Shown: piece after piece, positions 1-36,885 of the stretch
Position numbering within the stretch: position 1 is the first letter of the stretch
Layout of the letters: every line of letters begins with the position of its first letter
From: Candidatus Portnoybacteria bacterium RBG_13_40_8
GTDB lineage: Bacteria; Patescibacteriota; Minisyncoccia; RBG-13-40-8-A
Assembly (NCBI GenBank): GCA_001819435.1
Contig: MHMT01000019.1
Location: forward strand, 1-36,885
Length of the DNA stretch: 36,885 bases
Direction of reading: 5' to 3'
Made by a program: the position numbers and the translations under genes
Notes under the pieces: generated by a model
What the model saw: only the letters and a program-made list of their open reading frames with translations
What the model was told of the DNA's origin: nothing
The model's database searches: none

Positions 1-32
1 AGAAACTTAAAGAAATAAAATCCCTAATAATC

Positions 33-75
33 GAATAAAAAAACCCACACCCGAAAAGTGTGGATTTTTTTATTC
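33..75 (-). terminator. Rho-independent terminator after trpS
   Basis: An inverted repeat with a 6-bp GC core (CCACAC/GTGTGG) is flanked on both sides by A and T runs. Read on the minus strand it comes just after the trpS stop and ends in seven T. It is symmetrical, so it could also stop transcription arriving on the plus strand. Confidence 0.85.
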
Positions 76-83
76 TTCTAAAG

Positions 84-1055
84 CTATATAAGTCCCATTT
101 TTGTCTTAACTTCTTTTATTGTCTCTTGAGCGATTTTTTGAGCTTTCTTTTGTCCCTCGGCTAAGATTTTTTCTGTTAGCCGGGGATTTTTTTCCAGTTT
201 TTTTCTTCTTTCCTGAAATGGTTTCAAGCCCCTGATAATTACTTCGGTCAAATCTTTTTTAAATTCCGCATAACCTTTGCCTTGATATTTTTTTTCAATA
301 TCGGCAATCGCTTTATCTGAAAATAAATGATAAATCGTCAAAAGATTGGAAATCGCGGGTTTATTTTTCTCGTCATATTTTACTTCTTTGCCGGAGTCGG
401 TTACGGCTTTTTTTATTTTTTCGCGGATTTTTTCCGGAGAATCAATTAAAGCAATACTTTCATCTCCGGTTTTACTCATTTTTTGGTTTGGGTCGGTTAA
501 TGACATTATTCTGGCACCAAATTTTAGTAATTGAGCCTTGGGCTCGGGAAAAGTTTTACCGAATTTATTGTTGAATTTTCTGGCTAAAGTTCGGGTTAAT
601 TCCACGTGCTGAGCTTGGTCTTCGCCAACCGGTACTAAATCAGCTTTATATAAAAGGATGTCCGCGGCCATTAAAACAGGATAACAGAAGAGTCCGGCAT
701 TCACATTTTCTTTATTTTGTTTGGCCTTGTCTTTGAATTGGGTCATTCTTTCCAATTCGCCAAGGGGGGCTAAAGTGGATAAAATCCAAGCCAATTCCGT
801 GTGTTCGGGGATATGGGACTGGACGATGATGATTGATTTTTTCGGATCTATCCCGGCTGCCAGATAATCTAAAACCAATGCCATTGAATCTTTTTTAATG
901 GCCTTAGGATTAAAAGGCGTGGTAATGGCATGATAATCAACCACGCCAAAAACACATTGGTGTTTTTTTTGTAATTCCACCCAATTTTTCAAAGCTCCCA
1001 AATAATTTCCAATATGTAGTTGTCCGCTCGGCCTCATCCCGCTAAATACTATCAT
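84..1055 (-). CDS. trpS: Tryptophanyl-tRNA synthetase
   Basis: Charges tRNA-Trp with tryptophan using ATP, in the cytoplasm. The 323-residue length is normal for bacterial TrpRS. The class I signatures are visible: HIGN at residues 14-17 and KMSKT at 192-196, in a Rossmann-type N-terminal domain that begins with the typical IVFSGMRPSGQLHIGNYLGA context. The start ATG lies 4 bp after the stop of the upstream tRNA-binding gene, so the two genes are almost certainly one minus-strand operon whose promoter is in front of the upstream gene. No Shine-Dalgarno sequence is seen, which fits translational coupling. Identification is secure. Confidence 0.97.
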   Translation of the reverse strand: MIVFSGMRPSGQLHIGNYLGALKNWVELQKKHQCVFGVVDYHAITTPFNPKAIKKDSMALVLDYLAAGIDPKKSIIIVQSHIPEHTELAWILSTLAPLGELERMTQFKDKAKQNKENVNAGLFCYPVLMAADILLYKADLVPVGEDQAQHVELTRTLARKFNNKFGKTFPEPKAQLLKFGARIMSLTDPNQKMSKTGDESIALIDSPEKIREKIKKAVTDSGKEVKYDEKNKPAISNLLTIYHLFSDKAIADIEKKYQGKGYAEFKKDLTEVIIRGLKPFQERRKKLEKNPRLTEKILAEGQKKAQKIAQETIKEVKTKMGLI

Positions 1056-1059
1056 ATGT

Positions 1060-1380
1060 TTATCTCACCTTGCTTCCATTCGGCACTTGTTTGTCCGGAT
1101 GGATTAATGTTGCTTTACCGCCTATATCCACGGCTAAAATCATTCCGTTACTTTCAATGCCGCGGAGTTTTTTCGGTTCTAAATTGATTAAGATCGGAAT
1201 TTGTTTGTCGACAATATCTTCGGGCGTATAGGTTTCGGCAATTCCCGCAACCAGAGTTCGTTTTTCATCGCCAATATCAACCAAAAGTTTTAGCAGCTTA
1301 TCGGCGCCTTCAACTTTTTCCGCTTCCAAGATTATTCCGATGCGAATATCAAGTTTATTGAAATCGTCAAAAGATATCAT
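1060..1380 (-). CDS. Standalone tRNA-binding domain protein (MetRS C-terminal / Trbp111 type)
   Basis: A 106-residue single OB-fold protein of the EMAP-II/Trbp111/CsaA type. It matches the C-terminal tRNA-binding domain of MetRS: FNKLDIRIGIILEAEKVEGADKLL at the N terminus, and NLEPKKLRGIESNGMILA near residues 66-83. It probably dimerises and helps a tRNA synthetase bind tRNA in trans; which synthetase cannot be told from here. A TATAAT box on the minus strand ends 7 nt before the ATG with no room for a leader, so the mRNA is probably leaderless. It could equally be named metG C-terminal-like or CsaA-like. Confidence 0.85.
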   Translation of the reverse strand: MISFDDFNKLDIRIGIILEAEKVEGADKLLKLLVDIGDEKRTLVAGIAETYTPEDIVDKQIPILINLEPKKLRGIESNGMILAVDIGGKATLIHPDKQVPNGSKVR

Positions 1381-1394
1381 TGATTTGATTATAT
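1381..1394 (-). promoter_or_regulatory. -10 box giving a leaderless mRNA for the tRNA-binding protein/trpS operon
   Basis: On the minus strand TATAAT is followed by CAAATCA and then the ATG. With initiation about 7 nt after the -10 box, transcription would start on or next to the start codon. The -35 region is T-rich and not clearly recognisable. Confidence 0.6.
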
Positions 1395-1440
1395 AATATA
1401 TTTGTAAACAAAAAAAGCCCCGCGCTTATGGCGGAGACAA

Positions 1441-1614
1441 AAAGAAAAGCCTCGAGAGGCCGAATTAAATAGAGAGAGTGGAAAGAAGGGGTGTTGGTAA
1501 GTAATTTGGTTACTCGAGGCTGGTATATTGGAAAGTTTTTTAAAGGTGCTGTAAGGAGCGATGTGTGTTGTGTTTGTTGTGTGTTGTGTTTGAGATTTAT
1601 GTTTAATAGGTTTT
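1441..1614 (-). ncRNA. Predicted small RNA 1 (A/C-rich and CU-rich)
   Basis: On the minus strand a TTGACA (complement of 1651-1656) is followed after 17 bp by TATCCT (1628-1633), with a TATAAT slightly downstream (1620-1625). About 170 nt later the hairpin GCCTC-TC-GAGGC and a T-rich run (plus-strand 1438-1461) form a terminator. There is no credible reading frame between them. The 5' half is rich in CA repeats (ACACAACACACAAC-like) and the 3' half contains CU-rich single-stranded stretches such as ACACCCCTTCTTTCC. A 9-bp pairing (AGCCTCGAG 1448-1456 with CTCGAGGCT 1513-1521) competes with the terminator stem. I do not recognise a known RNA family. Transcription is inferred from signals only. 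Confidence 0.45.
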
Positions 1615-1667
1615 AATCTATTATAGTAGGATATTCTTTTAAAAATATCGTGTCAATACCCCTGACC

Positions 1668-1676
1668 TGTGGATAA
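1668..1676 (-). other. Single perfect DnaA-box sequence
   Basis: TTATCCACA on the minus strand, the classic DnaA box. Only one copy is visible in this gap and no dnaA or other origin gene is near, so it is probably not an origin. Confidence 0.3.
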
Positions 1677-1689
1677 CTTTTTGGGATTA

Positions 1690-1842
1690 ACCCTGCACCT
1701 ATTTTACCAAAGAAATGCTTCGCGAAGTGCGTTCCACGAATAGTGGAATACTTCATGGGCGAAGCGCTTCGCCAATATTGGGTTGTGGCTATCCGCCACT
1801 CGCGCTTCACTTGTCCAAATACCGGTAAAATAGGTGCAGGGT
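1690..1842. repeat. Palindromic element with 19-bp perfect terminal inverted repeats
   Basis: A 153-bp unit whose ends are perfect 19-bp inverted repeats beginning ACCCTGCACC and ending GGTGCAGGGT (1690-1708 and 1824-1842). The interior has smaller palindromes (GCTTCGCGAAG and GGCGAAGCGCTTCGCC types) and no gene. It resembles a MITE or REP-type unit that can fold into a cruciform. The same end motif recurs at 2043-2123. No transposase is present nearby, so how it moved is unknown. Confidence 0.7.
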
Positions 1843-2005
1843 AAAAAGAGCCCTAAGTGCCTATTAAGGTCTTATCTTAGGGCTCACGCCTTGGATGAGA
1901 ATGAATGAATCAAAAGAGCAGAAAGAACAAAGATGTAATAGGGAGCGGAGGCGCCAAAAGGAGGGGTTGATGGGGCAAATAAGGAAACGGGTCCTCGCGC
2001 TCCCA
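1843..2005 (-). ncRNA. Predicted small RNA 2 with CU-rich anti-Shine-Dalgarno loop
   Basis: On the minus strand a perfect -35 TTGACA (plus 2038-2043) is followed after 17 bp by TAATAT (2015-2020), or slightly later by TATAAT (2012-2017). The transcript would begin near GGGAGCGCGAGG and fold back on CCTCCGCTCCC (arms near 1994-2004 and 1941-1951). The loop carries CCCC tracts and CCTCCTTT (1957-1964), identical to the ribosomal anti-Shine-Dalgarno. It ends in a 10-bp hairpin, GAGCCCTAAG/CTTAGGGCTC, plus five T (1843-1885). CU-rich loops of this kind are typical of regulatory RNAs that cover ribosome binding sites. One alternative on the plus strand is an AGGAGG-preceded 12-codon frame at 1970-2008, but no plus promoter is seen. 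Confidence 0.5.
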
Positions 2006-2042
2006 TGACTAATTATATTAGAGATTAAAAAATACCCTGTCA

Positions 2043-2123
2043 ACCCTGCACCAATTTTTTTCAAAAAAGATAGCCCGTGATTTAAACATAAAAGCACCAA
2101 TTAAAGAGTAATTGGTGCAGGGT
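2043..2123. repeat. Palindromic element sharing the CCCTGCACC ends
   Basis: Ends are perfect 14-bp inverted repeats, ACCCTGCACCAATT and AATTGGTGCAGGGT. An internal third copy (2094-2102) forms a tight hairpin with the right arm (2110-2118). The left end overlaps the -35 box of predicted small RNA 2. Same family as the element at 1690-1842. Confidence 0.65.
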
Positions 2124-2141
2124 CAAGGGTAATTATTTTTG

Positions 2142-2226
2142 TGGGCGAGAGAGGATTTGAACCTCCATCCCGCGAAGCGGGACAGCGCCCTGAACGCTGC
2201 GCGTCTGCCAATTCCGCCACTCGCCC
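2142..2226 (-). tRNA. tRNA-Leu (anticodon CAG)
   Basis: The minus strand reads acceptor GGGCGAG pairing with CTCGCCC, discriminator A, anticodon stem CAGCG/CGCTG with loop TTCAGGG (anticodon CAG), a long class II variable arm TCCCGCTTCGCGGGA, and T loop TTCAAAT. Length 85 nt. CCA is not encoded. It lies 2 bp after the stop of the isomerase gene, so it may be co-transcribed. Confidence 0.95.
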
Positions 2227-2228
2227 GA

Positions 2229-2948
2229 TTATCGCCATTCGTATTTCTGGGGCTCAACGAGAAAATTTAATTTTTCAAGATTATTAACCAATTTATATAT
2301 TGGTTCGTCTTTATTTAAATCAAAGTTATAAAAATTATTCGGTTCCTCAAATCTTAAATCGGGAATAGATTCGTAGTTTTCGTTTTTTACCCATCTTGTT
2401 CCGAGCTCTGTCGAGGGATCCTTTAGCGCATAATAACTGAATCCATGTCTTGCCCTGAATGGTTTATAGATATTGGAAGCAAAGGTACGGCATATCCAAT
2501 CACAGGTTTTTAATTCTTTTTCGGTCGGGTTGATTATCAGGTGTTCATATTTTGGTAAGATTACCACTTTATCTCCTTTTTTGGCATGGACAGCAAAGAT
2601 ATCTTTTATTTCTTTGTCGTCGGAATCCTGTAAAAGAAAAATTGCTTCACCCTCCAGGACCTCATAAAGTTCTGGGTAGGTGATGGCCGTTCCCGGCACT
2701 ATCGGATGGTCATGCCCCAGCGTTTTATTGAATTCTTTGCCAAGTATTACCGGCAGAAAAAACGTGATGTCGTATCTCAAATCATTGTCTTCTATTCTCA
2801 TTTTATCCAGTTCGCTTTCCGCCAAATCCCGATACATATAATACAATTCTAAATTCGGAGCTGTTTTAAGCCATTCTCTATCATAAATTACATCTTCTAT
2901 GTCTTCCAATTTTCTGACATCGTATTTTAAATTTTTTAAATCAATCAT
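2229..2948 (-). CDS. Cupin-type glucose-6-phosphate isomerase
   Basis: Interconverts glucose-6-phosphate and fructose-6-phosphate. The 239-residue protein matches the cupin (archaeal-type) phosphoglucose isomerase family, not the common bacterial Pgi fold. The metal-binding cupin motif is GHDHP (H79, H81), then YPELYEVLEGEAIFLLQ with E93, and H136 in KYEHLIIN. The N-terminal ~60 residues are longer than in the compact archaeal enzymes, and there is a C-terminal extension. The family uses a bound divalent metal. It follows the solute-binding protein gene, separated by a GC-rich palindrome. The start is the ATG at 2948; a GAGAG stretch upstream is a weak ribosome binding site at best. Confidence 0.85.
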   Translation of the reverse strand: MIDLKNLKYDVRKLEDIEDVIYDREWLKTAPNLELYYMYRDLAESELDKMRIEDNDLRYDITFFLPVILGKEFNKTLGHDHPIVPGTAITYPELYEVLEGEAIFLLQDSDDKEIKDIFAVHAKKGDKVVILPKYEHLIINPTEKELKTCDWICRTFASNIYKPFRARHGFSYYALKDPSTELGTRWVKNENYESIPDLRFEEPNNFYNFDLNKDEPIYKLVNNLEKLNFLVEPQKYEWR

Positions 2949-2977
2949 GGTTTTTTAACTCTCTGGGTTTTTATATA

Positions 2978-3017
2978 CCCCGCCTGCAGTCGCCTTCGGC
3001 GACAGCCGATGGCGGGC
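2978..3017. repeat. GC-rich nested palindrome between two genes
   Basis: Outer arms CCCCGCC/GGCGGGC enclose a smaller perfect stem GTCGCC/GGCGAC with a 3-nt loop. It is a REP-like hairpin in an otherwise AT-rich gap. The same GTCGCC..GGCGAC core recurs at 5515-5527. Confidence 0.6.
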
Positions 3018-3027
3018 AGGCACTTTT

Positions 3028-4761
3028 CTACTTTCTTACGCGTTGTGTTTTTATGTACCATTTTTCAATATCAGCGAATCTTTTTGATGGCAGGACCACA
3101 TTTTCTACTTCAATTCCTTTTATTTTTTTAGCTGTGTAGTAGAGATGGTAGGAGCTGTAAAGAAAAACCACCGGGGCATCGTCGATCAATAATTGCTGGA
3201 ATTCTTTATATTTTTTAAGCCTTTCCTCTTGATTAAGGGTTTGGCGAGCATCTTTTAACAGGGTGTCCACTTTTTGATTGTCATAAAGGGCCAAGTTTAA
3301 TCCCGGGTCTCTTTTTTGAGAAGAATACCAGAAGCTATACGGATCGGGATCCAACCCCAGCACCTCTCCAAACAAGAGCGCTTGATATTCTCGTGGCCTA
3401 ATATATTCTTGTTGAATTTCGCCAATATTTATAATCTTTTTAGTCACCTTAGCCCCGATTTTTGACCATTGTTCAATTAAAATATCTGCTGCTTGTTGCA
3501 ATTCCCTTAATTCGGTAGTCATCAATTCAAATTCTAATTTATCCTCTTTTTTTTCTCTTATTCCGTCATTGTCCGTATCTTTCCAGCCAGCTTGTTCTAA
3601 GGTGTTTTTTGCCTGCTCTATGTCAAAATTATAAATTTTTATTTCCTCACTATGTCCCCAGACGCCGGTCGGTATGGGGGAATCAACCTGTCTTCCCTCG
3701 CCATCTAAAACTTGATTAACAATCTGATTCTTGTCCGTGGCGTAATTTAAAGCAATTCTTACATTTTTATCAGAAAGTGCCTTGCTTTTGGTTTGATTAA
3801 AGAAAACAGCAAAATAGCGAGGTATATTTAATTGATTAATAAATGACTTTGATTTCGTTCTCTTTAAGAGATTTTTATTTTGAAAAGAAACCAAGCTTAA
3901 ATTATCTATACTATTTTTATTATAAGCTTTAATCATGTTTTCTTCGTCAGGATAAAAATAAAGCCCAATTTTTTCTATAAATGGCCGGCGAGAAGAGCCA
4001 TAATCACCAAAGGCTTCTAATTCTATAAAATTAATAAACCCTTCTTTATCTTTTTTAATTTTTTTAAGCTTGTAAGGTCCGGTGCCGATAGGAGAAAAAT
4101 TTTCCTGGGCAAGAATAAATTTTTCGGGGAGAATTTTTTCCCAAATATGCTTGGCGATTATTCCGGTTGTAGTATTGGTCAGAAAAGGGGCATAAGGCGT
4201 TTTTAATTTGAAACGCACAGTCCAGTCATCGATTTTTTCAACTTCTACGCCAGTCCAATTGATTCTTAACGGGCTTCGTGAATCCGGATTTTGAATCATT
4301 TTAATCGTGAAGACAATGTCATCGGCGTTTAACGGTTGGCCATCGTGCCATTTTATATCCTTTTTTAAAAAGAAATCGTAGATTTTACCGTTATCGCCAA
4401 TAGCGTATTTTTCTGCCATATCGGGCACCAGTTCTCCTTGGCTGTCATATTTCATCAAGCCGGAAAATATTAATTCGGTTATATCTCTATCAGCATCAGT
4501 TGTCTGACTCAAAATTGGATTCAGATACTCGGGACTGTCGACAATTCCTTCTCTAAAACTACCTCCGTAATTTGGCGCAACAACTGTATTTTCAATATTG
4601 TAAGTAACTAACCAGATAAAAACAGAAACCACCCCCAAAATAAAAAAACCCAGTATAAAATAGCGTTCTTTTTTATTAAGAACACCGGGAATTTTTTGCC
4701 ATTGATGCTTAGAAGGTATTTTTTCCAATAATCTTTTTATAAATTGTGATAATCTGCCCAT
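3028..4761 (-). CDS. Membrane-anchored family 5 (oligopeptide-type) solute-binding protein
   Basis: A 577-residue protein of the bacterial extracellular solute-binding family 5 (DppA/OppA type), which captures peptides or other ligands for an ABC importer. Residues about 33-55 (YFILGFFILGVVSVFIWLV) form a single membrane anchor. There is no lipobox cysteine, so the protein is tethered by an uncleaved signal anchor. The family fold follows, with YLNPILSQTTDADRDITELI near residue 80 and KWHDGQPLNADDIVFT near 140. No permease or ATPase genes are adjacent. Its ATG is 2 bp after the secG stop, so secG and this gene form one operon. Its ligand cannot be told from the sequence. Confidence 0.88.
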   Translation of the reverse strand: MGRLSQFIKRLLEKIPSKHQWQKIPGVLNKKERYFILGFFILGVVSVFIWLVTYNIENTVVAPNYGGSFREGIVDSPEYLNPILSQTTDADRDITELIFSGLMKYDSQGELVPDMAEKYAIGDNGKIYDFFLKKDIKWHDGQPLNADDIVFTIKMIQNPDSRSPLRINWTGVEVEKIDDWTVRFKLKTPYAPFLTNTTTGIIAKHIWEKILPEKFILAQENFSPIGTGPYKLKKIKKDKEGFINFIELEAFGDYGSSRRPFIEKIGLYFYPDEENMIKAYNKNSIDNLSLVSFQNKNLLKRTKSKSFINQLNIPRYFAVFFNQTKSKALSDKNVRIALNYATDKNQIVNQVLDGEGRQVDSPIPTGVWGHSEEIKIYNFDIEQAKNTLEQAGWKDTDNDGIREKKEDKLEFELMTTELRELQQAADILIEQWSKIGAKVTKKIINIGEIQQEYIRPREYQALLFGEVLGLDPDPYSFWYSSQKRDPGLNLALYDNQKVDTLLKDARQTLNQEERLKKYKEFQQLLIDDAPVVFLYSSYHLYYTAKKIKGIEVENVVLPSKRFADIEKWYIKTQRVRK

Positions 4762-4763
4762 TA

Positions 4764-4979
4764 TTAAATTACCATTCTAATAACAGCACTTACTATGAAA
4801 ATCACGCTTAAAACGATGGAAGCAATGAAAACAAATTTCTCTGCTCCGCGTTTTTTGAAATAGACTCCTCCCTCTCCGCCAAAAGTTCCGGAAAGACCAG
4901 CACCTCTTTGCTGAAAGAGGATGGTGATTACGAGCAATCCACCAATAACAATTTGAACAATATTTAGAATGTTTTCCAT
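4764..4979 (-). CDS. secG: Preprotein translocase subunit SecG
   Basis: A 71-residue protein with two membrane helices (about residues 5-22 and 48-68) joined by the conserved loop FQQRGAGLSGTFGGEGG. This is the SecG signature, and SecG assists SecYE in protein export. The length is normal. No Shine-Dalgarno is visible before the ATG. The end of the inverted-repeat element 4981-5118 sits one base upstream of the ATG, and that element carries the likely promoter. Confidence 0.93.
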   Translation of the reverse strand: MENILNIVQIVIGGLLVITILFQQRGAGLSGTFGGEGGVYFKKRGAEKFVFIASIVLSVIFIVSAVIRMVI

Positions 4980-4980
4980 A

Positions 4981-5118
4981 CCCAGTGCTACAACTTCGAT
5001 TTTTATACTGAGTTCATCTAAGTTGTAGATTATACATCAAAAAATGTTTGTTTATCTATTTATTATGTCACAATACTACATATGTGCCGCTCTGCGGCAT
5101 CAAAGTTGTAGCACTGGG
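4981..5118. repeat. 138-bp inverted-repeat element carrying the secG promoter
   Basis: Ends are 20-bp inverted repeats (19/20 matching) beginning CCCAGTGCTACAAC. A perfect 16-bp arm is at 4981-4996 and 5103-5118. The interior has no gene but contains a small hairpin TGCCGCTCTGCGGCA and, on the minus strand, a TATAAT (complement of 5029-5034). From that box the transcript would run through the left arm into secG. It fills almost the whole gap between secG and the next gene. A related short hairpin is at 5732-5764. Confidence 0.75.
5029..5034 (-). promoter_or_regulatory. -10 box of the secG operon, inside the repeat
   Basis: TATAAT on the minus strand, about 50 bp upstream of the secG ATG. No good -35 is seen at the standard distance. 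The expected 5' leader (about 40 nt) consists largely of one arm of the inverted repeat. Confidence 0.5.
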
Positions 5119-5124
5119 CATATT

Positions 5125-5493
5125 TTATAATGCGGGTTTTTTCTTTTTGAATAATCCCAATATGACTCCATTTATAATTGAGATTATGATTGAACCAAGT
5201 AGATAACCAAACAAACTGGTAATCTGTAGTGCTTGGACGAACCAGTCAACACCAAAAAGTATTACCGCATTAATTACTATTATGAAAAGTCCCAATGTTA
5301 TAAATATAAGGGGGGCGGTAATAATTTTCAGAACCGGTCTGATTATTAAATTAGCAACAGCTAAGATTGCGCCGACAATTAAATAGTCAATCCAATCGCC
5401 GGTAAATTTTATATCATTTATAAAATAGGCGGCGGCAAAAATACCTACGGCATTAGCTAATATTTGTAAAATGAGTTTAAGAAACCAGCGCAT
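5125..5493 (-). CDS. Four-helix membrane protein (PF04020 'phage holin family IV'/YvlD-like)
   Basis: A 122-residue integral membrane protein with four predicted helices (about residues 4-24, 34-55, 61-82 and 92-115) and a KKKK C terminus. The pattern LxNxVxxxxAAYF...ANLIIRPVLKIITAPLIFITLGLF is typical of the PF04020 family, seen in many bacteria including CPR. Despite the database name it is a chromosomal protein of unknown role and no phage genes are nearby. It is followed on the same strand by the secG operon but separated from it by the inverted-repeat element. Confidence 0.8.
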   Translation of the reverse strand: MRWFLKLILQILANAVGIFAAAYFINDIKFTGDWIDYLIVGAILAVANLIIRPVLKIITAPLIFITLGLFIIVINAVILFGVDWFVQALQITSLFGYLLGSIIISIINGVILGLFKKKKPAL

Positions 5494-5502
5494 ATTATTT
5501 TT

Positions 5503-5555
5503 ACCCTGTTAAATGTCGCCTACGGCGACCCCCGCTTCGCGGGATTTAACGGGGT
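5503..5555. repeat. Cruciform-like repeat with ACCC...GGGT ends
   Basis: Outer arms ACCCTGTTAAAT and ATTTAACGGGGT enclose two inner hairpins, GTCGCCTACGGCGAC and CCCGCTTCGCGGG. It would fold as a three-way junction. It overlaps the stop codon of the small gene at 5546-5704 and lies just upstream of the PF04020 start. Confidence 0.65.
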
Positions 5556-5704
5556 GAATTTTTTAATAATTTTTTAAGCTGAAAAACTCGTTTTCCCGAT
5601 ATTTTCATTTTTGGTTTTCTTTTTTTGTCCCGCTTTTCAATTTTAGTCTTGAAGTCTTCTGGTATTTCCGAGTGTTCCTCTTTGGTTTCAATCATATTAT
5701 TCAT
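5546..5704 (-). CDS. Small basic hypothetical protein (52 aa)
   Basis: A 53-codon frame starting MNNMIETKEEHSEIPEDF. After an acidic N-terminal third it becomes strongly basic (KIEKRDKKRKPKMKISGKR) and ends LKNSPR. It lies directly upstream of the PF04020 gene on the same strand. No Shine-Dalgarno is seen. I do not recognise a family. Support is its position in an otherwise empty gap, its biased composition and the lack of an alternative explanation. The stop codon falls inside a palindromic repeat, so the C terminus may have been altered by that insertion. Confidence 0.45.
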   Translation of the reverse strand: MNNMIETKEEHSEIPEDFKTKIEKRDKKRKPKMKISGKRVFQLKKLLKNSPR

Positions 5705-5731
5705 AATAAACCCATTTTAATGATTTTACAA

Positions 5732-5764
5732 GCCCAGTACCACAACGAAATTGTGGTGCTGGGC
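5732..5764. repeat. 14-bp perfect-type hairpin related to the 4981-5118 ends
   Basis: GCCCAGTACCACAA and TTGTGGTGCTGGGC pair with one G/T wobble around a 5-nt loop. The arm resembles CCCAGTGCTACAAC at 4981. It separates divergent genes, so it is a solo REP-like unit and not a terminator with a T run. Confidence 0.65.
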
Positions 5765-5789
5765 AAGCCTCTTATGTTAAAATATAGAT

Positions 5790-6788
5790 ATGATGACACA
5801 GATGAATTTTCTTGAAAAATCAATTTTAGCCACAATTGTTTATTATGATATCTTGGACTATCCCTTGACTGGTTTTGAGGTTTATAAATATTTATTAAAT
5901 CCTTTGTATGTTGTTGCCCAGACAGAAGTCGTTCAAGATTTTCAATTAGAACCATTCGGAGAGGTTTCTCTTTTGGATGTTTTAAAATACCTAAAAAGCA
6001 GTCAACTTCAGAAATTTATTGACGAGAAAAACGGATTTTATTTTTTGAAGAACAGAAGAAATTTATACGAACAAAGAATAGAACGCCAGAAAATTGCCAG
6101 TCCTCGCTGGAAGAAAGCTTATAAAGTAATAAAAGTCCTGCAAGTTTGTCCGTTCGTAAGAATGATAGGCGTTTGTAATAGTTTGGCCATTAATAATTCA
6201 AGAAAAGAAGCGGATATTGATTTTTTCATAATTATAAGAAAAGGCAGGATTTGGTCCACTCGTTTTTGGATTACTTTTTTGGTCTGGCTAATGGGGGAGT
6301 GGCGTCATAAAAAAATTGTCAATAAAATATGTTTAAGTTTTTATATCGGTGACGATGCTTTAAGTCTCGAGCCGATTGCCCTGAAGCCTTACGATATTTA
6401 TTTATTTCACTGGATTGCCCAGATAAAACCGATTTATTACGAAAATCAAATATATAGAGATTTCATTCTGAAAAATCTGTGGGTAAAAAATTATTTAATA
6501 AATTTCGGGAAAATTTTCAACTATTACCATCCGGAGTTTAAAAAAAATAAATTCCCGGCTATTATCAAAAGAATTTTAGAGAAAATTTTAAATGGTTGGT
6601 TCGGAAAATTAATAGAGGGATTATTCAGATTTATACAGAAAAAAAGAATTGCCCATAAAATGATTTCTCACGATATTCCGACAGCGGTTGTAGTTTCTGA
6701 TAAAATGCTGAAATTTCACGAAAACGATAAAAGAGAATTTTTTCAAAGGACATTTATTGAGAATTTTAAAAATATTTTATCCAGTTAA
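5790..6788 (+). CDS. Nucleotidyltransferase-fold protein, substrate unknown
   Basis: A 332-residue protein. Residues about 1-110 look like a helical, possibly winged-helix, domain (ILDYPLTGFEVYKYLL). Then comes a polymerase-beta type nucleotidyltransferase core, GVCNSLAINNSRKEADIDFFIII, with the DID metal-binding pair at 142-144. The usual GS of the motif is replaced by CNS here. A hydrophobic stretch WSTRFWITFLVWLMG follows, then a basic C-terminal half. Such proteins are common in Parcubacteria, but I know of no defined substrate. The start is one of three close ATGs (5790, 5793, 5802). It is followed by its own short gap and the groES promoter. Confidence 0.6.
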   Translation: MMTQMNFLEKSILATIVYYDILDYPLTGFEVYKYLLNPLYVVAQTEVVQDFQLEPFGEVSLLDVLKYLKSSQLQKFIDEKNGFYFLKNRRNLYEQRIERQKIASPRWKKAYKVIKVLQVCPFVRMIGVCNSLAINNSRKEADIDFFIIIRKGRIWSTRFWITFLVWLMGEWRHKKIVNKICLSFYIGDDALSLEPIALKPYDIYLFHWIAQIKPIYYENQIYRDFILKNLWVKNYLINFGKIFNYYHPEFKKNKFPAIIKRILEKILNGWFGKLIEGLFRFIQKKRIAHKMISHDIPTAVVVSDKMLKFHENDKREFFQRTFIENFKNILSS

Positions 6789-6801
6789 CAGGCGAAGACT
6801 A

Positions 6802-6829
6802 TTGACTTTAAATAAAAATTGTTTAGAAT
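6802..6829 (+). promoter_or_regulatory. groESL promoter
   Basis: TTGACT (6802-6807), 16-bp spacer, TAGAAT (6824-6829). This is the only good vegetative promoter between the upstream gene and groES. No CIRCE operator is present. Confidence 0.65.
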
Positions 6830-6852
6830 TAATAATTACCTAATTATTAATT
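6827..6852. promoter_or_regulatory. Perfect 12-bp palindrome overlapping the groESL start site
   Basis: AATTAATAATTA-CC-TAATTATTAATT is a perfect inverted repeat with a 2-nt spacer, beginning inside the -10 box. It ends 10 nt before the groES ATG. The position suggests an operator for a regulator of the chaperonin operon. It is AT-only, so chance is possible. Confidence 0.45.
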
Positions 6853-6862
6853 TTTTAAACTT

Positions 6863-8849
<1,987 letters not shown>

Positions 8850-8895
8850 TTAAATAAATGGTATACTTAAAGAGTAATAATTAATTTTTAAAAAC

Positions 8896-9450
8896 ATGAA
8901 TTTTTTATACGTTATAATCGGTTTAATAGTTCTAATAATTTTTTGGGCAATTGCTGTTTTTAATTCCTTAATCAGATTAAAAAATCGAACCGACGAAGCC
9001 GAATCGGATATCGATGTTCAATTAAAAAGGAGACACGATTTAATTCCTAATTTAGTTGAAACAGTAAAAGGCTATGCCAAGCACGAGAGAGAGGCATTTG
9101 AAAGCGTGACTCAAGCCCGGGCTAGAGCAATGGGCGCTCAGGGGATGAAAGAGAAGGCCCAAGCAGAAAATGCTTTAACCAATACCTTAAAAACTCTTTT
9201 TGCCGTAGCCGAAGCATATCCCGATTTGAAGGCAAACGCGAACTTTTTAGAGCTGCAAAGAGAACTTTCCGATACCGAAAATAAGGTTCAGGCATCCCGA
9301 AGATTCTATAATGGCAATGTCCGAGATTTGAATATCAGAATTGAAACATTTCCCTCAAGAGTTATTGCCGGAATGCTTGGTTTTAAGAAGCGAGAATTTT
9401 TCGAGGTGGAAGTGCCGGCCGAAAGAGAAGTTCCAGAAGTGAAGTTTTAA
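8896..9450 (+). CDS. lemA: LemA family protein
   Basis: A 184-residue protein with one N-terminal membrane helix (about residues 2-24), then the LemA helical-bundle motif RTDEAESDIDVQLKRRHDLIPNLVETVKGYAKHERE. The family is widely paired with the membrane protease HtpX, as here, with htpX the next gene. The molecular role is not well defined. A strong hairpin terminator (9470-9502) separates the two, so htpX has its own promoter. The 46-bp gap before it has a TATACT at about 8870. Confidence 0.92.
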   Translation: MNFLYVIIGLIVLIIFWAIAVFNSLIRLKNRTDEAESDIDVQLKRRHDLIPNLVETVKGYAKHEREAFESVTQARARAMGAQGMKEKAQAENALTNTLKTLFAVAEAYPDLKANANFLELQRELSDTENKVQASRRFYNGNVRDLNIRIETFPSRVIAGMLGFKKREFFEVEVPAEREVPEVKF

Positions 9451-9469
9451 TGATTTGATTGATATTTGG

Positions 9470-9502
9470 AAAGCCCCGACCTTGCGTCGGGGCTTTATTT
9501 TT
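9470..9502 (+). terminator. Terminator after lemA
   Basis: AAAGCCCCGAC and GTCGGGGCTTT pair perfectly over 11 bp with a 5-nt loop, followed by ATTTTTAT. Confidence 0.9.
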
Positions 9503-9528
9503 ATCGATAAATTTGATATAGTATTTTT

Positions 9529-10416
9529 ATGACTATTTATACCCACATCGATTCAAATATTCGCCGAACCTGGATTCTTTTTTCCTTGTTTTTTATTATT
9601 CTTATCGGCTTGGGCTGGTTTTTGAGTTATTATTTTGATAACCAGGGTATTTTATTTTTTGCCGCGGGATTTAGTATTTTTATGAGCTTTATCAGTTATT
9701 GGTATTCGGATAAAATTGTCTTGGCAATATCCCGCGCTAAACCATTGGTTCACGACGAGAATCCCGAACTTTATCATATTGTAGAAAATCTTTGCATAAC
9801 TGCCGGCTTGCCCATGCCCAGAATTTACATCATTAATGACCCAGCGCCGAACGCCTTTGCCACTGGCAGGAATCCGAAAAATGCGGTCATTGCCGTAACC
9901 GATGGACTTTTACAAATTACCGACCGTTCGGAACTGGAGGGCGTGATTGCTCACGAGTTAAGTCATATCGGCAATCATGATATTTTGCTGCAAACAGTGG
10001 TGGTTGTTTTGGTCGGAGCGATTACAATGATTGCCGATGTATTTATAAGGGGCAGATTTTTGGGAAGAAAAAGCAACAGAGAAGGCAACGGACAAGCAGG
10101 GGCAATTTTAATGATTATCGGCTTAGTTTTTCTGATTCTATCCCCATTGTTTGCCAAGCTGATTCAATTGGCCATTTCTCGAAAAAGAGAATATTTGGCC
10201 GATGTTTCGGGCGCGCTTTTGACCAGATATCCCGAGGGTTTGGCCAGTGCGTTGGAAAAAATTTCACGAAGTCCTTTATCTTTAAGATTTGCCAATCAGG
10301 CTACCGCTCATTTATATATTGCCAATCCCTTTAAGGGCAAAAAATTAACTAATTTATTTTCTACTCATCCGCCAATTGAGGAGAGAATAAAAAGATTAAG
10401 AGAAACACGCATATGA
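9529..10416 (+). CDS. htpX: HtpX-like membrane zinc metalloprotease (M48)
   Basis: A 295-residue M48 peptidase involved in membrane protein quality control. Two N-terminal helices (about 14-35 and 40-58) are followed by the zinc site HELSH (142-146) with the third ligand in REYLADVSGA (E221). Two more helices lie at about 157-172 and 190-216. TATAGT ends 6 nt before the ATG, so the mRNA is probably leaderless. Its stop overlaps the start of the next gene by 4 bp, indicating co-translation. Neighbouring lemA is the usual partner. Confidence 0.95.
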   Translation: MTIYTHIDSNIRRTWILFSLFFIILIGLGWFLSYYFDNQGILFFAAGFSIFMSFISYWYSDKIVLAISRAKPLVHDENPELYHIVENLCITAGLPMPRIYIINDPAPNAFATGRNPKNAVIAVTDGLLQITDRSELEGVIAHELSHIGNHDILLQTVVVVLVGAITMIADVFIRGRFLGRKSNREGNGQAGAILMIIGLVFLILSPLFAKLIQLAISRKREYLADVSGALLTRYPEGLASALEKISRSPLSLRFANQATAHLYIANPFKGKKLTNLFSTHPPIEERIKRLRETRI

Positions 10417-10688
10417 ATATTTTAGAAATGTTATTCGGCGGTAATACCGGTAAGCGGATTTATCGCAAAGAGTTTGAGCAAGCCATAACGGTCCTGCCCA
10501 ATATTTCTGACAAGGAAAGAGAATATCTGAGGGGAGTTTTTGGTAACGCCGTCAAGGATGGTATAACCGAGATAGAATTAAAAAAGGTGATTTTTGGACT
10601 TCAACACAACGCTGGCGACAATTTAGACGCTATTGAAGTGGAAAGCGTTAAAAGAAAATTATTTGGAGAATTGGAAGATAGTAGATAA
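10413..10688 (+). CDS. Small conserved-looking hypothetical protein after htpX
   Basis: A 91-residue predicted soluble helical protein, MNILEMLFGGNTGKRIYRKEF... ending KLFGELEDSR. It overlaps the htpX stop by 4 bp, so it is translationally coupled to htpX. No membrane helix, cysteines or catalytic motif is visible. I do not recognise a family. A role linked to HtpX is only an inference from coupling. Confidence 0.7.
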   Translation: MNILEMLFGGNTGKRIYRKEFEQAITVLPNISDKEREYLRGVFGNAVKDGITEIELKKVIFGLQHNAGDNLDAIEVESVKRKLFGELEDSR

Positions 10689-10693
10689 AAAGA

Positions 10694-10778
10694 GGAGAGG
10701 TGCCAGAGTGGTCCAATGGAACGGCCTGGAGTGCCGTGCCCCGTAAGGGGCTCGCGGGTTCGAATCCCGCCCTCTCCG
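10694..10778 (+). tRNA. tRNA-Ser (anticodon GGA)
   Basis: Acceptor GGAGAGG pairs with CCTCTCC, discriminator G. The anticodon arm is ACGGC-CTGGAGT-GCCGT, giving GGA. The variable arm GCCCCGTAAGGGGC is long, as expected for class II, and the T arm is GCGGG-TTCGAAT-CCCGC. CCA is not encoded. It begins 5 bp after the preceding gene. Confidence 0.95.
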
Positions 10779-10780
10779 AA

Positions 10781-10849
10781 ACGTAATAAATTTGTAAAGC
10801 AAATTTAAACGTTTCTGGGACGTTTAATTTCTAAAAGAAATTATTACGT
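10781..10849. repeat. AT-rich nested palindrome after tRNA-Ser
   Basis: Ends ACGTAATAA and TTATTACGT (10781-10789, 10841-10849) enclose shorter inverted arms such as AAATTTAAACGT / ACGTTTAATTT. It fills nearly the whole gap before the next gene and could serve as a processing or termination structure, but there is no T run. Confidence 0.55.
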
Positions 10850-10860
10850 CCCGCTAAAGC

Positions 10861-11463
10861 ATGATTTATCTTTATAAAATTTTAAGAATTACCGCCTGGC
10901 TATTGGTGATAGCTACGGTTTTATCTTTATTCTCGGGATATTTGTCCATAAAATATTTTTCATCCAAAGGAATCGACTATAGAAATCTTCACGTTTCTAT
11001 CGTTCCCTGGATTTTTATTCCTTTATTTTATATCCATTCGGCGATTGGGTTTTTGAATTTGCTGACAAGTCATAAATCAACGAATAAAAAATCAGTGAAA
11101 ATATTCGTTGAGATTGTCTGGGCAACTGTTTTTATTCTTTTGATTCTGGTTATTGTCGCCAAGCCGTCGGCAGCGATAACGCCAAACAACAACAATTCTT
11201 CGGGCTCAGGCAACTTTTCTTTGACTATTGAAGAGATAGCAAAACATAATTCAACAAGCGATTGTTGGTTGATTATCAATAATAGGGTTTATGATTTAAC
11301 AAGTTATTTGAGAGCTCATCCGAGCGGGGTTTACACAATAAGTCCTTATTGCGGTAAAGACGGCTCCCGGGGTTTTGCTACAAAAGATATCGGGACAAGT
11401 CATTCAGCAACAGCAAATAATCTTTTGAATTCTTTTTATATCGGCGATGTTGCGAAAGACTGA
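10861..11463 (+). CDS. Membrane protein with C-terminal cytochrome b5-like heme domain
   Basis: A 200-residue protein. Three hydrophobic helices (about 8-30, 46-69, 82-100) are followed by a Ser/Asn/Gly-rich linker (107-119) and a cytochrome b5 domain, LTIEEIAKHNSTSDCWLIINNRVYDLTSYL. Likely axial heme ligands are H153 (in AHPSG) and H181 (in SHSATA). H44 and H59 in the membrane part could bind a second heme; that is speculative. The domain would face outside or inside depending on topology. It suggests some electron transfer in an organism otherwise expected to have reduced respiration. The gene starts at ATG 10861 with no clear ribosome site. Confidence 0.8.
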   Translation: MIYLYKILRITAWLLVIATVLSLFSGYLSIKYFSSKGIDYRNLHVSIVPWIFIPLFYIHSAIGFLNLLTSHKSTNKKSVKIFVEIVWATVFILLILVIVAKPSAAITPNNNNSSGSGNFSLTIEEIAKHNSTSDCWLIINNRVYDLTSYLRAHPSGVYTISPYCGKDGSRGFATKDIGTSHSATANNLLNSFYIGDVAKD

Positions 11464-11483
11464 GTATCATCATTTTGGATTTT

Positions 11484-12149
11484 ATGCAAAGCAAATATTT
11501 TCTTTATATCGCTATAGCGTTTGTGATGGTTTTAATGATTTCAAACACTGTGGCGACAAAAATTTTTCATCTTGGTCCCTTTGCTTTTGATGGGGGAATA
11601 CTGATTTTCCCTGTAAGTTATATTTTTGGCGATATTTTGACCGAAGTTTACGGCTATCGGGCATCGCGAAAAATTATCTGGACCGGTTTTTTTGCCATAA
11701 TCATAATGTCGGTTTTTTATTTTTTGGTCCAGCTTTTGCCACCGGCACCATTCTGGCAAAATCAGAGAGCTTATGAAGTTATACTCGGTTTAGTCCCAAG
11801 AATTGTTTTGGGTTCAATTGTCGGATATTTTGCCGGAGAATTTTCCAACTCTTTTGTCTTGTCGAAATTAAAAATTTTCACCAAAGGAAAATACCTTTGG
11901 ACAAGAACAATTTCTTCAACTATTGTCGGCGAGGCCGTGGATACGATTTTATTTCTTTTATTCGCCTTTGGCGGGATAATTCCCTGGAAAGATTTGATGC
12001 TTATGTTTGTGGTTGGATATATCGGCAAAGTTTTAATTGAAGTTGCTTTTACGCCAATAACTTATTATGTTGTTCGAAAATTGAAGAAATTGGAAAACGT
12101 TGATATTTTTGATTACGGCGTAAATTACAATCCTTTTAAAATAAATTAA
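11484..12149 (+). CDS. Queuosine-precursor transporter (YhhQ/VUT family)
   Basis: A 221-residue multi-helix protein of the VUT_1/YhhQ family: MISNTVATKIFHLGPFAFDGGILIFPVSYIFGDILTEVYGY near the N terminus is the family signature. It imports precursors of queuosine. A tgt gene at 18464 in the same window could use the imported base, which supports the role. I prefer the ATG at 11484 to the TTG three codons upstream. It follows the cytochrome b5-like gene by about 20 bp. Confidence 0.85.
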   Translation: MQSKYFLYIAIAFVMVLMISNTVATKIFHLGPFAFDGGILIFPVSYIFGDILTEVYGYRASRKIIWTGFFAIIIMSVFYFLVQLLPPAPFWQNQRAYEVILGLVPRIVLGSIVGYFAGEFSNSFVLSKLKIFTKGKYLWTRTISSTIVGEAVDTILFLLFAFGGIIPWKDLMLMFVVGYIGKVLIEVAFTPITYYVVRKLKKLENVDIFDYGVNYNPFKIN

Positions 12150-12172
12150 ATACCTTTTAAAGGAGGTGAAAA

Positions 12173-12388
12173 ATGTCTCTTAATCATGTTCCGAGAGACA
12201 AAAACGGGGTGCCGTTAGAGCACGACCAAATTGTATATTTTGACGACCGCGAAACTCAATCGGTTATTTGTGGGACAATTCTTCAACCCGGAACGGAGAG
12301 ATCAACCATTCGATATGCCGAAGGAAAAATCAAGCAGATAAACAACAATTTGATTGAAGTCAAAGCGGAACCTCAAGAGCTTGTTTGA
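12173..12388 (+). CDS. Small hypothetical protein with strong ribosome binding site
   Basis: A 71-residue soluble protein, MSLNHVPRDKNGVPLEHDQIVYF..., probably all-beta (short beta-rich, no Cys). I do not recognise a family. The start is set by AAAGGAGGTG 5 nt upstream, a near-perfect Shine-Dalgarno. The bases just before it (CCTTTTAAAGG) can pair with that site and might mask it. The stop codon lies inside a 13-bp terminator hairpin. It follows the transporter gene by 23 bp. Confidence 0.7.
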   Translation: MSLNHVPRDKNGVPLEHDQIVYFDDRETQSVICGTILQPGTERSTIRYAEGKIKQINNNLIEVKAEPQELV

Positions 12389-12412
12389 AAACCAAACAAG
12401 CTCTTATTTTTT
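12375..12412 (+). terminator. Terminator overlapping the stop of the 12173 gene
   Basis: AAGAGCTTGTTTG and CAAACAAGCTCTT pair over 13 bp, with a 5-nt loop and a following ATTTTTT. The TGA stop is within the left arm and loop. Confidence 0.92.
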
Positions 12413-12439
12413 GACAGAATTATTTTTAGAGATTATGAT
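12411..12439 (+). promoter_or_regulatory. Promoter of the C39-like peptidase gene
   Basis: TTGACA (12411-12416), exact 17-bp spacer, TATGAT (12434-12439), with a TATAAT one base further on. It begins at the end of the preceding terminator's T run. Confidence 0.75.
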
Positions 12440-12485
12440 TATAATTTGCTCTTTAGAAAATAAGATTTTTAAAAAGGAGAGGAAG

Positions 12486-12905
12486 GTGAATGAAAACAAG
12501 ACAAGCGTAGACTGTTTTTTTGAACAGTTGGGTTCGAGTTGCGGAGTTTGTGCCACAAATGTCCTGTTGAAGATGTGGGGCTTGCCGGGAGTTATTTTTT
12601 CGTTTCATCCCATCAAGGGTGTTTCTCCCAAAAAAATTCTTTGGATACTGCGTAGACAGGGTCTTGATGCAAAATCAAAAAGAATCAGTATCCGTAATCT
12701 CAAACCGCGGTCACTACTTTATTATCCGTTCCCAAACGATCACTATGTCGTTGTCAAGAAAATAGCAGACGGTAAGGCCCTTGTTTACGACAGCGAAAAG
12801 AAAGGACCTTATTGGCTTTACTTGTCCGTGCTTAAAAAGAAATGGTACGGACAGAAATCAGACGGATGGGTCATCGAGACCAGAAAAGGAAACTCAAAAA
12901 AGTAA
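12486..12905 (+). CDS. Peptidase C39-like cysteine protease domain protein
   Basis: A 139-residue single-domain protein with a C39-type papain-fold layout: Q14 and C19 in EQLGSSCGVCATNVLLKMWG, H86 in NDHYVVVKK, and D102 in VYDSE. C39 domains cut leader peptides after double glycine, but here there is no ABC transporter part and no signal peptide, so the substrate is unknown. The in-frame start is GTG at 12486 with AAGGAGAGGAAG upstream; the adjacent ATG is out of frame and reaches a stop after a few codons. It has its own promoter and terminator, so it is a single-gene unit. Confidence 0.7.
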   Translation: MNENKTSVDCFFEQLGSSCGVCATNVLLKMWGLPGVIFSFHPIKGVSPKKILWILRRQGLDAKSKRISIRNLKPRSLLYYPFPNDHYVVVKKIADGKALVYDSEKKGPYWLYLSVLKKKWYGQKSDGWVIETRKGNSKK

Positions 12906-12925
12906 ATTACGCTCAAAACCCACTT

Positions 12926-12955
12926 GGCGAGGGCTTCCAGCCCTCGCCTTTTTAT
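12926..12955 (+). terminator. Strong terminator after the C39-like gene
   Basis: GGCGAGGGCT/AGCCCTCGCC, 10 bp, with a TCC loop and TTTTTATTT tail. Confidence 0.93.
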
Positions 12956-12984
12956 TTGACGCACATTTAATTATTTACTAAAAT
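12956..12984 (+). promoter_or_regulatory. Promoter of the 13041 gene
   Basis: TTGACG (12956-12961), 17-bp spacer, TAAAAT (12979-12984). It begins within the tail of the previous terminator. Confidence 0.7.
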
Positions 12985-13040
12985 AGAATCTGCTCTTAAA
13001 TTTAAAAAAGCCCGCCAGAAGGCGAGGCAAGGAGGGAAAA

Positions 13041-14024
13041 ATGAAAGGATTAAGCTCCGAAAAAATCCCGGAATTAGCAGCCAAAGACGTAAGAATCGTT
13101 AAAAAAGAAGCCAGAATTATTTTTAGGATCTCGCCGGACGAAAGATTGATAGAAACCATAGAAAACAAAAATCCGCGCCTTGATTTGATTGCGATAGTTG
13201 GCCCTACCTGGGAATTTAACAGGGGATGGAAAGAAGTCCTTTTGGCAGAAATCGGAATCAGTAGAACCAGACCATATCATGAGGCACGTGGATTAAATAG
13301 AAAAAATGAGGAGTCAAATATTCCTAAGCGCAGAAAATGGTTTTTCCTTTCACCTCATCAATATCAGTTGATAGCTCCAATGATATTTAAAAAGATAGAG
13401 GGTCTGGCATATGAAAGAGTTTGCTTATGGGAAAAGGGACCGTTTTCTACTGACCCCTTTAAGCTTCCCTCTATTCGACACTACTGGCTACGTAGCGCAA
13501 AGACTTTATATGTAAACGATTATTGGATGTCAAGAATAAGCGGAGCAAGATTCACCGTTTCCTTAAGAGATGTGTTTATTATCAGAGACATTTGTTGGGC
13601 AGAAGCGAATCTTAATAGGTATCTAAGGAAAGTGCTTAGGGGGTTGGTGAATTTTATTGATCTTCGGCTTAACTGGTACAAATTTTCCTATAAGGGAAGG
13701 AGGCCGTTTAGAACCTTAGATGGGACAAAACAGGTAGAAGAAAGATTAAAAAGTCGTTTTTTCACAAAACATCCTCATCTTTTGTGGGAGGTAATTCGTC
13801 GCCTAAAAGAAGAGAAAGAAAACAAGTATTGGTTGCATCTTGCAGAAATGATCGCCTGGACAATAAGAGAACCGGAAGAGAGAAAAATGGCTTTTATGGC
13901 AGTCAGTCATCCTTATTTGTCCCATCCCAGAACCAGATTGGGTGATATCCAATTATTGGTGACCACCGAAATCAGCAAAAAGAAGGGTTACATTGTTTTT
14001 GAGGTTTTTCCGAGAAAAAAATAG
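13041..14024 (+). CDS. Hypothetical protein, 327 aa, own promoter and strong RBS
   Basis: A soluble, rather basic and tryptophan-rich protein with no membrane segment or cysteine cluster. I do not recognise a family. It starts MKGLSSEKIPELAAKDVRIV behind AAGGAGGGAAAA. The C-terminal third is helical and charged (RRLKEEKENKYWLHLAEMIAWTIREPEERK). It converges on the gene at 14037-15200 and shares a bidirectional terminator with it. Both have strong ribosome sites unlike most core genes here, suggesting a shared origin. No function is proposed. Confidence 0.7.
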   Translation: MKGLSSEKIPELAAKDVRIVKKEARIIFRISPDERLIETIENKNPRLDLIAIVGPTWEFNRGWKEVLLAEIGISRTRPYHEARGLNRKNEESNIPKRRKWFFLSPHQYQLIAPMIFKKIEGLAYERVCLWEKGPFSTDPFKLPSIRHYWLRSAKTLYVNDYWMSRISGARFTVSLRDVFIIRDICWAEANLNRYLRKVLRGLVNFIDLRLNWYKFSYKGRRPFRTLDGTKQVEERLKSRFFTKHPHLLWEVIRRLKEEKENKYWLHLAEMIAWTIREPEERKMAFMAVSHPYLSHPRTRLGDIQLLVTTEISKKKGYIVFEVFPRKK

Positions 14025-14055
14025 GCGCCACTCAAGTTATGACTTGATGGCGCCT
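14023..14055. terminator. Bidirectional terminator between convergent genes
   Basis: AGGCGCCA(C)TCAAG pairs with CTTGATGGCGCCT. It is flanked by an A-rich run on the left and by CTGTTTTTG on the right, so it can serve both strands. It overlaps the stop of the plus-strand gene. Confidence 0.85.
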
Positions 14056-15200
14056 CTGTTTTTGTCTTTGCGTATCTTGTGCGTCGGGCCCAGTTCAATC
14101 CAATCAATGCCCAATAATCTCGGAGTGGGATAAGAAATTCTTTTTATCCTGATTAACCAACCGTCGGTATAGTATGGATTTGCCGGGATGCACCATTTAC
14201 AGAATTTTTCAATTGGGCAGAATTCACAGGGATTTTTGCGGTTTCTCGTCCAGAGACCGGGATTGGCTTTCAGTTTTTCGGGCGTGAAAAATTCATGACC
14301 CGTTTTTAGCGAAGAAGTTTGTAAGTGTTCTGCGCAGAGTGTCCGGCTAAGTACCCAGAGAGCGGGATTAATGACCATGTGGGAAATTTGATTTTTCTCC
14401 AAGAATTTCTGCGACCAAATCGCGATTTGATTGGGAATCGTTTCCCAGATTCGCACGGCGGTTTTCCCCTTTAGTTCTTGGGAATGTTTTTCTTTTTTTG
14501 GCTCAAATTTTTGAGCCCAGCCGCGCATATCGATTATTTCGTTCTGCCAAAGTATGCGCATGGCATGAAAATCAACCGGAATCGGGGTGGGAAAAGCGGG
14601 AATTAATTCTTTTTCTTGAAGCCAGATTATCAGAAGAGAAAATATTTTTCGGCGCATTCCTTTAAATCCGATTTTCGTTCTTTTGTGGTCGATTCTGCGG
14701 AATGCTTCTTCGAATTCGGGAATTCCCCAAAAAACATTGCGAATATCAGCCCCCCACCAAGTGTTCAAAATGGTAGAGTTTTCGTGCCAATGTTTGGCAT
14801 GCTGTTCCATCTTATAGCCGAGGGATCCGCCGCCCAATTTTCCGATGCCGCCGTTTTCAAGAATTTCGGACGTAACTGTTTTGAAGCATTCTTCAATGTA
14901 TTTCGGCGAAAGGGTTTCGGCTACGGTTTTGGGGTTAAACAATCCGGGGAACTTGGTCCATAAGGCACATAGCCATTTGAACGGGTCTTCGCTTATTTGG
15001 CCGCCTCTCATCGGTAATGCGGCATAGAAAAGGAAATTGGCTTTTTCGCAATGATTAAGATGTTCCCATCCGCTCGGCACCCAGAGATCTTGAGGTAAAA
15101 CAACGTCTCTGAATATTCCTGATTTGCTTCTCCACATAGAATCAAGGATTTTAAAAACCCGCAATGCGATTTCTTTGTTAAACGCAACTCGCTTTTCCAT
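14037..15200 (-). CDS. Hypothetical protein with C-terminal four-cysteine cluster
   Basis: A 387-residue protein. The C-terminal region has CEFCPIEKFCKWC (C-x2-C-x5-C-x2-C), a metal or iron-sulfur site. Upstream, FPTPIPVDFHAMRILW recalls the helix-hairpin-helix/PVD region of HhH-GPD DNA glycosylases, whose Fe-S members carry C-x6-C-x2-C-x5-C; the spacing here differs. The link to glycosylases is therefore only a suggestion. Start ATG 15200 has GGAGGTGA upstream. The promoter is TTGACA-17-TAAGAT on the minus strand. It converges with 13041-14024. Confidence 0.6.
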   Translation of the reverse strand: MEKRVAFNKEIALRVFKILDSMWRSKSGIFRDVVLPQDLWVPSGWEHLNHCEKANFLFYAALPMRGGQISEDPFKWLCALWTKFPGLFNPKTVAETLSPKYIEECFKTVTSEILENGGIGKLGGGSLGYKMEQHAKHWHENSTILNTWWGADIRNVFWGIPEFEEAFRRIDHKRTKIGFKGMRRKIFSLLIIWLQEKELIPAFPTPIPVDFHAMRILWQNEIIDMRGWAQKFEPKKEKHSQELKGKTAVRIWETIPNQIAIWSQKFLEKNQISHMVINPALWVLSRTLCAEHLQTSSLKTGHEFFTPEKLKANPGLWTRNRKNPCEFCPIEKFCKWCIPANPYYTDGWLIRIKRISYPTPRLLGIDWIELGPTHKIRKDKNRGAIKS

Positions 15201-15249
15201 TTTTCACCTCCTTTCGTTTATTTTAATTTAGAGAGCAAGGATTATATCT

Positions 15250-15278
15250 TAGTCCTAATTAACAAAATTGTCAAAGTT
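15250..15278 (-). promoter_or_regulatory. Promoter of the four-cysteine protein gene
   Basis: On the minus strand TTGACA is followed by a 17-bp spacer and TAAGAT, with TATAAT overlapping downstream. It reads into the AGGAGGTG ribosome site about 30 nt further on. Confidence 0.65.
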
Positions 15279-15282
15279 TTTC

Positions 15283-15318
15283 CTTTACATTCTCCTTAAA
15301 TTTTATTAGAATTATCTC
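15283..15318 (+). promoter_or_regulatory. dnaG promoter, predicted leaderless
   Basis: TTTACA, 17-bp spacer, TAGAAT, then only TATCTC before the dnaG ATG. The start site would coincide with the start codon. Confidence 0.6.
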
Positions 15319-17070
15319 ATGACTCCGATTGATGAAATTAAAAACCGATTGGATATTGTTGAAGTTATTCAAGATTACGTGAAACTGAAAAAAGCCGGGA
15401 AGGATTATAAAGCCCTTTGCCCCTTTCATAAGGAAAAAAATCCTTCTTTTTTTGTGTCTCCGTCCAAACAAATCTGGCACTGTTTTTCCTGCAACATCGG
15501 AGGCGATATGTTTACTTTTGTCCAAAAAATCGAAGGGGTTGAATTTGCCGATGCTTTAAGAATTTTGGCTAAGAAAGCAGGCGTGGTTTTAAAAAGAGAA
15601 GATCCGCAATTGAAAAGTCAGAGAAATATCTTATATCAAATTTGCGAAGAAGCCACTGAATTTTTCCAAGAACAATTACAAAAGAATAAAGCGGTCCAAG
15701 ATTATTTAAAAAATAGGGGGTTAGAAAACAAAACGATTGAAGAATTTAAAATCGGTTATGCCATGGATTCATGGGACGCACTTTATAAACACTTAACCGA
15801 ATTGGGATACAAGGAAAGCGATATCGAAAAAGCCGGGTTTTTGGCGAAGAAAGAAACCTCAAATAAATATTACGACCGATTTCGCAATCGGATTATGTTT
15901 CCGATTTTTGATTTGAGCGGACAAGCAGCGGGCTTTTCTGGGAGAATATTCGGTAAAGAAGACGAGAAAAAGGCAAAATACGTAAATAGTCCCGATACCT
16001 TGATTTATAACAAAAGCAGAATTATTTATGGCCTGGATAAGGCGAAAATGGAAATTCGTCAGAAAAATCAATGTGTAATTGTTGAAGGCCAATTCGATTT
16101 GATAATGGCTCACCAGGCCGGAAGCAAAAACGCAATTGCTACTTCGGGGAGCGCCTTGACGATTGACCAGCTTCACATCCTTAAACGTTATGCCGAGAAT
16201 CTTGTTTTTTCTTTTGATGCCGATACCGGCGGAGAGTCAGCCACCAAAAGAGCCGTTGCCCCGGCCCAGCAATTGGAATTTAATGTGAGGGTGGCAATAT
16301 TACCAGTCGAGGATAAAGACCCGGCCGAAATTATTAAAAAAGATAAGAAAAAATGGGAAAATATTTTAGAAAATAGCAAGCCAATAATGGAATTTTATTT
16401 TGAAAATGCTTTTTCCAAATATCAGAATTTAACCGTCGATAATAAAAGAGAAATAGCTAAAGAGCTTTTATATCCGATTAAAAATATTACCAATGTGGTT
16501 GAGCAGGCTCATTGGCTTCAGGCTCTGGCTTCGAGATTAAAAATTGACGAAAGAAAATTGGTTGAGGCATTACAAAAAATTAAAGCCAGAGAAAGCGGAG
16601 AAGAAATTCCCTCAACTCCCGAAACGCGTCAAGTATCAAGAATTAAAAGCCTGGAAGAACATTTATTGGGCTTGGTTTTAAAATATTCTCAACATCTTGA
16701 CTTTGCGAAAGAAGAACTGAATCCGAATATTTTAATCATTCCGGAGGTCAAGAATGTTTTTGTAAAATTAAAGTCATTTAAGGAAAGTTTTGATTTAAAA
16801 AGTTTTCAGAAGGAGCTTTCTCCCGAAGAGGTTTATTTAACCAATTATTTGATTTTTAAAGTCGAATACTGCGAATTAGAAGAAAAAGAAGTTTTAGATG
16901 AAATAAGATGTGCTATAAAAGAAATAAAGATATATAATTTAAGAGATAAAATGAGTCAAGTTAGCTTAGACATCAAAGAAGCCGAGGAGAACAAAGACAA
17001 AGAAAAAATAGAAGACTTAAAGCGCAGATTTTATAAATTAACCGAAGAATTAAACGAAATAAATATATGA
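15319..17070 (+). CDS. dnaG: DNA primase
   Basis: Makes RNA primers for replication. The 583-residue protein has the N-terminal CHC2 zinc site (C34, H37, C55, C58) and the TOPRIM catalytic domain with VEGQFD (E256) and FDADTGG (D300, D302). A helical C-terminal part that would bind DnaB ends in a charged coiled region (about 540-583). The length is typical. The stop TGA overlaps the first base of the inverted-repeat element that fills the gap to rpoD, so dnaG and rpoD form the classical pair with a mobile-looking spacer. TGA being a stop here shows no UGA recoding. Confidence 0.97.
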   Translation: MTPIDEIKNRLDIVEVIQDYVKLKKAGKDYKALCPFHKEKNPSFFVSPSKQIWHCFSCNIGGDMFTFVQKIEGVEFADALRILAKKAGVVLKREDPQLKSQRNILYQICEEATEFFQEQLQKNKAVQDYLKNRGLENKTIEEFKIGYAMDSWDALYKHLTELGYKESDIEKAGFLAKKETSNKYYDRFRNRIMFPIFDLSGQAAGFSGRIFGKEDEKKAKYVNSPDTLIYNKSRIIYGLDKAKMEIRQKNQCVIVEGQFDLIMAHQAGSKNAIATSGSALTIDQLHILKRYAENLVFSFDADTGGESATKRAVAPAQQLEFNVRVAILPVEDKDPAEIIKKDKKKWENILENSKPIMEFYFENAFSKYQNLTVDNKREIAKELLYPIKNITNVVEQAHWLQALASRLKIDERKLVEALQKIKARESGEEIPSTPETRQVSRIKSLEEHLLGLVLKYSQHLDFAKEELNPNILIIPEVKNVFVKLKSFKESFDLKSFQKELSPEEVYLTNYLIFKVEYCELEEKEVLDEIRCAIKEIKIYNLRDKMSQVSLDIKEAEENKDKEKIEDLKRRFYKLTEELNEINI

Positions 17071-17205
17071 CCCCGTACTGAATTTTCGACTGTCCCGCAG
17101 CTGCGGGGCAAAAAAGCACGGGGCGAAATAAAGAATCAGATTATAATAATAAAGCATTAATCTAAGAATTTCGATATTTTAAATGTCGAAAATCTAGTAC
17201 GGGGT
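17070..17205. repeat. 136-bp inverted-repeat element exactly filling the dnaG-rpoD gap
   Basis: Ends ACCCCGTACT (17070-17079) and AGTACGGGGT (17196-17205) are perfect, and the inverted match extends to 21 bp with two mismatches (ATTTTCGAC/GTCGAAAAT). It starts on the last base of the dnaG stop and ends on the base before the rpoD ATG. Inside are a GC-rich hairpin (CCCGCAGCTGCGGG) and a plus-strand TATAAT near 17141, so it may provide the rpoD promoter. Confidence 0.75.
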
Positions 17206-18462
17206 ATGAAAAAAAGAAAAATCCGCCCAAGGCGGAAAATTAAAAAAATGAAGTCTCGCAGAAAAATCAAAAAAATAAAAAGAGCCGTTAAGAAAACAGG
17301 ACCTCGGAAGAAAATCAAAAGAATCGCGAAAAGAAAGAAAAAGATTATTAAGACACCAGTCAGACACCGAAGAAAAAAAGCAAAAATAACCCAGGAAGTT
17401 ATCTATGAGCTTATAAATAAAAGTCGGGGCAGGGGATTTATCACTGAGCAGGAGATAATCAGGGCCATACCGCACCTGGAAGAAGACATCGCGGGCCTGG
17501 AAGAATTTTATGATAGATTAAAAGAAGCTCATGTTAAAGTCTTAGAAAGAAAAGATTATATTGATATAGAAGAGGAAGAAGAAGTTGATGGAAAGTCAAA
17601 GAAAAAATTAAAGAAATTATTGGCCGGCTTAGAAGATATTGATTCGGTTCAGATGTATTTAAAGGAAATCGGCAAAACAGAGCTTTTATCGGGAGAAGAG
17701 GAGGTGGAATTAGCCAAGAGAATTGAGAAAAGAGATGAAGAGGCAAGAGAAAAAATTATCAAGGCAAATTTAAGATTAGTAGTAAGCATTGCCAAAAGAT
17801 ATGTTGGTAGAAGTCCGAATTTAACTCTTTTAGATTTAATTCAAGAGGGGAATATCGGTTTGTTCAGGGCTGCAGACAAATTTGATTATCGTCGTGGATA
17901 TAAATTCTCTACTTACGCTACTTGGTGGATAAGACAGGCCATTACCCGAGCCTTAGCCGATCAATCTAGAACTATTAGGATTCCCGTGCATATGGTGGAG
18001 ACTATTTCCAAATACACTCAAGTCAAACGCAGGTTATTGCAGGACTTGGGTCGCGAACCGATGCCAGAAGAGATTGCCGCAGAGATGGGAGTAGAAGTAG
18101 AAAAGATAAGATATATTCAAAAAATTTCCCAAGATACACTTTCATTAGAAGCTCCGGTGGGCGAAGATGAAGAAGACAGCACATTAGCAGAATTTATTGA
18201 GGATGAAAAAACAGCCGCACCAAGCCAAACAGCTGCTCGAAGATTATTAAAAGATTGGTTAATCGAGATTTTAGACGATTTAAGCCCGCGCGAGAGAAAA
18301 ATTTTGGATATGAGATTCGGCTTGAGCGATGGAGTTACCCATACCCTGGAAGAAGTAGGCAAAGAATTTACCGTTACCAGGGAAAGAATTCGTCAGATTG
18401 AAGCTAAGGCATTGCAAAAAATCCGCGAACACCAAAAAGTAAGCAAATTGAGGGAATATTAA
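17206..18462 (+). CDS. rpoD: Primary sigma factor RpoD
   Basis: A 418-residue sigma-70 that directs RNA polymerase to TTGACA/TATAAT promoters like those found throughout this window. Conserved region 1.2-2.4 runs from about residue 145, including [31 protein letters not shown] (211-241). Region 4 ends [20 protein letters not shown]. The first 60 residues are extraordinarily basic (37 of 60 are Lys or Arg), followed by an acidic IEEEEE patch near 122. This tail replaces the usual acidic region 1.1. tgt begins 1 bp after its stop. Confidence 0.97.
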
Positions 18463-18463
18463 A

Positions 18464-19666
18464 GTGGAAAATTTTTCTTTTCAAATAATAAAAAAAGACC
18501 GAAAAAGCTCGGCACGTTTAGGGGAAATCAATACCCCGCACGGCAGGATTCACACTCCTGCTTTTGTGTCTGTGGGTACACAGGCGACAGTAAAAAGTTT
18601 ATCACCGGACGAATTAAAAGATTTGGGCGCAGAAATTATTTTAGCCAATACTTATCATTTATTATTAAGACCCGGTGATAAAATAATTAAATACCTTGGC
18701 GGGCTGCATAAATTTATGAATTGGAATGGGCCGATAATGACCGACAGCGGAGGTTTTCAGGTTTTTAGTTTGGGGCTCGCCTTGATTCACGGCGTGGGCA
18801 AGATCGCCAATATTTTTCCCGAAGAAGCAAATTTTAAGCCACCAACCAAGAATAAAGATAAATTTACCAAAATTGATAATGACGGCGTGACTTTCAAATC
18901 GCATTTGGATGGGAGAACCCATAGATTGACTCCGGAAAAATCGATTGAAATTCAGGAAAATTTAGGCGCAGATATCATTTTTGCTTTTGACGAATGCACC
19001 TCACCTTTATCAAGCAAGAATTATACCGGACTGGCAATGAAAAGAACCCATAACTGGGCAACGCGATGCTTAAAAGCCAAAAAGAGAAAAGACCAGGCGC
19101 TTTTCGGAATTGTTCAGGGCGGAGAATACGGGGATTTACGGGAAGAGAGCGCGAAATTCATAAATTCCTTGCCATTTTTCGGTTTTGGCATCGGCGGTTC
19201 TTTGGGGAAATCCAAAAAAGATATGCACCAAATTCTGGAATGGACAGTTCCCTTGCTTGATGAAAAAAAGCCGCGTCATCTTTTGGGAATTGGCGAGCCG
19301 GAAGATTTATTTAATGGAATCGAAAGAGGGATTGATTTATTTGATTGCGTGATACCGACAAGAATAGCCAGAAACCGGACAGTTTTTACTAAAAAAGGAA
19401 GATTTAGTTTGGTAAAATCAGAATTCATTAAAGACAAAAATCCGATTGAAAAAGGTTGTCAGTGTTATGCTTGCCGGAATTTCAGTAGAGCTTATTTGAA
19501 TCATCTTTTTAAAGCCGAAGAGATTTTGGCTCACCGTTTGGCCACGATTCACAACTTATATTTCATTATGAATTTAATGAAACAAATCAGAGAGTCAATT
19601 AGAGGCAACAGATTTTTGAAATTTAAAAACGAGTTTTTAAGAAGATACAAAAAATCGGGAATCTAA
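18464..19666 (+). CDS. tgt: Queuine/preQ1 tRNA-ribosyltransferase
   Basis: Exchanges guanine 34 of tRNA-Asn, -Asp, -His and -Tyr for a queuosine precursor. The 400-residue protein has the family motifs NTYHLLLRPG, MTDSGGFQVFSLG and GGSLGKSKKDMHQ, and the zinc site CQCYAC near residue 327 with a following His. It is somewhat long because of an insertion around residues 110-140. It starts with GTG 1 bp after rpoD, so it is read with it. Its tRNA-Asn target is the intron-split gene at 35395-35993, where the intron sits next to base 34. Confidence 0.95.
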   Translation: MENFSFQIIKKDRKSSARLGEINTPHGRIHTPAFVSVGTQATVKSLSPDELKDLGAEIILANTYHLLLRPGDKIIKYLGGLHKFMNWNGPIMTDSGGFQVFSLGLALIHGVGKIANIFPEEANFKPPTKNKDKFTKIDNDGVTFKSHLDGRTHRLTPEKSIEIQENLGADIIFAFDECTSPLSSKNYTGLAMKRTHNWATRCLKAKKRKDQALFGIVQGGEYGDLREESAKFINSLPFFGFGIGGSLGKSKKDMHQILEWTVPLLDEKKPRHLLGIGEPEDLFNGIERGIDLFDCVIPTRIARNRTVFTKKGRFSLVKSEFIKDKNPIEKGCQCYACRNFSRAYLNHLFKAEEILAHRLATIHNLYFIMNLMKQIRESIRGNRFLKFKNEFLRRYKKSGI

Positions 19667-19679
19667 TCCCGATTTTTTT
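19651..19679 (+). terminator. Terminator after tgt
   Basis: AATCGGGA/TCCCGATT with seven T follows; the tgt stop codon is in the loop. Confidence 0.92.
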
Positions 19680-19827
19680 AATGCTCCCTGCTCGGGTTCA
19701 AAACCTATATTCAGGGTGTGATTTTGATGTCTCATTGGATAGAGATGGGTCGCTTAGGGGCAATCAAAATGAAGCTAAATGAGACATCTAAGACACTGCT
19801 TGGGGCTATTTTTGGGTGTCTCATTAG
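19680..19827. other. Intergenic region with competing inverted repeats
   Basis: No gene. GATGTCTCATT (19726-19736) pairs perfectly with AATGAGACATC (19778-19788), and a second TGTCTCATT (19817-19825) can compete for the same partner. ATTTTGAT (19720) also pairs with ATCAAAAT (19763). The layout allows mutually exclusive hairpins between two convergent genes. It may be a 3' regulatory RNA structure or a repeat remnant. Confidence 0.4.
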
Positions 19828-20595
19828 CTAATTAGCTCGTTTTTCGGCAAATTGCCAAATCATCTCAAAATATGAACGATGGGTTTTGGCAACCTCTTCG
19901 CTATCAATAACTACTAATAAGTTTTCGAAACTTGATGAAATAATTGCAACTTTATTTCCATATATAATTTCGATAGCTAGTAAAGGAAATTTACGATCAA
20001 CAATTCTTGACTCTCTATTCTCATTTTTATCTTTCTTAACTATTTCCCGTGCGTAACGTGAATCAGTAATGATTTGTCTACTCACTATGCCTCGTCTCTT
20101 TTTCTCCCCAATAATCCGATTAACAACATAGCTTTCTGAAACAAATGATAAAAACTCTTTTCCTGAAGTTGAAATCAACCATTCTTTTTCTCCCGAATTT
20201 AGTAAATCTCTCCAGAAATTCTTGAATCCCTCAACGCCTCGATAAAAAATAAATTTAGGATTTGGAGCGGGTTCTTTTTTTATTTCTTTAAAATGTGGCA
20301 AATTTTTAATAAAACCTTCTCTTCTCTGGTTAATATTCTCTAAAAGAATTTCCGGTGCCTCGGCCTTAATATATGTTTTCTTCTTTTGTTTAACAATATT
20401 AATGATGCCTATTTTTTCAAGCTCTTCTAAAAGAGAATATACTGTGGTTCTCTTTATGCCTGATTTTTCAGCTAAATTTTGAATCGTAATTAATTCAAAT
20501 TCTAAACAAGTTAAGTACAACTTGGCTTGTTTTTCATTTAATCCATAAGCTTTTAACGCCTGGATAAGTTTATTTTTTGTTTTTATATTCTCCAT
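19828..20595 (-). CDS. TrmB-family transcriptional regulator
   Basis: A 255-residue protein with an N-terminal winged helix-turn-helix (LNEKQAKLYLTCLEFELITIQNLAEKSGIKRTTVYSLLEELEKIGII), then a TrmB-type effector domain with a phospholipase-D-like fold (FIFYRGVEGFKNFWRDLLNSGEKEWLISTSGKEF). TrmB proteins usually sense sugars or other metabolites. I place the start at ATG 20595, not at 20658, because a perfect TTGACA-17-TACAAT promoter lies between. It is divergent from a radical SAM operon with a palindromic operator candidate in the shared gap, so it probably regulates that operon. Confidence 0.85.
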   Translation of the reverse strand: MENIKTKNKLIQALKAYGLNEKQAKLYLTCLEFELITIQNLAEKSGIKRTTVYSLLEELEKIGIINIVKQKKKTYIKAEAPEILLENINQRREGFIKNLPHFKEIKKEPAPNPKFIFYRGVEGFKNFWRDLLNSGEKEWLISTSGKEFLSFVSESYVVNRIIGEKKRRGIVSRQIITDSRYAREIVKKDKNENRESRIVDRKFPLLAIEIIYGNKVAIISSSFENLLVVIDSEEVAKTHRSYFEMIWQFAEKRAN

Positions 20596-20607
20596 TTTGG
20601 TAAGTCC

Positions 20608-20636
20608 ATTGTAGCATCTTAAAATTGCTTTGTCAA
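20608..20636 (-). promoter_or_regulatory. Promoter of the TrmB-like regulator
   Basis: On the minus strand TTGACA (complement of 20631-20636), 17-bp spacer, TACAAT (complement of 20608-20613). The ATG lies 12 nt after the -10 box. Confidence 0.8.
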
Positions 20637-20639
20637 ATG

Positions 20640-20658
20640 TTGTCGAAATTCTCGACAA
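20640..20658. promoter_or_regulatory. Perfect palindrome TTGTCGA-N5-TCGACAA, likely operator
   Basis: Two perfect 7-bp half-sites spaced by AATTC. It lies 3 bp upstream of the regulator's -35 box and ahead of the radical SAM operon. The position in a divergent gap beside a TrmB-type gene makes it the best operator candidate. Plus-strand promoter candidates downstream are weaker (TTGAAT-16-TACAGT). Confidence 0.6.
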
Positions 20659-20718
20659 AAACTATTGAATATCATCCTATATATTGTACAGTAGAGCTGG
20701 AAATAGATTTATAAAAAT

Positions 20719-21798
20719 ATGAAAAAGAATATATCAAAAATCAAAAAGATAGGTTGGGGCTTTGGCAGATGCAATATGAATTGCCAACATTGTTATAATG
20801 CCTCAAGAAAAACCCTAATTAAATATAAATTTTCTGATTTAAAAAGAATTGCAGACAAAATCTGTCAACAAGATATCACTGATATCAACTTTGGTACGGG
20901 TGAATTTTTGATGAACTCCAATGCCTTAAGAACAGCTCAATACATTAACAAAAAATATCCCTATATAAAGTTGGGTTTAACCACGAATGGATTTAGCGTT
21001 GTCTACATGAACGAAAAAATATTAAAAAAACTCTTCCATGATATTGATGTTTCAATAGATTTTCCCGAAAAAGAAAAACACAATTCTTTTAGACGACATC
21101 CTCAAGCATGGGAATGGGCCAACAAAGCACTCTCTATTTGTCAAGAATCAGATATAGAAAGATCAATTGTTGCCTGCGTAACCTCTAAAACCAGAGATCA
21201 AGATATTATTAATCTGTTAAAACTAGCCAAAAAATACAGCGCTTCCTTAAGAATTAACTGGTTTAGACCAACAGGACGAGGGAAAAAAGAGCTTTGTATT
21301 AATGCTTTAAGATTTTGGAAAATTATTTACCTGTTTTCAAAATATGCTGTTTTTGAAGGCCTTTCTGATCCCATATTGCAAGCATTTCTATCAAATAAGA
21401 AGAAGTTTAATCACTGCTCATGCGGATGGACATCTGCTCGTATTCAGCAAGATTTAACCGTGACTCCTTGCGTGTTTTTAAAAGGTAAAAGATGGGATTC
21501 GGGACATATTTTAAAAGACCATCTAAAAGAAATATATAAACATAAAAACTTCCAAGATGTCAGAAAAAGAAAGCCAAAAGTTTGTCTTGGATGTAATTAT
21601 TATCAATTCTGCCAAGGCGGATGTGCCAGCAGAGCATTTCTGCAAACCGGTGGATTAGATAAACCAGATGCCTATTGTCCCTTTAGAGATAAACGAATAA
21701 AAGAATTAATAGAAAAGATTAAAAGAATAATAACTATTAAAGATTCTAACAAAGTCCATAACGGATATCTTTGTACGCTGATAACAAGACCAAAATAA
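20719..21798 (+). CDS. Radical SAM/SPASM protein 1 with degenerate GGEP motif
   Basis: A 359-residue radical SAM enzyme. The 4Fe-4S motif CNMNCQHC is at C18, C22 and C25, and the second motif is GTGE (59-62) in place of GGEP. PTGRG (184-188) follows. The C-terminal SPASM-type region has eight cysteines (C233, C235, C251, C289, C292, C298, C302, C320) that could hold two auxiliary clusters. SPASM enzymes often modify peptides, but no precursor peptide gene is visible nearby. It opens an operon with a second radical SAM gene 5 bp later and a thymidylate-kinase-like gene. Substrate unknown. Confidence 0.85.
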   Translation: MKKNISKIKKIGWGFGRCNMNCQHCYNASRKTLIKYKFSDLKRIADKICQQDITDINFGTGEFLMNSNALRTAQYINKKYPYIKLGLTTNGFSVVYMNEKILKKLFHDIDVSIDFPEKEKHNSFRRHPQAWEWANKALSICQESDIERSIVACVTSKTRDQDIINLLKLAKKYSASLRINWFRPTGRGKKELCINALRFWKIIYLFSKYAVFEGLSDPILQAFLSNKKKFNHCSCGWTSARIQQDLTVTPCVFLKGKRWDSGHILKDHLKEIYKHKNFQDVRKRKPKVCLGCNYYQFCQGGCASRAFLQTGGLDKPDAYCPFRDKRIKELIEKIKRIITIKDSNKVHNGYLCTLITRPK

Positions 21799-21803
21799 AC
21801 TAT

Positions 21804-22835
21804 ATGAAAAAACATGGAACTAATCAAGAGCCACTTCCTAAACTTGATTTTAATGTCACCAATCGCTGCAATTTTAGATGCATCCATTGTTGTTTTAGAT
21901 CAGGAGAAACTCTTCTTGATGAATTTTCCATTGAAAAAATTAAAGAAGTATTAAGAAATTTTAAAGAATTAGGTGGTCAACGAATAGACGTGACTGGGGG
22001 CGAACCCTTAATGCGAAAAGACATAGCAGAGATTATTAAAATAGGAAAAAAAATCGGTTTGAAAATCGAATTGGTAACCAATGCCTCTCTCTTAACTGAT
22101 AGAAAATTAAAGCTCTTCAAAAAATTAGGATTAGATGCCGTAGCCATTAGTCTCGATGGTTCTAGTTATAAAATTTATAGAAAAATCAGACCGGTGAGTA
22201 GAGAAACTTATAGCAAAATTGTAAGCAACATTAAAAAATGTGTTAAATTGGGATTCTATACCAAAGTCAACACTGTGGTCTTTAACTCTAATCTGGATGA
22301 TTTGGTTAACATTAATGAATTGTGTATCAAGTGGGAAGTTAATGAACATGGTTTTTATTATTTCACGCCAGTGGGACGAGGAACGGCTAATTTGAGCGAA
22401 GTCGTTGATCCTTCTAAATGGTTAAAGATTATTCGAAGTGATTTGTATAAAAGGAAGGATAAAATAAAGCTCTCCATAGAGACTCCTGTACTAGAAAGCA
22501 ATTTAACTAAAAATTTAAACATCTTCTGTTATTTGAAAAACCCATGGCATTTACAGATTTTACCAGATGGAAATGTCTATCCTTGTGCTATTATGGCCTT
22601 TTACAATAAACCTTGCGGAAATTTATATTCGCAGACACTTAAAGAAATTTGGTATGACAAAAAACTATGGGATAGCACATATTATAGAAAGAACATATTA
22701 CCCTTATTAAAAAAATTTGGTAGTTGTGTGTATTTTAACAAAACATTCAAACAGCTAATCAGAAACCGAAAATTTAAATTTATTTGCCCAATGTGCAAAT
22801 ACAAAACAGAAGATTTATATGAAAAAACACAATAA
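21804..22835 (+). CDS. Radical SAM/SPASM protein 2
   Basis: A 343-residue radical SAM enzyme, starting at ATG 21804 (5 bp after the first one stops) and not at the overlapping upstream frame start. CNFRCIHC is at C22, C26 and C29, with GGEP intact at 65-68, VTNASLLT, and SLDGS at 116-120. PVGRG (189-193) parallels PTGRG of the first protein. C-terminal cysteines C242, C261, C271, C308, C328 and C331 form a SPASM or twitch-type region. It overlaps the kinase-like gene by 17 bp. The two enzymes may act together on one substrate. Confidence 0.87.
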   Translation: MKKHGTNQEPLPKLDFNVTNRCNFRCIHCCFRSGETLLDEFSIEKIKEVLRNFKELGGQRIDVTGGEPLMRKDIAEIIKIGKKIGLKIELVTNASLLTDRKLKLFKKLGLDAVAISLDGSSYKIYRKIRPVSRETYSKIVSNIKKCVKLGFYTKVNTVVFNSNLDDLVNINELCIKWEVNEHGFYYFTPVGRGTANLSEVVDPSKWLKIIRSDLYKRKDKIKLSIETPVLESNLTKNLNIFCYLKNPWHLQILPDGNVYPCAIMAFYNKPCGNLYSQTLKEIWYDKKLWDSTYYRKNILPLLKKFGSCVYFNKTFKQLIRNRKFKFICPMCKYKTEDLYEKTQ

Positions 22836-23439
22836 AAATAAAAAGGGATTATTTGTTGTTTTTGAAGGCATTGACATGACCGGAAAAACCACCATAGCTA
22901 AAGGTGTTGTTGAAAAACTGAAAAATAAAACAAATATAATTTATCAAAAAGGGATTTGCTCTAAAACTTGGATTGGAAGAATTTCTTGCCATTATCCTTC
23001 TACCTTTCTTTTTCTTATGGAACTTATTTATCTTTCCATAAGGAATTATTTCAAGATAAAAAAAGGAATTAATATTATCCAAGATAGATATTTTGCTTCG
23101 ATCGCTTGTTATCTACCCATCACTAAAAGATTTTATAACTCCTTAATTTTAAAAATCGGCAGAATTGTCCTGCCTAAGCCCGATATGCTTATCTATTGCA
23201 CGGCTTCAAAGGAAACAATAATTCAACGACTTAAAAAAGATTGTGAAAAAAATAAATATCATAAATGGTTGATCGATAACCCTGAATACATTGATATTAG
23301 GAAAAAAGCATACGAAAAATACTTCCAACAATTCGAAGGAAAAAAGATTATTATGGATACATCCTTTTGTACCTTAAAAAACTCAATAGCAGAAATTTCA
23401 AATCTAATCCAAGCTGCTGTTGACAGAAAAGTTCTTTAG
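22819..23439 (+). CDS. Thymidylate-kinase-like P-loop nucleotide kinase
   Basis: A 206-residue P-loop kinase. The Walker A motif GIDMTGKTT is at residues 17-25, QDRYFAS near 88 is the family DR[YF] substrate motif, and a LID-like QRLKKDCEKNKYHKW is near 135. It resembles dTMP kinase, but it is the last gene of a radical SAM operon and overlaps the second enzyme by 17 bp. Its substrate could therefore be a nucleotide-like product of the pathway and not dTMP. It may equally be the cell's only tmk; the rest of the genome would settle this. Its last codons contain a strong promoter for the next gene. Confidence 0.8.
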   Translation: MKKHNKNKKGLFVVFEGIDMTGKTTIAKGVVEKLKNKTNIIYQKGICSKTWIGRISCHYPSTFLFLMELIYLSIRNYFKIKKGINIIQDRYFASIACYLPITKRFYNSLILKIGRIVLPKPDMLIYCTASKETIIQRLKKDCEKNKYHKWLIDNPEYIDIRKKAYEKYFQQFEGKKIIMDTSFCTLKNSIAEISNLIQAAVDRKVL

Positions 23440-23448
23440 TGCTATAAT
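23420..23448 (+). promoter_or_regulatory. Consensus promoter of the DUF3307 gene
   Basis: TTGACA (23420-23425), 17-bp spacer, TATAAT (23443-23448). Both hexamers are perfect. The -35 lies inside the end of the kinase-like gene. Confidence 0.88.
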
Positions 23449-23477
23449 TAATTTAAATAAAAGAAAAGGAGGATTTA

Positions 23478-23876
23478 ATGGCAACACTATTTATCCGGGC
23501 TTTTCTGGGACACATGATTGGTGATTATCTCTTTCAGACAACCTTTATGGCTTTTAACAAAAAAGGGTCTGGCTGGAAGGGAACCTGGGCCTGTACGTTT
23601 CATTGTCTTACTTACACAGCACCCGTATGTCTTTTGCTTTGGACCTCGAACTGGCTCGTTTGGCTTCTGGTTTTCGCCTCTCATTGGCTGATAGACAGGA
23701 CTAAATTCGTGGCCTGGTGGATGGACAAAGTAAAAGGACTAACCTTTAAAAAAGCAGAGTCCGCAGGAACCTTTTTAACAGCCACATATTCTTTTCTCTC
23801 TATTGCTGTAGATAACACCTTTCATTTTTTGTCCCTCTGGCTCATCATCGAGTTTTTGATGGTTAAAAAAATGTAG
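23478..23876 (+). CDS. DUF3307 family membrane protein
   Basis: A 132-residue membrane protein. The signature FLGHMIGDYLFQTTFMAFNKKGS near residues 9-31 and SHWLIDRTKF near 68-77 match the DUF3307 family (histidine and aspartate conserved in helices). Three to four hydrophobic segments are seen. Biochemical role unknown. It is an isolated unit with a perfect promoter, an AGGAGG ribosome site 6 nt before the ATG, and a strong terminator. Confidence 0.8.
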   Translation: MATLFIRAFLGHMIGDYLFQTTFMAFNKKGSGWKGTWACTFHCLTYTAPVCLLLWTSNWLVWLLVFASHWLIDRTKFVAWWMDKVKGLTFKKAESAGTFLTATYSFLSIAVDNTFHFLSLWLIIEFLMVKKM

Positions 23877-23881
23877 CCATC

Positions 23882-23915
23882 AAACAGGGCAAGTAACCTT
23901 ACTTGCCCTGTTTTT
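23882..23915 (+). terminator. Terminator after the DUF3307 gene
   Basis: AACAGGGCAAGTA pairs with TACTTGCCCTGTT, followed by TTTTT. Confidence 0.93.
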
Positions 23916-23944
23916 GCATTATTGATCACACCATTTGTTTTATC

Positions 23945-24082
23945 AAAAAATCGCCATCTCGGCGATTTTTTTGACCTGTCTCGGTCGCCCTAACTTTGTT
24001 CGTAAAATTTGGACAGAGATAGGTCGGTTTCACCAAATTTATCTGCTCGGCTGGTTGGACATAGTTAGAACCTGGTATTTTA
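23945..24082. repeat. Intergenic module A (hairpin plus TGGAC..GTTAGAACCT core)
   Basis: A bidirectional terminator-like hairpin (AAATCGCC/GGCGATTT, 23945-23972) is followed by a region ending in TGGACATAGTTAGAACCTGG, next to the stop of the minus-strand gene at 24080. CTAACTTTGTTC (23990-24001) pairs 11 of 12 with GGACATAGTTAG (24057-24068). It is a diverged relative of modules B and C. Confidence 0.5.
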
Positions 24083-25465
24083 AGAATTTACCAATTTTAA
24101 ATTCAAATCTTTTTTAATTCGAAAATATTTTTCCGAATCAAGACCCTTAGAATCGAAGCCGATTTTCGGATTAATCTCTGCTACTTTCCGCTCCAGGATA
24201 CATATTTGTCTAATTGCATCGTCAATAGTTATTTCGGTAAATTTCTTAAAATATAATTCTGATAATAATAAAGGATTATAAAATTCATCGTCATGTTTCT
24301 TCGGAAGTTTTCCTTTTAATACCGAAAACGTTTTATCAAATGCCTTAGAGCCATTAATAACAACTAATGGCGAAACAGTGATCATATAAATATTATCTTT
24401 GTACTTTTTTACAATATTAATTAATTCATTCGAATCTGCTAATAAAGAATCCTGTGTTTCGCCCGGCAGACCAATTACAAATGTTAAAATCATCTGCAAA
24501 TTGTGCTTGGCCAAAACTTTTAGTGCCCTATAATTGTCTTCTATGTTAGTTTGTCCCTTCTCGGAAGCTTGTATTCTTGTTAATGATTCTATGCCTATCG
24601 TTGGCCAACTTTCTAGCTTTTTAAAATCATCGGAAATTTTATCATTAACCTGAAACGCATTAACAAAACATTTCATATTAATATCTCGAATGTCATCGGG
24701 CTTAGCTAGAACGAATTGATGAAAATTATCTGCACTTGTGGCCACTGTATCAGCGGTATTATAATATTTTCTTTTTCCTAGATTATAGGCCTGTTTAATT
24801 TCCTCCCATACGATTTTAGGATTTCTACAACCATAACCTTTTCTTTGTCTACCGCAAAAGAAACAACGATTATTCGCAAATGGACAATCTCCGCTCCACA
24901 AAAAACTTACTCCTCCATGGTCCTCTATACGAAAAAGCAAACCATAATCAATAACTGCATTCTCAAAATCGCATGGCAAATATTTTATATCTGCTGAAAA
25001 TTTCTTCGTTGACAGATTTATTATAGAAGACTGCAATCCTTCTGCAATAATTTGAGGCAGAATATTTTCTGCTGGCCCCACTACGGCTCCATCAATTATA
25101 GGTAAATTAGCATAATATTTTGTTGTTAATTCAGTAATTTCAGGTCCGCCAACAACTACATCGCAACCAATCGATTTTAACCATTCTGCCATTTTTAATG
25201 AATTATGAACATTTCCCGCTACCAATGTTAGTCCGGCCAAAGGCTTCTCGGCCGATTTGATAAAATTAACAATATCTTGTTTAACTAATTCAATATCAGT
25301 AACTTCAAGATTGTACGCTTTTGTCGGAAAATCATGAAATTTCTTACGCAACATAGAACATAAAAACAATTGACCCAGACAAGTGGCCATTTGAGCTGAT
25401 AGAGCTAAAGTATGCATCTCGTTGTTGCACAAAATACCTATGTATGTATCGTGTTCCTTCTTCAT
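24080..25465 (-). CDS. Radical SAM protein with B12-binding-like N domain and CX6CX2C motif
   Basis: A 461-residue protein. The N-terminal 150 residues look like a cobalamin-binding-type Rossmann domain (LAGLTLVAGNVHNSLKMAEW, then VVVGGPEIT), but the DxHxxG lower-ligand motif is absent. The radical SAM cysteines are CPFANNRCFFC, C194-x6-C201-x2-C204, in place of the usual CX3CX2C. A TIM-barrel region with TFVIGLPGETQDSL follows (residues about 340-355). The overall plan is that of B12-radical SAM proteins. TATAAC ends 6 nt before the ATG, so the mRNA may be leaderless. It stands alone between modules A and B. Confidence 0.78.
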   Translation of the reverse strand: MKKEHDTYIGILCNNEMHTLALSAQMATCLGQLFLCSMLRKKFHDFPTKAYNLEVTDIELVKQDIVNFIKSAEKPLAGLTLVAGNVHNSLKMAEWLKSIGCDVVVGGPEITELTTKYYANLPIIDGAVVGPAENILPQIIAEGLQSSIINLSTKKFSADIKYLPCDFENAVIDYGLLFRIEDHGGVSFLWSGDCPFANNRCFFCGRQRKGYGCRNPKIVWEEIKQAYNLGKRKYYNTADTVATSADNFHQFVLAKPDDIRDINMKCFVNAFQVNDKISDDFKKLESWPTIGIESLTRIQASEKGQTNIEDNYRALKVLAKHNLQMILTFVIGLPGETQDSLLADSNELINIVKKYKDNIYMITVSPLVVINGSKAFDKTFSVLKGKLPKKHDDEFYNPLLLSELYFKKFTEITIDDAIRQICILERKVAEINPKIGFDSKGLDSEKYFRIKKDLNLKLVNS

Positions 25466-25484
25466 GTCTTTGTTATATCAAAAA

Positions 25485-25575
25485 ATTGCCAAAAAGGCAA
25501 TCTTTTGAAGCTAAAAAACGAAACTCCGTGTCGTGGACGATGTTAGAACCTATCTTATCGCCCATTCTATGGATT
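25485..25575. repeat. Intergenic module B
   Basis: Hairpin ATTGCC/GGCAAT (25485-25501), then a 52-bp sequence (25524-25575) from CTCCGTGTCGTGGACGA to CTATGGATT that matches module C at 47 of 52 positions. It ends on the stop codon of the minus-strand gene at 25575. TCGTGGACGA is itself an inverted repeat. Confidence 0.65.
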
Positions 25576-26693
25576 TAGGTGTTATCAAGTAAATTTTCTA
25601 CAAATTTTTTGTATTCTTCCCCGTTCCAGTTTTTTAAGGGGACTAATGTTTCTTTAACATCAGAATAGAAGCCGAGAAGAGATTTTGATAATTTTTTCTC
25701 AACATCAGCATCAGAAAGTAAAAACTCTTGAAGCAATTCTCTTTTCTTACCCGCCTCTATTGTTATTCTTTCCTGTTTCTTCGGAGTTAATTTTTCAAAC
25801 CTTTCTTTGATTTTATTTAGGTTGCTATTAAAGTCGTGCAATTTATTAATCCTTTTTTCTTCTTCTTGCCATTCGTCCTTACTCCGAAATTCATTCAAAT
25901 CTGGGTATAATTCTTTGCTTAGTTTGGAATAATCAGTTGAATCAAACAACTCCTTGTCCTTTCTATAGATTTCTTTGGCAATCGAATCATTTGAATCTTC
26001 TTTTTTGGCTTCTCCTTTTAATGCTTCTATGTTTCCCAAAATGGCTACGGTTGCATCTTTTTGCGAAAGAGACGGTATAATTTTATATTCAATACCTCTA
26101 TCGTTAATTCTTCTAATTTTTAACCCGTTAAAACTTTCTTCTTCTGCCTCTATTTTTTTAACTATGTTATTTCTGGAATCCACATATAATAGTGAACCGT
26201 CGGCTAATTCTGCAAAATTCATAGCATGATGTGCTGGACTGCCGTATTCGGTTTTAATGCCAACTTTATTCAATATACTTCCGCACATCAAAGCCGCTCC
26301 AGAACAATTTAATTTTTTTTGTTCTTCAATCTCTTTTGGGGTAAACGCCCATGTGCCTGCGGGAATAGAATTTATTTGCCTAGCCAAAGATTTGATGATT
26401 TCTTCCTGCATCTCCGCCTTTTCTTTATCGCTTTCTGTCTGATTTAATTTCTCTGTAAAGACATCATCAACCTTAATGCCTAAAATATCCGCGGTTTTAC
26501 CCAACCCATCCTCTACTGCCTTATAGAGCAAATCTTTGTATCGCTCATTGTCTAATTTTTCTGGTTCAACAGTTTGTTCGCTTACTTCTCCGACCATTAA
26601 ACCTTGCCAAGATTCAAATGCTTTGACTCTTTCTGACTCTGGCTTAGATTCTGTTTCAACTTTTGTTTCAAATTTTGGTGATTCTAAACTCAT
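25575..26693 (-). CDS. Transglutaminase-like (Cys-His-Asp) hypothetical protein
   Basis: A 372-residue soluble protein with a charged, Glu/Lys-rich N terminus and a helical C-terminal third. The middle has a papain/transglutaminase-type triad: C130 in LNCSGAALMCGSIL, H155-H156 in SPAHHAMNF, and D172 in LLYVDSRNN. There is no signal peptide, so it probably acts in the cytoplasm; protease or cross-linking function is inferred from the triad only. Start ATG 26693 with AAAGGT just upstream. It is a lone gene between modules B and C. Confidence 0.6.
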   Translation of the reverse strand: MSLESPKFETKVETESKPESERVKAFESWQGLMVGEVSEQTVEPEKLDNERYKDLLYKAVEDGLGKTADILGIKVDDVFTEKLNQTESDKEKAEMQEEIIKSLARQINSIPAGTWAFTPKEIEEQKKLNCSGAALMCGSILNKVGIKTEYGSPAHHAMNFAELADGSLLYVDSRNNIVKKIEAEEESFNGLKIRRINDRGIEYKIIPSLSQKDATVAILGNIEALKGEAKKEDSNDSIAKEIYRKDKELFDSTDYSKLSKELYPDLNEFRSKDEWQEEEKRINKLHDFNSNLNKIKERFEKLTPKKQERITIEAGKKRELLQEFLLSDADVEKKLSKSLLGFYSDVKETLVPLKNWNGEEYKKFVENLLDNT

Positions 26694-26707
26694 ACCTTTT
26701 TATCTTA

Positions 26708-26804
26708 TCAAAAAATCATCTTAATTAAAAGATGATTTTTGAAAAAAATTTTCTCCGCATCGTGGACGACGTTAGAACCTATTTTATCGCCCAATCTATG
26801 GATT
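26708..26804. repeat. Intergenic module C
   Basis: Hairpin AAATCATCTT/AAGATGATTT (26710-26738), then the 52-bp repeat (26753-26804), 47/52 identical to module B, ending in the stop codon of the DUF2703 gene at 26803. On the minus strand a TATAAT overlaps that stop, so a short RNA ending in the hairpin is conceivable. Confidence 0.65.
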
Positions 26805-27204
26805 ATACCCCAATTTGAACAACAACGAGCCCAGCCCTGACAATCATATCGGCGGGAATCGTTTCGTGTGATTCTTCTTTGGTCTCCACGGTTCGGCATT
26901 CTTTGTCTCCGCAAACATTGCAACAATGACTTTGCCCAGTTTCAGCACCTATTAAATCTTCTAATGGTTTACCGTTAAATAAAATTCTATTTGATTGAAT
27001 TGGGTCTTTTTTGAATTCTTCAAGGGTTAACTCTTTTTTCTTAAGAACTACTTCGATGCCTTTTGGGTTAAGTTTTTCTTTTAATTGTAATACTGCTTTA
27101 TCTAACTCATTTTCCGTAGAACCGCACCGCGGACAAGTATTGCCGTCAGAAATTAATCTTTGCCAAGTAATAACTAATTTATTTTTGGGTTTATTATTTT
27201 TCAT
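26803..27204 (-). CDS. DUF2703 family protein
   Basis: A 133-residue protein with the family features LVITWQRLISDGNTCPRCGSTE (C24, C27 region), a KGIEVVLKKKELT thioredoxin-like strand, SNRILFNGKPLEDLIGA, and a second cysteine pair in SHCCNVCGDKECRT. DUF2703 proteins are short cysteine-rich proteins of unknown function with a probable thioredoxin-like fold; the CxxC pairs suggest metal binding or redox work. It lies 20 bp after the AlbA_2 gene and may be read from the same transcript as the restriction-modification genes. Confidence 0.8.
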   Translation of the reverse strand: MKNNKPKNKLVITWQRLISDGNTCPRCGSTENELDKAVLQLKEKLNPKGIEVVLKKKELTLEEFKKDPIQSNRILFNGKPLEDLIGAETGQSHCCNVCGDKECRTVETKEESHETIPADMIVRAGLVVVQIGV

Positions 27205-27224
27205 TTGTCTAGCCTAAATATATC

Positions 27225-28487
27225 TTATAATCTGTGATTCTCTTTTAAATATTTTTCAATGCGTTCATCGCCAAAATCATAATTGAAAGCCAAACTAATT
27301 TCTTTAATCATATCTTTCAATATAGACAATCTATTTTCTTTAAACTCTTGCAGGGTAATTATTTTTATTATTTCAAGCGTGTCCTGATGAGAAATATGCA
27401 CATTATCACTCCAAAACCATTCGCTTTGGGGTTTTTTGACTTGAAGTTTAAAAATATCATTAAGTATAAATTTTATTTTCAATAACCCCCAAATACCTAT
27501 CTTATCATAAAATCTTTCTGCCACTTCTAAAAATAAATCGAGGTGAGCAATAATATTATAAAACCAAATAGTATGCTCAGCATTTTTTTCGGGCTTTAAG
27601 TCCGAATCATTTTTTTCCGATTCCCATCCAAAAATTTCTTGAAACAGAAATAATCCTAATGTATTAAATTCATAATAATAAGGTCTACATCCGCCATCTC
27701 TTACGCTTAATTTGTAGCTTACAACGCTTTGTTGTGTTGTTATTGGTTCTCGGTTAAAGCTTGGAAACGAACCAAGGGCACCAAAATAGTCGTGTATCCA
27801 TAATTTTGAATCATTACAAAGATTTTTTAGCTCTCCGACACCAATTAGTGGTTCTTTTGGAAAAAGAGGAGAAATTGAAATAATGCCCTGACCCTTGGGA
27901 ACTGGGATGTCTTTATATCCTTCTTCCAAAAAGCCGTTCTTATATAAACTTTGCAATCTTTTTATTGCGATTTCATATATTTGCTCTCTTAATTCTTCAG
28001 ATTTTTTTCTTTTGTTCAGAAGCCACTCTATCTGCTCCAAGGTAGCAATTTCTTCTTGCTTGTTTCTATTGTCTGTTCTTATGTAGATAAGTTTTTTATT
28101 GTCTATGGCGTGCGGGGCTTCGTGGCTTTGTTGCACCCTAATGACAATGATGGCTTTTTCTTCATCATTGTCATTGAAAGCAATAATCCCAATTTCTGGG
28201 AAAATTGGGGGGCTAATGTTTTCTAAAATTATGTTGATAACTTTTAAATCAAGGCCCCTTTCAAATGATGCGCCTTTTATTGGCAGTTTTGGTTTGCCTT
28301 CGTCATCTTCTTCAATTCCGATAATTACAACCCCGCCGGACGTATTGGCAAATGCACTTATTATTTTTGCTAAATCCTTGGGGAAGGCTTCTTTATAATC
28401 CAAATTAAAGCCTTCTTTTATGCCTTTTTCACAAAAAGCTTGTATGTCTTCAAGCTTTAGTTCATTTATGGGTTTCGTAAATATCAT
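27225..28487 (-). CDS. AlbA_2 (Schlafen-type) domain protein in a restriction island
   Basis: A 420-residue protein. The N-terminal ~150 residues are the AlbA_2/divergent AAA domain: GFNLDYKEAFPKDLAKIISAFANTSGGVVIIGIEEDDEGKPK, then HEAPHAIDNKKLIYIRTDNRNKQE. AlbA_2 proteins bind nucleic acids and are frequent in defence islands. The C-terminal 250 residues match nothing I recognise. It overlaps vsr by 4 bp and is last in the methyltransferase-endonuclease-vsr operon. A role as an extra defence component is an inference from this context. Confidence 0.82.
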   Translation of the reverse strand: MIFTKPINELKLEDIQAFCEKGIKEGFNLDYKEAFPKDLAKIISAFANTSGGVVIIGIEEDDEGKPKLPIKGASFERGLDLKVINIILENISPPIFPEIGIIAFNDNDEEKAIIVIRVQQSHEAPHAIDNKKLIYIRTDNRNKQEEIATLEQIEWLLNKRKKSEELREQIYEIAIKRLQSLYKNGFLEEGYKDIPVPKGQGIISISPLFPKEPLIGVGELKNLCNDSKLWIHDYFGALGSFPSFNREPITTQQSVVSYKLSVRDGGCRPYYYEFNTLGLFLFQEIFGWESEKNDSDLKPEKNAEHTIWFYNIIAHLDLFLEVAERFYDKIGIWGLLKIKFILNDIFKLQVKKPQSEWFWSDNVHISHQDTLEIIKIITLQEFKENRLSILKDMIKEISLAFNYDFGDERIEKYLKENHRL

Positions 28488-28912
28488 AATATAGAATTCT
28501 CCAAATAATGTTTTATTTTTTTAATTATTGTTGTCGGATTTTCTTTCAATTTGTGTTCCCAAAACCGTAAAACTTTCCATCCTTTTGTTTTTAAAACGGC
28601 GTTTATCTTTTTATCTCTGGCTATATTGCGTTTAATTTTACCGAGCCAATAATCCTTGGGTAGCCGTTTTTTCAGTTTATTAAAGTTATATCCGTGCCAA
28701 AAATCGCCGTCTAAAAATATTGCAATCCTTTCCTTAACAAATGCCACATCTGGTTTTCCCAGTATCCGGCTATAATGTTTTCTATACCTATAACCCTTTG
28801 GGTATAGTTCCGAACTCAAAAGCTCCAAAAAACCAATCTCAAGTTTTGTGTTGCGAGACCTTATAAGCGACATTATTTCGCTTCTTTTTTCTTTTGAAAA
28901 TTTATCCGCCAT
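28484..28912 (-). CDS. vsr: Very short patch repair endonuclease
   Basis: A 142-residue Vsr-type nickase that repairs T:G mismatches made by deamination of 5-methylcytosine. Motifs: RSEIMSLIRSRNTKLEIGFLELL, YRYRKHYSRILGKPDVAFVKERIAIFLDGDFWHGYNF (catalytic Asp in the PDVAF strand and the DFWHG loop), and DKKINAVLKTKGWKVLRFWEHKL. The usual GCFWHG is GDFWHG here, so a zinc-ligand cysteine may be missing. It is in an operon with a C5 methyltransferase, the expected partner. Confidence 0.93.
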   Translation of the reverse strand: MADKFSKEKRSEIMSLIRSRNTKLEIGFLELLSSELYPKGYRYRKHYSRILGKPDVAFVKERIAIFLDGDFWHGYNFNKLKKRLPKDYWLGKIKRNIARDKKINAVLKTKGWKVLRFWEHKLKENPTTIIKKIKHYLENSIL

Positions 28913-28926
28913 TCTACTTATATCGG

Positions 28927-30027
28927 CTATAAGCCATACCCCCTAATCAGTTCTTTTAATTTCGTTTTATGTATGGTTTTTAATTCCGTATCATTTTCAA
29001 CTAACTCTATATACTCGTTGAAAAAACCCTTTAGGTCTGATATTAGACGAAAATAGTATTTTAACGAATTAATAAGACCATTAACTATTAACTGGCAACC
29101 GTGAGCTTTTTTAATTTTCAAAATCAATCCCTCAATTTCCTTTTCGTCTTTTTCCAATACGCCCATATAAGAAAGTATGTAATACCGTTCCGGATTAAAC
29201 TTGATTATTTTTTCATAAGCAATCCTCGCAATGTTGATGTCAATCGGCTTATCCAGCTTAATTTCTACAGTTTCAAATAACTGCCCCTTTTTCATAATTT
29301 GAATGTCGCCAGCACTCTTTGATGTTTTATCAGATGCGGTGTGGCTTCCCAACGGAGCGAGCTTGCAGTTCTTATACCTATTCATTTCAGAAGTCAGTAT
29401 TTTGTATATTGCGTAAAAGGCTAACACGGGGAGCTTTGAACCGCCGTGAGTGCCGTATTTTGCCGTAAAGTGTTTTTCCAGCAACGACACTAAATTAGAA
29501 ATTATGACCTTGTCGCCCCTTTTGATTTTTTTAATTTCTACGTGATTCTTTTCCTTAAATAAGATGGCACTGTTAAGTATGAGTCTTAGTAAGTTCTCGG
29601 CGATTAAACTATTTTTTTGAAAAGCACCCACTACCCTTAAAAAGGCTTCTTTCATACCCTTACCCGAAATCTCTCCCTCGTAGCTCATAGTATACGGATA
29701 AGGTTGTTCCAAGCTTCTGGTAAGCCATCCGCTCTCTGCCATAGAAAGCAAGCCCAATTCTTTTAGCGTCGGAGTTATGTACTTGGCGTCTATCGTTCTG
29801 GCTGAAAACCCCCCCTTCATCTTGCTTTGAAAATATCTGATATCCTGTTTGGGTTCCAAAAGCTTATGTACTGTTAGGGTTATTAAAACGGTATATACGC
29901 CCTTATTTCTATCAATGTTATCGGTTATATTTTCAATATAAGACATTAAATCCTCAGGTATATTATCAATATCCGATATATCAAACGATTTCTTATAAGT
30001 TTCTAATAATTTTTCTTTGTGGTTCAT
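28927..30027 (-). CDS. Type II restriction endonuclease (PD-(D/E)XK; SacI-like family suspected)
   Basis: A 366-residue protein next to a C5 methyltransferase (4 bp after its stop), which fixes its role as the cutting partner. A nuclease-type core is visible as SAGDIQIMKKGQLFETVEIKLDKPID (D, then E-x-K, near residues 240-262). The middle has SARTIDAKYITPTLKELG and MAESGWLTRSLEQPYPY, which I associate with the SacI-type family; this is from memory and uncertain. Recognition site unknown. There is no frameshift. Confidence 0.78.
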   Translation of the reverse strand: MNHKEKLLETYKKSFDISDIDNIPEDLMSYIENITDNIDRNKGVYTVLITLTVHKLLEPKQDIRYFQSKMKGGFSARTIDAKYITPTLKELGLLSMAESGWLTRSLEQPYPYTMSYEGEISGKGMKEAFLRVVGAFQKNSLIAENLLRLILNSAILFKEKNHVEIKKIKRGDKVIISNLVSLLEKHFTAKYGTHGGSKLPVLAFYAIYKILTSEMNRYKNCKLAPLGSHTASDKTSKSAGDIQIMKKGQLFETVEIKLDKPIDINIARIAYEKIIKFNPERYYILSYMGVLEKDEKEIEGLILKIKKAHGCQLIVNGLINSLKYYFRLISDLKGFFNEYIELVENDTELKTIHKTKLKELIRGYGL

Positions 30028-30031
30028 ATTT

Positions 30032-31021
30032 TTATTTCAAAAATTGATTTTTAATTTGATATGCCAACTCTGCGACCATTGGAACGACAACAGAGTTGCC
30101 AATTTGCTTATATAGGTTTCCGTTGCGACTATATTTTTTGAATTCTTTAGGAAATCCCATTAGCCTGAAGCATTCCTCAATCGTTAATTTTCTTACTTTA
30201 TTATCGTGTAACACAAAAAATCTGCCAGCGGTTTCTTGAGACGGTAATGTTGGATGGACTCCTTCCGAAGAATAGATACGATTTGGCTGTTTGTGAACTC
30301 GGGAAAGATGTATTGTATTTGGTCTCGTTCCATTCTCGCGAATTTTTTTGTTTCTATAGCCAGCAAAAATCAATCCCGATGGTTGACGTTTAATGTTTTT
30401 CAAGAGAGTGTATTCATTGAGTTGTAAATACTCAAATTTGCCTTTTTTCTCTAATATCTTTTTTAATGATACGGGTCTTTTTTTGTTTATTTTAGAAAAG
30501 TCAAATTTCTTCTTTTTGTGTCCAATAATGATAATCCTTTCACGGTTTTGTGCAACGCCGAAATCTTTTGCATTTAGTATGTCCCAGCTTACTTTGTATC
30601 CTATTTTTTCCAGATTGTTAATTATTATGGACAAAGTCTTCTTATCGTCGTGATATTTTAGATGCTTTACGTTCTCAAGAAATATAACATCTGGTTTTTT
30701 TGCCTTCGCTATGCGTAATATTTCAAAAAATAATGTTCCTCTCGTATCGTTAAAACCCCTCTGCCTTCCACATATGCTAAAAGCTTGGCAGGGAAATCCG
30801 GCAGTTAGGATGCTGTGTGCGGGAATTTCTTCTGACTTTATCTTGGTTATATCTCCTCTTGGAAACTCGTTAAAATTTAAGCGATAAGTGAGCTGACACT
30901 CTCTATCAATTTCAGAACTGAAAACACACTTGTATCCAGCTTTTTCAAAGCCCAATCGTATTCCGCCAATTCCAGCAAACAAATCTATAAAAGCGAACTT
31001 CTTTGGGAATTTTTTAATCAT
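30032..31021 (-). CDS. DNA (cytosine-5)-methyltransferase
   Basis: A 329-residue C5 methyltransferase that protects host DNA. Motif I is DLFAGIGG (13-20), motif IV GFPCQAFS with catalytic C78, motif VI ENV (116-118), motif VIII QNRERIIIIG (159-168), and motif X QIGNSVVVP near the C terminus. The target-recognition region lies between VIII and IX. It is first in the minus-strand operon with the endonuclease, vsr and AlbA_2 genes. The promoter would lie in the 112-bp gap shared with the divergent winged-helix gene. Confidence 0.96.
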   Translation of the reverse strand: MIKKFPKKFAFIDLFAGIGGIRLGFEKAGYKCVFSSEIDRECQLTYRLNFNEFPRGDITKIKSEEIPAHSILTAGFPCQAFSICGRQRGFNDTRGTLFFEILRIAKAKKPDVIFLENVKHLKYHDDKKTLSIIINNLEKIGYKVSWDILNAKDFGVAQNRERIIIIGHKKKKFDFSKINKKRPVSLKKILEKKGKFEYLQLNEYTLLKNIKRQPSGLIFAGYRNKKIRENGTRPNTIHLSRVHKQPNRIYSSEGVHPTLPSQETAGRFFVLHDNKVRKLTIEECFRLMGFPKEFKKYSRNGNLYKQIGNSVVVPMVAELAYQIKNQFLK

Positions 31022-31096
31022 AAATTAATAATTTTATATGAGTAGACAATTACAGAATAGCATAAATCACCGAACAATGGAATTAAGTTAAACCCC

Positions 31097-31125
31097 TTGA
31101 AAAAAATAGCGAATTCTGGTATGTT
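31097..31125 (+). promoter_or_regulatory. Promoter of the winged-helix gene, predicted leaderless
   Basis: TTGAAA (31097-31102), 17-bp spacer, TATGTT (31120-31125), then 8 nt to the ATG at 31134. Initiation would fall at or next to the start codon. Confidence 0.6.
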
Positions 31126-31133
31126 GTAAGCCT

Positions 31134-31865
31134 ATGGATACAGAAGAAAAATTCAGTCAAAATGTTTGGAATGTTTTACAAAAAATCAGAGAATTCCAAT
31201 TATACTTCGTCTCGAAAGGAAAAGAAAATTCCAAGATAATGTTTACTTATTCTATTGAGGAATGGGACGATAAGAAAATAACAGAACAATGTATTTTAGA
31301 TAGATTACGAGAATGGGGCATAATAAAAAATCCAGAGTATAGCAAAGAACTAAATGCTAATTTTTTCAATTTAGTTCATACGAAATTCAATAAAATCTAT
31401 TCTGATTACAAGAAAAAAAACGAAAAAGTAAATCAGAAGGAAATGCGGACACAAAAACACCCGTCCACAAACGTTAAAATTACAGCTATGCCGGAATTAA
31501 AAATTGCTGGGCAAGAAAAAATTCTCACCGGAAAAACAAAACAAAAAGCATTTCCGACTTTATATCTCGGCAATGATGGAAGTTTGTGGCGAGAACCCAA
31601 AGATAAATACTGTTATCCGATGGGAGAAAAAAGCGACAGGCATAAAATTCTTCGTTATCTTGTTGAAAAGAAAACATACGTGCAAACAAAAGACATTTCT
31701 AATTATTTAGAGGGAAAGAGCGAACAATCAATTCGCACCGAAATACGAAAAATAAGAAATAATACTAAAAAATTCATTAAGATAAAAGATAATATAATCG
31801 AGAGTAAAAGAGAAAGTGGTTATAAGGCCAATCCAAAATACAAAATTTACTTGAAATTCAGATAG
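31134..31865 (+). CDS. Orphan protein with C-terminal winged-helix domain
   Basis: A 243-residue protein. The last ~80 residues (SDRHKILRYLVEKKTYVQTKDISNYLEGKSEQSIRTEIRKIR ... GYKANPKYKIYLKF) look like an OmpR/PhoB-type winged helix, with the closing GYK hairpin. The N-terminal half is helical and charged with no receiver domain. It is divergent from the methyltransferase, so it could regulate the restriction-modification operon, acting as a C-protein analogue, or belong to the mobile element that follows. The choice is open. Confidence 0.6.
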   Translation: MDTEEKFSQNVWNVLQKIREFQLYFVSKGKENSKIMFTYSIEEWDDKKITEQCILDRLREWGIIKNPEYSKELNANFFNLVHTKFNKIYSDYKKKNEKVNQKEMRTQKHPSTNVKITAMPELKIAGQEKILTGKTKQKAFPTLYLGNDGSLWREPKDKYCYPMGEKSDRHKILRYLVEKKTYVQTKDISNYLEGKSEQSIRTEIRKIRNNTKKFIKIKDNIIESKRESGYKANPKYKIYLKFR

Positions 31866-31904
31866 TCCCCTAATAGGCTCTTGATAGTGTTAATAACTTT
31901 TTAG

Positions 31905-31935
31905 AAAACAGCCAACTTGAGGCTGTTTTTTTTAT
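31905..31935 (+). terminator. Terminator after the winged-helix gene
   Basis: AAAACAGCC/GGCTGTTTT with a 7-nt loop, followed by TTTTTT. Confidence 0.92.
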
Positions 31936-31974
31936 TTAACGATTCTATCAAACGATTATGTAGGACGTAGGAGT

Positions 31975-32175
31975 TTGATTGATACAATAAAAGCAGAGTT
32001 TATGTTATGCAATTATATGATTTCAAAAGAAGCACTACAAGAATTTAAAAAAATCTGGAAATCAGAACATAACGGCAAAGAATTACCGAACGATAAAGCG
32101 TTGGAAATGGCTCAAAGAATTTTACGAATAGTTGAGTTAATTTATCGCCCAATTCCTAAAAAAATTAAAAAATGA
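31975..32175 (+). CDS. Small helical mobile-element protein
   Basis: A 66-residue protein containing ISKEALQEFKKIWKSEHNGKELPNDKALEMAQRI and ending RIVELIYRPIPKKIKK. Short proteins of this type recur beside serine recombinases in CPR genomes in my recollection; the function is unknown. The start is either TTG 31975 behind GTAGGAG or the ATG at 31999; I prefer the TTG on ribosome-site grounds but cannot be sure. It overlaps the next gene by 4 bp. The AACGATT pair just upstream (31939-31959) may be an operator. Confidence 0.6.
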   Translation: MIDTIKAEFMLCNYMISKEALQEFKKIWKSEHNGKELPNDKALEMAQRILRIVELIYRPIPKKIKK

Positions 32176-32537
32176 GAATAAATACGAACACAGAACCAAT
32201 GGAATTTGAAACTCTTGATATTAAAATAGATGACCTTAAATTCTGCTTCAAAATCGTTGAAATGGATAAACTTAAGGCAATTGTTTCAATTGATTTTGGC
32301 GATTTCAAAATTAAGGGCTTTAGGGTCAATACTTCTGATTATGAAAACGAAAGAGGAGAAAAGATTTGGATTACGCCCCCAAGCTATAGAGATGGAGGTG
32401 GAAGATACCACCCCATATTCTTTACTTCCAACAAGGAACTTTGGAAGAAAATAGAGTCTAAATTATTAGATGAATACCACAAAGCATCCACTGAACACTA
32501 TAAAAAAAGAATTGGTTTGGACGATGAACAACAATAA
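32172..32537 (+). CDS. SpoVG-like protein
   Basis: A 121-residue protein. The block LKAIVSIDFGDFKIKGFRV, then WITPPSYRDGGGRYHPIFFTSNKELWKKIESKLLDEY, resembles SpoVG (KALVSI..F.I.G.RV ... PS.R...G....I..PI....R..I...V..EY). SpoVG is a small nucleic-acid-binding regulator. It is coupled to the preceding small gene by a 4-bp overlap. Homology is judged by eye only. Confidence 0.5.
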   Translation: MRINTNTEPMEFETLDIKIDDLKFCFKIVEMDKLKAIVSIDFGDFKIKGFRVNTSDYENERGEKIWITPPSYRDGGGRYHPIFFTSNKELWKKIESKLLDEYHKASTEHYKKRIGLDDEQQ

Positions 32538-32539
32538 AC

Positions 32540-32665
32540 ACCAATATAGTTAATAATTATAGTTAACAATATAGAATTAACTTATTATATTTAATATCAA
32601 GTTAACCTAATAAGTTTCCTATAGGGTAAAAGGTTAAATATAGATTGTTAAATATAACTAAACTT
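32540..32665. repeat. AT-rich iteron-like region with GTTAAC motifs
   Basis: No gene. Repeated units of the type ATAGTTAA / GTTAAC / GGTTAAATATAG occur at about 32547, 32561, 32598, 32630 and 32647 in both orientations. It could be an operator array or a replication/transfer origin of the element, or simply low-complexity AT-rich sequence. Confidence 0.4.
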
Positions 32666-33217
32666 ATGACAACAGAAAAACAAATAGAGGCGAACCGAGA
32701 AAACGCTAAACTTGGTGGTGTTAAAACCGAGGAAGGCAAGGCGATAAGCAAATACAACGCCTTAAAACACGGCATATTAAGACACGCCTTAACTGAATAT
32801 GAAGATGATTTATATCGGGATTTCTTTAGGGAATTAGTTGAACAATTAGCTCCCGTAGGGTTTTTAGAGACGATGCTTGTTGAGCGGATAGCATTGTGTT
32901 ATTTGCGTCTATTCCGTATCGTAAAAGTGGAAAAAGAATATATATTGTCCAAATTATACTCTCCCGTTATAGTAGACCCTATGACCAGTATTTTACCACC
33001 AGAAATGGAATTAAAGGTTCTTGAAAAAGGATATGTTCCTACGGTAAGTATAAATGCATTAGGACAACTCAATGAGACAACTGCTCGCTATGATACAACC
33101 GTTGAACGAAGTTTGTATAGAACCCTTCACGAATTACAAAGACTACAATCGGCTCATTCAAACGATAAACCGCCCCTGCCTATGGCTATAGATGTTGATA
33201 TAAACACCAATAAATAA
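32666..33217 (+). CDS. Mobile-element protein with N-terminal KxxxNRENAKLGG..T.EGK motif
   Basis: A 183-residue protein starting at ATG 32666. The N terminus TEKQIEANRENAKLGGVKTEEGKAISKYNALKHGI is a motif common in phage and mobile-element proteins, where Asn-Ala-Xaa-Lys-His-Gly follows a short basic segment. A helical middle (FLETMLVERIALCYLRLFRIVKVEKEYI) is also typical. Its biochemical role is unknown; some relatives sit where a small terminase or DNA-binding protein would. There is no Shine-Dalgarno. Confidence 0.6.
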   Translation: MTTEKQIEANRENAKLGGVKTEEGKAISKYNALKHGILRHALTEYEDDLYRDFFRELVEQLAPVGFLETMLVERIALCYLRLFRIVKVEKEYILSKLYSPVIVDPMTSILPPEMELKVLEKGYVPTVSINALGQLNETTARYDTTVERSLYRTLHELQRLQSAHSNDKPPLPMAIDVDINTNK

Positions 33218-33316
33218 AATGGGTTCGTTTCGCAAAATTAGTTTTTTAACCAAAAAATTATAGGAATAACAAATAAAGGTCGCCCATAGTTAAAACAAGA
33301 TAAGATTTATAAATCT

Positions 33317-33580
33317 ATGAATGAATCAGAAGCCCGTCTAAAATGTAAACTCTGGAAAGAGACTTATTATATAATGCAAATAATCCTTGATGATTATTTA
33401 GAGGCCATACAAGAACTTAAAGATTGCGATGGCATAAGTTACTTCTTAAGTGGGTTTTTAGATGACCCAGAAAACCATTATGGTGTTGATGTGACATATA
33501 AACAAAAAAGGTTAGACGAAATAATGGCAACATTGAAGTATCTGGGAGAAACAACGGAGCAAATAGATGACCAAAGTTGA
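33317..33580 (+). CDS. Small hypothetical protein of the element
   Basis: An 87-residue acidic, mostly helical protein, MNESEARLKCKLWKETYYIM..., with no recognised motif. It sits between the preceding element gene and the pseudoknot/recombinase. The ATG at 33317 has no clear ribosome site. The 99-bp gap before it contains the AT palindrome TTTTTT-AACC-AAAAAA. Confidence 0.5.
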   Translation: MNESEARLKCKLWKETYYIMQIILDDYLEAIQELKDCDGISYFLSGFLDDPENHYGVDVTYKQKRLDEIMATLKYLGETTEQIDDQS

Positions 33581-33634
33581 TTTGTCACTTAAAGTTATCT
33601 TTTCAAACTTGAATTAGAATGGTATGATTAAATT

Positions 33635-33721
33635 GGATACAGCAAACTATAATTTTCGGAAATAAAAAGGGTAGTCTGCTTCAGTTTCCGAAAGGATGCT
33701 GTATCCAGCGGGCTACCCTTT
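33635..33721 (+). ncRNA. Three-stem pseudoknot RNA element before the recombinase
   Basis: Three perfect pairings: GGATACAGCA (33635-33644) with TGCTGTATCC (33697-33706); TTTCGGAAA (33654-33662) with TTTCCGAAA (33685-33693); AAAGGGTAG (33666-33674) with CTACCCTTT (33713-33721). The order A-B-C-B'-A'-C' means C lies in the loop of the A/B hairpin and pairs outside it, an H-type pseudoknot. It ends 5 nt before the recombinase GTG, which has no Shine-Dalgarno. It does not match a riboswitch or ribozyme class that I know. It could control translation, or act as DNA, such as an attachment site. Confidence 0.7.
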
Positions 33722-33726
33722 ATATT

Positions 33727-35406
33727 GTGGAAATAACAAATCAAAAAATTAAATATTTCCTTTATGCCAGAAAGTCATCAGAGAGCGAAGACCGACAAAT
33801 CCAATCTATTGATGACCAAGTTGACAGGCTGAAAAAATTAGCCGCAGATTTGAATTTGAGCATTAAAAAAATTTATACTGAAGCAAAATCGGCAAAAAAA
33901 CCAAATAATCGTTCCATCTTTGACGAGATGATACAGCAGATTGAAAGCGGCGAAGCCGATGGCATTTTATGCTGGCACTTAAACAGATTAACACGCAATC
34001 CAATTGATAGTGGTAAATTGGGTTGGCTCTTGCAACAAGGAATAATCAAATCCATTCAAACCATAGAACGACAATATCTACCCGATGATAATGTGTTGTT
34101 ATTTAGCGTTGAGACTGGTCAAGCCAATCAGTATATTCTTGATTTGAGTCGTGATACTAAACGAGGGCTTCTCAAAAAACTAAACGCTGGTTGGCAAAAT
34201 GGCATAGCAAGGTTGGGTTATATCAATGACAAAGAAAATAAAATTATCATCAAAGACCCAGAGCGGTTCAATCTTGTTAGAAAGATGTGGGATTTAATGC
34301 TTACGGGAAATTACACTCCGCCAAAGATTTTAGACATTGCCAACAGAGAGTGGGGCTTCAAGACAAGAAAATTCAAGAGAATGGGCGGCAACCCATTATC
34401 AAGAAGCGGCATTTATAATATTTTTACAAGTTTGTTTTATGCGGGGGTTATTGAAAGTAAGGGAGTTCAATATGATGGCAAGCACGAAAGGATGATTACA
34501 CTTGAAGAATATGACCGAGTGCAAATGCTTCTTGGCAGAAAAGGAAAGCCAAGGCCCAAAAGTAGAATTTTTGCTTTTACAGGCTTAATGAGATGCGGGG
34601 AGTGCGGATGCCTAATAACTGCCGAGGCCAAGAATCAAATCATTTGTTCTGAATGTAAGCTGAAGTTTTCTTATGAAAATAAAACAAAGTGTCCAAAATG
34701 CGGGACATTGATTGAAAAAATGAAAAACCCCACTATTCTGAATTATATATACTATCACTGCACCAAAAAAAGAAACAAAAATTGCACTCAGGGCGGGGTT
34801 GAAGTAAAAGAATTAGAAAAACAAATTGATGAGTATTTAGCAAGCATTCAAATCAACCAAAAGTATTTAGATTGGGCCATAAATCATTTACGAAGAACCC
34901 ACAAATTAGAGGTCGTGACAAGGGATGAAATTATAAAATCGCAGCAAGGGACTTATAACGATATGGTTAATAAATTAGATAAACTCTTGGAATTAAGATT
35001 AAAAGAAGAAATAACAGAAGAAGAATTCAAAGAAAAGAAAACGTCGCTCATTAAAGAAAAAGAACGAATTCAGGAACTATTAAAAGATTCTGACCACAGA
35101 CAGAATCAATGGCTTGAACTATCCGAAAAGACGTTTAATTTCGCCCGCTACGCACGTTTCTGGTTCGCTGAGGGCGACTTACAACGCAAAAGGGATATAT
35201 TATCCACATTGGGTCAGAACCTAATTTTAGATGGCAAAAAACTACGAATTCAACTTCAAGAGCCATTTTCTATTATTCAGAAAGGATTGCAACCAGTTTT
35301 GCAAAAACAAGAAAGGTTAGAACCCGCAAAAGATGCGAAAAATGGCTTCAAAAATGAAAAATCCACCCAAAATTTGGATGGATTTCACGCCTTGCTCCGC
35401 AGGTAG
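33727..35406 (+). CDS. Large serine recombinase (site-specific integrase)
   Basis: A 559-residue serine recombinase that inserts or excises the element. The resolvase domain opens with YARKSSESEDRQ (nucleophile S17) and contains CWHLNRLTRNPID (82-94). The recombinase domain is about 155-280. The zinc ribbon is unusual: between the outer CGEC (C290, C293) and C345/C353 there is an inserted second four-cysteine ribbon (C307, C310, C322, C325). A coiled coil lies at about 410-455. The start is GTG 33727, directly after the pseudoknot. The last ~15 codons are the terminator and 3' end of the opposing tRNA-Asn gene, and the stop TAG lies within the tRNA. Confidence 0.93.
   Translation: MEITNQKIKYFLYARKSSESEDRQIQSIDDQVDRLKKLAADLNLSIKKIYTEAKSAKKPNNRSIFDEMIQQIESGEADGILCWHLNRLTRNPIDSGKLGWLLQQGIIKSIQTIERQYLPDDNVLLFSVETGQANQYILDLSRDTKRGLLKKLNAGWQNGIARLGYINDKENKIIIKDPERFNLVRKMWDLMLTGNYTPPKILDIANREWGFKTRKFKRMGGNPLSRSGIYNIFTSLFYAGVIESKGVQYDGKHERMITLEEYDRVQMLLGRKGKPRPKSRIFAFTGLMRCGECGCLITAEAKNQIICSECKLKFSYENKTKCPKCGTLIEKMKNPTILNYIYYHCTKKRNKNCTQGGVEVKELEKQIDEYLASIQINQKYLDWAINHLRRTHKLEVVTRDEIIKSQQGTYNDMVNKLDKLLELRLKEEITEEEFKEKKTSLIKEKERIQELLKDSDHRQNQWLELSEKTFNFARYARFWFAEGDLQRKRDILSTLGQNLILDGKKLRIQLQEPFSIIQKGLQPVLQKQERLEPAKDAKNGFKNEKSTQNLDGFHALLRR
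35356..35383 (-). terminator. Terminator of the tRNA-Asn gene, inside the recombinase 3' end
   Basis: On the minus strand ATCCATCC pairs with GGGTGGAT (one G/U), followed by TTTTCATTTTT. It is also coding sequence for the recombinase on the plus strand. Confidence 0.75.
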
Positions 35407-35432
35407 GACTCGAACCTACAACCAACGCCTTA

Positions 35433-35959
35433 CACAAAATCCCAGAATTACTCCTAGGGGTGGACTATATCTTTGCCCTGTTCCGAATGGAATTTAGGCA
35501 TCCCGGTATCTAGTCTCTACGGTGCCTCCGATAATTATCGGAGTTCCCACGGTATTGCCCCACAGTTGCGGGGTTTCACCGTTATCCCAGGATTCTTCAC
35601 TCCTAAATTTCTTTAGAAGGCTGCGTAATGCCGGCCTCAATTTCTCTATGGCAATTGGCGCAAACTAATATACATTTATCTAATTCTTTCTTCGTTCTTT
35701 CCCAAGAACGAGTATATCCTTTGTCGCCAATACCAAAATCTTTTTTGCCATTAATATGATGAAGGTCTAATGCGCCAGGACATTTATTGTATCCACAAAT
35801 TTGGCACTTTCCACCTTTATATTCAATGGCCATCAATTTAATCTTCCGCCGTCTTTTAGCAACGGCTTTGATTAAATATTCTCTGCGGTCGGCATATTTT
35901 CTTTTTTCCTTCATCAATTTAATTATAACTTTTTAGATGAAGAAAATAAATGTTCTCTC
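35433..35959 (-). other. Group I intron in tRNA-Asn
   Basis: A 527-nt intron on the minus strand. Exon 1 ends in U and the intron ends in G, as group I rules require. The conserved core is clear: AGAGACTAGATAC (R, complement of about 35506-35517) and AAGATATAGTCC (S, complement of 35462-35473), whose GACTA/TAGTC form P7, the guanosine site. ATAACGGTGAAA and GGGCAATACCGTGG give P4, CCCCGC..GTGGGG gives P5, and CTCCGATAATTATCGGAG extends P6. A candidate guide CGCAG (complement of 35621-35625) pairs with exon CUGU|G as P1 with a U-G pair. That would place the HNH gene in the P1 loop. Confidence 0.9.
35603..35917 (-). CDS. HNH homing endonuclease in the tRNA-Asn intron
   Basis: A 104-residue HNH nuclease. 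CQICGYNKCPGALDLHHINGKKDFGIGDKG carries the first zinc pair and the catalytic HH, and CILVCANCHREIEAGI carries the second zinc pair and terminal His. A basic N terminus (KRRRKIKL) probably contacts DNA. It would cut intron-less tRNA-Asn alleles and drive homing. The start is TTG 35917 followed at once by an ATG; no ribosome site is visible. The 3' end of the gene overlaps the candidate P1 guide, so coding and RNA function may share bases. Confidence 0.9.
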   Translation of the reverse strand: MMKEKRKYADRREYLIKAVAKRRRKIKLMAIEYKGGKCQICGYNKCPGALDLHHINGKKDFGIGDKGYTRSWERTKKELDKCILVCANCHREIEAGITQPSKEI

Positions 35960-36065
35960 ACAGGGCGCTGCTCTACCATTGAGCTACTGCGGAATAATTT
36001 AAAGTATATCTTAAAATTTTAAAAAAATCAAGTAAATCTTCCCATCGTGCAAGATAGCTTAATTT

Positions 36066-36170
36066 TAAAAAAGCCCGAGATTTTTCTTGTCTGCCTTGGG
36101 CATGGTCTCGGGTTTTTGTTTTCTTTTATAAAGCTATTGACCCTTCACCTTTATCTGTGATGGGACTGTC
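36066..36170 (-). ncRNA. Possible small RNA or orphan terminator upstream of tRNA-Asn
   Basis: On the minus strand TATAAT (complement of 36175-36180) is followed about 60 nt later by the hairpin CCCGAGA/TCTCGGG, with an inner GCC/GGC stem, and six T (36066-36112). There is no reading frame. The -35 is poor. It may be a short RNA, or only the end of a transcript from outside. The other bases between 36000 and 36330 hold no gene. Confidence 0.35.
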
Positions 36171-36239
36171 GAATATTATATTCTGTGTTTGGGCACAATA
36201 ATAAAAAAGCCAGAATTTTTACGGAAAAAGGTGTAAGGG

Positions 36240-36275
36240 TTGACAAGAGATTATTATGAATATATACTCATAATA
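36240..36275 (+). promoter_or_regulatory. Promoter with overlapping palindrome before the DUF5320 gene
   Basis: TTGACA (36240-36245), 17-bp spacer, TATACT (36263-36268). An inverted repeat TATTATGA (36252-36259) / TCATAATA (36268-36275) brackets the -10 box and looks like an operator. The DUF134 helix-turn-helix protein encoded just downstream is an obvious candidate to bind it. Confidence 0.65.
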
Positions 36276-36333
36276 GGGTATTGAATCACAAAATATAAAG
36301 GTCGTTAAATAATTATTAAGGTAAAACAAATAT

Positions 36334-36561
36334 ATGCCAAGATTAGATGGAACTGGCCCTATGGGTTATGGCGCTGGAACTGGCAGGGGCTTCGGTCCTT
36401 GTTGTTCGGGATTAGGACGAGGATTAGGCAGAGGATATGGTTTTAGACGCACATGGACAAAGCAGGACGAAAAAACCGCTTTAGAGGAAGAAGTAAAGAT
36501 ATTAAAAGAAGAACTGAAAGTAACCGAAGAAGGATTAAGATCTCTAAAGGGCCAGAAATAA
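36334..36561 (+). CDS. DUF5320 family protein
   Basis: A 75-residue protein. The Gly-rich N terminus PRLDGTGPMGYGAGTGRGFGPCCSG is the DUF5320 signature. The second half (residues about 44-72) is a short coiled coil, EDEKTALEEEVKILKEEL type. Such genes commonly sit beside DUF134 and NifB/NifX-like (dinitrogenase iron-molybdenum cofactor) genes; a DUF134 gene follows here. Function unknown; metal or cluster handling has been suggested by context only. Confidence 0.85.
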   Translation: MPRLDGTGPMGYGAGTGRGFGPCCSGLGRGLGRGYGFRRTWTKQDEKTALEEEVKILKEELKVTEEGLRSLKGQK

Positions 36562-36565
36562 GAGA

Positions 36566-36588
36566 AGCCCCGACGTAATGTCGGGGCT
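36566..36588. terminator. Hairpin between the DUF5320 and DUF134 genes
   Basis: AGCCCCGAC/GTCGGGGCT, a perfect 9-bp stem with a 5-nt loop, almost the same stem as the lemA terminator. The following CTCTCCCC is not a good T run, so termination may be partial. Confidence 0.55.
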
Positions 36589-36624
36589 CTCCCCATAATT
36601 TTATAATATGTTAGAATAGAACAT

Positions 36625-36885
36625 ATGACAAGACCACGACTTTGCAGAAGAATTGGGTTTAATCCGAAAGTAAGTTATTATAAGCCGCAGGGTGTTCCGA
36701 TGCGGTTTTTGGAGGTGGTAGAATTAACCAGAGAAGAAGCGGAAGCTTTAAGGTTGAAAAATATCAAAGATTTAGACCAGATTGATGCGGCTAAAAAAAT
36801 GAATACTTCGCAAAGCACGTTTCAGAGAATTTTATCTTCGGCTTACAAGAAAATTAGTAAAGCGATAATAGGGGGCAAGGCAATA
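36625..36885 (+). CDS. DUF134 helix-turn-helix protein (truncated by window end)
   Basis: The first 87 residues of a DUF134 protein: TRPRLCRRIGFNPKVSYYKPQGVP, then LTREEAEALRLKNIKDLDQIDAAKKMNTSQSTFQRIL, a sigma-region-4-like helix-turn-helix that binds DNA. The reading frame is open to the last base, so the C terminus is missing from the window. A TATAAT at about 36603 may be its own promoter. Pairing with DUF5320 is typical. Confidence 0.88.
   Translation, partial: MTRPRLCRRIGFNPKVSYYKPQGVPMRFLEVVELTREEAEALRLKNIKDLDQIDAAKKMNTSQSTFQRILSSAYKKISKAIIGGKAI

What the first reader, a model, noticed from the sequence alone, without database searches (positions are those of the whole stretch)
33635..33721. 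Perfect three-stem pseudoknot directly before the serine recombinase start
Perfect arms of 10, 9 and 9 bp in the order A-B-C-B'-A'-C' within 87 nt are far beyond chance in this AT-rich sequence. The last arm ends 5 nt before a GTG start that has no Shine-Dalgarno. This could be a translational switch, a metabolite- or protein-binding RNA, or a self-regulating site for the recombinase. It could also act as DNA, as the recombinase's attachment site, since such sites sit next to the gene and contain inverted repeats. I cannot match it to a known class.
Basis: seen in the sequence. Interest (0 to 1): 0.8.

Follow-up and report, generated by a model that had tools for sequence, protein, structure and literature searches.

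The report
Pseudoknot RNA leader gating CPR integrases
The finding is a real, conserved knotted RNA at the very start of the messages for DNA-integrating enzymes of mobile elements in the tiny CPR (Patescibacteria) bacteria; it matches no described RNA family and most likely works as a built-in off-switch just before the gene.

Summary
In detail: 33634-33721 holds arms A-B-C-B'-A'-C' (11, 9 and 9-15 bp), ending 5 nt before the recombinase GTG. It is not a local oddity. The same architecture precedes serine recombinase genes across Patescibacteria: 27 of 71 upstream regions scored above all 1065 shuffles, and about 80 elements were collected. Helices A and C covary strongly on an unguided alignment (7/9 and 7/11 pairs with double-sided changes). 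Shared anatomy: a -10 box usually exactly 6 nt before A, so A starts at the predicted transcript start; usually zero nucleotides between A' and C'; C:C' is GC-rich and runs into a T-tract (70/80 against 22% shuffled); the first start codon follows at a median of 18 nt, rarely with a Shine-Dalgarno. The leader also precedes DNA-methyltransferase genes. No Rfam family matches. It is not the attachment site: most recombinase genes end inside an antisense tRNA gene. A guide role has no support: element and target share nothing beyond chance, and a close relative lacks the leader. Best reading: a cis-acting, default-off pseudoknot leader whose C:C' helix is a terminator-like gate. Covariation and anatomy are shown; termination and its signal are inferred.

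The parts
33600..33628 (+). promoter: -35 TTTTCA (33600-33605), 17-nt spacer, extended -10 TG-N-TATGAT (33623-33628)
   Evidence: in 66 of 80 elements a -10 hexamer with at most 1 mismatch lies just before arm A, 41 of those at exactly 6 nt (29% expected in shuffles for any position)
33634..33644 (+). helix A, 5' arm (TGGATACAGCA); starts at the predicted transcription start
   Evidence: A covaries in homologs
33654..33662 (+). helix B, 5' arm (TTTCGGAAA)
   Evidence: compensated in L018 (TGCGGAAAA/TTTTCCGCA)
33666..33679 (+). helix C, 5' arm (AAAGGGTAG, extending to TCTGC), lying in the loop of B
   Evidence: the MFE fold uses this helix
33685..33693 (+). helix B, 3' arm (TTTCCGAAA)
33697..33707 (+). 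helix A, 3' arm (TGCTGTATCCA); abuts the extended C' with no spacer
33708..33721 (+). helix C, 3' arm (GCGGG-CTACCCTTT), ending in the T-tract that precedes the start codon; terminator-like
33727..35406 (+). large serine recombinase (Resolvase, Recombinase, zinc ribbon domains), GTG start, stop codon inside a tRNA gene
35395..35993 (-). tRNA gene (anticodon loop reads as tRNA-Asn GUU; ARAGORN called it Thr) split by a group I intron with an HNH-like ORF (35603-35917); probable integration target of the element
   Evidence: sequence reading

Best explanation
The element is the 5' leader RNA of an integrase operon on a CPR mobile element. Transcription starts at arm A. The long hairpin A-B (with an extra stem D inside B in the larger subtype) folds first and holds arm C in its loop. 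When C' emerges directly after A', it pairs with C, stacking on A and closing a pseudoknot whose last helix sits at a T-tract immediately before the start codon. By default this helix is expected to stop RNA polymerase, or failing that to keep ribosomes off the start codon, so the integrase (in some elements a DNA methyltransferase) is made only when something prevents C from pairing with C'. Shown by sequence comparison: the conserved pseudoknot, its placement at the predicted transcript start, the T-tract, the position before the first gene, and the gene classes. Inferred: default-off action, termination as the main step, and the existence of an unknown releasing signal (protein, RNA or small molecule).
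For: 27 of 71 recombinase upstream regions exceed every one of 1065 shuffles; a covariance model finds the larger subtype in 29 of 380 and 37 of 381 genomes. Unguided alignment of 12 elements: 88.5% of cells paired, covariation score 0.371 against 0.185 (sd 0.018) shuffled and at most 0.100 when slid; 7 of 9 pairs of A and 7 of 11 of C change on both sides. A, B, D and C use separate nucleotides and A' abuts C' with 0 nt in most elements, so the helices look made to coexist. GC followed by T3+ at the end of C' in 70 of 80, against 22% shuffled. Start codon within 70 nt in 75 of 80, median 18 nt, SD-like sequence in only 8. Same-strand placement before recombinases of very different sequence (22-79% identity) and before N6/N4 DNA methylase genes (L104/L239, L114).
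Against: The T-tract is short in several elements, including the window (CCCTTTATATT), and a simple terminator scan finds none, partly because it allows only short loops. Classical attenuators use overlapping alternative strands; a competing hairpin E that reuses C is only moderately enriched and only in the larger subtype. No ligand, regulator or expression data exist. A few elements (L107, L259, L275) have no recombinase directly behind them.
Confidence: 0.58

Rival explanations
1. Translational gate: full-length mRNA is made, and the pseudoknot directly before an SD-less start codon blocks (or, when remodelled, recruits) the ribosome.
For: Start codon often 2-20 nt after C', so a bound ribosome would clash with helix C; SD-like sequence in only 8 of 75. 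The pseudoknot-controlled repZ leader of plasmid ColIb-P9 is an analogue (from memory).
Against: The T-tract after C' is conserved beyond composition. Some start codons lie 25-60 nt downstream, and the few SDs lie in the spacer after the knot.
Confidence: 0.2
2. Passive leader: a stable 5' end that protects the mRNA or insulates the gene from upstream transcription, without switching.
For: Helix A begins at the predicted +1, which would bury the 5' end.
Against: A simple hairpin would do this; a three-helix knot with a mostly 0-nt A'/C' junction and covariation in each helix is more than needed.
Confidence: 0.1
3. Trans-acting RNA: the roughly 70-135 nt RNA ending at the T-tract is the product and works with the recombinase or elsewhere, possibly as a cofactor or guide.
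For: Promoter, structure and terminator form a complete small-RNA unit; a few elements stand 350-480 nt from the recombinase (L107, L268) or before other genes.
Against: Longest matches between an element and its own target tRNA region are not longer than with other loci (6.9 against 7.1 nt, either strand). A close recombinase relative with 79% identity over its N-terminal 309 residues (L016) has a plain promoter and no element. 75 of 80 elements lie directly before a gene.
Confidence: 0.08
4. DNA element: attachment site or operator for the recombinase, with inverted repeats acting as DNA.
Against: Recombinase ORFs end inside antisense tRNA genes in about 25 of 30 loci, placing the junction at the other end of the gene. 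Arms change by compensation and G.U pairs are kept in C (7 GU and 5 GC at one pair). The same leader precedes methyltransferase genes.
Confidence: 0.03

Closest known systems
HMP-PP riboswitch (thiS motif), PMC6478431
   Same: A compact pseudoknotted RNA merged with an intrinsic terminator directly before the gene; the default is off.
   Different: There the terminator is a single hairpin and the pseudoknot is the alternative ON state; here the terminator-like helix is itself the pseudoknotted helix. Thiamin genes against integrase and methylase genes; no Rfam match.
SAM-II and other H-type pseudoknot riboswitches
   Same: Leader pseudoknot at the 5' end of bacterial mRNAs; in PMC9373788 a metZ SAM-II leader was predicted to terminate and give a small RNA.
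   Different: Order A-B-C-B'-A'-C' with A' abutting C' and C helices of about 10-20 bp; no Rfam match; genes are not metabolic.
Type III toxin-antitoxin leaders (ToxI-ToxN)
   Same: Promoter, pseudoknot RNA, terminator, then the gene (from memory).
   Different: ToxI is a tandem repeat of about 36-nt units before a ribonuclease; here a single 69-137 nt knot before a recombinase.
Autoregulated tRNA-associated integrases (KplE1 intS), PMC2951348
   Same: Mobile-element integrases next to tRNA genes whose expression is held down.
   Different: There the integrase protein binds attL overlapping its promoter; here the att junction appears to be at the other end of the gene and control appears to lie in the leader RNA.
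Guide RNAs of mobile elements (IscB/TnpB omega RNA, IS110 bridge RNA)
   Same: Structured RNA next to a mobile-element enzyme gene.
   Different: Different enzyme family, no target complementarity detected, leader dispensable in a close relative (L016).

Membership tests
Any Rfam 15 family | covariance-model match at or near the gathering score | tested here: not met
   Window, window 33200-36200 up to E=5 and 20 loci carrying elements up to E=0.5 gave no match at any element.
HMP-PP riboswitch (thiS motif) | association with thiamin biosynthesis genes | tested here: not met
   Downstream genes are serine recombinases or DNA methylases.
HMP-PP riboswitch (thiS motif) | ligand binding to HMP-PP | not testable with these tools
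   needs in-line probing
Intrinsic-terminator attenuator | GC-rich helix followed by a U-tract before the gene | tested here: met
   70 of 80 elements against 22% shuffled; the U-tract is short in some.
Intrinsic-terminator attenuator | mutually exclusive antiterminator sharing strands with the terminator | tested here: inconclusive
   Hairpin E reuses the 5' half of C in the larger subtype; 58% against 38% in shuffles of the linker; not enriched in short elements.
Intrinsic-terminator attenuator | termination at the U-tract | not testable with these tools
   needs in vitro transcription
Serine integrase attachment site | element boundary or crossover at the site | tested here: not met
   The recombinase ORF runs into a target tRNA at its 3' end; crossover itself was not mapped.
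Type III toxin-antitoxin RNA | tandem repeats of the pseudoknot unit and a ToxN-like gene | tested here: not met
   Single copy; the gene is a serine recombinase.
RNA guide of a mobile element | complementarity to target or donor DNA | tested here: not met
   Own-target matches no longer than mismatched pairs; donor ends are unknown and were not tested.

The most novel reading that the evidence does not exclude
A dedicated RNA switch class of CPR integrative elements: one pseudoknot architecture, in which the terminator helix is itself the closing helix of the knot, gates both the integrase and the DNA methyltransferase of the same element, so that integration and self-protection are released together by one unknown signal, for instance on entry into a new cell.
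Probability: 0.35. Interest if true: 0.88.

Novelty: new variant of a known kind. Interest (0 to 1): 0.74.

Why it matters
Little is known about gene control in CPR bacteria or about how their mobile elements keep integrases quiet. A conserved leader RNA found in roughly 8-10% of sampled genomes for one subtype alone, with no Rfam family and no report found in the searched library, gives a directly testable switch. If the C:C' pseudoknot terminates transcription, it is an unusual way to build a terminator, and its signal would show what wakes these elements.

Tried and rejected
Attachment-site reading: rejected because the recombinase 3' ends lie in tRNA genes. RNA-guide reading: tested by own-target against other-target matches, no excess, and a close relative lacks the leader. 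Nearest relatives within the family and order gave recombinases without the leader. L014 was a chance DNA match inside a methyltransferase gene. Protein-based collection scans found nothing. A degenerate pattern in viral contigs gave only false positives on rescoring, and three specific patterns gave none; phage and plasmid collections gave none, so the RNA looks confined to CPR in what was searched; of the four named genome hits three are CPR and one is an unnamed bin. A T-box relation was considered: no Rfam match and no conserved UGGN bulge seen. The window's own four-member subfamily is too small to prove covariation alone (35 of 500 shuffles reach its score); the claim rests on the larger set. 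No second copy of the tRNA 3' end was found in the window with up to 3 mismatches, so the element's left end is not known. Weak second-strand hits such as L099+ were left out.

Full report
Observation. C' ends 5 nt before the GTG of the recombinase (33727-35406; Resolvase domain E=1e-16, weaker Recombinase and zinc-ribbon matches). The nested minimum-energy fold prefers the C helix; forcing A+B costs about 2 kcal/mol in the window, while over all elements A+B is usually the more stable of the two (62 of 73). Rfam has no match.

Homologs. A search of 380 Patescibacteria genomes with the DNA found one clear homolog, L015/L018, upstream of a 50% identical recombinase, with compensated changes in A, B and C. 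Searching with the protein and fetching upstream regions gave 71 recombinase upstream regions. A finder for the order A-B-C-B'-A'-C' scored 27 of them at 70-111, while 1065 dinucleotide shuffles reached at most 61.6; a few more are positive by eye. Natural tiles of the same loci reached 70 only once in 2381, at a further genuine element.

Covariation. On a MAFFT alignment of 12 elements of the larger subtype, made without structure, helix A is 95% paired with double-sided changes at 7 of 9 pairs and helix C 95% with 7 of 11. The covariation score is 0.371 against 0.185 (sd 0.018) in shuffles, and at most 0.100 when partners are slid. One C pair is G.U in 7 and G-C in 5 sequences, as expected of RNA rather than DNA. 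The four-member subfamily of the window shows the same trend but is too small to stand alone.

Anatomy. Pooling 80 elements: 66 have a -10 hexamer with at most one mismatch just upstream of A, 41 at exactly 6 nt, so A begins at the expected transcription start; the window has TTTTCA-17-TATGAT with an extended -10. A' and C' abut with no spacer in most elements. C' ends in GC followed by three or more T in 70 of 80, against 22% in shuffles. The first start codon follows within 70 nt in 75 of 80, median 18, with an SD-like sequence in 8. In L256, L257, L260, L272 and L274 the first ORF is a small one just before the recombinase. A larger subtype has an added stem D inside B, and often a local hairpin E that reuses the first half of C (58% against 38% in shuffles); short elements such as the window show no enrichment of E. 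L256 and L257, almost identical elsewhere, differ in the three outermost pairs of A with pairing kept.

Gene context. A covariance model found the larger subtype in 29 of 380 phylum genomes and 37 of 381 genomes of one class. Nearly all lie before serine recombinases, including ones only 22-25% identical to the window's. Others precede N6/N4 DNA methylase genes: L104/L239 and, in L114, on a contig that also has the leader before its recombinase; L117 has a less canonical one. L113 precedes a helix-turn-helix gene at some distance. L107, L259 and L275 stand without an adjacent recombinase. The exact larger-subtype pattern occurs in 4 stretches of a collection of 84,980 species genomes, three CPR and one unnamed bin, and not in viral contigs, phages or plasmids by the tests used.

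Not the attachment site, no sign of a guide. In about 25 of 30 loci the recombinase stop codon falls inside a tRNA gene on the other strand, with many different tRNAs; in the window it lies in the 3' part of a tRNA interrupted by a group I intron (E=1.7e-10). That puts the integration junction at the 3' end of the gene (inference). Elements share no more sequence with their own target than with others. L016, whose recombinase is 79% identical over its N-terminal 309 residues (59% overall), has a plain promoter and a short leader, so the RNA is probably not needed for the enzyme as such.

Mechanism. Separate, coexisting helices, a start at +1, a GC helix closing at a T-tract directly before the first gene and the shared use by integrases and methylases fit a cis-acting, default-off leader. 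I favour transcription termination by C:C' because of the T-tract; ribosome exclusion remains possible because the knot sits against SD-less start codons. What releases it is unknown. The nearest described analogue in working principle is the terminator-embedded HMP-PP riboswitch (PMC6478431); membership in any known family is not supported. Integrase autoregulation through attL, described for tRNA-associated integrases (PMC2951348), would not be available here because the junction is at the other end of the gene, which may explain why control lies in the leader (inference). Literature searches found no report of this RNA; the library lacks most subscription papers and bioRxiv.

Noticed in passing
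window 35395-35993 (-): A tRNA gene (anticodon loop reads as Asn GUU) is split by a group I intron (Rfam 45.9 bits, just under the gathering score) with an HNH-like ORF at 35603-35917.
   Followed up: partly
loci L016-L044 and window 35404-35406: Serine recombinase ORFs end inside antisense tRNA genes of many kinds (His, Trp, Gln, Ser, Asp, Arg, Met, Tyr, Asn), so related recombinases seem to target different tRNAs and take their last codons from the target or its copy.
   Followed up: partly
L256, L257, L260, L272, L274: Outermost base pairs of helix A differ between otherwise near-identical elements while staying paired, as if the 5' end were under diversifying pressure.
   Followed up: no
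L023, upstream of the recombinase: A recombinase 60% identical in its N-terminal part has a different leader: one very long hairpin followed by a short T-rich stretch, before the start codon; perhaps a simpler gate.
   Followed up: no
window 32645-33217; also L097, L101, L115: A protein with a motif like GGVKT-EGK...KHGL recurs one or two genes upstream of the leader in several elements; no Pfam match.
   Followed up: no
window 27225-31021 (-): Cargo looks like a restriction-modification island: C5 cytosine methylase (Pfam match) and, by reading only, a Vsr-like endonuclease, a possible restriction enzyme and an AlbA_2-like protein.
   Followed up: no
L114 4774-7008 (-): A 745-aa reverse transcriptase gene (RVT_1) is divergent from the DNA methylase that carries the leader.
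   Followed up: no
window 33750-33801 (-): Weak hammerhead ribozyme-like match (21 bits, E=0.35), antisense to the recombinase start; probably chance.
   Followed up: no
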